Program-made: the position numbers and the translations under genes | Part shown: piece by piece, positions 1-64,000 of the stretch | Numbering within the stretch: position 1 is the first letter of the stretch | How the letters are laid out: every line of letters begins with the position of its first letter | Assembly: GCA_026168455.1 (NCBI GenBank) | Contig: CM047431.1 | Location: 26,260,623 to 26,324,622 of the forward strand | Direction: 5' to 3' | From: Theocolax elegans | Lineage: Eukaryota; Arthropoda; Insecta; Hymenoptera; Cerocephalidae | DNA: 64,000 nucleotides | Notes under the pieces: model-generated | What the model was told of the DNA's origin: nothing | Database searches by the model: none | Seen by the model: the letters and a program-made list of their open reading frames with translations, nothing else

Positions 1-239
1 GCGACCGCGTTGTCAGCTGTGCGACCGCGATGCTAGACCCGCGACCGCTGACGAGGCTCGCTATTGCGTGGCGGCGGCAGCGGCGGTATTGAGCGAGCTA
101 GTTATCTCTTCCAATGCTACTACTACTACTACTACTACCACTACCACTTACCACATTTTACCACGTTGATTCTGTAGCATTATATGTAGAGGGTTCATTA
201 GGTCACACGATCATAATAAATAAATAAAATATTTTTAAT
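1..239. repeat. GC-rich flank with (TAC)n microsatellite
   Basis: No gene is visible. The first 60 bases repeat the word gcgaccgcg three times, followed by a GGC-rich stretch and a (TAC)n run at about 117-148. It is much richer in GC than the rest of the window and lies just beyond the 3' end of the polymerase pseudogene. Confidence 0.6.
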
Positions 240-3200
240 TCAACTGATTTTATACCCATATGGGTAACTTTTATTAAGTGATACAAGTCGCCTCTTTTCG
301 TACACTAGTTCGCATTTTTTACACTCAGGCCGTGTTACAATATCGTGATACGTAGTGCGCCGTATAGCGTCAAAGCCGACAAATATTGGTGGTATTTCTC
401 CTCGAACTAACTTACGCACCAAATCGAAATCGATTTTTCGACCTGCAGCAAAATTTAATTTTATACCTTTTATTTTACACACGCAAGATTCGCTTCCGTC
501 TGGTGTTCGGTACTTGTATGCGTAAAATTTCGGACCGCCGGATACAAACGATGTTATGTACGTGCCCACCCCGTGACACGCCAATTCGTCGGTAAGACTA
601 CCCAAAAACGGCCCAATCGCCGGCTCGTAATCATCGCTCGTGTCTTTGCTCACGTATATGATAGAGTCCGTGTCGTAGTACAAAACGCGTTCGCCCAGTG
701 CCACCAATTCGGAAAAAAGTTTTAATCGTGCCAGTGCCGTGGTATAAGCCGCAATCACAGCATTGCACTGTGGTGACGATTCAACAATCCCGTCAATATT
801 ACGCCAACACACATACATAATGTCATCATTAACCGGTAAAACAGAGCTAACCTCGACATCGGGACTGATGAGAAGCTCGTAGAGTCGTCGTGGTTCGTTT
901 ACCAACTCGGTCTTACCCATATTTTCTCGCTGCTCAAACTTACCCCACAACGAGTTTAAGCACAGTTTCGCCACCAAACTGAGACCAGGATTGAGATTGA
1001 TGCAATTTCTATCCTGTCTGATCCCCTCCTGTTGCTCAAATTCTTCCACATGATGTTCCATGGCATCTTCGTCGTCTCCGTAATCCACCGGATAACCCGA
1101 TGCATGAGTCTTTTCGATAAAGAACTTGTCTATGTAGCCGTGGAATAGACCACCTTGCTTTGTCCCCTTGTCGTACTGCGTCATTTTGTACGCCCATATT
1201 TCAAATATTTTTCGAATCACGTAATAAAACTCGACAGCTTTCTTCAACTCGTCGGCCACCCAAGTACCCGTAAAGACGCGCTCCCTTACGTCATCGTGAT
1301 TACAATTCGCTTGATTGTTCGACTCCACGCAAGAGCGACACAAGGCAAATATCAGCTTGTTGTGCATCTTGACCGGTAAAACAGGGTGAAATTAATTTCT
1401 CGGGGGTAAGACTTCGCACATTATTAGTCCATCAACGTTACTTATATCGTTACTCACACCCACCAATTCACGACACTCATCTTCACCAATGTACAGCGTC
1501 TGATGACCCACAGGATAGCGTCCATATTTACATATAGACGGATACAACGAACAAACATCCACATATTTAATTTTTTCGTCTTCTTGAACGTCGTACAATT
1601 TGACGATATTACCGGTTCGGCCGCCGAAAAATGCGTCTCTCGGGTCAAGCGGCGAATGGAAATTTTTCATCCGCTCGCTGATGTAGTCAGCCATCATGCG
1701 ATTTTGACTGCATTCACGATCAAATTGACATTCCCACATTTCGATGAGCCGATAACCGGAGCTGCTAATTTTCTCTGAAATTCTCACTCTTCTCTCGTAT
1801 CTCTCGTCCATGGTTTCACCATTCACGAGACGAATATCTCTGTTTAGCGTGAAACATCTTAGACAGCCATGCCAATAGCACCCGTGAAATTGCAAAACTA
1901 CTTTGTCCACCTCACTTAATTCGCAATAACCATCCACTAGCGGTCCCTCGGGTAGTCTCTTTTCTCGCGCTCGCACTGCAAACTGAAGTTAACACTGTAA
2001 TATTTGCTCCATCCAGCACATCCACTGCATCGCTTGCATCGATTGTCTATTGGAACACCTCTAGCCATCTTGCGGAATAATTCCGATCGTGTCTTGCTCT
2101 AAATACTTTTTTCTATACACCCTCATCCATGATGATGCAATAGTGCAACATTCTAGAAAGGGATCCGTTTCGCCACATGTCATAAATGTCTTTCTAAAGG
2201 CGAGGCATGCTAATCTCAATATCTTAACATCCTGCTTGCAGTACTTAATTATTTCATCTTGAAAATTAAAGATATAATTTTGCTCACACGTCTCGTTGTA
2301 CCATTGCAGAAAGTCTTTTCGCTGTTTCGCACTCATCGATTCTGGCGAGTACGTCCACAATGGTGGCATCACACCCACATAACCTTGATTTTCTGGAGTA
2401 TTAAATAAGTAGGGGAACGTACCCTTCTCAATATTTCCAAGTCCATAGGCCTTCGGTAATGCGCTTAACGGCATATGTAAATAATTGAGACTGTCCAGAA
2501 ATTTTACGTGTAGCACTCGCATAACCACTATCGTCCCCCCGTTCAGGATTATCGAAGGCTATTCCCGTATATCTTTTCTTTCCGCTAGATGTCGTAAAAT
2601 AAATTGTGCGTCAAAACCTTGCGCATTGTGCGCAATACAGATGACTTCTTGAAATTTTTGCCTTGGTGCGAGTGCGAGGTCGAGTAGCTGTTTTACCGGA
2701 TCAATGTTAAATACATATTCACGTATGCCGCATACATTACAAGAATTCGTAATATCATCGTTGTCGAGACACACCGTACAAACTTGTTGAGCAACGCATA
2801 AATTTGGCACGTTCAATTTTACCGTATCATCACCCACTACACTCTCCGACTGCTGAGTTTCAAAATCATAAAATACATAAAGTGTCAATTTTGTTTTTCA
2901 TCTGTTTGGACTATCTTTTATAGTTTGCATATAACACATATGATCAACATCCGCTTTTTTATTTCAAATCTTACAAAATATTATATTACATTCATGTGGA
3001 TCTCGATCGCTAGTCCTGACAGTCTTACAACATATTTTGCAAATTCTCACACTTTCACAAACCGAAAGATTTTTATCAAAAGAATCAACCTCTAAATGCT
3101 TCGATAAACAAGACGGACCAAAAAATTCTCTACTACACCGAGTACATTTTATTTTAATTTCATTAACTTTACAAAGCGAAGCCTGCAAGCATCCTCGACA

Positions 3201-4384
3201 TTTATGCGGACACTTGTGATTTTGCCTACATGTTAATTTTTTATTACAAGGTATGCAGTAATCTCTACTACCCGATGCACCGATTACATTTAAAATTGGC
3301 TGATAATGCCCACAACTTTAATAATACATTATACGAAGAGTATACCGTACAATATTACCGACGTTATATCATCTTATCACCCCGAGCAAAGCCTCGAAAT
3401 GCGTAGACAAAAATTGCCACGTCAAACAGTGCATAATACTCTTGAAATAGTTTCAGCTCTTCGATACCACACCTCGTTACAGGTACAATAACTCGTGCTG
3501 CTCTAACTAATTTCTCGGCTTGCTCTTTCTGATATTTATCGGCACTATTGCGTATTTTTAACCTTTTTATGTAAAATACCGGAACGGATTTTACCGCGTA
3601 TAGCGTGCACGTGCGCAGTAACCAAAGAGCGCGGTAAACACAAATCGTCAGTATTTATAATATTTAAAATTGATCTCTTGTACACGTGCTCTGTTGTAAG
3701 CTTAACTCGTCCACGACCTTGCGGTACAGAGACAATATTGACACTTATTTTCAACGTATCGTCAATTTCGAAACCGTCGTTACTTTGCGCTACACTAGCA
3801 AGCAAATCAAACAAGTCATTGGGCCGAAAATCGCGCATCAATCTAAACGAAATCCAGACAGGACCTTGACGAAACCATTCTGAATTGACAGATACACCTA
3901 TATAATCCGTGAGACGTACGTTTTCGCTTACACGGCCATAAAGTTCATGAACAGCCCTCTCTAACCAGCCGCATATATCTGCCCCCGCTGGTGGTTGGAC
4001 TATAGTTGCAAGTAGTTCGTGTCCTCGTAGCTGGAATCGTTTGTAAAATCGCGTTGATTCTTCGCGAATGTCGATATATTGAGCAGTGGCTCCGCTTACA
4101 CCTGCCCCACACTGATTATCTGACCTGTTGACTTCACAGGTAGTTATTTTGCTGTCTTTTTTCTTTTTTGTTAAACGTATGCAAAATGTAGACTTACAAT
4201 CATCGGTATTTGACGACTCATCGGCAGTGTCAGTACTGCTGGAATCCTCAGACTCCATAGGTAGCGAATGCACTGACGGTCGAACAGGTGTCGCGTCTAC
4301 ACTCAATAGAAGAGCATCACCCTCGTCATCGGTCATCAATGCATCAAAAGCTGAAATTTCAGAATTTTTTATAAATCGCACAAG
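240..4384 (-). pseudogene. Decayed protein-primed family-B DNA polymerase (Polinton/Maverick-type)
   Basis: Read on the minus strand, this is one gene. From N to C terminus it shows: an N-terminal region with a motif like NTDDLCLPRSLVTA (about 3600-3700); a Cys/His zinc-binding region (3290-2930); an exonuclease with YDFET (about 2860) and IAHNAQGFDAQF (about 2620); then the polymerase with DVCSLYPSICKYGRYP (motif A, about 1530), NSLWGKFEQR (motif B, about 930) and YYDTDSI (motif C, about 670). The C terminus YPYGYK is family-like. Breaks: frameshifts near 3555 and 3380, and seven in-frame stops at 3318, 2964, 2898, 2559, 2061, 1989 and 1392 (lowest base of each). From 3380 to 240 one frame is kept throughout. 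No integrase, packaging ATPase, protease or capsid gene is visible, so this is a fragment of a viral-like transposon. An adintovirus-like origin is also possible. Confidence 0.88.
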
Positions 4385-4985
4385 TCAATTATGCTATTGT
4401 AAAATTTATTACGTACCGAGAATAGTGCGATACTGCAACATAAGAACTTGCAGCTGACAAACATTGTGTTGACCACGTCGTGCAATACACGCACCAACGA
4501 CACGTATTATTTCTTTTTATTATCAAAAATTCCACGATTGTATAAATATATTATTGTACGGGTACTACAATACGAAAGGAATATACTTTAATCTACTGAA
4601 CAATTCGTTGATTGTGCAGTATTTTAAATTTTTCTACCACTTGTCGGTGCAAAATAGCTTGACTACTGGTTCGCGTTGAATCGCTACACTCAATATTACG
4701 TGAACGATTCTCAACAATACCGACTTCTCCATATCGAGATAGACACACTATTTTCACCTTGTCACACGCAAAAGAGGAAGCAGAACCCCGAAACACTGAT
4801 AAATCTCGACGGAAACGTCACTTTTTTATAGTGCCACCAGCCCGCAAAGAAGGGTAAAATAGTGGTGGGGTTGTATGCGCAGTGATGGAAAAAATGCATA
4901 AATTCGACAATTTTGCACGAATTTGAAAATGTACTGTTATTCTTCTGATGCGAGTGACGCTACAGTATCTAACACGAATTGATTG
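4385..4985. other. 5' flank of polymerase pseudogene, no gene recognised
   Basis: Short open frames (for example 4593-4796, minus) show no motif I recognise. The stretch lies between the polymerase N terminus and the inverted-arm repeat array and could hold the old element's promoter, but no promoter can be picked out. Confidence 0.4.
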
Positions 4986-5826
4986 GACCGAAAGTTGACG
5001 ATTGATAATCGATAACTTTCTCAATAATGGTTATAACAATTCGCGGCATAATGATATTTTGTTCGTCTCTAATCAAACGTTACAAAAGTGTAATACCGCG
5101 AATTGATCAGATTAATATTTAGAGAGTTATCGATTATCGATCTTCAAAATATCAATTCAATCAATTCGCGACATAGCCATTTTTTCTGTGTTCGAAGCAC
5201 TTTATGTGGCGACATACGAGAAAAAGCGATAGAATAATTATTTGTAGTCATATCGATTATTGATCACGAGGTATCGATTCAATCATTTCGCGGTATAGAT
5301 GTTTTTCGTTTGTCTCTACCATTACTATACAAACGTAACATCGCACCGAGATCAAGATGATATTCACGAAATCAATATAACTCTTTACCTCCACATTTTT
5401 CTGCTCTCCTAATACTTTTAATTTTTAATTAACGTGATTAAACGATAAATACCAATCGGATCAATTCGCGGTATAAGAGTTTTTTGTTCGTCTCTGGTCA
5501 ATCTTTAAAAAAAGGGTAATACCGCGAATTAATCATATTAATATTCAAAGAGTTATCGATTATCGATTATCGATATATCGATTTTACTCAATCACCGAAT
5601 ATAGGTTTTATCTTACAATTTGAACACTTTATACAGTGACATACGAATTAAAGCAAAGTTATCATTATTTGTAAAGATATCGATTATCGATCACCATATA
5701 TCGATTGGATCAATTCGCGGTATAAAGGTTTTTTGTTTGTCTCTTCTCATGCTATACAAAAGTTTAATACCGCGAATTGATGAAATGTATCTTATAAGAG
5801 TTATCGATTACCAATTAATAAATTAA
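4986..5826. repeat. Diverged tandem array with inverted CGCGAATT arms and ATCGAT runs
   Basis: A composite unit of about 424 bp is repeated: 5036-5155 matches 5458-5580, and 5160-5335 matches 5584-5750. Each unit carries a pair of inverted arms of the type TCAATTCGCGGTAT / ATACCGCGAATTGA about 60 bases apart (5036-5106, 5458-5533, 5707-5781; degenerate at 5283-5349), followed by TTATCGATTATCGAT blocks. The spacer contains a conserved word like TTTTTTGTTCGTCTCT. It codes for nothing visible. Iterated palindromic arms beside a DNA polymerase gene resemble replication-origin iterons or subterminal transposon repeats, but that role is inference. Confidence 0.7.
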
Positions 5827-5841
5827 TAATATTACAATATG

Positions 5842-5883
<42 letters not shown>
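5842..5883. repeat. (CT)n microsatellite
   Basis: An uninterrupted CT-rich run of about 40 bases at the end of the inverted-arm array. Confidence 0.95.
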
Positions 5884-5884
<1 letters not shown>

Positions 5885-6042
5885 AAATAGATTTTGTATG
5901 TATATAGAGAAATTACTTTTTATTAGTTATGCAGAAATTAATTTGCACAAATAAATTATTATTATTCTATAAAATTGTGTATCTACTGATGTAAAGCACG
6001 GGGAGGATAGACATTGTTTATTTAAAGAAAATAAAAAAAGAA

Positions 6043-6258
6043 GGTTCCTCTTTATCAGTTTTGCGGAAATTAATAAAAACTTTTTATAGAGTTTAAGCAA
6101 AACATAAGTAGAAACAGGATGGGAGAAATAATTAAAGATTTTTTTATCAGATAATATTTTTGAAAGTGTGATTGAAAACCATACTTGCGAATGTTGACAC
6201 CTTCGTAGAAGGTGTTTTATATAAAGTACTGTCTAGAGGCACAAATTCAACGTGTTTA
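6043..6258. repeat. Dispersed repeat, copy 1
   Basis: This stretch recurs at 6986-7320, including the word ATACTTGCGAATGTTGACAC and the end word CTGTCTAGAGGCACAAATTC. A third, more diverged partial copy lies at 18780-18960. No coding potential is visible. It is probably part of an uncharacterised non-autonomous element. Confidence 0.7.
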
Positions 6259-6341
6259 TAATACAGACCTAACATAAAGTATTTTTCATCCTGTTCCCAC
6301 TGTTTTTTTATACCGCTATGGTTCAGCTGCATTAACGCACT

Positions 6342-6878
6342 CACCTTGGAGTGGTAGAAAAGTATCTCTACTTATTTCAGTATCCATCTAATCCCCTGTA
6401 AGCTGCTAAAAATACAAACATTATTATACAATTGTAAGAAATTAAATTTTAAACATTTCAAATGCTGGATTTTTAGTTTTACAACCCTTACAAGAATTAT
6501 AATACTAATCCGAATTACTATAAAAGTATCAACATTATTATTATTATTATTCTTCCATACATTGTTTGAATTTCACAAACTTGTCACTGTCACGTAATCA
6601 TATTACTTATTATAATCTCAGATCCGATTTATTTATAGATTTTATGTATTAAATACGGATATTCAGTTATTGTAATAATGATGTTAACATATTTATAGTA
6701 ATCCTACAGATTAGTATCATAATTCTTAAAGTGGTTGTGAAATTGAAAATCCAGCATTATAAATGTTTAAAAATTAATTTTTTATAATTGTATAATAATA
6801 TTTGTATTTTTAGCAGCTTATAGGGGATTAGATGGATACTGAAACAAGTGGAGATACTTTTCTACCACTCCAAGATAA
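6342..6878. mobile_element. MITE-like palindromic element, ~135-bp inverted arms
   Basis: The left arm (6342-6476) and right arm (about 6744-6878) are inverted copies: TTGGAGTGGTAGAAAAGTAT on the left reads back as ATACTTTTCTACCACTCCAA on the right, and the match runs inward to CCAGCATT. The middle is AT-rich with no coding capacity. This is the architecture of a MITE or foldback element; superfamily unknown. Confidence 0.75.
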
Positions 6879-6985
6879 GTGCATAAATTTTTTTGCAATG
6901 ATCATGCTAATAGATTCATCGTTATAAGGCAACAAATATTCATTTCTATTAATATTTCGGGCACTTTTCTTTTCTTTCTTTAAAA

Positions 6986-7320
6986 GTTTCCTTTTTATCA
7001 GTTTTGTGGAAATTAATTAAAACTTTTTATAGAATGTAAGAAAAATATATAAAAGTGTAATTAAAACAAATGAAATGTATGGTATGGTAAAAAATACTTG
7101 ACGATTATTTCGCTTTGATTTCAGTACTGTTTATTGCAGAAACTTTTTATGGAGTTTAAGCATAATATAAGTAGAAAAAGGATGGGAGTAATAATTAAAG
7201 ATTTTATTATCAGATAACATTTTGGAAAGTGTGATTGGAAACCATACTTGCGAATGTTGACACCTTCGTAGAAGGTGTTTTATATAAAGTATACTGTCTA
7301 GAGGCACAAATTCAACGTGG
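6986..7320. repeat. Dispersed repeat, copy 2
   Basis: Direct repeat of 6043-6258, with an extra ~105 bases at about 7049-7154 that contain GATTTCAGTACTGT. That word also occurs in the third partial copy near 18790, so copy 1 probably lost it. Confidence 0.65.
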
Positions 7321-8029
7321 AATATTTAATAAACTTTCAAAAATTTTTAATTTTTTGTATAATTAAATTATATAATTAAATAATGCTAATGTTTATCAAA
7401 TTTATTATAATTATAACTTACAAATTTTGTCAAGAAATCTATTTCAAAGGTCAAACATATGTATGAAGAAACATATAGTGCCGTATAGGCTACAATTTTT
7501 TTAATAACAATTAAATAAGAAGATTTAATTAAACTTAATTTCAAATTTGTCGATGAAATTTGCCAGACCTCACTGAATCAATTTATTTGTAGTAAAATCA
7601 TCCATTATATAAATTATATTACATACTAATCAAACAAATACTTGACACTTTTATTATATATATAACTGCGACTATAGTAAAAGTTTACCGATGCGCTCGG
7701 GTAAATCTACGGTGGCCAAACTTAAGATTAACTGAAGCAATTAGTAGTTAAAATCTAAACTCTCAAATTTAATTTTTTTAATTTTGTAGTATCATTTTTG
7801 AAGATTTTTATCTACTCTTTCGAATGCCCTTGAATTTTGTGAGCCGTCATATTTTGCTGCTGAGCAATAAAACTTTTAAGTTTTCAGCTCTTTTTCAAAC
7901 TCTGGCAAATTTTCCATAGGATAGGTGCGCAAAAGCTTGTGAAGGGAAGTGATGTTCTGTGCGGAAAATTCGTAATGAAAGAGTATAACGTGCAGGCTCT
8001 TATATTTTATTCAATTTGAGAAATCGACA
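7321..8029. other. AT-rich stretch, nothing recognised
   Basis: No ORF with a recognisable motif, no inverted repeat and no RNA gene was seen. Confidence 0.5.
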
Positions 8030-8485
8030 GTGCCCAATGATAATGGCCTATTTGAAAATGTTATTTAAAAACAACTTAATTCAACATTTTAAAAGTTTTT
8101 GTAAAAAAACAACTTAATTTCATTAATTCATTTGAAAACGACTTATTTCAGATTTTTTTAAACGATGTACTTCACATGCTGAAGGAATTAGTGATAAAAT
8201 TTTAACTTTGTCAGCCATTTTTAATAACCTACTTCAAATAAAAATAAAAAAGATGCTAATATTAAATGTTGTAAAAAAGTCTGACCGTATTAAAATTTAT
8301 ACCACTATTTATCGGAATAAGTTATTTTTCAAGTAAATTTATGAGATAAGTCGTTTTTATGCGAAATTCTCAAAGAAGGCGTTTTTAAATGAAAATTGAA
8401 ATAAGTCGTTTTCAAGCCAAAATTTGAAATAGGTCGTTTTTAAACTTATAAATAGGTAATTTATGATCTGGAATCATTGAAATTC
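8030..8485. repeat. Degenerate palindromic element with repeated AAGTCGTTTT words
   Basis: The left part carries AACGACTTATTTC-type words (8060-8160). The right part carries the inverse GAAATAAGTCGTTTT (8330-8450). The outer ends CAATGATAATGGCCTATTT and AAATAGGTAATTTATGATC...ATCATTG are imperfect inverses. Probably an old MITE. The next ~390 bases (8486-8879) hold nothing I recognise. Confidence 0.5.
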
Positions 8486-9014
8486 TAGTGAAACCGAACG
8501 GTTCGCAAAAGTCACTATGGAAAAAACACTGTTTTTGGTGTTAAAAATCCATTAGCACTAAAGTTATTATTTTTTATTATTATTTTATATTATTTTTTAT
8601 TATTATAGTTATTATTTTTTATTAAGATATTTTTAAAACTAAATAATTCAATTTGTTGATTTAATATGTACACGTTTAGGGCACTTTTCACATTTACCTT
8701 TATGGGAAAGTAGACGTGCGGTTACCGACGAAATTATCGAACGCAAGGTAATACCGCGCGGAAGGTAAACGTGGAGTCGGTGCCTGCCATATCGACCAAG
8801 TATGGTATTCAGCGTATGCATCCACGGGCTAAAAATACATGTAACTTACAATTTTTTTTCTTCTATTTTTTTCTTAAATGTAAGTGACAAAATATATTAA
8901 TTAATATACTGCTATTTCAAACGCTATAATCATTAATTAATATTTATTTCTAAGCTCCCTTAGGGGGCGCAACTTAAATATAAGTTCTAAACATATGGTA
9001 TTAGAATGCTAAAA

Positions 9015-9095
9015 TAGCCGTGGGGATTAAGGCGCGCGTCCGCGCACACGGCTTCTAAGACCCGCGATTGAATCCCGCAGACTTCACTATTTTTT
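9015..9095 (+). ncRNA. tRNA-like Pol III unit in left terminal repeat
   Basis: The A-box-like word TAGCCGTGGGGATTAAGG (9015-9032) has the layout of a tRNA-Leu/Ser D arm, with GCC...GGC as a possible D stem. The B-box-like GCGATTGAATCC lies at 9064-9075, and a T run that could terminate Pol III at 9090-9095. The acceptor stem and a proper anticodon arm cannot be drawn, so this is a tRNA-derived promoter unit, not a working tRNA. Confidence 0.55.
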
Positions 9096-10670
9096 CCATA
9101 ATCTTATAAATAGTATATAGATTTTATTACTATTATTATAACTTTTTATTTATAAACATAATTTTAAAATAGATAATTATTATATTTATATATAATATGC
9201 ATAAGTATCGACCAGTATTATATGTAATTTAAAAATAACATTTTTGTTGCATAAAATTATGTTTTATTATAGATGTTGTGTAAATTATTAAAATGTAATA
9301 AATTAGAGGGAAAAAATTGAAAAGTTGAAAAATGAACTATATTAAAACTGTTACGTGACACATAATTCGGCCAATAATTTTAAAAAAGAGTTAAAAATAA
9401 TATTATTGGATTAATAAATTAAGGGTAGAGTATGGTTAGAAAAATATTTTTGTATTTTTATAAAATATTATGTGAAATGTCATCTTTATCAAATATATTA
9501 TAAAAAATATGCTTTATTGATGATTATTAACACCCAAATCACGTAAAATATTAAAATATTTAACAAAATAGGCCTAAAACAGTTGCAAATTCCAAAAACT
9601 CCTTGCAGGATAAAAGTTATCAAAGGACTCCGGTAAAAAATTTCAAGATTATACATATAAGAGCTACAACTTTACACAGCGAATAAGGTTTATCTATAAA
9701 AATGAAATTTCTGGCACAATAAACCTAATTTGTTTATATAATTGCCTAAAAAATATCGGATTTTTCATTAAAAAAGTAGTAATAAAAATGTCACATTTAA
9801 TTTTAAACAAAAAAGGCTGTATAACTTTATAATTCATACATACCTCAAGATGTGCACAATATCAGGTGGCTACGACAAAAATTGTCCTGCCAGGAATGTT
9901 TTAAAGGTATAAAAAATAGTTTTTGAATTAACTTTAAAGATAAAAATACACGACTTATTGCATTAACTGAAGATTATTTAATGTTGAAATTATGTAAGCA
10001 CATAAGCTTTATAATATTAAATGTTATTTACGCATATTCTACGTAACATTTAAAACTTGTTTCTAAAATAAAAAATTCATTTTTTTTAAATTTTAGTCCA
10101 TACTCTACTGTTATAGAGAAAATTCTCCGTTCGGAGCTTTCCCGCGCTATAATGATTTTTTTGGAAGGACTCGTGTGTCCTCGATCGACCTCCTTGGTGA
10201 TGGGCAGGGAGCCACCAGATCAGCGTAGACGAGCTGTTAAAGAATTTTCGAATAGGCGCGGGAACCCCTGCGGATTCTTACGTTTTTTCCTCTTTTTCTT
10301 ATAAAAGCAAAGATTTGAAATGACGAATGGTAGGATAGTGGCTACAGGTATAAGGAGACTGATTGATGCAAATAAGAAATAAGAAGAGAGCGTGTAAATT
10401 TGAACTTGATTTAATTGATTATAATTAAACGTCTTTACTCTACCGCATGCGCCCGCGGACTGGTAACGTCGCATGTACAAAAATCGCGACGAACACCTTC
10501 GAAACTCTGGTCCCACGGTAGGATCTAGACGCGAACTCAGCAATCGCCGAAAGAGGCTCGGATTCCTCGCTAGTCTATGCATTGTCAGCCCGGCGAGTTC
10601 CGTTCGTCAAGCAACGAAGCTGCACAGCTATATTTATCGTTTTATTCATTTTACACAAAAAATTAATATA

Positions 10671-12040
10671 TATATGGGAGATTCCATGTGAAGTGATCCA
10701 GTTAAAAAATAGAATTTTGTTTTAATGTATGGAATCAGTAAAAAACTACTTGAATAGAGTGTAGCTAAATTTTTAGACCTGAATTTCAATTAGTACCAGA
10801 GTTGTAGCCAATCAAAAAATCGAATTTTTTGAAAAAATTGACTTATTGGCCATGTTTATCACTTAATAACTCAAAATCTAACAATTTTTTCTTATATACA
10901 TTAAATTTGAAAAAGTTTATTAATTTCAAGAAGAATCAGTTGAAATATTTCATTTATATTATTTTTAAACTTTGAATATAGTTATAATCAATAAAAACCT
11001 TTATAGTAAAAAAAAGGGTTGTACGATCAAAAATATTTTATCCATCCAAGAATCTAATTCATCGATGATTAATTACCTTCAAAATGGTGCAAAGTTTGAG
11101 TGCGGCAGAGCATTTCAGACAAAGTTATGGTGTTTTTAGGCAAATTTCTTAAAAAAAGAGAGCGAATGCATTTTATGAAAAAAACAGAGTAACCGCATAC
11201 TTGCATTCAAACAATATGGCATTATTATTCCTCAATATTACTAAAATATACTATTTATTGTTAGTTACTGATAATTTTATTTAGTTGTTATTTAAGTCTG
11301 ATACTTTTAGTTATACCTGTTATATAATTGAATTTATTGGAATTATAAAAAGTTTCAGGTATTTATCCAATTATATAACAGGTATAACTGCTTATACCTA
11401 CTGCTTTGTGTTTGTAAGCAGCTTAGTGATTGAAAAGTATCAGTAACTAACATTAAATAGTATATTTTTGTATTATTTAAGAATAATAGTGCCATGTTGT
11501 TTGAATGCAAGTATACGGTTACTCTGTTTTTTTCATAAAATGCATTTGATCTCTTTTTTTAAGAAATTTGCCTAAAAACACCATAACTTTGTCTAAAATG
11601 CTCTGCCGCACTCAAACTTTGCATTATTTTGAAGGTAATTAATCATCGATGAATTAGATTCTTGGATGGATAAAATATTTTTGATCGTACAACCCTTTTT
11701 TTTACTATAAAGGTTTTTATTAATTATAACTATATTCAATGTGTTAAACTAATATAAATGAAATATTTCAACAGATTCTTCTTGAAATTTATAAACTTTT
11801 TCAAATTTAATGTATATAAGAAAAAATTGTTAGATTTTGAGTTATGTAGTGATAAAAATGGCCAATAAGTCATTTTTTTTTAAAAATTCGATTTTTTGAT
11901 TGGCTACAGCTCTGGTACTAATTGAAATTTAGGTCTAAAAATTTAGCTACACTCTATTCAAGTAGTTTTCTACTGATTCCATACATTAAAACAAAATTCT
12001 ATTTTTTACCTGGATCACTTCACATGGAATCTCCCATATA
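10671..12040. mobile_element. 1.4-kb foldback element, ~680-bp inverted arms
   Basis: The element begins TATATGGGAGATTCCATGTG and ends with its inverse at 12021-12040. The arms are inverted copies almost to the centre near 11360, for example TTTGATTGGCTACAGCTCTG against CAGAGTTGTAGCCAATCAAA. No coding capacity is visible. Flanks ATTCATTTTACACAAAA (about 10642) and ATTCGTTACACAAAA (about 12045) are a possible diverged target duplication. It interrupts the larger 8880-12788 element. Confidence 0.85.
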
Positions 12041-12572
12041 TATATTCGTTACACAAAATATAATTAATACAAACTACAAAGAAAAATAAGCAAGCGTACA
12101 TTTACTGGTTTACGAGAACATTAAATTTAAACAATAATATTTGCTACAAATATGATCATACATAACACTATCGTTAAGAGATGCTTACAATTGTTTATAA
12201 AACAAATTACTAAATACTGATGTTACATAATAATTTTTCAAATAAATTTCTAGTTTAAAATTAATTTAATCGATTAATTTTTAATCAAATTATATTATTT
12301 TTAATTCTTTTTTAAAATTATTGGCCGAATTATGTGTCACGTAACAGTTTTAATATAGTTCATTTTTCAACTTTTCAATTTTTTCCCTCTAATTTATTAC
12401 ATTTTAATAATTTACACAACATCTATAATAAAACATGATTTTATGCAACAAAAATGTTATTCTTAAATTACATAATTATCTATTTTTAAATTATGTTTAT
12501 AAATAAAAAGTTATAATAATAGTAATAAAATCTATATATTATTTCTTATACATGTAAAAAACAAGATTATGG

Positions 12573-12655
12573 AAAAAAAAGTGAAACCCGCGGGATTCGA
12601 TCGTGGGTCTTCAAAGCCGTGTGCGCGGACGCGTGCCTTAATCCCCACAGCTATT
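12573..12655 (-). ncRNA. tRNA-like Pol III unit in right terminal repeat
   Basis: Mirror copy of the 9015-9095 unit. On the minus strand: A-box-like TAGCTGTGGGGATTAAGG (12655-12638), B-box-like ACGATCGAATCCC (12605-12593), and an eight-T run (12580-12573). Boxes and T run are retained in both arms although the arms have diverged. Confidence 0.55.
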
Positions 12656-12788
12656 TTAGCATTCTAATACCATATGTTTAGAACTTATATTAAAGTTGCG
12701 CCCCCTATGGGAGCTTAGAAATAAATATTAATTAATCATTGTAGCGTTTGAAATAGCAGTATATTAATTAATATATTTTGTCACTTAT

Positions 12789-13782
12789 TAAATGTTTTCG
12801 ATAAATCAAACAAATAATTTAACGAAAAATGGAACTCGTTAATTCAATACTTAGATCCAACGAAAGCATAACGTTTACGAAAAATAAATTTTTATCGTAA
12901 AACTCAGATGACTTGAACGACCGAGACCGGCTGATACATATGTACTAAGAAGCGATAAATTTGTCGCGTGCAGCGCCAGACCGTCAGCCACCTATCGGCC
13001 AGCGCCTGAACTACCGAAAAGTAAAAACTTTTATTTTTTTAACATTGAAGCAAAACGATTTTTTATATAAAATATAGCCTATGACACTTCATAGTACATA
13101 AAGGAACTACAGTTAAAATTTCGTTACAATCGATTGTTTACTTTTTGAGATTTTTGCGCACATACAAACAAACGCTTCCTCTTTATATAATAGTAAGATA
13201 AGATAAGATAAGATGTGTATAAAAAAATTTTCTAAAGCATAAAATTTATTATTAACAATTTAATATGCTTTAAATTCAATCAATTAATGGAATATTAATA
13301 TACAATTAATTAATATTTTTTTATATATTATATAATATAGTAAGTTATTATTGTATTATTAATTGAATTATTATCTGCAGTATTACGTATTAATTACGCT
13401 ATACTATTTATCCACGCATATATTTACGTTCAATGGACACTTTTAAATTATTTTTATTTATTAATAACAATTAAATATTATTTATTTAAAATATCATTTT
13501 CTAATGCGTTTGAAATTGGCGCGCTCTGACGCTCATACTGTCGCGGATAAGTTTCATGCGATACGTAACTTCATGCGGGTAGACAAAATTACGGAGTAGG
13601 CAATATTCCATGCACCCATTGTTACAATGATATATCGAGTATATGTAATATTACCTTGTGCTACTTATGAATTAGTACTTAAAACGTGTTTAATTTCTTT
13701 TTAGTATAATACAAATAGTAATAATCATTATACATTTGTTTAAAAAGAAATAATTGTACGGTAGTACATATCGGTACTTTAA
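12789..13782. other. Unassigned; includes a retrotransposon-like tail ending in (TAAGA)n
   Basis: At about 12900-13215 there is a stretch of higher GC content ending with CTTTATATAATAGTAAGATAAGA and a TAAGA microsatellite (about 13186-13215). Such a microsatellite tail is typical of RTE-like LINE or SINE 3' ends. No coding part survives. The rest, to 13782, shows nothing I recognise. Confidence 0.4.
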
Positions 13783-16139
13783 GGGGTATCCTGCTTTGGA
13801 AGGCCTAAAAAAACCGTTTTTTAGGGAATTTTTTTAAGAAAGAAAAAAATAGCCAACTCCAGAGAACTTTCAGGAATATTTTAGTATATAATTGAACATT
13901 ATAAAAAAATTTTTTTAAAGAAAAATATCAAAATGCAGCCGATTATTAGGCACATTTGTTGGGCAATCCGTAATCCGAGTCTTCTATTGGCGGGAGTGAC
14001 AGAGCTCTTAATCTTGATCTGAAACAGAAAGCCAAAAAAAATTTCATTTTCATACATGTATTTTCTATTTGACCAAGAAAAATCCGAAGAAATTGTGAAA
14101 TTTGAAATTTTTTCCGAATTTGAAGCAAAAAGTGCTTTTTACTAGAAAAAAAATCTGTTCAATGTGCTGAAAGAGTCTTTTACAAATTTATTTCCAAAAA
14201 CCTTTTCGGTTCATATTGAAGAGTAGATAAAACTGAAGCTAAAAAACTTCGGATCGTTACGATAGCTTATTTATTTTTTTGCAAACATGCCCGCCAATTT
14301 AGAAAAAGTGGAAAAACGAAAACTCGAGAAAAAGCGCTTTAAAGTTTATGAACTGGAAAAATGTTAATTTTCGACTACTTACGGCAATAATTCGCTAATC
14401 AGCTATTCCTGCGCCATACAATAGACCTTCAGCTTCCTCATGGAACTCATTTTGTTGAAGTTGTTCAAGTCTACGGGCCGTACGAGCTTCCTTACTGGAA
14501 AGAGACGAACGTCGTCTTTCTCGTTCAATCCGTTGTATCTCGTCATTATCCGCAAACATTTTACATTGCTGGCCAATTTTCAAATTGAGTAATTGCATGG
14601 TATGCAGAACTGCTGAATACCCTTCATTGAGCATTCCTGCAGCCATATACGCAGCAATTTCTACGATGTTTTGACCAGAATTGAGATGTTTCGGAGTTAT
14701 GCGCCAGACAGTGGAGTTGAACGATTCGTTCGAATTTTGCGTGTATCCACCTAAGCATAGCGTCGGGAGATCGTTTTTTGTCACAGGGTAATCATCACCA
14801 TATGGATTCATTTTTACAATACCATTGAAAGTTTTCGAATCGCCGTCGCCGATGTAATTCGTATACTTTACTCCAAAATTTTCAACAGATCTCAAAAACA
14901 TCTCCACGAATGAATCTACCTCCATCTTGCCTGCTGAACCATCGTGATTTGAAGAGCATGATTCTTTATGATCATTATACCATTCGTCAAATTCTTCTTC
15001 GTCTAATATATTCTTGTGTAAAGCACAAGAATGACAATATGCACTTTTTACAATAAGGTCGACTATTTTGCCAGAGTAATATGCAATGAGCGTTGTAACA
15101 CCAAACAATGAAGTAAAACCTCGTTTTTTCCAGGATCCATCGCCAGAAACTTTCAAACAGGCAGCAGATCTATCAGGTTCTATATTTTTTTCTTTCTCTT
15201 CTTTGACAGCTTTTTCACAAACGCTTTTGAACATTGATTTTGACGCTGTATATAAATGCTGCACAATTTGATCATACGTTGATTTTGCTAAACCTTGACA
15301 TATATCCATAAGTCCACAAAACACATTGATACCTTCTCGTCCAACACCGAAAAACCTCATAACAAAAACAATTCGTCTATTTATTTCGAATCCAGTTTTT
15401 ATAAATGGTCCTGAATTTATATCTCTATGACCACACATACACGATAATACAATTTTGAAACCTAAGCCTCGATGTCCGCTCTCTGAAAATTGTAGATTTT
15501 GTTTGCAAGATCTGCAAATAACGATATCAGAAATTGCAAAAAATACTGTGACAAACTCGATTATTCGATAGCAGTGAGTTGGATGCACAATGATGTTCTC
15601 GGTGCTAGCGGTGGCTAATTTTCTCTCAGTACTACTTGTGTTGCACTCTGTATCGTCTGATTCTGTTGTGAATTGATTACCATGGAATTTACGTTTCCGT
15701 GGTTTTGCAGCACGATTACTACTCGATTTGTCACTTTTCGGATAACTAGACATGATTATATTGAAGCGCACTCGTCAATAGTCAGAGCAGAACTAAACGT
15801 TACGACACAAACAGCTCTATAGGAAGCATGTACACACAGATTATATACCGACGACACATACTAAGGTTCAAAAAACGCTTCTATGAAAGCAAAATATTAT
15901 TTCGAACAGCTGCTGAACCTTTTCAGGTATATAGTTTAGAGACGAGGGGAGAAGCGCGCGCGTTTTAGTCTGACCGAGCACTGGCACTTACTCGAGCCGC
16001 CGTTGCGTTTAGTGTTGTATCTTCGGAAATACTACGAATCCGACTCTATAACTTCGGATATATGTTTTTATACATATAAGCAATAGATTGAAGCAATAAA
16101 AAAATCGATTTTTTGAACGTTCTAAATCAGGATACCCCC
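13783..16139 (-). mobile_element. Complete TTAA-flanked DNA transposon (Kolobok / Mutator-like)
   Basis: The ends are inverted: GGGGTATCCTGC (13783) and TCAGGATACCCCC (to 16139). Each is flanked by TTAA (13779-13782 and 16140-16143), a target duplication used by Kolobok and piggyBac elements. The inner ends share AAAAAACCGTTTTTT/AAAAAATCGATTTTTT-like runs. The element holds one long minus-strand ORF (14395-15753). The transposase type resembles the Mutator-like domain common in arthropod genomes, not piggyBac, so Kolobok is the better fit to the TTAA target. Confidence 0.8.
14395..15753 (-). CDS. Mutator/Kolobok-like transposase, internally deleted
   Basis: An open frame of 452 codons from the ATG at 15753 (the frame extends six codons further up with no other ATG). 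The N terminus is basic (KPRKRK, a likely nuclear signal). A Cys-rich segment follows (CRSCKQNL, CMCG). The catalytic domain shows SGDGSWKKRG (first Asp, about 205), YIGDGDSK (second Asp, about 303) and TQNSNESFNS (Glu, about 343). In related transposases as I know them, a block of roughly 100 residues separates GDGDS and the NES motif; here PYGDDYPVTK is joined directly to LPTLCLGG, so it looks deleted in frame. The C terminus is rich in Arg and Glu and probably coiled. The protein is probably catalytically dead but still translatable. Confidence 0.8.
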   Translation of the reverse strand: MSSYPKSDKSSSNRAAKPRKRKFHGNQFTTESDDTECNTSSTERKLATASTENIIVHPTHCYRIIEFVTVFFAISDIVICRSCKQNLQFSESGHRGLGFKIVLSCMCGHRDINSGPFIKTGFEINRRIVFVMRFFGVGREGINVFCGLMDICQGLAKSTYDQIVQHLYTASKSMFKSVCEKAVKEEKEKNIEPDRSAACLKVSGDGSWKKRGFTSLFGVTTLIAYYSGKIVDLIVKSAYCHSCALHKNILDEEEFDEWYNDHKESCSSNHDGSAGKMEVDSFVEMFLRSVENFGVKYTNYIGDGDSKTFNGIVKMNPYGDDYPVTKNDLPTLCLGGYTQNSNESFNSTVWRITPKHLNSGQNIVEIAAYMAAGMLNEGYSAVLHTMQLLNLKIGQQCKMFADNDEIQRIERERRRSSLSSKEARTARRLEQLQQNEFHEEAEGLLYGAGIAD

Positions 16140-16379
16140 TTAATTCGCAGTACATTCAATCGGTGTGATCAACTATAGGATATAGGCTCTCATCATTGAA
16201 GAACGTTTGCACTTTGCACTCAGCAATAAAAATTTATTTCACGTAGAGGGCGTTAGTGTACTCTTACGCGCATGCGCACTTACGTGTAATGTTAATTTAT
16301 GTAATGTTTTTTCTAAATACTTACTTTTTTGGAAGGAATCCAAAAATATATATTTCTGGTATTGTTTTTGAATCACGAT

Positions 16380-16695
16380 GTATACTGACTATTCCCTAAC
16401 GGGTGTATCCGCCTTTATTTGGTTCTATCTACCTGTAAGAATATGTTGTTAAGGGTACAAAAGCCCGATTTACGACTTATTCACCCGCGCCCCAAGATCA
16501 ACAGAGAAAATCGCTCTAGATGCAGGGGTAGGTGATATATTCTGACTATTCTCTCGCGGGAGTGTATGCCTCCAGTGGGGCGTATCTACCTGTGAAATTG
16601 TGCCGTTAAGGCTGGAAAAGACCGATGCACGACTTATTCACCCTTTCCGCAAATTCAAGAGAAAAAATCGCTCTAGACGCAGAAGTGGGTTGTAT
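16380..16695. repeat. Tandem dimer, ~157-bp period
   Basis: Two diverged copies: CTGACTATTC at 16385 recurs at 16542, GTATCTACCTGTGAA-like words and ACGACTTATTCACCC recur, and both copies end in AAATCGCTCTAGA. Non-coding. The regions 16140-16379 and 16696-16982 hold nothing recognised. Confidence 0.75.
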
Positions 16696-16982
16696 ACATA
16701 TATAATGTACACATGAAGTCTACGTGGACAGAGCATGCGTCCGAAGAAAACTTTTGTTGATTAAAGGTGCTTTTTCATTGGGGGATAGAGGTTCATATTA
16801 TTGAAATCTGAAAGTATCGTCTTTTTGCTCTAATGTTTTTACTTTTAATGGAGGAGGTAACTGCTGTGTAAAATTCAACAATTTAATTATTGAAAAGTAC
16901 TTTCCCATATAAATAGCGTACAATATAATACAACAATTTAACATTAATTAACATCACTTTAATTTTATTTTTGTACAATTAT

Positions 16983-17720
16983 TTACATATATTGTTCTAT
17001 ATTTCCCCCAGCATGCTCCAGAACACATTGCAAGCGTTTGATGAAATGTTCCCTTGCCTTCTGCAACTCGGTAATCTTGATTGTAGCAAACGCTGCGCGA
17101 ATCCTATCAATCATATTTTCCCAAGTTGTGGGTTTTTCCTGGTAGCAGATATCCTTAATCCGGCCCCAAAGGTAAAAGTCCAACAGGTTGAGGTCCGGCG
17201 ATCGCGGCGGCTACTTAGCGGAGGATCCATTTTTGCCGATCCAACGCCGCCGGAAGTAACATGTCAGGCATAGTTGGACATCGTCTGTGTTGTGGGCTGG
17301 TGCGCCATCTTGTAACCACCACATTGTATTTATATTTACAGGGTTCCCTTCTAGGAGACGGGGCAGCTCGTTTTCCAGGAAATGTAAATAATTTTTTCCA
17401 CTTATATTTTCCTCGTAAAAATACGGGCCCACAAGCCGATCCCCAACTATGCCTGCCCACACGTTAATTTTCCAGCGAGGCTGGTTTTCGACTTCACGAA
17501 CCCACCTCAGGTGTTCCGGTACCCAGTCACGGTGGTTTTGTCTGTTGAGCATGCCACACTGTGTAAAGGTTGAGTCGTCGATGAAACAGATCCGCCGCTT
17601 TGATTCAGGATCTCTACGGTGCCTATGTAACATGGTTACTGCAAATTCCATCCTTTTAGGTCTATCGGGATCCCTCAAAGCTTGGTCCATTTGAGCTTGT
17701 ATGGGTGTAGCATCTCTTTG
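16983..17720 (-). pseudogene. Tc1/mariner-type transposase remnant (Tc3-like)
   Basis: On the minus strand, a DDE_3-type catalytic half: CFIDDSTFTQCGML (first Asp), WAGIVGDRLVGPYF, WLQDGAPAHNT (second Asp), then PRSPDLNLLDFYLWG near the third acidic position, and a C terminus ending IEQYM. All of it lies in one frame with a single TAG at 17211-17213, where related proteins usually have a Trp. The N-terminal DNA-binding half is missing; upstream the frame runs into the AT-rich minisatellite at 17738-17885. No terminal inverted repeats were found. Confidence 0.85.
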
Positions 17721-17737
17721 GCAATTTTCTGTATATA

Positions 17738-17885
17738 TTGCTAATATATTGCCACCATATTTCCAATATATCGGCAATATATTGCCAATACATTGCCAAT
17801 ATATTACCAATATATTGCCAATACATGGCCAATGCATTACCAATATATGATCAATGTATGATTAATATATTGCGAATGTATTGGC
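17738..17885. repeat. Minisatellite of CCAATATATTG-type units
   Basis: About a dozen imperfect 10-12-bp units (CCAATATATTG, CCAATACATTG and similar). A related short stretch occurs at 20645-20690. It truncates the 5' side of the transposase remnant. Confidence 0.85.
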
Positions 17886-19115
17886 TAGGCACTACAAATA
17901 TATTGATAAGCTATCAGAATATTACAAATTTATAAGCAATATACGATTTTTGTATGGCAGAAATCTAACAAAAGTACTGTGTGGTGAAAGTACGACCAAA
18001 GATTGTGAGATATATTGCTAAAATATAGTGAAAGTTTGGTGGATGATTGGTACATATTGCTATGCGTGTTCTTACCGCTAACAAGTCTTAGAAATACTGC
18101 TACGAAACTACTATTGTATTTCGTCGAATCTCAGTATTACATCTAATAAACATAAGCGGAAAGAATTCTATTTGATTCAGGGTATTTTATAATAGTATTT
18201 TCTAACTTTCTATCCATCTTTTATATGAAACAATAAAATATAAGTAGATAATTGTATACACAAAAGTTCGATTCTGTATTAAGTTTATAGCATAGTTAAG
18301 ACATATGGGCTCCTAAAAAATATCCTTTAAAAAGTATCTCGTTCTAGAATGTATGTGAAAAATATCTAAAAAGGATCATAAAGAATATAGTAAAATGTTT
18401 CGCAAAAAGTATCTTAGAAACTATTTCAGCAGGTGTTTTAGAAGTCTCCCAAAATTAAGCAAATAAGTATGTATAATAGTTTCATAAAATGTCATCCAAT
18501 AAGTATTTTGGGAAGTCTTGATAAGTAATAAATTTACCACAAAAAGTATTGAAAAGTCTGCCAAGTATTACTTTATTTAAGAACAATAAAAAAGAGTAAT
18601 TTCTGTTTATTGAGAAATTATTTATATAAGAAATTAATTTCGTACAAATGAATATTATTATAAATACTATTGTGTATTTATTGCTGTAAAACATAGCAGG
18701 GCTAAAAATTATAAAATAATTTATGTGTAGTATATACCTTACTGAAAAAATGTGTCATTTATCAACAGATACTCGTCGACTCTATTTTGATTTCAGTACT
18801 GTCTATTGCGAAAACTTTGTAAGAATCGAAAAAGTTAAAATGTTATTGTTTTAAATATTCAATATCAATTGCCAAAGTGTGATAGAAATTAAACCATACC
18901 TGCGAACGTTTACAACTTCGCAGAAGGTGTTTTTCGATATTTAACGTTTGGATTATGTATTAGATAAGATTTGTGCGAATGAAAATAAACAAATATAGTA
19001 AGCCGAATAATTGCAGGACATATACTTTTCTGAAATAAATGTGTTATTTTTCTACAGAAAAACTTGTCGATTCCATTTTGATATTATATACTTACCAAAG
19101 AATCGAACTCTTATA
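17886..19115. other. Unassigned AT-rich region with a third partial dispersed repeat
   Basis: 18780-18960 shares GATTTCAGTACTGTCTATTG and a diverged form of the CATACTTGCGAATGTTGACAC word with 6043-6258 and 6986-7320. The rest shows no gene or clear repeat. Confidence 0.5.
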
Positions 19116-19420
19116 CAGGGTGTTCTCTTAATGATTCCGTTCCTTCGGCATGCATACAGAGCAGGAGATTCTAAGCAACTTTTTCCTTTAGCAAATTTTG
19201 ATTTGATGCATAATTAATAAGATAATGTCAATTAAAGTTACAAATAAATCAACGAATGAGAGCGCGCCTGAACGTTCGGTGGCAAGTTGCGGGGCAAGCG
19301 GCGCGAGGATGAGTCGCTGGGAGAGGGAAGCGGTAACTCGCGGTAGGAGAAGAGAGACAGAAAATGAGAGAGCGGGAGATGGACCTTTTCTGGAGCTTAC
19401 GTATAGGTAGTCATTTTTTT
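19116..19420. mobile_element. Fragment of the ACAGGGTGTTC palindromic element family
   Basis: Starts TATACAGGGTGTTCTCTTAATGATTCC-like and runs through TTCTAAGCAACTTTTTC, AAATTTTGATTTGA and a GAGCGCGCC...GCGGTAA stretch. The same order of words occurs in the arm of the element at 41018-45938. Only one end is present. The open frame at 19225-19410 is a by-product of its GC-rich part. Confidence 0.65.
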
Positions 19421-20854
19421 ATCGATTATTATTTATACTTGTAGTATAAACTAATAAATTTTTTCATTGTTTAATGACTTATAGCCACTAATTAAAAAAA
19501 TTATCAGAATATGAATTCATTGCGGTTCATGAATTTTTTTCTTTTTTAGTGCGAATAAAAATATGCGAGATTTAATTTTATTGTCCTTCATTTTTTCTAC
19601 TCGTAGTGTAAATGCTTATTTACAAAAATTGATAATATTGTTATCAATTTTTTGAACATTTAGCGCCTTTCAGCCGAAGAAATAAAATATTATCAGAATA
19701 TGATTTAATTGTTTTTGATGAATTTCTCCGATTAACAACAAATAAAAAATTGTAAGAATTTTTTTTAATATCGATCGTATTTTTTACTTCTAGTATAAAT
19801 ACTATTTTGTATACAAGTTGGTATACAATTTTGTACAATTTTGAAATATGTACAATATTCTGGACATAATTTTCTGCACACTGCAAAATCCCAATTCCAG
19901 CTGAAAAAAGAGACGGAAGGGCGAATGTGTAAATGAGTAAATGAGTAGAATGAGTTGGTGCAGGGGGGCAGTCGGATTGCTTATTAATAATTTATAATAA
20001 CTTATAATAATTTATAATAATTTATAATAATTTACAATAAATCTTTATTAATAATTTGTTTTATTTTTAGTTAGAGTTTTTAATTTTTAATTTTTTATTT
20101 TTATTTTTATTTTTATAGATTCTTTGGGAGTGATTATAAGTAGGGGCAATCTGACTGCCCATATATTTAATTTGTTATTGACTGAAAGACCGATAAAAAT
20201 ATTAATAATTAAAAAATAATTATTAATCGAAACTTGTGTGTTATAATATTCATTTTACATCATAAGTTTCCTGTCTTCCATAACTTTGTAACATTTACCA
20301 AATTGTCAATACTACCGATGAATCGATGATCTTTTATTACCTAAAGTGGATCAAAACGCGAATGAACGTCTTCCTTTGGTCATCCGAATAATTATTAAGA
20401 AGCGTGACATAAATCCACGATTTCTCATAATACCGATTTTTAGTAAAGAAATGACCCAATTTATTTTAATCATATCGATTTGTTCAGCATATATTAATAT
20501 ATTATAAAAAATCAGTTTAAAAATATTTGGTAAACGTAAACATTTTATAGATATACTATAGCTAGATGATTCCCAGACTATTATAAAACTTCATCGAGGG
20601 TTCAGTTAGATTTTATTTTACGGACTCGGAATTAACTTACGAGCAATATTATTGCTGATATATTACCAATATATTGCGAATTTATGGTAGTTATTCATTG
20701 GCATTTTGTATATAGAACACTCGAATCAAGTCAACAGCCAGACTATTGCAATTATTATCCTAAACATTTAGAACGAGTTTTCCAAAATATTTTTTAAGTC
20801 TGAAACTCGGTGAATTGTTATTTTAACGAAAAAACTTTTTTCGAGCACGTTTGC
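19421..20854. other. Unassigned AT-rich region with a 10-bp minisatellite
   Basis: 19981-20040 is a run of TTTATAATAA units. Nothing else was recognised; short open frames have no motif. Confidence 0.5.
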
Positions 20855-20859
20855 TCTTG

Positions 20860-20996
20860 CAGTGCGGACGTCGCAGAGCGTCCGCGGAGGGTTTACTCCG
20901 CAAGTACAAAATTGAGCGTGAACGTCGGAGAGCGCCCGCGGCGGGTTTACTCCGCGAATACAAAATTTGATGTGCGCGAACATCGGAGAGCGATAT
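20860..20996. repeat. GC-rich tandem repeat, ~58-bp units
   Basis: Two and a half units of GA(A)CGTCGGAGAGCGYCCGCG...GGGTTTACTCCGC, starting at about 20867 and 20920, with a partial at about 20980. The GC content is far above its surroundings. Confidence 0.75.
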
Positions 20997-21278
20997 ATCT
21001 TTATGGTAAATGTATTTAATGGCTATATTGTACCCAAAACTTAATTCAATTCAAAATTTTATTGTCTTAAAATTCGTCATAAAGGTTTCAATAAATTAAT
21101 GTAAATACGATGAGATTAAAAACTGTAATAATCTCATATTTATAACGCACGCATATCATAGATTTAGTAAATATATTAATAATAATAGTAATGAATTTAT
21201 TAGTCTGCGGTTTAATTCAAACTTAAATAAAAATCATTTTCTTGATTGTACAGTATATTCATACAATCAATCTCGTAA

Positions 21279-21692
21279 TAGTATATTACGCAACTAGTGA
21301 GCAAAATAGGTCATTCCAACACCAGTCGGAAAAAAACGAGTGGGGATGGCCTATTTTCCTTACTAGTTGCGTATAATATTTTTCCTGACAAGGTGAAAGA
21401 AATTTGACATTAAGAAGAGTGAAAATTCTTTTGATTGTAGCATGTACGAAAAAACATAGCGCCATTTCTGCGAGCCTAATATAAGAAGTTTTGACTGCGT
21501 TATATGTCTTGTTTTTCTGTCATCTCTCCCGCTCTCCGTCTCTACCTGTATATCCTAATATTATATTATAAAGACAAATTAAATAATTGTATTAAAATTT
21601 AATCATTTTCTTTTTGAGTGGGCAAAATAGTTCATTCTCCCACTCTCAAAAGCATTTTGCTCACTAGTGAGGGAATGTGGTATTTTGCCCAC
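21279..21692. repeat. Palindromic MITE-like fragments around GCAAAATAG words
   Basis: Inverted pair 21279-21312 / 21345-21378 (ACGCAACTAGTGAGCAAAATAGG against CCTATTTTCCTTACTAGTTGCGT) and a second pair 21618-21640 / 21668-21692 (GTGGGCAAAATAGTTCATT against AATGTGGTATTTTGCCCAC). They appear to be ends of related short elements. No coding potential. Confidence 0.6.
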
Positions 21693-21981
21693 GCAAAACA
21701 GGCCTCGAAAATCGAATTTCGCTCACCGCGTTAGGAAAAATATATTTTGCGATTCATTCACTTTCGCGATCTTCGCTTTTGCTATACACATTAACTATGT
21801 TCAGGCACCTCGGCCGCTTCGCTCGTTCACCTGTTGTATTAGTCTCGCGCGGCAACGTCGTACAACTTTCTACTCTAATCCGGCCTCTGATTGGCCCATT
21901 TCAAAAATTAATTACGCCTCACCTAATTAATATTTTTTAAAAATTCCGACAGGGTTATACTTGAATTAATTTTCTGAACCG

Positions 21982-21982
<1 letters not shown>

Positions 21983-22021
<39 letters not shown>
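21983..22021. repeat. (AT)n microsatellite
   Basis: An uninterrupted alternating AT run of about 38 bases. Confidence 0.95.
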
Positions 22022-22024
<3 letters not shown>

Positions 22025-23714
22025 ACCAATGTTTCTGGATCACCCTGTATATACTCGGACTTCCGATATATATATGGTGAGGAACGAAGGGCTGCTTTGG
22101 ACGTAGGTAGCGGCATCAAGTGGCTTGGTGTTGTACCGTTAGACTTGCGGGTGCCGACGTTAGATGCGTATGCATACGGACCTCGATGTTTGCCAGATGT
22201 CGAAGTCGTAGTTTCTTGACTAAGGCTCGTACATACAAGCGATGCGTCTCGGTTTCCAAATACAAGATGTCTCTCGACTTTGAACGTATTTCTTTTGAAG
22301 TCCGAGTAGCGGAGCTTCAACTTCGGATAAAAATCAAAGAGTTGACTAGACAAGCTTCGCCTTCCGGAAGCTTTAGGCGAAAAACTAGGGAACGCTTTAC
22401 TTTAGATGGAATTGCGTAATTCAAGTTCTCGATTTTTCTGTACTTGCACCCGATTAGACCGTTAGATGTGCGTCATCGTAAAATTATCGAATGCCATGCA
22501 TTTCCTGAAAAACTTTTTTTTAAATCGAGCTTTTAAAGTTGGTATTATTTTTTTTTAAATATTTTTTTTTTCGAACATTTTAGTGATCTGTTATTTCTTG
22601 GAATTTAATCAATTAATGTAGGCCATTAAAGTATGCGGCTCGAATAAGGATAAGGCGTTCCAAAGAATCGCCGAGCACAAGAAAATATCGGCTTAATAAA
22701 ATGAAGGAGCGAAACAAAGAAAAAAATTTTGCCGAAGATCAAATGTATGTACAGTCTACGCGCCACGTATGGTTTCGTTGCCTTTTCATATGCCACGGCT
22801 CTACCCAAGTATTTTTAAAGCATTTTTGCCTGCTGAATCCGAATTTTTTGGGTAGAAGTCTGAAAAAGTTGTAGATAAATTGTTATAAACAAGTTAATTG
22901 TTTAAACCGCATTACAAGCTACTCTAACAATAATTTAACATTTAAGTATAGAAAATCAAAGATATTTTTATTACAAATTTTCTCGATTTTGGTTTGATTA
23001 AATATCTTGATTAGGTCAAAAGTGATTGCAAATTTAATGCAAAAATGTCCCGTTTTCTTTATACGCGCTCATTTTTTCGGTTGTAACTTTGGTTTAAATA
23101 CAAATTTTTGAATTTTATAACTTGCTTTCGATAAAATAGTTATTATTCTAACATGCAAAAGAAAAAAAGTTATTAAATGCATGTACTAAATGTTATTATA
23201 ACTTGCAAAGAGAAATAAATTAAGCTAAAAATATGGAAACTAATTTCTTTATAACGGTATAAAATTGATTCTAATAATAGTTACAACATTTAACCCAGAT
23301 GAAAAGAAAGCTTATGTCAAGGCAAATATGGTCAAGTTTGGTTTGTTGAAATATCTCTATTAGTTACAAGGTTATTGCAAATTTAGCGTGGCGCATATTT
23401 GACGTTTATTGAAATGACAACTTCAAGCTCGATGTACGCACTCATGCTCGCACATGATTACGTTTTCACACTTTTTGTGTATACTAAACTTACTAATATG
23501 ATATTTTAATGATTTTTCCAATAAACTATAGATACTTACACTTACATATATTAGTTATTAATAATATTAAATAGATATATCGTATTATATTAATTAAAAA
23601 TTTATATGCCGCGAAGTATTAAAATTATATTGAAAAATATTTTTCTATGTCCAAGTAATCTACGCTGCTTATCAAATCTAATATATTTACAGTAATACAT
23701 TATTTTTACAATTA
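22022..23714. other. Unassigned; 99-codon ORF of unknown nature at 22120-22419 (+)
   Basis: The ORF at 22120-22419 has a Cys/Arg-rich start and an amphipathic segment (FERISFEVRVAELQLRIKIKEL) that could be a short coiled coil. It could be the start of a retroelement gag or a chance frame, and I cannot assign it. The remainder to 23714 is AT-rich with nothing recognised. Confidence 0.3.
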
Positions 23715-24136
23715 TAAATGGCACATCGTACAAGACATTTGATGAATTGCGATTATGGTATTACCATCATTCAAAATGTACTTTAATAGTAGAATTGCCT
23801 CTTACAAGAGCATCTATAAGATTGCATATATTGAGATGCTTTTATGTAATTTATAATTATCTTAATGTATTATCAAAAAATGTTAGAGTACTTAATCCTA
23901 ATGTATTTGGTTGGAAAGAAGACGGTGATTTATTGCTCCCACCAAAAGGTCAAATTTTGTTGCCATCAGTTGACGAGTTAGCATATAACTGTACATGCAC
24001 TAAATGCTCGGCAAAATCGTGCAGTTGTGTCTCGACCGGAGTTAAATGTATTTCGTTTTGTTCGTGTCAACGAGAAAACACGTGTAAAAATGTATATTAC
24101 AGTGAAGTAGTTAGTAATATAAAAAAAGAAAACTAA
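23715..24136 (+). pseudogene. Remnant of a repeated insect protein with a Cys-rich CXC-like tail
   Basis: The frame can be read from about 23717 (TSYKTFDELRLWYYHH) to the stop at 24136. It contains LPLTRASIRLHILRCFYVIYN, NPNVFGWKEDG, and a Cys cluster CTCTKCSAKSCSCVSTGVKC followed by CSCQRENTC. This layout resembles the C-terminal part of a long protein found in many copies in arthropod genomes. Its function is unknown to me. The upstream part is missing, so it is a fragment. Confidence 0.5.
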
Positions 24137-24204
24137 GATTTGTGTTATTTCAATTAATCACAGCATGCTGATTATAAAGTAATATGCGACAGAAATTTAA
24201 CAAC

Positions 24205-24946
24205 TTAGTTATCCATCCATCTAATTACTAGCCAAGTATAGTCGTGTGCTACCTCAATTTTTCCTCTGGTTAGTTTCGCTTTCTGCTGTGACATTCCTTT
24301 TCGATTTTTCTTAACTGTTCCGCACACACAGGAATACCAGTTATCTATACATAAAACATGACCTTTGATAAAATAAGGTGCAATCAAGTCGCAAAAACAT
24401 CTCTTGAAACTCTAAGAGAATGTACTTCGTAATCTATGTCAGAACTATTGTAAATATTAAAACCGAGTGTGAATCCTGTCTCATAATCCACTAATTCGAA
24501 AATCTCCATCATAAAGCGATTTCTTTTCAAAGGTAAGTATTGCTTAAATCGCAATCTTCCTTTCCACAACAAGACATTCATCGATACAAAGATTTTTTCC
24601 TGGATTTATAGTACTAGAAAACTTATTTTGCAAGTGATTGATTCCTGGCTTAACTTCTTTTCACAGGATGATTACTAATGTCTTCATTATTACAAAAGTG
24701 GAGAGATCTCAAAATATGGAGATATCTAGTTTTGCTCATAACATATCCAGATACTGGAGTTGACAATGTATATCCGTGCTTCAATAATTTTTTATATCAC
24801 CTTTCCGAACATGCCCCATATTTATTGAAAGTTCAATAAATTTACGGAGTTCATTTTGCGTTAGAGGTGTCCATTCTCTCATATGGTGATATTGTGGGAG
24901 TGGATTTGGTCTCTATAAGGATTAGTTTGATCAATTATAGTATTAA
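24205..24946 (-). pseudogene. Outer piggyBac transposase, C-terminal part
   Basis: Minus-strand frames encode LWKGRLRFKQYLPLKRNRF, ELVDYETGFTLGF and CGTVKKNRKGM, all characteristic of piggyBac (DDE_Tnp_1_7) transposases. Further upstream a segment equivalent to PLTQNELRKFIELSINMG can be read at about 24820-24900. Several stops and frameshifts break it. The reading stops exactly at the TTAA at 24943-24946, where another piggyBac is inserted, and resumes at 27378. Confidence 0.85.
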
Positions 24947-27373
24947 CCTTTTAAGGACGGGGATTTTGACGTTGAAATTCGACTTTTTTACACAATATTT
25001 GTGCATAAAATAAAAACATATGTTACGTGGAGTGCCTGAAAAAATTGGTGGCCGATATATCGACCAGCCCCGTCTGGAACGTAAAGTCCAAGGTTAAAAA
25101 TTTAATTTGGCGAGTTAGGAGTGCTTTTAGACATATTTGACTGCGCTGAATACGAAAAACAATATCAAAAAATGTTCAGATGTCCTTGATCTTGAAAATT
25201 GTATTTCAAGGTCAACTTCATTACTTGTAGTATTTTAGTCCAAAAATGATATGCATTACATGCATTTTTATCACTGATGTATTATGAAAAAATATATTAG
25301 TTTTCGCTCTTAGCATGACCCAGAATCAACAGCGTGGATGTGGCGAAAGTTTGTTCTTTTTGGGTTGAGGTGCTTATTTCCGTAAGTCCCCTTGCCTCTC
25401 ACCTCTAAATATTTGACTTTATGATAATGTCTCTTTTGTGTGATATTCTTCAAAACATGGAGCTACGCATAAAGAAATATCATCAACAGAGCACATGTAT
25501 TTTGTTCGACTTGTAATTTTACGTAAAGCACACAAGTGAAACCTTCAACTTGTAGCAAACCTTGGAAAATGACGACCAACTAATCGAGTAGGAGGGCAAC
25601 AAGACTAGAAATACTATCATTAGTATTATCCAATTTCAATAATGATCTAACAACCGATATTCGGAATGAAGGAAAGCGCATTGGTCCTTCATTTTCATTT
25701 TATATAAAGAATGAGCATTAGATAAACTTAGATCAATAAGATGGAAAAATAACTTGCGATACCACTTCATTGTTTTCTAACTGTTTCGGTTATAGACAAT
25801 TGTCTATCTACATTGTCAATACCACCCATATTTTGGTTGTTTTCATAGATGCATCATGGTTTTATAATATCCTCATTGGTTTGATAGTGTTTTTTGTCAG
25901 TGGTACAGAACTCAGGTTCGTGCATAGTTGTAAGCATGCAAACCCTACGCTTATCTTGTCACTTAATTGTCATCCACAAATTGTTATGAGCAAATTGAAC
26001 TTCACCACGCTCTAATTTATTTTCTAATTTTGGCATTCCTTTTCTATTTGTTCTTACCGTGCCACACATTCTTCTATCGCGATCTGCAAAAATTATGTAC
26101 AATAAGTATATGACATGACCCTTGTAAAAATAAGGTTGTAAGAAATGAGCGACAATATCCCCAGTAACACCCAAATCAAACTTCTGATAATCAGTATCAG
26201 CCCCAGTGTAGACAATAAAACCCAAAATGAATCCAGTCTCACAGTCTACTAATTCAAAAAGTTTGATGTCAAACCGATTTCTTTTCAAAGGAATATACTG
26301 CTTGAATCGAAGCCTGCCTTTCCATAATACTAGGCTTTCATCTATGCACAAATTTTTGCCTGGAATAAGAGCTGCTGAGAATTTACTTAGTAGATAGTAT
26401 AGTATTGGTTTTATTTTCATTAAAGGATGGTGAGCGATTTCCTAGGTGTCTTCATTATCATGAAAATGTAAATGGCGTAAGAGTGCAAGAAACCTATCAC
26501 AAGACATTATTTGAGCGAAAATTGGAGTGTAAAGCAGAGGATCTTTATACCAATAGACTTTCAAGTCACCTTTTCGCATATGGTCCATTAGAATTGAAAG
26601 ACCAAGAAAACATTCAAATTTATCTTTGGTAAGAGGAGACCAAGTTTTCTGATGGGATTGTCGATCTTCATGATTCTGACTTTCATAGAGATTCGTCTAA
26701 TCTATAATTCTTTCAATCAGAGGGGAAACAAAAAGTATTGAAAGTAATTGATTGCTTTATTCCCCGATATGGAGATGTTAGGATTTACTTTAGAAGTACC
26801 TTGAAAATCTTTGATTGATGGATAAAAATACACTTTTTCAAAAATTTGAGCCTCATCATAATCATTTTCTACCAAATCAACTTCATGAATTTCCTCATTC
26901 TCCAAATCTTGTATTTCAGGTTCAGACTCGCCACTACTCCAAGTTTCAATATCAGCCATTTTATCAAAAATAATTGCTTGTATTTTTTTGACAACTTAGT
27001 AAATAAAGAGAGTGATGAAATAAAAATATTATCAATAAAAAATATTCCGCAAGAAAAAATAACTATGTGTTGATCTGCCAAGAAACTTATAGTAATGAAT
27101 AGTTCAAATAATCACTATGAAAATATGTTTCATCAAACGCAAAACTATTTGTTTCGTATTCAAAGCATTAAAATACGTTGGTATACCAATTTTCAAGTCG
27201 AAATACCGAATAAAAAATTTGACCTTGAAATCACTATCTCAAGGTCAAATATACTTTTTAGAATGATTACACTATGTTTCTTGTATTCAATATATAATAT
27301 TACCCTCGAAACATTTCCAAAATAATATGATACCAAAGTGGTCGATATATCGACCAGTCCCGTCCTTAAAAGG
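24947..27373 (-). mobile_element. Inner piggyBac-like element, complete ends
   Basis: The left end CCTTTTAAGGACGGG (24947) and right end CCCGTCCTTAAAAGG (to 27373) are exact inverses, flanked by TTAA on both sides (24943-24946 and 27374-27377). Subterminal palindromes (T)CGATATATCGACCA lie at about 25053 and 27342. Inside is a minus-strand transposase remnant. The element is about 2.4 kb, a usual size for the superfamily, and is inserted in the coding part of an older piggyBac. Confidence 0.92.
25959..26959 (-). pseudogene. Inner piggyBac transposase, broken
   Basis: The N-terminal acidic segment (26959-26717: METWSSGESEP-like, rich in Glu/Asp) and the catalytic part (26420-25959: NLCIDESLVLWKGRLRFKQY, ELVDCETGFILGFIVYTG, CGTVRTNRKGM) are recognisable. 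DES carries an expected catalytic Asp. Between them (26421-26716) the frame is broken and shortened, and the frame ends soon after, before the Cys-rich C-terminal domain. Non-functional. Confidence 0.85.
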
Positions 27374-27377
27374 TTAA

Positions 27378-27600
27378 TCAAAGAAGAATCAAAGAAGTAC
27401 TCAGAATAGTTACATGGATTCGAGCTATAAGAAATATTTTCGCGAATATTAGCTTGTCCAAAAAAATCTTTAATAGAGGAAAAATATAAGTTGTAATGTA
27501 TCATTTCATTTCTTTGTTCGTATAAAAAGAAGCACCATTTATATCTGTTTTAACTTCTTCATCGGGCTCAGACTCGCCACTACTCCAAACTTCTTAAAAA
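27378..27600 (-). pseudogene. Outer piggyBac transposase, N-terminal part
   Basis: 27545-27600 repeats the acidic N-terminal coding word of the inner element (GACTCGCCACTACTCCAA on the plus strand). 27378-27500 encodes FFGQANIRENISYSS...YFFDSSLI, which continues in sense into the 24205-24946 fragment once the inner element and one TTAA are left out. It is therefore the other half of the interrupted older copy. Confidence 0.8.
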
Positions 27601-28298
27601 CTTGTCATTACAGCAAGAAATTAAATTTTTTAGTAAGAAACTGCGTTGAATAAATTCTCTGCTGAGAACCTTCTTGGTTGTATATAAGGTTTCAAAAATA
27701 GTGACTGCTTGTGAATGCCTGCACCATAGGCCTATGCCACCTAATGGTCAATCGAGAGGTTTTTGTCAAAAAGAAAATAATAATAATAATGAAGGCAAAC
27801 GCCTAACAAAAAGTTCGTACTTCTCTTGGCTCTTTATTATGAATTTTCCATTTTCACCTGTGTTTTGAGGTTAGGAAATCTCTAATGTAATGGCACAATT
27901 CTGACATCGAATTTGTGATTAGCAGGGAAAAATTCTTTGAAGTATATGTATTGAAAAAAAAAATATAAAATGCGACACTAGTAACTAACTTTTTGGGTCA
28001 AAAAAAAATTTTTTTTCACATGCAATACATAGTTTTCGGCGTATTTTTGCCCGCTAATTACCAATCCACTGTTGGAATTGGTTAGTCGACCTTCGATTAT
28101 CCAGCAATCTCGAAAATCCTTCTAAAATTAAAATTTTTTTCATATTTTTTGACGTTAGAAAAAAATAGTGACGTGATGGCCTAATTCTAACCTCAAATTC
28201 GTGATCAGCGTAAAAAAATACATTGGATATCATATATGGCATGTCTGGTTCAGACAACTTTTTTTTATGTTGGTGTTATGAGTTTTTCTGCTTGTGAA
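27601..28298. other. Unassigned AT-rich region
   Basis: Short frames at 27674-27868 and 28054-28257 have no recognisable motif. No RNA gene or clear repeat was seen. Confidence 0.45.
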
Positions 28299-28441
28299 CT
28301 AAAATTTTTATCTGTGTAAATTATATAATATCGGTCTCTCCGAACTAAATGCTTTATTTTAGAATAAAGTAGGCCTATCGTACTCTTTGTCCACTATGGT
28401 TGGTGGAATTTCTCAGAGCACGGCCTTTTAAAATAATTAAA

Positions 28442-28508
28442 GGCGTTTCGTCCTCGATCTCCAGCTTGGATTCCTCAGTAAGGAACTGGAGATCTTACCT
28501 TAGACGCC
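28442..28508 (-). ncRNA. Hammerhead ribozyme motif, copy 1 (inverted unit)
   Basis: On the minus strand: GGCGTC (stem III 5' side and cleavage triplet GTC), stem I TAAGG/CCTTA closed by a 14-nt loop, core CTGAGGA (intact C3-U4-G5-A6-N7-G8-A9), stem II TCC/GGA with a 14-nt loop, then GAAA and CGCC closing stem III. Predicted cleavage lies between 28503 and 28502. The only core defect is an A in place of G at position 10.1, facing C11.1. The two loops share 9 complementary nt (GATCTCCAG and CTGGAGATC). Confidence 0.8.
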
Positions 28509-28992
28509 TGTCGCAAGATGAACCGCGACGCCAGCTAGATGTTCTGCGGCTATATATATAGAAAAAAGACGACGATCTCTCCAACGAGTGTAGAAAGATA
28601 GTCGTCTCCATCTGGTGGTGGGAAAAACCACCAGCCAGAGTGCGACGTATTAGACCAAGTCGCAAGTTATTTGAAATAAAATGAATTTATCGTTCGGTGA
28701 TATGTATATGTGTAAATTATATAATATCGGTCTCTCTTATTCTAAAATAAAGCATTTAGTTCGGAGAGACCGATATTATATAATTTACACATATACATAT
28801 CACCGAACGATAAATTCATTTTATTTCAAATAACCTGCGACTTGGTCTAATACGTCGCACTCTGGCTGGTGGTTTTTCCACCACCAGATGGAGACGACTA
28901 TCTCTCTACACTCGTTGGAGAGATCATCGTCTTTTTTCTATATATATATAGCCGCAGAACATCTAGCTGGCGTCGCGGTTCATCTTGCGACA

Positions 28993-29059
28993 GGCGTCTA
29001 AGGTAAGATCTCCAGTTCCTTAGTGAGGAGTCCAAGCTGGAGATCGAGTACGAAACGCC
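28993..29059 (+). ncRNA. Hammerhead ribozyme motif, copy 2
   Basis: GGCGTC 28993-28998 (cleavage predicted after 28998); stem I TAAGG 28999-29003 with CCTTA 29018-29022; core GTGAGGA 29023-29029 (the essential first C is G here); stem II GTCC 29030-29033 with GTAC 29048-29051 (one mismatch); GAAA 29052-29055; CGCC 29056-29059. The loop complementarity (29007-29015 with 29037-29045) is kept. The C3-to-G change should abolish cleavage. Confidence 0.78.
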
Positions 29060-29389
29060 TTTAATTATTTTAAAAGGCCGTGCTCTGGGAAATTCCACCA
29101 ACCATAGTGGACAAAGAGTACGATAGGCCTACTTTATTCTAAAATAAAGCATTTAGTTCGGAGAGACCGATATTATGTAATTTACACATATACATATCAC
29201 CGAACGATAAATTCATTTTATTTCAAATAACTTGCGACTTGGTCTAATACGTCGCAGTCTGGCTGGTGGTTTTTCCACCACCAGATGGAGACGAGTATCT
29301 CTCTACACTCGTTGGAGAGATCATCGTCTCTTTTCTATATATATATAGCCGCAGAACATCTAGCTGGCGTCGCGGTTCATCTTGCGACA

Positions 29390-29456
29390 GGCATCTAAGG
29401 TAAGATCTCCAGTTCCTTAGTGAGGAGTCCAAGCTGGAGATCGAGTACGAAACGTC
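29390..29456 (+). ncRNA. Hammerhead ribozyme motif, copy 3
   Basis: Same fold as copy 2, 397 bases on. Stem III is weakened (GGCATC and CGTC: a C-A mismatch and a G-U pair), the core again starts with G instead of C, and stem II is GTCC/GTAC. Copies 2 and 3 share the core and stem II changes, so they derive from a common damaged unit. Confidence 0.75.
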
Positions 29457-29895
29457 TTTAATTATTTTAAAAGGCCGTGCTCTGGGAAACCACCAACCAT
29501 AGTGGACAAAGAGTACGATAGGCCTACTTTATTCTAAAATAAAGTATTTAGTTCGGAGAGACCGATATTATATAATTTACACATATACATATCACCGAAC
29601 GATAAATTCATTTTAATTCTAAAATTTATATCGTCATTTTGAATGTCGAAAAGCAGATAATTATACTATACGGATTTATATTAGAATATGTTACAGATAT
29701 TTTTTAAAAATATTTTCAGCATAATCCAGGTCATAAAATTAAGTTTTTTCGAATTTAAAAAAATTAACACACGCATTACCATCGCGGACCGGAGAACCAT
29801 TATAATGGGTCGACCATTGATCGACCTTCACCCCATAGTCAATCAATTATCTGATACTTTTTTCGACCATTTACTGAGGGCGATCACAAATCTTA

Positions 29896-29914
29896 TATCC
29901 CCGTCCTCTAAAGG
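29896..29914 (-). repeat. Solo piggyBac-type terminal sequence
   Basis: ATCCCCGTCCTCTAAAGG directly before TTAA (29915-29918) is the inverse of a CCTTTARAGGACGGGG-type end like those at 24947 and 27373. No matching partner end was found, so it may be the outer end of the older piggyBac or a separate relic. Confidence 0.55.
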
Positions 29915-29918
29915 TTAA

Positions 29919-31434
29919 TTATATTAATATTGTCTAATAAAATATTGTTTTTAACCCTTTCAATCGCAGCAACCATTATAGTGGCTACATATTTTATTTA
30001 TTTTTTCTTCATTTATTCTTTGAAATCGTCGGTAAATGTAGAAGTTTTTACATTTTTGGTACTAAATATCTAAAACTTTTAAGTGTTTGAAACTTTTTTG
30101 AATGTATAAATAATTATTTACTTTATTAATAAATATATACAAAAAAGTGGGTGTTTACATGAATTTAAGTCCTAACCGGCTAAATTTGATCATGAACATA
30201 TGCTAAAAGTTATATATCTTAAGGTTTCTAGGGTCGCTGGTTACGAAAATGAAGTCACATTTTGAAAATTCAAAATGGCGAAAACAATATGAATGACGAA
30301 AAACGCCATAATCAGCAAAACATGATCATAAGGTTCATTGAAGGAATTTTGGAATCGCTATGAAATTTAAAATTCTTAATCCGACATTTTGAATTTTTAA
30401 AATCTGATTTCATATTAGAAATAAGCGATCCCAAAAACGTATGTATGTATGTTTTAGTTTAAATTCATGAGATTTCATATTTTGGATCCGACATTTTGAA
30501 TTTTTAAAATCTGACTTTTCTTGACATTTTTGTGATCAGCGACCTCAAAAACCGTAAGATAGTATGATACGTTGATGATCAAATTTCTGTACGAATTACG
30601 TGACTGAAAGAGTTAAGAAATCCCTTACCAAAAATTTTAAGCCTGTGCATACAAATGAGGTGAGGTTCACACATTTGGTAAGACTTTTCTCGAAAATGCA
30701 ATAATATTTTAGTTTCATATTTAGTACGCAGTTAAATTATTAATAAACTAAGGCACATCTTCTCTTATTTTCACATACTGTTATATGTACTGCCAATAAT
30801 AGGTGGGGAAAATAAATATTGATTATGGCACCCCGTAAAGGGGATATTAAACTCGCTGGATTTACGGACTGTGAAAGACTATTTTTACATAAATTACATT
30901 ACATTCCTTTTCAATAGACATATATAAATATCGTTCAAAACTAATTCCTATAATAATAACAAACCGATTACTTAACGGCGGACTCACTAATTAATATAAT
31001 TTAGAAAATTGATTTGTAACAATCCGCAACATTATGAAATTCTCGTTATTTTTCAGAACAAAATGTATAAACAAACAAAAACCGCTTATTATTGTTAAGA
31101 TCAAGTACAAGGTCACCATACAATAGCTGGGAAAAAATCTACATTAGATGTTATGCTGAAGGGTCACATATTTAAATTATTGAAGGGCTCGGGACTTTTC
31201 TAACGCCCTGTATAGACATAATTAAAAATATTAATAAAAATAGTTCGGATCAAAGGCACTCTAAGTAGTAAATTAGTTTACTACTGATTATTAATTAACC
31301 CTCAAGGAAAAAAATATGACCGCTTTAAACATAACTTGAAAATTTTCGAAATTTTTTTCCGAATTTTTTGTGTAATGATACCGTAAAGGTATCATGTTTG
31401 AATCATGTTCACAGGTGATCATGGAGATTAAAGA
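29919..31434. other. Unassigned AT-rich region
   Basis: No gene recognised. Words such as TTTTGAATTTTTAAAATCTGA repeat locally (30390-30510), suggesting a decayed repeat. Confidence 0.4.
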
Positions 31435-33730
31435 TTTATGGGAAATTTTTATATTAATATTAGATTTCTTCTTTTTCACAAAATGACGTCGATAATACTG
31501 TAAATTTTATTACAACCGTTTTCTTCAAAACAATAGACTTTGGGAAAAAGTTGCCAAGAACAAAAATGTCTTAGAAATAGTCAAGGAACACACAAATTTT
31601 TCAGAATTTATATAGCCATTTTTTAATCTGTAGTTGAATTATGCTCGTATAAGATAATTTGAAAAATAAAATCCTTATCTCTTCGAGCTAGTAATTTTTT
31701 TTAATTGCCATCGTTTCGACCGTCTCACACCTTTATACGGTCATCTTCGGGGCTCTGACAAACAATAATTTAACAAAATAACAACTATCCACTTGTAATA
31801 AACATAGTTAAACATAAGAATTTACAAAATAAAATTACAAATTTACAAAGTAGAATTAGATTATAGCTTAGTGTAAGGTGAGATCGAGTTTTTATTTTGT
31901 AAATTCTTTTTTTTTAACCCAACCCCACGATTATCAAGTATAACTGTAGGTGACTACTAATTACACAGGCCCGCATAAAGAATGTACCCTATGCGGTGGA
32001 GCAGACCACTTGAACTCTAGGTCATTGGGTGCGTTGAACTTGAGATCACAGGTGATCGATAACAAATGCACTTGTTATTCGTAATAAATCGTGTAGCGAA
32101 AAAAAAGTATGTTGCAAAGAGTATGAAAAAAGAAGCATCACATGAAATGGTAACGGAACAATCGAGAAAAATTGTGAGAATTATAAGAAATACGGCATGA
32201 GGACAAATAAAGTGTGTAATATTTGTAATACTTTCTTTTGCACTTTCTACTCAGGGTTCTTTGATGAATTCTAAGAATTTTTTATCCTACAAAATTTTTT
32301 CATAAAGTCCGTCGTTTTTTAGTAAAAAATTTCTCAAGATTTTGACATTTTTTCTATCTTTAAATCGCCATTTTGTTTATTACCACATGAAATTTGATAA
32401 TTATCAATGACCTAACTTCAAATTTAGGACAATTTAACGTGGTTTTCTTAGTTACAAAAATCCTTATGAGATTTTAATACGAAAACGTTTGATAAAAAAA
32501 AGGAGTTCGAAAATTTGCGTTATTTTTGAATAAAAAATGAATATCTATTTTGAAAGATCAGTCAATTTTACATCGAAAACACTTTATGGGAAATTTTTAT
32601 ATTAATATTAGATTTCTTCTTTTTCACAAAATGACGTCGATAATACTGTAAATTTTATTACAACCGTTTTCTTCAAAACAATAGACTTTGGGAAAAAGTT
32701 GCCAAGAACAAAAATGTCTTAGAAATAGTCAAGGAACACACAAATTTTTCAGAATTTATATAGCCATTTTTTAATCTGTAGTTGAATTATGCTCGTATAA
32801 GATAATTTGAAAAATAAAATCCTTATCTCTTCGAGCTAGTAATTTTTTTTAATTGCCATCGTTTCGACCGTCTCACACCTTTATACGGTCATCTTCGGGG
32901 CTCTGACAAACAATAATTTAACAAAATAACAACTATCCACTTGTAATAAACATAGTTAAACATAAGAATTTACAAAATAAAATTACAAATTTACAAAGTA
33001 GAATTAGATTATAGCTTAGTGTAAGGTGAGATCGAGTTTTTATTTTGTAAATTCTTTTTTTTTAACCCAACCCCACGATTATCAAGTATAACTGTAGGTG
33101 ACTACTAATTACACAGGCCCGCATAAAGAATGTACCCTATGCGGTGGAGCAGACCACTTGAACTCTAGGTCATTGGGTGCGTTGAACTTGAGATCACAGG
33201 TGATCGATAACAAATGCACTTGTTATTCGTAATAAATCGTGTAGCGAAAAAAAAGTATGTTGCAAAGAGTATGAAAAAAGAAGCATCACATGAAATGGTA
33301 ACGGAACAATCGAGAAAAATTGTGAGAATTATAAGAAATACGGCATGAGGACAAATAAAGTGTGTAATATTTGTAATACTTTCTTTTGCACTTTCTACTC
33401 AGGGTTCTTTGATGAATTCTAAGAATTTTTTATCCTACAAAATTTTTTCATAAAGTCCGTCGTTTTTTAGTAAAAAATTTCTCAAGATTTTGACATTTTT
33501 TCTATCTTTAAATCGCCATTTTGTTTATTACCACATGAAATTTGATAATTATCAATGACCTAACTTCAAATTTAGGACAATTTAACGTGGTTTTCTTAGT
33601 TACAAAAATCCTTATGAGATTTTAATACGAAAACGTTTGATAAAAAAAAGGAGTTCGAAAATTTGCGTTATTTTTGAATAAAAAATGAATATCTATTTTG
33701 AAAGATCAGTCAATTTTACATCGAAAACAC
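31435..33730. repeat. 1,148-bp direct tandem duplication
   Basis: 31435-32582 is repeated at 32583-33730. Every stretch I compared by eye is identical, and the second copy ends at TCGAAAACACTTTAT followed by TGGAAATTTCT in place of GGGAAATTTTT. The unit contains, on the minus strand, GAAGATGACCG...CGGTCGAAACGATGG, a motif often seen near the 3' ends of insect retroelements of Penelope type. No ORF. The duplication is recent, or an assembly artefact. Confidence 0.9.
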
Positions 33731-34689
33731 TTTATTGGAAATTTCTGACAGCTTTTTTTATCAAAAAGTACAGTTGTTGATAACAGAGATAAAAAAAATG
33801 TCATTTTGGGTTTCAAGGTAGTTCTTCATGAAATCGATATACTGGATATCAATCTGAAAAAAATTTATTTGATTCTTTAAACCCTAACAAATGTTACACA
33901 ATCGTTCCCGACCCCGATTGCCGAACAAAATTTTGAGATAAAAAATATTTAAACTTGCTTTGCTATACACGCTGTGCATATGGAGTGATAGGTTATCTCA
34001 CCACTAAGATTACTATTATTAATATTTTAATGTACGAAAACACTGCATAGTTTAACTTAAAAATAAGGTATAAAAGTTTAAGATTAGTACTTTCTAATGG
34101 TACCAAGAAAAGTAGGGGTAGCCAAACTAATTAAAATAATATATATGCAAAAGTACCAAAAAATATAACTTATAACGTTTTCGTGTACACATTGCAACGT
34201 CGCATCGTCGATTCAGTAGTACCGATTTGAACCCATTAGAATTAAAGGGAAATTTTTTTATATAAATTGAGAAGTAATAAATTGACCTTTTCTTTTGCCA
34301 CGAATTCTTCGTATATTGTGATCCGATTTTGGACTCATCTTTTTTGAAAATAAATAAACAGCACTAATAAGTCGTGCAGCGTCTCATTTATCGTACCGCG
34401 TCGAGTGAGGTTATTCAGTTCGAATTGTCGGCTGCTCGCTAATACCAACCGTGAATTCGAAGTTACGACGTTGCCAAATCTATCTCCTTTCGAATGACTA
34501 CGTATTTCATCGCTACATACAAGCAACATAATATTATTTTAATGTTGATAATTTCTATTAATATCAACTGTACATTATCTTAATAATTATATGTTAATTA
34601 AATAAATACCATTTAAACAAATCGAGCTATATTTCTGACAACTTTTTTTCCAACGCTCGATTGACTCCGTAATCCGTGAAGAACTACCT
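33731..34689. other. Unassigned AT-rich region
   Basis: Nothing recognised. A minus-strand frame at 34335-34529 has no motif. Confidence 0.4.
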
Positions 34690-35060
34690 TAATGGGTTAA
34701 ACAAAGAAGGAAGATGATACCAATACATACAAGGTTTTCTAATGTATCAGACGCTAAATTGAAGGTGGAAATTTTCGATAAACTTTTAATACGCACTCTA
34801 CTAAATGATGAGAACTTTGTTAAGCAATTAACAAAGATAAGAAATGGCTTGGCTTACTTTCAAGGATATTTCTTTATTTTGTCTCTAAATCGCCCGTGCG
34901 TGTATTTACTACAAAGTATATATGAATTTTAATCGGCATTTCCGAGCTAAATTACGTTATTCAATTTTTTCTCAAATATTGCGCAAAACGCTTTGCGCAT
35001 TGCTAAGTCGCAAATGTTGTCAGAGATATTAGAAAATTAATTGAAGAAAGATTGAGAAAG

Positions 35061-35142
35061 AAAAAAGCAACGTACCCAGGTCGATATCGAACCGCCGCCG
35101 CCGGTCTTCTGCTTACTGGGCAGTTCCCTTACCCTTTGGCCA
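35061..35142 (-). ncRNA. tRNA-like unit, left arm
   Basis: Minus strand: A-box-like TGGCCAAAGGGTAAGGG (35142-35126), B-box-like GGTTCGATATCGACC (35093-35079), T run at 35066-35061. No convincing acceptor stem, so it is not a functional tRNA. Confidence 0.6.
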
Positions 35143-35277
35143 CCGACGATTCAACGAACCTTATACCTTGAAGTCTTTATTTCTCGATCATTCCTATAGA
35201 TATGTCTAAAATCTTCATTAGGAATCGAAAAATAAAGACTTCAAGGTACAAGGTACGTGAAATCATCGGGTTCCCAG

Positions 35278-35353
35278 TGGCCAAGTGGTAAGGCAACAAC
35301 CCTGTAAGGCGACTGTCGATTCGATCCCGACCAGGGGACGTCGATTTTTTTTT
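35278..35353 (+). ncRNA. tRNA-like unit, right arm
   Basis: A-box TGGCCAAGTGGTAAGGC (35278-35294), B-box-like GATTCGATCCCGACC (35318-35332), nine-T run (35345-35353). The A box is a close fit to a tRNA D arm. Confidence 0.65.
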
Positions 35354-36036
35354 CTCGAGCTTTCTTTAATGAATCTTCGAATACCTCTTAAACATTTAAG
35401 ACTTAGCGATATGCAAGTACATTGCTAAAAACAGGGTCTTACGCAATTACTTTCAAAAAATATTGCTGAAAACTTCTTAGGTAGAAATAAAAGTCAAAAT
35501 TACAATATTATCGTAGGATTAAGTTGTTTAATGAAATTGAAATTGCATTTCCTTTATTTACATTTAGATTACTTTCTTGCTCATTTAGCTGATTTAAGCG
35601 AGGAACAAGGTGAACGATTTCACCAAGAAATTAAAGAAATGGAAAACCATGCGGATGATCATATTGAATTTTTGGTGAAAATTTTTTTATATCTGATCAC
35701 GGATTTGAAATGAGCAGGTCTTTTTACGTAAGAACATGTTTTCCCCATTAACGTTTAGATAGTCATAGATTTATTAAGACAAAAAATCAATCGACTATGA
35801 AAAAAAAATGTTAAGGGTTAACTTCATGAGAGATTTTTGCTGGTCTCTAAAACGAGAAGTTATTCCAAAAGGAAAGACTCCAAAAACACGAAAGCGAAAA
35901 ACAGTATAAACATTATAATAAATGCTACTAATTAAAGCTTGGAATTTATGGGCTTGGTATGTATGTGAGTTTATAGTTGTAAGTTTAGTTTTTGTAGGAT
36001 TATTTACTTGTCATATGCAGCCTGTATATATAAGCC

Positions 36037-36067
<31 letters not shown>

Positions 36068-36318
36068 AAGCATTTAAATCTTACATCAGATTTATTAGCT
36101 TTACATCATTAAGTTGTACAGTAGTATTAGCTAATAAATCACAGAGCTTACAGTTTTTATACATTTAAATTACATTTCCTTAGATATGTTACGATTTCTT
36201 GACAAGCAGCTATATGTGGCTCTGAAAGTACTACAGACATTTTCATTGGCAGTTGATATTTTAAATTATACAATTTTTTAATTAACGTTGTCCGTTGTAC
36301 ATTAAATTGTGAGCATTG

Positions 36319-39300
36319 TCATACTATATGGTCAAGATCTTGATCAGCTTCTTGGCATGAGCATTTAGGGTTATTTATGATATTGACCCTTGATAGTGAT
36401 GCTGCTAAACCATAATGATCACATCTACATCTATTGATTGTTACAATAAGTTCTCGTGACAGAGTTTTGTTATAGAACCACGGCCTATTTGCTTTAACAT
36501 AATAGTTTTCAAAGTACGCTTTTCCTTTAGTTAAACCTAAGTTGCTTACAAGTTCTTCGGTATTTTTAGTCATTTGTTTCTTAAAAATTTCAGAGAGACC
36601 TGTAAATGGCAGCCCTAAATCTACATAAATATTCGGATCTTTGCTAGCATTTCTTGCTGCTGCATCGGCTAGTTCGTTTCCTTTAATTCCACAATGAGAA
36701 GGGACCCATATGAAATTTATAGAAGCGGTTTTTGTTTTCTTTTTTATAAATTCTAAATACTTTTTTTTAATTTCTAAAATGTATGTGTTGATCTTTATAT
36801 CGATTTTGCACCGTTCGAGGCTTTCAAGAACACTTAATGCGTCTGTTATTACATAAATGTTTTTATAACTATATTCCAGTGCAATGTCCATAGCATCATT
36901 TAACGCAATACTCTCCGCGGTGAAGGTATTAGTGAGAAGGTTTATATTTTTTTTGCATAGATTTGTCGATTGTCGTGCTAATACAAGAGGTTGTTACATG
37001 ATTCTTAATGTTGCTTTTACTAGCATCTGTATAAATCTCTATGTGGTCATCTGTATTGAAAAATTTCCTGAAATTATCGTTAGGATTTTTCGCTTGTTTT
37101 AGCTCTTTGCCAAGATTTTTATTAACAGGTATTGAAGTTAAAAGTACGTCATAATCATAATTATAGATATTGTATGCTGTCGTTTTTATAGTTGTTATAT
37201 TTAGGCTTTTAATTTCATTTATGCATTTTTCAAATAATTTTTTACGTTTTCTTTTGCATTTGAACAGTGCACTAGAATAGTAGTTATTTACAATATTAGA
37301 GATTAATAAGTTGTCATTACTAAGTATTTTAACAAGATAATTGCAGCAAAGAAATTTGGCTCTTTCTTTTATTGATGGGAGTTTAGATTCTGCTAAAAGT
37401 ATACTGATCGGAGTTGATTTACGATATCCATAAGCCATTCGTATTGCTGCGTACTGGATTTGCTCTAATTTTTTTATTATAGACTTATTGGTAGGGAAAT
37501 AAACAAAGTTCGCGTATTCTAAAATCGATCTTATAAAGCTTTTATAAAATATTATCAAAGTGCTGGGGTCTGCTCCCCACCAAGTACCACATAAATACTT
37601 TAAAATATTGAGAGCTCTATGACATTTACTTAGAGTTTTATTAATTTGTTGTCTAAATGTAAATTTAAAATCAAATATTATTCCTAGAAAACGTACTGTC
37701 TCGCTTGATTTAATAGAACATTCATTATTTATTTGAATTTCGTGTTCTCCCGGAGAAACATTATTATTATTAAAATTTATAAAAATGGTTTTTTGTGGTG
37801 CAAGGTCTAATCCAAGCTTTTTTAATTCGTAATTTAGTTTGAATAATTCCTTTTGAAGAGAGTTTTTATTGTTTGAAAATAGAGCAATATCGTCTGCAAA
37901 TTGCGATACAAAAATAGTTCTAGGTGAGCTTTTAAAAAGGTCAGATACATATATAATATATAATAATGGACTTAAGACCCCTCCTTGGGGTACTCCCTTG
38001 TATGAAATTTTATAATCATCAGATAGCGAAGAGTATAAGTGTCTTTCGTATGTAAGAAATTTAACGAATTTGATTAACTGATAAGGACAACCTATTAAAG
38101 CAAGTTTTTTAATTAGTAAATCGCTTAAAACATTGTCAAACGCTCCGCAAATATCGAGAAATACAGCGTATAACTCTTTCTTTTTTCTTAAAGAATTTTG
38201 GATATTTATTGATAAATTTAGTAAGTTATCTACGCAGGATTGGCCTTTTCGAAAGCCACTTTGGCTTTTAGGTAAAATATTTTGAGTTTCTATCCACCAT
38301 TGCATCTTATTCTTAAGAATAGTCTCAAATAGTTTGCAGATAGCTGAAGTTAAAGCTATAGGTCGGTAACTAATTCCGTCGGCTTTGCTAACAAAGTGTA
38401 AATATGTTTGTTTCCATTGATCTGGGAATTCACTTTTACGGTACATTTCATTAAGAATATCTAAAAGGATTAATTTATATTTTGGAGACAACTTTTGTAA
38501 CGAGTAGTAATCTATACCATCTAAGCCTGTGGCGGACTTAGTATTGCGTGAATCAAGGGCTAAGTTAAATTCCGCATAAGTAAATTCCCTTTGTAAGAAA
38601 TCATTATCACTGCAATTTGGAATCCAGCTAGGATTACGCGGGACCCATGGTGGGCAGACTTTGTTTAAAACTATCTCTTTGTTGTCATTTTGAAGATTTT
38701 CGGATAGATGTACAGGCGTGACTTTAATCCATTTATTTTTTAAAATTTTAGTTGTATCCCAAACGTATTTACCCCTAGTCTGAAAGTTTATTGTGCTAGC
38801 AAAGTTTTTATAATGTTCTCTTCTTTTACTTTTAAATGTTCGATATGAAATGGCCCTGAGTCTTTTATATTCAATAAAATCATTTATCAATTTGGTCTTT
38901 TCCCATTTTTTGAACGCAATATTTCTAAGGTCTTTACTTTTTTGGCAGTCTTCATCCCACCAAGCAACAGGGTTTCGATGAATATTTTTATTTACTATTT
39001 TATTTTTAGGTGTGTTATTTTTAATGGCGTTAGAAAGTATTTCAATAAACAAATTATATTTCTCTTTAACTGACATATTTTCGTACTCATTTGTAAAAAA
39101 TTGTGGAAATTTAGTATCTAATTCAAATTCAATATCCTGCCAGTTTGTTCTTGTAGATCTAAGTTTAAAAGATTTTTTATTATAGATCGATTTTTCTGAA
39201 TTGATTGAGATTTCTATTGGATAATGGTCTGATCCATACGTTTCTTTTTGAACAAAAGTTTCGATTTTATCATAAAAAAATTTATTAGATATGATTAAGT

Positions 39301-39874
39301 CTATATTTGAGGTCGATGTGTTATCAATGTGCGTGATAGTATTATTGTTAAGTGTGATTAAATCTAATCTATCTAGGGAATCAAGAAGATGTTCGCCATT
39401 CGCGTCAGTTTTTTGGCAATTCCATAGAATATTGTGCGCATTGAAATCGCCTACAATTATATTATTTTCATTCTTAGATACATTTGAGAAGATGATGTCC
39501 CATTCATTAGATTTAAGATTAATATTAGGAGGTTTGTAACACGTTAGTAAATTAAAAACCGGAATGACGTTGGTTAGTTGAATACCACAAATTTCCACCG
39601 AATCGTCTGGAGTCATAATAGTTTTAATTTCTTTGTACGCTATATTATTACGTATTAATATTAATATACCTCCACCTCTTTTGTTTTCTCTATCTTTTCG
39701 AAAAGTAACGAATCCAGGGTAGTGAAAATTATCTATAGATGGTCGAAGCCATGACTCTACACATACGAAGATATCAATTCCTTGTAGTATCAGATGAATT
39801 TCATTTTTACGCCGAAGAATGCTTCTTGCATTCCAAAAAAGAACTTTTATACTATTGTTGTTTTTTTGAGTCAT
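36319..39874 (-). pseudogene. ORF2: endonuclease, reverse transcriptase, RNase H (one frameshift)
   Basis: From the ATG at 39874: an N-terminal AP-like endonuclease (VLFWNARSIL, GDFNAHNILW, SDHYPIEI), then reverse transcriptase with QSGFRKGQSCVDNLL, DICGAFDNV, PQGGVLSPLLY and catalytic FADDIALF (about residue 659), then RNase H starting IEIYTDAS and continuing VPSHCGIKGNELADAAA. A single frameshift in the A run near 36940 divides RNase H: the first frame stops at 36929 and the second runs 36891-36319, ending near QEADQDLDHIV. Apart from this break it is fully open over about 1,180 codons, so the copy is young. The product would copy its own RNA at nicked chromosomal DNA. Confidence 0.9.
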
Positions 39875-39929
39875 TTTTAAATTCAAACTATTTTTTTTTC
39901 CTTTTATTATTATTTTTATCTATTTAAAC

Positions 39930-41017
39930 TTATGATTCAGTATCGGTTGAGGGATGGTCACTATCAAGTTCCGTTTGAGTACTGTTTTGACCTAAATTTT
40001 CTGTTTTTATTAATTTGTTTTTCAGTCTAGTTAATTTTGATTTAATGTTTGATTCCGTAACTAAAGGGTATATTTGATCAATGATAAAGCCAATATTCGA
40101 TATATCGTTGGTTAAATTCCATGCTTCTATGTAACTACTAGAATCGTTAAGACATTTTACTAAGAAATCTTGGAATTTCTCTGATGTAATACTAATATTG
40201 TCTTTCGCACTGTTTAGATTATCGTATGCTGTGTTTATAACTTTTCGTAATTTGTTTGTATCTATAACACTATTTTTTTCTTCTGTATTGTGAAGTTTTT
40301 TTTTCTTTTTTTGGCGTTTACTAGTTTTAGGAGGAGGCAAATCTGAGTTTTCCTTTATTTTTTGTAAAATGTTATTTTTTTCTAGATTATTACTGTTATG
40401 TTGCTCCATTATAAAAGAGGTTGAGCTTGATAAATCACTGTTGGTTGTAGAGTGAGGTCTTTTTTGGTTAATCTTGGTTTCCATATTTTCAATTTGGTGT
40501 AAATTGAGACTTTGTTGAGTGAGGTTTTCTTCTATAGCTATTAGATTGTCTTGCGAATTGTAGTCGAAGTCAGTGTTTACATTGGGGCATACTTTTGATA
40601 TGTGCCCAGCCTGTTTACATACAAAACAATGTGCGGAATCTTTTGATAAATACGCCCAGTACGAGATATTTTCAATTGTAAATTGTAGAGTGTCAGGTAA
40701 TTTTCTTTCGTCTTCTTCCTGTATATAAAACTGTCGACGGAAAGACATTATATGTGATCTGCCCGGTTTTGAGGAGCTGGATCGAATTTTAGAAATTTTT
40801 GAAACAATAGGAATTCCTTTGACTTTTAGGGCATCAATAATATCTTGGTTTGTAATAAACGGATGAATGTTTGAAATAACGATTCTCTTATTATTGTTTT
40901 TCAATGGTTTGATTTTTAGTTGAAATTCGTTTATGGTAACCGTTTTATTTATAATTAGGTTAACTTGCTCTTCATTAGTTAAATAAATACAGACCCGTTT
41001 ACCTGATATTTTTGATA
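39930..41017 (-). pseudogene. ORF1 (gag-like, CCHC zinc knuckle), C-terminal part
   Basis: The open frame contains an RNA-binding-like segment (KKNNKRIVISNIHPFITNQD is close to what is read), a single zinc knuckle CFVCKQAGHISKVC (CX2CX4HX4C), and a long charged region with KRQKKKKK. It stops 55 bases before the ORF2 ATG. Its 5' end is cut by the palindromic element at 41018. The first codons of the open frame above that point belong to the inserted element. Confidence 0.85.
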
Positions 41018-43429
41018 TACAGGGTGTTCTGAAATTCATTCCGTTAATTTCGCACACATATAAAGCACGAAATTCTAAGCAACTTTTCTATCTGACAAAT
41101 TTCGATTTGAAGCTTATTTATTAAGTTATTGTTAGTTAAACATTATTAATTCGAGCCAATCAGAGCGCGCCAGTCGGCGATGGGCGGTGCAGAGAGACCG
41201 AAAGCGGTGCGTGGAGGGAGCGCCCGGAGAGGGGAAGCATATTGGTTGATTCATTTGTTATTCAACACGTTAATATGCGACAAAATTAAGAAAATCGGGA
41301 GATTAAAAAATGGCCGAAAAGGAAATATCAAGCATTATTATTTTATTATTTAATTATTTAATTGCTTTACGCATTTTAAATAAATTTATTGTTTAATAAA
41401 TTAATACCAAGGATATCTTAGAAACCACTTCATCGAATAAACTGACATTTTAACAATAATGATTTTAATCCAATTGAATGAAACAGAATTTTGTAATTAA
41501 ATTCGAAATGTTAATGTTAATTATTATATTAAAAAATTAATTATTTAGCTGTTTATTAAACAATTTTTTAATTTTTCTGAATAACTTGACAAGTATAATT
41601 TTTTTTACTATATTATAACACAGTCTATTTCATTTAAGAGGATTAAAAATGTTGAAAAGTTACTGTTAAAATATTAGTCTATTCGATGAAATTGTTCCTG
41701 GGATATCATATCTATTGTGGAAAAAAAACTCAGGGTATAGAGTCTCTTATAATTAATTAAAATAGTACCCTAGTAGAAATCTGACAATAAATGTAACAAT
41801 TTTAAGTCAGAAAATGGCCAATTATCATAAAATACCCAATAAATGCCCAATTAATCGCAACATTAGAGTTTTTTTAACCTTAAATGTTACATTTTTACTA
41901 GGGTTATGCTACATATAAATTGGCCAAAAAAATGAAATTAAAAGTTAATAATAAGTAAATTGGCTTAAAAAATTAAGAATGCTTTCACTTGTTATGAAAA
42001 CAATTATTAGTTAATAATATTGAATTGTTTTTCCAATTTTAACCCAGGCTTATCCCCTTAATCAAATAAATATTGGTGATTTCACGACGAGTGTACATAA
42101 ATTTTAAAATGGCTCATGTTTTTTAGATAGACTAAAAATATAATCCATAATCTGCAAGAACTTTAATTCAAAATATTAATTTGTATCAGAGTTATGCATG
42201 TTTTTTCCTTTTTTCCAATTTTCACCATATTGGAAGTATATCTTAAAATACCTCAAAATAGGTCAACTGTTTCTATTACATAAGGTAAAAGTATCAGCGC
42301 CGGAACGGTTTTTTACTAGGTATGTAAATTTTAATTATTTTTAAGCAAAATAAAGAGCTATACCATTACTGTTTGTTAGCTTATGATAAATTATTAGCGT
42401 TCAATTCATATTTTTTCGGAGTTAATAATTAATAATTTTTCATGTTAATTCTATTTTTTTATGCTTATGTTGACTCTATTTATTAAATATGAGATAAAAA
42501 ACTGTCAATATGAATTTTTACATAAGTTGGAACATTCAACATAATTATGTTGATTAGAATTGTGTTTTTTAAATAATTTATTTACTACATATAGTTGACT
42601 TATCGAAGATGATGTAAAATATTAAAATAGTTATTAGTTAACGATTGCTAACAATTACACATTTAAAAACTCTAAATAAATATTCAATATCTTGATGTTA
42701 AAAGTGTTCCACGAAGCGGACGAAATATAGAATTATGTACCAACTATGAAACATTTTTTCTTGCTGTTCCAATACTTATGGACATGAGAAAATGATGTAC
42801 ATATTTTGCAACAGTATAATTTATGAAGCAATTAGATATAAATTTGAATTTTAGTGTACATCATATGAAAGTATAGCTTCTATACGTAATATTATGTTTG
42901 TAAAGCATAATGAATTATGTTTAAATAGCTTCAAACAAGGCATCGGAAATCAGCACTATTTGTCATCATAACCTTCCAAATTATTTGACTTTTGAACCTT
43001 TTATATTTTTTTTTTCTTGATTACATATATTTTATGTTCTTATATTTATAAATCTACATTTCTTAACTTATTTGAAATATGATTTATTTTTCCATTTATA
43101 AAAGACTCAAAGTTTTGTTAAAATATAGTAATTCAATACTATATGTTCCACAATACGGCACTGTTTCGCAATTGGTACTTTCACCTTATTAAATGGGAAA
43201 AAGTTTAACGCGCTCAATATAATTGTTTACCATTTTTACAAATACCTAATTTGCAGTAATAAAATTGGCTATCAAGTAGTTTTGATTTTGGACTGTACGA
43301 CAGCAACAATATGGCTCTGATTGAATAACAGGTTATTCTTTGAAACAATAGCTTTTCAACAAAATTTGTTTTAATATGGGATTTTGATGCAAACCAAAAA
43401 TATAATAAATCAATGATATTGTACTAGTG

Positions 43430-44648
43430 AAAAATTGAAAATAGACAGTTTTAGCACTCGGGTACCCATGTCATACTATCCAACAGTTCTATTCAACAAT
43501 TATTATCCTGGATAACACTTTTTCGTCTAATTATTTGGATACTACTATGTTTATTTAATAATATTAATTTATTGAACTTATATTAAATGTGTATGAATAT
43601 GTAGCCAATGAAACTTGTGAATTGGATTTTTATAATTTTTTCACCAAATAGTGTTTTTTAGGATTTTATTAATTAGACAGATCTAGAATATCTAAATTTA
43701 ATTAATTATATTAATATTACTTATCAATAATACTAAAAAAGACAATTTAGTGAAAAAGATATTAAAACCCAATTAACAAGTTATATTAGTTACATTAAAC
43801 TTATCTTCAATTAATAATTTACTTAAATTTTCTTAAAATTAATTTTTGTTAGGTATATGATAGTTTTGTAAAATTTCATTAATGACATTAAATAAACATT
43901 GTATAATTCAATTAGTTAGGTTTAATAAAAAGTTTATTCAGGACAATAATTTTTGAATAAAAATGTTGGTTCTATGAAATGGGTACTCAAGTACTAAAAC
44001 TGTCTATTTTCAATTTTTCATTTAATATACAATATTTATATTGTACTAGTGAAAAATTGAAAATAGACAGTTTAGCACTCGGGTACCCATGTCATACTAT
44101 CCAACAGTTCTATTCAACAATTATTATCCTGGATAACACTTTTTTCGTCTAATTATTTGGATACTACTATGTTTATTTAATAATATTAATTTATTGAACT
44201 TATATTAAATGTGTATGAATATGTAGCCAATGAAACTTGTGAATTGGATTTTTATAATTTTTTCACCAAATAGTGTTTTTTAGGATTTTATTAATTATGA
44301 CAGATCTAAGAATATCTAAATTTAATTAATTATAGTTAATATTACTTATCAATAATACTAAAAAAGACAATTTAGTGAAAAAGATATTAAAACCCAATTA
44401 ACAAGTTATATTAGTTACATTAAACTTATCTTCAATTAATAATATTTACTTAAATTTTCTTAAAATTAATTTTTGTTAGGTATATGATAGTTTTGTAAAA
44501 TTTCATTAATGACATTAAATAAACATTGTATAATTCAATTAGTTAGGTTTAATAAAAAGTTTATACAGGACAATAATTTTTGAATAAAAATGTTTGTTCT
44601 ATGAAATGGGTACTCAAGTACTAAAACTGTCTATTTTCAATTTTTCAT
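43430..44648. repeat. Two ~600-bp MITE-like copies in tandem
   Basis: 43430-44028 and 44048-44648 are nearly identical. Each starts TGAAAAATTGAAAATAGACA and ends with the inverse TGTCTATTTTCAATTTTTCA, with GCACTCGGGTACCCAT / ATGGGTACTCAAGTAC next to it. They are joined by a short TTTAATATACAATATTTATA spacer that also follows copy 2. No coding capacity. Confidence 0.85.
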
Positions 44649-44765
44649 TTAATATACAATATTTATACAATATCTTTGCTTTATTATATCTTTGGTTTGA
44701 ATCAAGATCCCATATTTAATCAAATTTTGTTGATAAGCTATTGTTTCAAAGAATAACCTATTTTT

Positions 44766-44965
44766 TTATTTTAACGGCGCTCTTTTTATGCTCCCAAATT
44801 GGTGCTAATCAGCGACGGAGGTTACACGATGTCTTTGTTAAGAAAGCACTTTAAAAATACATTTCCCAGTGTGGTGTTTGTATCAATCGGCCGGGGCTGG
44901 GAATCGAACCTGGGACCTCCAGATTACGAGCCCGACGCCCTACCAAGCGAGCCATCGCAAGCCTC
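44766..44965 (-). mobile_element. tRNA-derived SINE (tRNA-Thr-like head)
   Basis: Minus strand: A box TGGCTCGCTTGGTAGGGC, a plausible anticodon loop CTCGTAA (anticodon CGT, Thr), B box GGTTCGATTCCCAGC near 44900, then an unrelated ~110-nt body ending in an A-rich tail (about 44780-44766). T-stem pairing is imperfect and no acceptor stem forms, so it is a SINE and not a tRNA gene. It sits where the symmetry of the 41018-45938 arms stops. Confidence 0.75.
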
Positions 44966-45651
44966 ACAAACAATAAGATTTCTTAATTTTTTAAACCAAT
45001 TTACTTATTATTAACTTTTAATTTCATTTTTTTGGCCAATTTATATGTAGCATAACCCTAGTAAAAATGTAACATATAAGGTTAAAAAACTCTAATGTTG
45101 CGATTAATTGGGCATTTATTGGGTATTTTATGATAATTGGCCATTTTCTGACTTAAAATTGTTACATTTATTGTCAGATTTCTACTAGGGTACTATTTTA
45201 ATTAATTATAAGAGACTCTATACCCTGAGTTTTTTTTCCACAATAGATATGATATCCCAGGAACAATTTCATCGAATAGACTAATATTTTAACAGTAACT
45301 TTTCAACATTTTTAATCCTCTTAAATGAAATAGACTGTGTTATAATATAGTAAAAAAAATTATACTTGTCAAGTTATTCAGAAAAATTAAAAAATTGTTT
45401 AATAAACAGCTAAATAATTAGTTTTTTAATATAATAATTAACATTAACATTTCGAATTTAATTACAAAATTCTGTTTCATTCAATTGGATTAAAATCATT
45501 ATTGTTAAAATGTCAGTTTATTCGATGAAGTGGTTTCTAAGATATCCTTGGTATTAATTTATTAAACAATAAATTTATTTAAAATGCGTAAAGCAATTAA
45601 ATAATTAAATAATAAAATAATAATGCTTGATATTTCCTTTTCGGCCATTTT

Positions 45652-47124
45652 TTAATCTCCCAATTCTCTTAATTTTGTCGCATATTATCGTGTTGAATAA
45701 CAAATGAATCAACCAATATGCTTCCCCTCTCCGGGCGCTCCCTCCACGCACCGCTTTCGGTCTCTCTGCACCGCCCATCGCCGACTGGCGCGCTCTGATT
45801 GGCTCGAATTAATAATGTTTAACTAACAATAACTTAATAAATAAGCTTCAAATCGAAATTTGTCAGATAGAAAAGTTGCTTAGAATTTCGTGCTTTATGT
45901 GTGCGAAATTAACGGAATGAATTTCAGAACACCCTGTATATCTTACAGTTGCTAAATCAATTAGTTGTTCTAGACCATCTAAATAATCGTCGATTGTCAA
46001 ACCTTCGATGGAGTCCATTATAATTGCATATTCACGTTTGGAAATTGGCACTTGAGATAGAACTTGAGAGTAAGAGATCATTTTGTTCACTTGATTTGGA
46101 GTATTCTTTTGTGTATTAACGTATGATGTTGAAACTGTGGGTGTATTTATACATTATTTCAAAGGATTACAGCCTCCAGTAGTGGAAGCCATCTCCACTA
46201 ACCGTAGCACCGTTGCAGCGATACCGCAACGGTACTATTTCACTCAGTTTTATTTTGCACACTTTACACTTACACTGATATAATAACTTATATTGTATAT
46301 CACGCTATTCTCGAAAATATTTACAATTGCGGAGCAACTTGTAAACACGTCCGTTCAAGTCAAACGCTCAAACGACACTCTCATATATTTAATCTCCCAA
46401 TTCTCTTAATTTTGTCGCATATTATCGTGTTGAATAACAAATGAATCAACCAATATGCTTCCCCTCTCCGGGCGCTCCCTCCACGCACCGCTTTCGGTCT
46501 CTCTGCACCGCCCATCGCCGACTGGCGCGCTCTGATTGGCTCGAATTAATAATGTTTAACTAACAATAACTTAATAAATAAGCTTCAAATCGAAATTTGT
46601 CAGATAGAAAAGTTGCTTAGAATTTCGTGCTTTATGTGTGCGAAATTAACGGAATGAATTTCAGAACACCCTGTATATCTTACAGTTGCTAAATCAATTA
46701 GTTGTTCTAGACCATCTAAATAATCGTCGATTGTCAAACCGTCGATGGAGTCCATTATAATTGCATATTCACGTTTGGAAATTGGCACTTGAGATAGAAC
46801 TTGAGAGTAAGAGATCATTTTGTTCACTTGATTTGGAGTATTCTTTTGTGTATTAACGTATGATGTTGAAACTGTGGGTGTATTTATACATTATTTCAAA
46901 GGATTACAGCCTCCAGTAGTGGAAGCCATCTCCACTAACCGTAGCACCGTTGCAGCGATACCGCAACGGTACTATTTCACTCAGTTTTATTTTGCACACT
47001 TTACACTTACACTGATATAATAACTTATATTGTATATCACGCTATTCTCGAAAATATTTACAATTGCGGAGCAACTTGTAAACACGTCCGTTCAAGTCAA
47101 ACGCTCAAACGACACTCTCATATA
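45652..47124. repeat. ~737-bp tandem duplication across the element/ORF1 junction
   Basis: About 45649-46388 is repeated at 46389-47124. Each copy holds the outer end of the palindromic element, the first ~45 codons of ORF1 and the retrotransposon 5' UTR. The coding part differs by one codon (Glu/Asp, 46012 against 46741). The duplication lies inside the 13-bp target repeats of the retrotransposon, so it happened after both insertions. Confidence 0.92.
45941..46081 (-). pseudogene. ORF1 5' fragment (second copy at 46678-46818)
   Basis: From the ATG at 46081: ISYSQVLSQVPISKREYAII and on to LEQLIDLATVR, where the palindromic element begins. This is the missing start of the ORF1 at 39930-41017. 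If the element and one ATAT were removed, the two parts would differ by one base in frame, so an extra indel existed before or arose at the junction. A duplicate lies at 46678-46818. Confidence 0.8.
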
Positions 47125-47139
47125 AGCCTAATAAAAGTA

Positions 47140-48330
47140 TTATGCATTATAGATCAAGCACTTCTAAAAAATGCATAGTTTACTATATACGATATTACCT
47201 ACGATGTCGACATGTTTCTAAAAAAATTTGATTTACTAAGAAAGTACTTGACCCCCGGAAACAAATATTTACGAAACTCTAGGATATGATCTCTACTATA
47301 AAAATATGAAGGAAGCCGGAATTACATGTGCTAATGCCTTTTTCCACGATTGGTAGAAACAAATTACAAAAAAATCATCCAAGTACACCCCTGACATTGA
47401 TAGATCGAGTAGATTGGATTAAAAAAAAGAAGCTAAAGTATCTTAATTTGCTGAGAAGTTGTAGAAGAAATAAGAATTAGACGAAATTTTAACGAAATTT
47501 TAGTATTAAAATTTTATGAATTTTTTAGTCATAAATATCATTTAATTCTTTTTATATTAATATAGAAATTTTGTCGGTCTTGCTGAGCTAACGTCTAATG
47601 ACTCTAAGAACTCCAAGTTGCTCGCTCGAAAAGGCACGACAATTCGCCGCGTATCAATCCCAACTGATGAGTTCTGGCAGACGATTCCAAGACGAAACAC
47701 ATAGACTTAAAATTTCTTTCTTTCTTATTAAAACATTTTCAATTTTATAACTTAGTATTTTATTTGCTTCTTCTTTCTCCTTTTGGTTTACGTCTGGCGG
47801 CTTGTGGCCTTCATAATGTTGTCCTCGGGATTGATACGCGGCGAATTGTCGTGCCTTTTCGAGTGAGCAACTTGGAGTTCTTAGAGTCGTTAGACGTTAG
47901 CTCAGCAAGACCGACAAAATTTCTATATTAATTTAAAAACTTTTGCCTGGGCGAGAAAAATTATATTTTTAATCATTTAATTCTTATTTCTTTCATATCT
48001 TTTGACCAAATTAAGATAATTTAGATTTTTTTTAAATCTAATCTACTCGATCTGAGCTTTCTTCTGAAATTGGGTTTTAATCTATATCTTTATTTGTGTT
48101 CGTGTTATAAGCGGCTAGAGTCAAAGGTTTTCTTGTATGAAATTTCAGCTTTCTTCATATTTTCATAGTAGAAATTATATCCTAGAGTTTGGTAACTATC
48201 CGTTTTCAGGAGGTCAAGTACTTCCCTACACCAAAAACATGTAAGTTATGTACTCTGGCCTGCGAGATACGATAGTTTTATATTTTCAGAAGTGTTATAT
48301 CAACTGCTATACGATAAACCTGAGTTTGCA
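47140..48330. mobile_element. Palindromic element with strongly conserved inner arms
   Basis: The outer arms are diverged (AAACTCTAGGATATGATCTC near 47275 against TATATCCTAGAGTTTGG near 48180). The inner arms 47560-47661 and 47827-47932 are nearly perfect inverses over ~105 bp (GTCGGTCTTGCTGAGCTAAC against GTTAGCTCAGCAAGACCGAC). No coding capacity. Related to the palindrome at 49945-50640 (shared AAGTAC-TGACC-CCGG and AATATGAAGRAAGCC words). Confidence 0.8.
47655..47833 (+). ncRNA. Candidate hammerhead-like core framed by palindrome arms
   Basis: CTGATGA (47664-47670) follows the left inner arm. Stem II GTTCTGG/CCAAGAC (47671-47677 with 47687-47693, one C-A mismatch, one G-U) has a 9-nt loop, followed by GAAA (47694-47697). 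GTC (47821-47823) directly precedes the right inner arm. Stem III would pair ACACAT (47697-47702) with ATGTTGT (47816-47822) with one bulge, enclosing ~113 nt. Stem I would be the palindrome arms, with two unpaired positions at the junction. The geometry is right, but the pairs next to the core are imperfect. Confidence 0.4.
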
Positions 48331-48484
48331 CATTTTGGGCTGAATACTGAAAAAATCTGACGTGTTACGACAATTATAGCATCAGATTCGGGTTCAGCGC
48401 ACCCAAAACTTAGGAATATTTAGGAATGATTTAAATCAGATTTTAAAATCTACAGTCGAGTGCACTATTCCACGGTGCATTCTA

Positions 48485-48772
48485 ATGGGAATCGTAACAA
48501 ATTATCCTCATCCTGGAAGACCAAAAAATCATAGCAATTTTCGTAAAGCATCTCAACAATATGATATAAGTATATTCTATATTTATAAGATATTAAAGGA
48601 ATACATATTTCAAATTGAAACCGATTCAGGAGTTGATCGAAGAATAGAGTTTTGTAAAGACATGATGTTTAGAATAGATGAAAATTTTAACTTTCCATCA
48701 AACGTAGTTTTTTCCGATGAAGCTACATTTCAATTAAAAGGTAGCGAAAAGAAGCATAATTATAAATTTTGA
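48485..48772 (+). pseudogene. Tc1/mariner-type transposase fragment
   Basis: Contains HPGRPKNHSNFRKASQQYDI, an HTH-like part, and RIEFCKDMMFRIDENFNFPS followed by VVFSDEATFQLKG, which matches the region around the first catalytic Asp in a mariner-like family common in ants and wasps. It stops soon after (YKF). Upstream, 48385-48480 appears to be the decayed start. The rest of the transposase is absent. Confidence 0.7.
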
Positions 48773-48779
48773 GCTAAAT

Positions 48780-49944
48780 AAAATCCTTTTTGGATGAAAA
48801 AGAACAATACCCAATACCCATTAATACCCAGTATCCACAAAAAGTAAACGTGTGCGCGAGAATATAAATAATCAATCGATTAATCTCATTTTACCAACGA
48901 TAAAATAGCCCCACAAAAAAAATTGAGAGTCCCAAAAACTTAGCCATAGTAGTCATATGCTTTTGGGGTCGCTGCTTCCGAATTCGTCAAGGTCAGTTCA
49001 AGGTGAAATGTACAAAATTAGCGGTAATCAAGGTTTAACCAGTAAATACATATGTTTTTGAGGTCGCTGAATTCGAATCCGAGGTCCATTTGATCCCATC
49101 ACCTCAGGGTCAAGGTCATGCTTTGAGCCCTAAACTCTAAGCCTCTGAACCCTATACCCTTGAACCCTAAACCCTTAAAACCTAAACCCTTAGTTATCTA
49201 CATTCAAAAAAATCGGAAAATTTAAACTTTGTTTCGAGTTTATATGACGTTTGGACGACGTTGTCATTAACAAAAAACAATGCTGAAGGATAAATGTTAC
49301 TTTAAAGCTTAAGTTGAAGGTTAAATTGAAAGTCGTAGAATTACTCGATAAAATTACTTCAAAAATTATCTTAACCTTTTTGATAATACCTAACCTCTGA
49401 ATAGTATATTATGCAATATGGAAGTAAAATGTGGTTTAATTCTCGCGTAACAGCACAAGAGAAAAAAAATCGTACTCCCTCGTTGTATACGTTATTTTTT
49501 GCAACAGTGTGAGGAAAATTTGATAAAAGTATAAATTAATTAAGATTATAAATCCGAAATGAAGCAACATTGGGTGGCAAAGGGTGGGGAGTTAAAAGGG
49601 GGAGCGTGGAGCGGGTCTAGGGCTGCAAGCCCTCGTGGGGGTGCAGAGCCTCCTTTCATAAAAATAAATTTTCGGATATTTACAAAAATAAATAGTTATT
49701 TATGCATTTAGGGATTAAAATAGACATACATCCTGGAGAAGAAAATTGCTGCCCGAGCTTTAGCGAGGGCAGTAATTCATCCAAGGGAATAATCGCCTTT
49801 CATAATTTTTCACCCTGATCATTTGAACAGTACTTTCTACAATAACAATTAATTTTTCTTAATTTCTAAATTTTTTCAATATAGTAAAATTTTTTTATAT
49901 ATTTAATCTAATATAATAAATTTAATTTTATACTTGTAGAAAAA
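48780..49944. other. Unassigned; contains degenerate CCCTAAA-like repeats
   Basis: 49125-49192 has about nine imperfect CCCTAAA / CCCTTRAA units. The remainder has no gene or RNA I recognise. Confidence 0.5.
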
Positions 49945-50640
49945 GTCTAAACTAACAAGGAAAGTACATGACCTCCGGGCAACGGATGTTATCCTAACCT
50001 TGGTATATCTTTTGTAATGTAGAAATATGAAGAAAGCCAAGTTATTGCTTGCTAATAGCCACATTGACGAAAGTTATTCGACATCTAATAATAATTTTAA
50101 TGAAAATTACTTCCAACTTAATCGCTTATAACTTCGAAATAAATAAAGATAAACAATCGAACCAAAAACCAAAAGAAAGTTCTGTGCAAGTAGATACAAT
50201 TAAAAATAAAGAAGCTAAAATTTCTCCAATTGGAGTAAAGTGATGATAAAAATAAGAAATTGAAGAATTTTGGGCTAAAAGGAACAATACACTTTTCATA
50301 TTAAATTTTGGTTTAAATATCTTCAGATTCTTATTTTTATCATAACTATACTCCAAATGGAGCAATTTTAGTTTCTTTATTTTTAATTATATCTACTTGA
50401 TAAAAAATTTCTTTTGGTTTTTGGTTCGATTGTTTATCTTTATTTGTTTCGGAGTTATAAGCGATTAAGTTCGAAGTAATTTTCATTGATATCATTATTC
50501 AATGTCGAATAACTTTCGTCAATGTGGCCATTAAAGCAATAACTTGGCGTTCTTCATATTTCTACATTACAAAAGATATGCCAAAGTTAGGATAAGATCC
50601 GTTTCCCAGAGCTCATGTACTTCCCTTGTAAGTGTTCAAA
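49945..50640. mobile_element. ~700-bp palindromic (MITE-like) element
   Basis: The arms 49945-50230 and 50340-50640 are inverted copies. Examples are AACAATCGAACCAAAAACCA against TGGTTTTTGGTTCGATTGTT, and AAGTACATGACCTCCGG against a diverged GAGCTCATGTACTT. The short open frames it contains come from the palindrome and are not genes. Confidence 0.85.
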
Positions 50641-51370
50641 ACAAAAAAGTAAGTCTAGGATGCATAAAATTTGACTCCTTCAAAGTAAAATAGGTTTACG
50701 GGGAACAAAATAAGTCTACGGGGAGTAAGGTGAGTCCATGGGGAATAAAGTGATTGAAGGAATAAAATGCAATTTCACTCAACTCGTAAAGGCTATTAAA
50801 GTAGACGTTTTTGATGATCAGGGTGAAATAGAATTTTATGCCACAGTGCGAGTAAAATATGCACTCAACAATGTTTTTAATCGCATTTAACACCCATTGG
50901 AATATAAAATGTTCGTTACATGGGCGAAATATAATTCACGATTCGATTCAGACAATTTGTCAGTCTCGCTTCGCTCGGACATCAATCTTTGCCCTCATCG
51001 AGATTCAACTTTTTCGCCCATGTAACAAAAATAATACCTATTGTTAAATTAATTCCATTTTAATGAAAAATCTAAATTTTACACGCTTGCAGCTACTAAA
51101 TTTTAAATTATAATAATAAGCTTTGGAAAATTATGTAAATTGCTTTATATACTGACGTTGTCTTAATTATTATTATTTTAAAACATTTGAAATTTTCAAA
51201 TAAAGTATTGTATAAATAATTTATGATATTTTTGAGTCTTCATATCCATTTAAATATCTTCAAGTATCAATGAATATTGATTATGACAAATTCAGCCAGC
51301 AGTATTGTAAAATATTTTTTACTTACTTTAAATTTAGTTAAGATTTTGTTACTAAGTATAAAATGTGTAC
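50641..51370. other. Intron-like AT-rich flank downstream of the eIF3a exon
   Basis: Starts (minus strand) with the donor GTACAC at 51370-51365. No further eIF3a exon is readable here. Confidence 0.5.
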
Positions 51371-52647
51371 CTGGTGAATTAATCGCACGAGAGTTACATC
51401 TTGTAAAGCTGGAATATATTGTACTAATGGACCTGTATCATCTTGAAGTACATTCTTAACAATAGAATCAACTTTTTCACAAAGTTCTAACGGATGGAAT
51501 TCCACTTCAAGCCAAACATATAAATCTTGAAGTTGCGACGATGCTAAAGATACAACGTTAAGACGTACAATGTCTTTTAGTAGTGATGCTCTTGACGGAG
51601 GTTGTAACAATCCTAAAAGTATAGCAAGCTTTTGTGCCTTTTCTTGAGGGCTTTTATCAGTTTCAATAAACCGATCAAATTCTGGATGTGCAGACGGTAG
51701 CGGAATAGACAATGTTGCCAATAGAACTCTATTTGCCATTTTCTGTTGTTCCTCAGATGACATGTTTTTCTTCATATCGCGAGAAAGTTGAAATAATTTA
51801 AATAAAGCTGCTGCGTGAAATAAGTAATTACCTGCTTTCCAAAATACCATTGCAAGTTTTTGATAATAATTCGCCATTGTTTTAGGTACAGGCATTTTTT
51901 TTGAAAGATTCATTAATCCATGAATGTCTTCTATTGCTTTGTAAGCTTCTTGCCACAATTCCATCTGAATGGCGGAATCTAATTGTATTAACCTTGTTTC
52001 TAAATTTAATTGTTGTGTTTCAATCTTATTAATTGAAACATTCGACACCATTTGCGGAAGCTTGCTAATATCTTCTAAATGTTTTCGCAATTTTTCACAT
52101 AATTTACGAAATTCAGTTTTTCTATTATACTCCAAACAAAATTGAAAAGCCATTCTGGCAATGTCATGATACAAAGTTTCAACATGAGCATTTGTACGAA
52201 GTAATTCTAAACACTGACAATAAGACTCCCATAAAAATTTAACCCACGGTGTTAAGATCGTTCTATCACTTCGATCTTGGGCATCTTCGCCACTAACAGC
52301 AGACAATAAAATACTTTCCGGTGTAGCTAGATTATCAAGATCATCAATATCAATAACAGCCTGTTGACTTTGTTTTCTTGCAGCATCTGTTTTCTCTTCA
52401 GCCATTTTTAAATATCCTCTAATTACATTTTCGAGGCTGCCTACATTTACTGATTGGAACATGTTTCGATATTGAAATAATCCTTCCTTAGCAATGTGTG
52501 ATTTCTTTAATTCCACACATAAATCTAAATATTTAAACATTATTGGCTCTAACACTGACTCAGACCAACTATAAGTCCATTTTTTATTTCTAAACACTTC
52601 TTGTAATGTATCCAACGCTCGTGCTGGTTTTCCAACTTCAATAAATT
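51371..52647 (-). CDS. eIF3a: eIF3a, one internal exon (initiation factor 3 subunit a)
   Basis: The frame encodes FIEVGKPARALDTLQEVFRN, EPIMFKYLDLCVELKKSHIA, DLDNLATPESILLSAVSGED, DRTILTPWVKFLWESYCQCL and QYIPALQDVTLVRLIHQ. This is the conserved N-terminal half of eIF3a, the large scaffold subunit of the eIF3 complex that joins mRNA to the 40S ribosome, including the start of its PCI domain. It is fully open. Exon limits: acceptor CTTTTTTCAG before 52647 (phase 1) and donor CAG|GTACAC after 51371 (phase 0), so it is about 425 codons of a protein usually over 1,000 residues. The first exon (about 18 codons) is not seen between 52648 and 53170. No downstream exon is found in the 51 kb that follow in the direction of transcription. 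Confidence 0.93.
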
Positions 52648-53169
52648 CTGAAAAAAGAATAAAAATTTTGTATTACACTTATGATTATAATTACATATGT
52701 AAGGGAATATAATTATATAATCAAAAGAAATAATTGGTGAATTGAATAATTAAATAGAAATAAATCAAATATTCTAGTATTTATTAATTGTTATTTTTAT
52801 ATTCGTTATTTATTAGTTAAACATATATGTTAGCGCCCAGAATATAAAAATAAAATTTGTTCCTGACTGCACTTAGCATTCAAGGATATTGTTTCTCAAA
52901 TCATAACAATTAAAATTTTGCATTTTTAAAAATATGCTATTCAATTTAATTATATATTTTTTTAAATAAAATCGTAACAGTCCTTTACGAAAAAATTAAC
53001 GGGAACCAAAAATTATCGAAAAAGTACTAAAGCTTTTTATGACCCAAATATAAAACAGAGTTTTTAACAAAAAGTTTTAGCGCTCACAAAAAAACATGTT
53101 TTTATAGTATTTATGAATACCATTCGGTACCGTCACATATCTGTTGAAAACTACTTGAAAAATAATTTT
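52648..53169. other. Intron-like region upstream of the eIF3a exon
   Basis: AT-rich, with a polypyrimidine-like tract and AG next to the exon on the minus strand. No first exon and no repeat recognised. Confidence 0.5.
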
Positions 53170-56100
53170 GTTATTAAATGCTAGGGCAGCTTCAAGCAAA
53201 TTCAACACCTGCTGGACTCTCATAGTGAGCAAACTTCTTCTTCTACTCTATCTCAAACTTCTCCTCATGGTCTTCCAAATGATTGGTCCAACATCTCAGA
53301 TTCTGACAAAATGACAATGATCTTATCCAAAATGACTCAAAATCACAGCGGTATAACTAGCCAGTTTGATTCTTTAAAGGGTGTTATGAGTGAAAATGCG
53401 TTTCATATGGATAAGATTGAAGCTCAGTTGAATGAAATAAAAGCCACTTGTTCTTTTCCATTTGGATCTGAATTAAAAATGTCAGGCATTCCAGTATTTT
53501 GCACTTTACCTCCGAGACATCTAGTTGTTGCCATACTGAACTGTTTGAAGCTTTCTTGTTTTTTAAATGACATAATTGCCATGTCTACATCTCAGCTCAC
53601 TGCACCAAAGTTTATTTCGTATATCGTAAAATTTAAATCATACGACATCATAGAACATATTCTAAAGATTAAACGTGAGTATGGTGATACCACTTACAGT
53701 ATTGTAGCTAACTCAACTTCTGATAATGGTCCACTAATCAGATTCTATGGTATGTTGCTTCCACCTATATACCATCTGCTTCTTCAAACTAAAAATAGGG
53801 CTCGTGAATTAAATTATAAGCATGTCTAGTCTAGGAATGGCCGAATTTATGTTCGTCGCAATGATCGTACTGGTACTATAATTGTCTCCACTCAACATTA
53901 TTTGAACAAATTACATTAACTACAAGATGTACAGACAGATTGCCAATCATGTCCGCTAGCGCTTCCCTCTTTGGGTCCTCACTTAAGAGTTGCTCAGATT
54001 AATGTTAATTCTTTGAAGGAGCATTTTAATGACATCAAAAGTTTTATTTCTAACGAATCTATTGATGTTCTTTCTTTATCGGAAATATGGCTTACACCAA
54101 AACAGTCCACCTCTCTTTTTAACATTAAAAATTATGTATTTATAAGAAACATTAGAAATATCAAATCGATAAGTGGAAGGAGAGCTTTTATGCAGGGGGG
54201 AGTGGCTCTTTTCAAGTCTGAGAATTTGGATGTAAATTCTATTAGGATTTATATATTAGGATATATAGGATATATATTTTATATATTAGGAGTATCTTTT
54301 TTTTGAATTGGCTCCTTGTTCAAATGAAAAGATGCTTTTGGCATCAGTTTATTGTTGCCCTAGCGGCCATGTTTTGTCTAGTGTATTTCAGGTGCTTGGT
54401 GATTTAATCCACTTATATTCTGATGTCATCTTGGCAGGAGGTCTAAACTCTGATCTAACCAATGATAATTATTACACTTGTCACCTCAGAAGCTTGATTG
54501 GCAATCTGAATTTGTGTTTGGTTCCTTATGGTTCTACTCATCACCGTGAGATGTCGAGTACATGGCTTGATGTGATCATTGTTGATTCTGAGGATAAAGT
54601 AAAGGGATTTTACAAGTCTTTAACACCTTTTATAAATTGTCACGAATACTTGGTTTTGGATTATGTATTAGAACAACCTGTTAAGCCGCATTTCTTTTTA
54701 TCTTCTCGTAAATTTGCTGACTTTTATCTTCATCTTTTTCCACTGAGCTACATTCTTTTCTTGAAAACGATTCTCTTCAGAACCTCTTGTCTATGAAAAC
54801 TTGTTTGCCTAAATCCAAGAGTCGTAGTTGTGATGGCTTATCTTTCTCATTCTTTACTAATGTACTCCACAGTATAGTATCAGTTTTTGTCAACCTTTTC
54901 AATAAATCCATCGACTCTGGAGTTTACCCTGCTGTTTGGACGGAATCAGTAGCGATGCCTTTATCAAAAAAAAGCACACCTGATTCTTTGTCGGACACTG
55001 GTCCTATTGCACAGCTACCTCACTTTGCAAAGTTATTCGACTCTATGGTTACTAACCAGCTAGTTCACTACCATAAATCCACTTTCTTACTCTCACCATA
55101 TCAATATAATTTTCGAAGTGGATTTAGTATGCAGGCAGATCTATTAAAGATTATAGATGACATTCACTGCGGATTTAAGCATGGTATAGTAACCTTTATG
55201 GTGCTCTTTGATATGAATCGAGATATTGATACGATTAATCACACAATACTTTTGTCTAGACTAAAAGATTTAAATTTTTTTTCGATGGCATTGAGGTGAA
55301 TTTACTCTTACCTAACTGGTTGTACTCAGGCAGTGCTAAATCTTGACAATACAACATCTAACTTTTTACCTGTAACATCTGGAGTACCACAAGCATCTAC
55401 TCCTGGACCCATAATTTTCCTGAGTTACATTAACCCTATTATTAAAGTTCTTAAATATTGGAAAGCTATGTTGTTTGCATGAAAATTTATATTTAGTGCA
55501 GACTCTCATGTATAAATGAAATGATTGCTTCATTAAATGAAGATATCCACTCGATTGCAAATTGGATAGCTGATAACCAAAGCTATTCTTTTAGCTTCTT
55601 CACAAATGTCTTTACGTTTGAGGGACTTTGGTATCTACTCAATTTTGCTCCAGAACACTCAAATCCCTCTATCAGGTTTGGGTTAAAAGTTTGGGTATTA
55701 CTTTGAGCAGTGATATTTCGTGGAATGCGCACATAGCACAGATTTGTTCCAATGTACATGGTGTCCTACATCGACTGCGCTATAGAGGATACCGTTTACC
55801 TGAGAGCGCTCGTTTGTTGCCCTTCCAAGCGTTAGTTATACCTCATTTTGATTATGCCCCCCTTGTGTTCAACGATCTTCCATCGTATCTTGAAGTGAAG
55901 ATTTATTTATCATCTGAAACCAGATGCAGCGTTGCAACCCTATGACAAACGATTAGGCTGGTTTTCCCCAAAAATCCGTGGCACATACTTTCATGCGCTA
56001 TTCATGTTTAAGCTATTATCATCGCACAGACTAAGTTAATTGTATGACGGATTAACTTTTATCACCGATGATAATCGTAGGTCGAGGCGTTTGGATGACA

Positions 56101-56290
56101 TTTTTATCATGGAATTGTGAAATAGATTGCCAGGTAAATCTTACAGAAAGTTCTCGCTCATCTAGCTTCAAACACAATCTGCTAATTTCTTTAACTGTGT
56201 AGCTAACTCTAGCACATAACTACTATCTTTTTTACTTTTTATATACTTTTTTCTTTGTATCATCGTTTTTATATAGCACACCAGTACTAT
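53170..56290 (+). pseudogene. Decayed CR1-like non-LTR retrotransposon
   Basis: Plus strand: ORF1 remnant 53311-53910 with a TAG at 53827 (KMTQNHSGITSQFDSLKGVM; after the stop RNGRIYVRRNDRTG). Then endonuclease pieces (RVAQINVNSLKEHFNDIKSF, LSLSEIWLTP; 54308-54796), reverse transcriptase (GPIAQLPHFAKLFDSM, MNRDIDTINHTILLSRLKDL; 54787-55299), and a C-terminal part (LGITLSSDISWNAHIAQICS, 55628-55945). The catalytic FADD block near 55460 is not readable. It carries several frameshifts and stops, much more damage than the neighbouring element at 56460-61533, so it is older. Confidence 0.85.
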
Positions 56291-56992
56291 ATTTTATACC
56301 TTGCGATCAATCTTAAATTTAAAAATCTAAAATCTGAAATTCAATTCCATAATTTAGATTAGAGATTTGTCTGCACATTAAAATTAAAATTAATACTATT
56401 ACGTCTTACAAATATAATGTAATTTTTATGTTAACTAATGTATAGTGCTTCACGGTTCTGCATATAATGTTTAGCATTATTTATTTTGTAATTTTCATGC
56501 CATTTGGTTTTTTAAACCTTAGCACAAAAAAATATCGTTATCTCTCTCTCTCTCTCGTAAGTACAATCAGTCGAGTTCTTCTACACACGTCTAATATCTG
56601 TGGAAACATACTGCCGCTTTCTGCCTACGGGCATTTTTGTTGCAGCTCCTTGCACGCAAACCTATGCAAGCCACCTTGTGATATAAAATTTTATAGTTCA
56701 AGGATTGGTTTGCTATCGATTACTGATCAAAGAAGCTGCAACGTATTTTGAGGTTATCACCATTTCCAATGTTCGGCATGAGTTGTCAAAAATCGAAACA
56801 AGGTTGGTAGCACTGATCCATTTTCATGGCCTTGAAGCTGGAAGCAGACTCTCAGCGTGCCGCTCAGCTCTCTATCACCTTCAATTCAAGTTTCTACCAC
56901 TAGATGTCAGGTCACTTCACTTTTCATCGATCTCCGATTTATACCAAGTATATGCGTTATGCTCTGCGTGATTATGCGTGTGTTTTTAAACT

Positions 56993-58218
56993 ATGAATTG
57001 CCCATGCTGTAACAAATCTTGCGGTCCTTGAAATAGTACACAGTGTGCGGCCAGTGGGAAAAAAGTGCATAGAGCGTGCGTTGACCAATTGAAGATTTGT
57101 ATAACATGTCAAATTATAAATTCTGAGTTTGAAACAGACTTAGACGAAACGATACGATCGGTGACAATTAGTCCCCCCCACTCTGCGAGTATCCCGACGC
57201 AGACACGCTCTCTCAACTTGGCAAACTCAGCTGTTGATTCGCCTCGTATCACTCCGACATTGAAAAGACGCGCTTCTCCTCTGTCTCCATCAAAGCAACA
57301 AATACAAAAAGTTGTGCGATTCGGTAACTCTAAGTCTTCTAAGTTTAATTTTACTAAATTCACGATGACAGAAAATACATCCAATGCACCCGAAACGCAA
57401 ACGTAAACCTTAACTCTGATGAGATGCCGGGATGGTTCAAAACTGTCTGGGGCGACTATCTCAATGAATTTCGTAATGCGCAAATTAAAAATGAAAACTC
57501 GATAAAAGAACTAACAGATAGGGTCTCAGCCCTGGAAAAATCGTATGATGAAACTGTAAAAAATTCTCTTGCGATAGAAGAAATGCGCAATGACCTCGCT
57601 GACCTTACTATTAAAATTTCTGGTTTAAATAAATTACCAGCTCGGGAAATTAAATTAGTTGACTTGTGTGAGGTAAAGATCTCTGGTATACCGACTGAAA
57701 TTGAGTCGAATGTTGCACTACAGACTATATTCCAAGCAATTAAATACCAAGCCCTACTTCACCAGGTTATTCAGATAAGAACTTGGCTTCCCGAAAAACA
57801 AAAATCTAGCGATAACGCTTCATCACTAGACCTGCCTAGCTCGTCTCAGCAGTCATTGAACAACCAAGGTGGTAGTTCTTTACGACCGACATATTCGTTA
57901 GTTTTAAGATTTATAGCACCTAACTCTCGCGATATATTTTTAGAGAAAGCTTCAATACTGAGAAATCTCACACAAAATGATATCTTTGGAAATGGTAGTA
58001 AAACAAAAATTTTTATTTCTCCTATTTGGCCCAAAGAAATTTATAATTTGATGCGCAAAACAAGGCCTGTGGCTAAATCTAAAGGTTATATGCAAATCTT
58101 TGTTAGAGCACTTCAGATTATTGTGCGCCAAAACAAAAACTCTCCAGAGTTTGTAATATTCTCTGAAGCGGATCTAGTTAATCTGCCCTTGTTGCGCCAA
58201 ACGCCTAACCAGAAATGA
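56993..58218 (+). pseudogene. CR1-like ORF1 (zinc finger, coiled coil, esterase-free), two breaks
   Basis: From the ATG at 56993: CPCCNKSCGP, a TGA at 57029-57031, then STQCAASGKKVHRACVDQLK and CITC, which together form a Cys/His finger of PHD type. A Ser/Pro/Thr-rich linker follows. Near 57391-57405 the frame shifts by one base into the second part (57424-58218), which has a heptad-like coiled coil (IKELTDRVSALEKSYDE) and an RNA-binding-like C-terminal half. The frame ends at the TGA 58216-58218. ORF1 proteins coat the element RNA. Confidence 0.8.
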
Positions 58219-58233
58219 GTAGGTGGCGGTTGA

Positions 58234-61194
58234 TTGCAGTCTAATACGGTTAATAATCGCCAGGGTGAATTTAAAATTGCACATGCCAATGTTAATAGAT
58301 TAAAGACTCACTTTAATGAGATTGAACTTTGCTGCCTAGATAATCAGTTTGATATATTTGCGATCACTGAGACGTTTCTGAAGGATACTGACATTGATTC
58401 AATAATTAAAATTAAAGGATTTAATTTTTTTAGATTAGATCGTATAGGTAAAGAGGGAGGGGGTGTGGGAGCGTACGTTAAAGAATCACTAGAATGTAAG
58501 GTTATTTGTAGCTCAAACCCTGTGTTCTCAAATTCTCCAGAGTACATGATTTTTGATATTAAATTAAAAAGCAAAAAACTTTTGTTTGCAGTTATTTACC
58601 GTCGCCCACATGCCTCTTATCCCATTGAGTTTTTTGATAATATTATGGATCTGCAGCAAAAATTCGATTTTGTCGTCATCACTGGAGATCTTAATACTAA
58701 TATGCTTGCTACAAACGCTGATGTAAAATTTCTTGCGGCGAATATTGAAGCGGCTTCATTATTTCTAATTCCTTCAGAACCTACACACCATGCTGTGTGG
58801 CAGGATAGAATGGCTCATACATGGATTGACCTCTTTATTATCAACAATCCAGACTCTCTTGCACACTATAAAAAATCGTCAGCGCCGTTCATTGCGGGCC
58901 ATGATATCATAGAAGTTGTATTAAACATTAAGAGTTCACAGCCGCGACCCAAAACTATCTGTTATCGTAACTTGAATGGTATCCCGTTAAATGAGTTAAA
59001 AGAGAATTTTTTAGACCTACTTGCATCACCCTGTGCAGTCGACCGATATACGCATAACTTAGTAAGTAATTCTATTAATACTGATATTCCTGGAAATCTC
59101 CTATATCTAGTCAATAACTTAGAAAAATCAATAATAGGTGCAATTGATAAACTTGCTCCATTAATTACTAAAACTCTGCCTCCCAAGGCTAAACACTGGG
59201 TAACTCCTGATATACGCAAATTAATTCGAGCGAGAAATAAAGCTTTTAAAATAGCAAGGCTAACTGAAAGTCCGGAAAGAATTGAAATCTTCAAAGCTCT
59301 CAGAAGGGAAGTCTCGAATAAATTATGCTCAGCAAAAAACAGGTTTATTGAAAAAAAGATAGAGTCAGCTAGTGATACCCGTGCTAAATGGAATGAGTTA
59401 CGGAAACTGGGTCTTTCTGGTAGTTTTCTACCTTCCCCTACCTTATATTTTTCGCTAAATGAACTTAATAAGTTCTATGCCTCTGTTTCGTCTCATGTAT
59501 TACCCCTGTTGTCTGAGACACTATTGGAAATCATCTCTACCCCTCTTTCCTGTGATGCTGACCTGATCTTTGATTTCATGCCAATAAATGAACAAAATCT
59601 GTATAAAATACTTAATGACTCACGATCCAAAGCCTCGGGAATTGATGGCATTTCAGTTAAAATGATGAAACTCCTCTCTCCAGAGCTGTTATCTCCTTTG
59701 GTAAACATCTTCAACTTATCCCTAAAAGAGGGCTTGTTTCCGGAGAGTTGGAAAAAATCGACCTTACGACCTATATCCAAGATAAAAACACCAGCATCCC
59801 CTTCTGACACGAGACCAATTGCTCAATTATCAGAACTCTCCAAATTATTAGAAAAAGTTGTCCAAACTCAACTTACAAACCACTTAGAAAAAAACAAGTT
59901 GCTATTCAATCGTCAAGCTGGTTTTCGCAAGGGGCATAGTACCCAAACAGCGCTACTTGGTATATTAGAAGATGTCCGTGCGGCGATTGACAATAGAATG
60001 GTTACATTCTTGATTCTCTTCGATTTCTCGAAGGCTTTTGACTTGATCCCACACAATAAATTACTTAAAAAACTAAGAAAGTTCAATTGTTCCGATAATG
60101 TAATTCGCTGGTTCTACAACTATCTAAGAAATAGAACTCAAGCTGTGATTGATGATGAGGGTAATTTATCATCTTGGTTAAAACTACTTGCGGGTGTGAT
60201 ACAGGGAAGTGTATTAGGTTCTACTCTATTTTATACATTCATAAACGATTTGCCGCTAGTAATACGCTACTCAAAAATTATGATCTTCGCTGATGATACT
60301 CAGATATACCTCCACTGCCACCCTAGCGAATTGGCTGCAGGAATTGCCGCAATAACAGCTGATGCACAGGCATTGGCGGAATGGGCCTTATTGAATGGCT
60401 TAAAATTAAACACCGAAAAAACAAAAGCAATCATCTTTGGCAGTCGACCCTTTATATCTGATATTTATAGAGACTCTTGTCAGAATATTATCATCTCCGG
60501 CACTCCTATCTCGTTCGTTTCTGAGGTCAAGAATCTGGGATTGTGGATGACCTCCACCCTTGACTGGGATAAGCATATTCGCAGTGTCTCCCAAAAGATC
60601 CACGGTCTGCTCCATGCGCTGCGTTTTCACAAACATGCTCTGACTTTCGATCTTCGCAAAAAGTTAGTACAATCACTAATTTTCCCTCATCTGGATTATG
60701 CGAGTGCAACTTTTTGTAGCCTTGAATTTACGAAAAATTTGAAATTGCAACGATTGCAAAATGCTTGCACACGGTTTGTGTATGGAAACATACATCGAAC
60801 TGCACACATAACCCCCTATCGAATAGAATTGGGATGGCTCTCGGTTGAGAAGCGTCGTGAATTCCTAACTATAATGCTAGCCCTAAAAGTCATATGCTTC
60901 AAAAATCCAGTTTACCTATCAGAAAGATTCATTTTAGCTGAAACCAGCTCACTTGTACGTCACTCTGTACGCCATCCACCGCAAAAACTGCTTTATAAAG
61001 TTCCTAGGACTGAGTATCTTAATAAGTCATTTACAATAGTCTCATCCAAACTAATCAATGCTCAACCTTCAATTGTACTGGATGCAAACTTTTTAAATCA
61101 AGCTAGAGCCTTTCTCCTAAAGGATTTCTTAGCAAAAGATAAAGAAGACTGGGAATCTAGATATAATATTCAAATAAGTCAGAGCTTAGTATAA
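58234..61194 (+). CDS. CR1-like ORF2: endonuclease and reverse transcriptase
   Basis: An open frame of 986 codons. Endonuclease: AHANVNRLKTHFNEIE, AITETFLKDTD, GGGVGAYVK, VITGDLNTNML (about residue 148), AGHDIIEV. Reverse transcriptase: KASGIDGISVKMMKLL, RPIAQLSELSKLLEK, RQAGFRKGHSTQTALL, LFDFSKAFDLIPH, GVIQGSVLGSTLF and catalytic FADDTQIYLH (about residue 684). A ~200-residue C-terminal part has HLDYASATFCSLEF. The first ATG in this frame is about 108 codons in, so the start is unclear. The frame is the same as ORF1 and is separated from it by TGA codons at 58216 and 58231. Alternatively the ATG at 58214, overlapping the ORF1 stop, was the start and a one-base indel followed. This copy may still supply enzyme. 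Confidence 0.88.
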   Translation: MQSNTVNNRQGEFKIAHANVNRLKTHFNEIELCCLDNQFDIFAITETFLKDTDIDSIIKIKGFNFFRLDRIGKEGGGVGAYVKESLECKVICSSNPVFSNSPEYMIFDIKLKSKKLLFAVIYRRPHASYPIEFFDNIMDLQQKFDFVVITGDLNTNMLATNADVKFLAANIEAASLFLIPSEPTHHAVWQDRMAHTWIDLFIINNPDSLAHYKKSSAPFIAGHDIIEVVLNIKSSQPRPKTICYRNLNGIPLNELKENFLDLLASPCAVDRYTHNLVSNSINTDIPGNLLYLVNNLEKSIIGAIDKLAPLITKTLPPKAKHWVTPDIRKLIRARNKAFKIARLTESPERIEIFKALRREVSNKLCSAKNRFIEKKIESASDTRAKWNELRKLGLSGSFLPSPTLYFSLNELNKFYASVSSHVLPLLSETLLEIISTPLSCDADLIFDFMPINEQNLYKILNDSRSKASGIDGISVKMMKLLSPELLSPLVNIFNLSLKEGLFPESWKKSTLRPISKIKTPASPSDTRPIAQLSELSKLLEKVVQTQLTNHLEKNKLLFNRQAGFRKGHSTQTALLGILEDVRAAIDNRMVTFLILFDFSKAFDLIPHNKLLKKLRKFNCSDNVIRWFYNYLRNRTQAVIDDEGNLSSWLKLLAGVIQGSVLGSTLFYTFINDLPLVIRYSKIMIFADDTQIYLHCHPSELAAGIAAITADAQALAEWALLNGLKLNTEKTKAIIFGSRPFISDIYRDSCQNIIISGTPISFVSEVKNLGLWMTSTLDWDKHIRSVSQKIHGLLHALRFHKHALTFDLRKKLVQSLIFPHLDYASATFCSLEFTKNLKLQRLQNACTRFVYGNIHRTAHITPYRIELGWLSVEKRREFLTIMLALKVICFKNPVYLSERFILAETSSLVRHSVRHPPQKLLYKVPRTEYLNKSFTIVSSKLINAQPSIVLDANFLNQARAFLLKDFLAKDKEDWESRYNIQISQSLV

Positions 61195-61509
61195 GATAAT
61201 TCTTAGTTTATAACTTTAATGTAATCTATTAAAATATGCGACGAAAGAGGCACGGTAGTTGCCGTAGCCTTCTAATTATAATTACATTGATATTTTCTAT
61301 AGTATAATATACATATAATATAAAATGTGTTATTGCGTATTACTTATTGTTAACTACTTATTGTTAACTATTACTATAATATAAAAATTTTGGAACAGCA
61401 TGCGATTTTATGTAAAATATGAGCAGTCTGATTGTATAACTAGTTGTAAGAAATCATGTATAATTTTCTGAAAGAGCCATATAGGGTTATACCCAAAGGC
61501 TTTAATAAA

Positions 61510-61529
61510 CTATCAATCAATCAATCAAT

Positions 61530-61573
<44 letters not shown>
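61510..61573. repeat. (TCAA)n element tail followed by (TC)n microsatellite
   Basis: TCAATCAATCAA repeats (61510-61533) end the CR1-like element; the (CT)n run follows to about 61573. Confidence 0.9.
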
Positions 61574-61574
<1 letters not shown>

Positions 61575-61580
61575 ATAAAA

Positions 61581-62920
61581 TTGGCACGTGACTTTTTCTA
61601 CGAGAAATCTTTGTCCGAAAACTCCGATCAGTCTCACTGTTGGCGACTTCTGAATAGATTAGGGATCGTTGGAGACAGGCATAATTCTCCTTTAAAATTT
61701 TTTTCTGTTGAAGAACTCATTCGGCATTATTCCTCAGTTAGCTGTCAACATCCAAGTTGTACCATTGAGCAATTATGTGATATAATTAGTTTGCCTCCTG
61801 CTCATAATTATCCTTTGTTTGAATTTACATTTGTTACACCTCAGGAAGTAGAGGCTGCTCTATCTTCTTGTCTCTCTAAGACCAAAAGATACAGCTTGGA
61901 TGGTCTCTCATTAATATACTTTAAGGATGTATTCCCTATAATTGTTCCATACCGAACCACTTTGTTTAATTTATCCCTTACGAGCAGGCAGTATCCTAAA
62001 ATATGGAAATGTGCTTCAATTGTCCCGGTTAGTAAAACATCTAAGCCTCTGACGCCTTCTGACATCCGTCCAATTGCTAATCTTCCTCATTTTGCAAAGG
62101 TGTTTGATCAGCTGGTTACTAGTCAGATTACTGCTCACCTAGAATTCAATAATATTTTATCGCCCTTTCAATCTAGGTTCCGCAGATCCTTTAGTACCCA
62201 AACAGCTCTTTTGAAAGTTGTTGAAGATGTACGATTGGCCATGAAAGGGGTCAGATCACATTTTTAGTTTTATTTGATTTTAGTAAATCGTTTGATACCA
62301 TCAACCATGTAGAACTTTTTAAGATACTAAAACTAAAATGGTTTTTCTCATACCTTACTGGCCGATCCCAAGCTGTTGTGGATCCTGATAATATTACATC
62401 GGATTTTATTGAAACTTCGTCTGACGTACCCCAAGGTTCAACCCCAGGGCCACTTATATTTTTAATTTTTATTAATACCTTAATCGGCGTGCTTGAATTC
62501 ACCCATGGTATGTTATTTGCTGACGACTTTCAACTTTATATTCATGTTAAACCTTCCGATTGTAATTCAGCAATTGATAAATTGATTCAGGATGGTGAAC
62601 GGGTTGCTAAATGGGCCCAAACTCACGGTCTTAAGTTAAACTTTGGTAAAACCAAAGCATTACTAATAGGTTCTGTCCAACAGCTACGGTATGTGAATAG
62701 AGAAATGTTACGCCCTATAATAATTGACAGTCATGAAATAAAATTGGTGAGTTCTGTTCGCAATCTTGGTCTTACGATTAATGAAAATTTGCAGTGGAAC
62801 TCCCACGTAGCAGGTATTATATCACGTGTTCATGGTGTCTTACACAAACTCCGAAATAAAGGGACTTTTTTGTCTTTTGCATTGAGGAAAAAATTAGTCA
62901 CTTCATTAATAATAATATAA
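61581..62920 (+). pseudogene. Third CR1-like element, reverse transcriptase part
   Basis: 61581-62267 encodes the linker and first half of the reverse transcriptase (RPIANLPHFAKVFDQLVTSQ, STQTALLKVVEDVRLAMKG). 62262-62377 continues in another frame (LFDFSKSFDTINH). 62378-62920 encodes VPQGSTPGPLIF, catalytic FADDFQLYIH and SVRNLGLTINENLQWNSHVA, and ends in an AT-rich stretch. It has two frameshifts. It begins directly after the microsatellite, so it is 5'-truncated, and it is closer to the 53170-56290 copy than to the middle one. Confidence 0.85.
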
Positions 62921-63481
62921 ATATAATGTCAATAAATAATGTCAATATAAGCGAGCACTTGACCCTACCCAAGTCCTTACCGAACCCTACCAGCCTACAC
63001 AGACAGGGAAGCCCACACCACCGAGCACACAAATAAGAGCTCAGGAGTCTTCAAGGTGATCCAGAAGCAGCTTGAAGCCAAACCGATGCCAGGAAGTGGT
63101 GAAGAGAAGTCCTTGACAGCACACCTGAGGAAGCAGCGTAGTCAGAACCACCTCCCATAGCAGTCATCTGGCACAGCGAATAACCCTGTAAGATTACTTC
63201 TTACAATGTGCACTATATAAAACCGACCCTACGCCAGCCCACAAAATATGAAATATAAAAAAAAAATACCATAATATAGGTCACTAATGGCTCCGACTAC
63301 CTACATCTTCGAATGAAACTGCTCCTTTATATATTCTTTATACAAAAATAAAATAAGAATTGTCGATGCGGAGAATTTAAAAATGCAATATCTCTTTGAT
63401 TATGCGATCTTTCCTTACCATTTCAACGCCAAAATTTGCTCCCTGCCTGTTAATAAATGCTCCCTTTTCAAAAAAAGCAAA
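62921..63481. other. Unassigned region, partly GC-richer
   Basis: 62960-63220 is richer in GC and CCTACC-like words but has no gene or RNA I recognise. Confidence 0.4.
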
Positions 63482-63905
63482 TTCCTTAAGATAAATTAAA
63501 AATGAAAGATAATTAATATTACTGATAAAACCTAACCAAAACAAGGTTCTGCGCATGCGTCGTGCAAGTGCGCATGACTAAACAGGCGCACTATGCGCAT
63601 GTGCAATTGTGGTGTCTATGAAGGCAGGCATTTTAAAATCGCGAAAAAAACAAATAAAGCTTGTTTATTTGACCTTGTAACCCCGTTTTTTGGTTATAAT
63701 TTAAACAAAAAATGCATTATTATAAGGCTTTTATAGTTTTTTCATAAAAAAGTCAAAAGTTTTTATTATTTATGAGAGTTATGTGGGTATTTGAGAATTA
63801 TGTAGACAGTCGTCTATAAATCAACGACGCATGCGCAGAACCTTGTTTTGGTTAGGTTTTATCAGTAATATTAATTATCTTTCATTTTTAATTTATCTTA
63901 AGGAT
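63482..63905. mobile_element. Short element with ~80-bp terminal inverted repeats
   Basis: 63482-63562 and 63825-63905 are inverse copies (TCCTTAAGATAAATTAAAAA...CAAGGTTCTGCGCATGCGTCG). The central ~260 bp is non-coding. The word GCGTCGTGCAAGTGCGCATG follows the left repeat inside (about 63556) and also follows the right repeat outside (about 63907), so the boundary has been rearranged or the element arose around this word. The last 95 bases of the window hold nothing else. Confidence 0.8.
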
Positions 63906-64000
63906 AGCGTCGTGCAAGTGCGCATGACTATTTTACCGCGGCAATTTAAATCTTTGAAGAAACATAACCTCAAAAATAGACAAAAACGTGCACGGTCGAT

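Follow-up and report, generated by a model that had tools for sequence, protein, structure and literature searches.

A high-copy retrozyme family with type III hammerhead ribozymes, Penelope-type insertion scars and unusually long complementarity between the ribozyme loops is present in the hymenopteran insect Theocolax elegans (658-Mb assembly, GCA_026168455.1). An insertion within the 64,000-nucleotide stretch of contig CM047431.1 analyzed here (positions 26,260,623 to 26,324,622 of the forward strand, hereafter the window) is a degenerate member of this family. We consider it quite probable that the family is non-autonomous and is moved by Penelope-type reverse transcription, a reading that draws on the ribozyme anatomy, the abundance and conservation of the family, the structure of its insertions, and the finding of this type of scar in a Penelope-like element from the assembly as well.

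According to the parts of the two papers used here, type I hammerheads are mostly found in animals and type III mostly in plants (PMC7229834, PMC7761336), in agreement with the original prediction. The same literature, again in excerpt, alludes to forthcoming work on insect elements that carry type III hammerheads. Among the matches listed from open PubMed Central titles and abstracts, no insect type III retrozyme family and no Penelope scar on a retrozyme are described, and the words "inverted" and "target site" are absent from the main text of PMC7229834. The original prediction had further called a type III hammerhead in an insect unusual; the insect host is borne out, but isolated type III motifs have been reported from termite and dipteran genomes (PMC7936874, seen in part), so that the form is less singular than was supposed.

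The Insertion in the Window

The insertion spans about positions 28309-29622 and consists of two head-to-head arms of a 397-bp non-coding unit. The left arm (28309-28736, minus strand) contains one hammerhead and has its RNA 3' end outward, with a short end near unit position 59; the right arm (28737-29622, plus strand) consists of two tandem units (397 and 395 bp) and a partial unit, and has a long end with a tail near unit position 94. The direct repeat CTAAAATTT flanks the insertion on the plus strand at 28299-28307 and 29619-29627, and is 9 bp long, or 14 bp with one mismatch allowed. The stretch separating the two end sites (roughly unit 59-96), which is the tail region, lies at 28795-28832 (plus strand). 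Beside the short-end site is a stem-loop with an AC-rich apical region (unit 36-65; 28772-28801, plus strand), which the minimum-energy fold contains and the centroid fold lacks.

Three hammerhead motifs are present, as the original prediction held: copy 1 at 28442-28508 (minus strand; predicted cleavage between 28503 and 28502), copy 2 at 28993-29059 (plus strand; predicted cleavage between 28998 and 28999) and copy 3 at 29390-29456 (plus strand; predicted cleavage between 29395 and 29396). Copies 2 and 3 follow each other in tandem as had been described, but copy 1 sits in the inverted arm. Each motif reads in the order stem III, C17, stem I (TAAGG/CCTTA), core, stem II and GAAA, with stem III as the open stem, which is the type III topology that had been assigned. 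None of the three has an intact core. The defects ascribed to each copy were all found, namely A at 10.1 in copy 1 and, in copies 2 and 3, G at position 3 together with a stem II mismatch (GTCC/GTAC); copy 3 has additional changes in stem III (GGCATC and CGTC) that had gone unmentioned. Loop I of copy 2 (29004-29017, plus strand) holds GATCTCCAG, which is complementary to CTGGAGATC in loop II (29034-29047, plus strand), and the same loops occur in intact copies.

The window contains several other features. Two frames at 240-1988 (minus strand) resemble protein-primed DNA polymerase B and presumably belong to a Maverick/Polinton-like element, and long frames at 36319-41087 (minus strand) and 58234-61194 (plus strand) resemble what we take to be non-LTR retrotransposon proteins. 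At 17733-17883 there is an array of the 11-bp unit ATATATTGCCA, partly inside a frame that we assume to be transposase-like, and at 49128-49191 a short CCCTAAA/TGAACCCTAAACCCT array resembles a telomere-type repeat inside the chromosome. An eIF3a gene at 51338-52672 (minus strand) is most like insect proteins; among the matches listed (best 120 of 251), its identity is 84% to ladybird, 87% to dragonfly and 89% to cockroach, and 90% to another ladybird over a shorter stretch.

Abundance and Conservation of the Family

The full type III hammerhead pattern has 1,709 matches in the assembly (829 and 880), and the reversed control has none (0 and 0). A search for the 397-bp unit, which the original prediction had suggested, gives at least 220 matches, a lower bound, part of the candidates having been scored. 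A looser hammerhead pattern finds 5,313 hammerhead-like places in the genome against 84 in controls, and some of these, among the loci fetched from the looser-pattern list, are other families with a type I-like arrangement. The core is intact in 121 of 138 loose-pattern motif instances in the fetched loci, a proportion that is biased towards intact copies by the limit of three substitutions per segment and in which overlapping loci were possibly counted twice. Intact relatives are therefore many, and the alternative raised with the original prediction, that every genomic copy lacks an intact core, is clearly contradicted.

In the family as a whole, the CUGANGA core, GAAA and the cleavage triplet occur in order with stem III open. 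The unit has the form expected of a retrozyme: it is small, non-coding, tandemly arranged and dispersed, and every unit carries a hammerhead. The longest reading frame in a unit trimer has 37 amino acids. Its RNA folds far better than 100 shuffled sequences (z = -6.36). The core is kept across subfamilies that are about 72% identical while stem II changes on both sides, from GTCC/GGAC to GACC/GGTC. Over 111 units, mean variation in the 67-nt ribozyme region is 0.0102, and the 197 other 67-nt stretches of the unit range from 0.0104 to 0.0542 (median, 0.0342). Variation at the core nucleotides by themselves is not significantly below that of randomly chosen unit sites; among 10,000 random sets, 933 were as low.

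The covariance check proposed with the original prediction had a divided outcome. No scored sequence reaches the Rfam gathering cut-off of 48.5 bits for RF00008, but an intact copy aligns to the model end to end with a significant sub-threshold score (36.5 bits, E=5.6e-7 over 111 bases). At gathering thresholds, Rfam has no match in the window or in three further loci (L003, L005 and L006), and the sub-threshold list for the region (27 rows) contains no hammerhead; the microRNA-like matches that head this list lie on the long inverted repeat and were rejected as structure artefacts. On the genome, RF00008 gives 14 matches among 68 scored of 79,098 first-look candidates, and none of the 68 scores above 48.5. 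Relatives of the unit were absent from a phage collection and, by one pattern, from viral contigs. Because the family lies below the curated Rfam threshold in every locus scanned, others may be overlooked.

Seven of the 14 RF00008 places were inspected as sequence (L094-L098, and two in L099), and all belong to a second type III family (L094-L099, for example, G000:C3:28907300-28908700), which is unrelated to the first in sequence. In L099, the one insertion of this second family that was seen, the direct repeats have a spacing of 512 bp, the arms are inverted, there is a one-sided tail of about 34 nt, and the duplication is 12-13 bp, so that all three Penelope marks are present. The observation behind the original prediction is right, and its interpretation of the motifs as a type III ribozyme with a likely active ancestor is supported as sound.

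Loop Complementarity and Folding

The complementarity of GATCTCCAG with CTGGAGATC in the window family has counterparts elsewhere, namely CTCTAGCT with AGCTAGAG in another family and, in a variant of the same, CTGTAGCT with AGCTACAG. Because loop II is wrongly placed between subfamilies when the ribozymes are aligned with MAFFT, pairing between loops I and II was counted by script. Among the 23 distinct motifs in which stem I is strict, 19 have at least 8 bp (8-12) and the other four have 3-6; in a smaller set of typed ribozymes, 7 of 9 have at least 8 bp; and in the second type III family, four of five copies have 10-12 bp and the fifth has 6. When loops were swapped between sequences, pairing was lower in six of eight swaps and not in the other two.

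At minimum energy, the motif is predicted to fold into a hairpin in which stems I and II cannot form. For an intact copy, computed energies in the absence of tertiary pairing are -28.3 kcal/mol for the hairpin versus -12.9 kcal/mol for the hammerhead, and for the circular unit -124.1 with the hairpin versus -108.9, so that the hairpin is favored by about 15 kcal/mol in calculations that include no tertiary terms. The loop pairing can take the form of either a kissing contact or a long hairpin incompatible with stems I and II. Covariation does not separate the two, because the same pairs serve both.

Loop pairing can attenuate cleavage in the satellite RNA of cereal yellow dwarf virus. Such pairing has been noted both for this satellite and for insect type III motifs (PMC7936874, in part). 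At least four loop 1-loop 2 pairs are reported in many hammerheads, and trimming a six-pair loop contact to four slows cleavage about 20-fold (excerpt of PMC3088659). The full-length loop complementarity of 8-12 bp found here exceeds these described contacts of four to six pairs. One might tentatively imagine the motif as a one-way latch, which would cut during transcription and then refold into the long hairpin, the circle staying closed until it is copied by a Penelope-type reverse transcriptase. If true, this would explain the stability of animal ribozyme circles and would tie retrozymes to Penelope machinery.

Architecture of the Insertions

Insertions of the family mostly have two inverted arms with both RNA 3' ends outward, and one-armed insertions also occur. 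Arm ends are unequal, inner break points vary, and the number of units ranges from a part to many. Among 56 match clusters, counted after removal of those with a flank seen before and including some pieces cut by locus ends or short divergent matches, 35 RNA 3' ends lie near unit position 58 (45-70), 37 near position 96 (84-104) and 13 elsewhere. One short and one long end are found in 25 of the 30 two-armed insertions with both ends seen; the other five comprise one long/long, one long/other and three other/other pairs, with no short/short pair, and four of these five belong to subfamilies 73-90% identical, where unit coordinates map poorly. Where both ends could be classed, the proportion is 25 of 26, which has a probability of about 4e-7 on a 50:50 model. 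The short end adjoins the AC-rich loop of the stem-loop described above.

Among 40 insertions with an identity of 90% or more, 29 are flanked by direct repeats of at least 9 bp, which measure 13-14 bp in 22 cases. Such repeats occur in 4.5% of shuffled flank pairs, and none of this length was found at the remaining 11 insertions. The flanks are 62-100% AT. Insertions of the family mostly have a tail on one side, inverted arms and a short target duplication, as in Penelope-type integration.

The RNA 5' ends of the arms and the divergence between units were analyzed after removal of 10 overlapping loci and of BLAST pieces below 88% identity. The 5' ends are widely spread, and only one of 78 is found 5 nt or less from the cleavage site, where 2.2 would be expected, nine of the values being at position 1 and partly reflecting the unit cut point. 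Because no clustering at the ribozyme cut is seen, the template is not usually a linear cleaved monomer, and linear cleaved RNA was dropped from consideration in this role. There is some recurrence of 5' ends at unit position 198 (4 of 78), which adjoins the TATATATATA hairpin and is a possible pause site.

Units within one arm differ by a median of 0.26% (124 pairs), and units between insertions by a median of 3.3%. An arm therefore appears to be mostly copied from one circular or multimeric molecule. The two arms of one insertion differ by a median of 0.67% (65 pairs), with values of 4.5% in L058 and 9.2% in L063, which indicates that the arms at times come from different molecules. Units about 5% apart are found within one arm in L017 and L074; these arms are unexplained by one circular template and must have involved template switching or mixed multimers. 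On the whole, arm structure is mostly compatible with a circular RNA intermediate.

Penelope-Like Elements of the Same Genome

Penelope-like elements were sampled as 17 regions (L077-L093), with 98 GIY-YIG matches listed in the genome. One of them, L077 (G000:C6:24250500-24257600), encodes RVT_1 (reverse transcriptase) and GIY-YIG. Its two inverted arms are 99.8% alike; their open frames have 833 and 824 codons, and a minimal type I hammerhead follows the frame. Its boundaries, drawn by eye, comprise a duplication of 12-13 bp and, at just one of the two ends, a tail of about 29 nt. L078/L079, a pair of outer ends of the same family about 9 kb apart, likewise has by eye a tail at just one of the ends, and a 14-bp repeat is present at each. 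The minimal type I motif, again typed by eye, is present in 11 of the 17 regions.

The unit has no reading frame with reverse transcriptase and GIY-YIG, such as an autonomous Penelope-like element carries, and shares no sequence with the 17 Penelope-like regions at E up to 1. One weak Penelope-like match to the unit (E 0.15) lies beyond the stretch common to L084 and L085 and was dropped. Three further loci (L031, L049 and L051) have a type I-like hammerhead, with a tandem spacing of about 2.2 kb in L049 and L051 and an inverted arrangement in L031; L051 has no frame above 133 codons, and L031 and the Penelope-like region L088 have 247 bp in common at 95%.

The scar of the retrozyme insertions is the one published for Penelope-like elements. 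As described in the portions of PMC11167929 used here, the Penelope protein cuts AT-rich DNA on both strands and extends both, with initiation in an AC-rich stem-loop; the tail corresponds to the sequence lying between two start sites of reverse transcription. In a rotifer, inverted pLTRs with a 31-bp tail on one and a 9-bp duplication are reported (PMC3846280, in part).

Proposed Mechanism and Alternative Explanations

Under Penelope-type movement, a tandem copy would be transcribed, its hammerheads would cut the transcript, and the monomers would probably be joined into circles. A Penelope-type protein would then cleave an AT-rich target on both strands, and the ends so produced would each prime reverse transcription inside the RNA, at either of two sites about 38 nt apart. 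The two cDNAs would run round the circle or along a multimer and would be joined 5' end to 5' end, giving inverted arms, a one-sided tail and a target duplication typically of 13-14 bp. Cleavage, circularity and the protein acting in trans are what we infer here.

The hammerhead might instead be a chance or relic resemblance within an ordinary satellite or fold-back repeat, in which the only conserved structure is the long hairpin. All copies in the window are broken, the minimum-energy fold is that hairpin rather than the hammerhead, and the core nucleotides alone are not significantly less variable (933 of 10,000 sets as low), all of which would fit such a relic. We nevertheless hold it to be very unlikely, given that there are 1,709 whole patterns against none in the control, that subfamilies differ on both sides of stem II and yet keep the core, that the ribozyme region is at the bottom of the variation range of the unit, and that the same fold occurs in a second, unrelated family.

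Other machinery could also be considered for the movement itself. LINEs likewise give direct repeats and variable RNA 5' ends, and the window has frames with an apparent resemblance to non-LTR reverse transcriptases, so that a retrozyme moved by LINE-type target-primed machinery, with inverted arms arising by twin priming, has something to commend it. However, the arm ends lie in unique unit sequence, at two internal sites separated by about 38 nt, with no A-rich or simple-repeat tail, a short and a long end are combined in 25 of 30 insertions, and a Penelope-like element of this genome carries the retrozyme-type scar, which makes LINE-type movement unlikely. Long inverted arms and target duplications would fit a fold-back DNA transposon or mini-transposon, but unequal arm ends, variable inner break points, varying unit number and the existence of one-armed insertions would not, and we regard this alternative as extremely improbable. 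Penelope-type movement of a type III retrozyme remains our preferred reading.

Comparison with Known Systems

Penelope-like elements have been called likely or strong-candidate movers of animal retrozymes on the basis of shared traits and co-occurrence (PMC7229834, in the part used here; see also PMC7761336). The detailed Penelope mark on retrozyme scars bears on this proposal, and, because a Penelope-like element with the same mark exists in the same genome, the idea is directly testable in vitro. As far as the excerpts of PMC11167929 and PMC3846280 describe them, Penelope-like elements share with the present family the inverted arms, the one-sided tail (30-40 bp), the short target duplication, the AT-rich target and the tandem units. 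Unlike them, the unit described here is devoid of a long reading frame and has a full type III hammerhead rather than the minimal type I noted by eye in 11 of the 17 Penelope-like regions here.

Metazoan non-LTR retrozymes, as presented in part of PMC7229834, are likewise short non-coding tandem hammerhead units of about 150-450 bp with many dispersed copies and no LTR features. Their hammerheads are type I, whereas stem III is open in the present family, which combines type III with a Penelope scar. Plant LTR retrozymes are also non-coding and also have type III hammerheads (PMC4918200, in part). They have LTRs, about 700 bp between hammerheads and a link to Gypsy machinery (per excerpts of PMC7229834 and PMC7761336), whereas the unit here is 397 bp, the scar is Penelope-like, and the insertions have inverted arms and two internal end sites in place of direct LTRs at both ends.

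Delta-like circular RNAs of termite and toad, and termite and dipteran genomes, also contain type III hammerheads, and those of insects likewise have Watson-Crick or wobble pairing between loops 1 and 2 (PMC7936874, in part). The termite genomic motifs are described there as isolated and the loop contact as 4 nt long, whereas those of T. elegans form a mobile tandem family with mostly 8-12 bp. The presence of a high-copy type III hammerhead in a mobile family of an insect bears on whether the ribozyme elements of plants and animals have a shared ancestry or have arisen by convergence.
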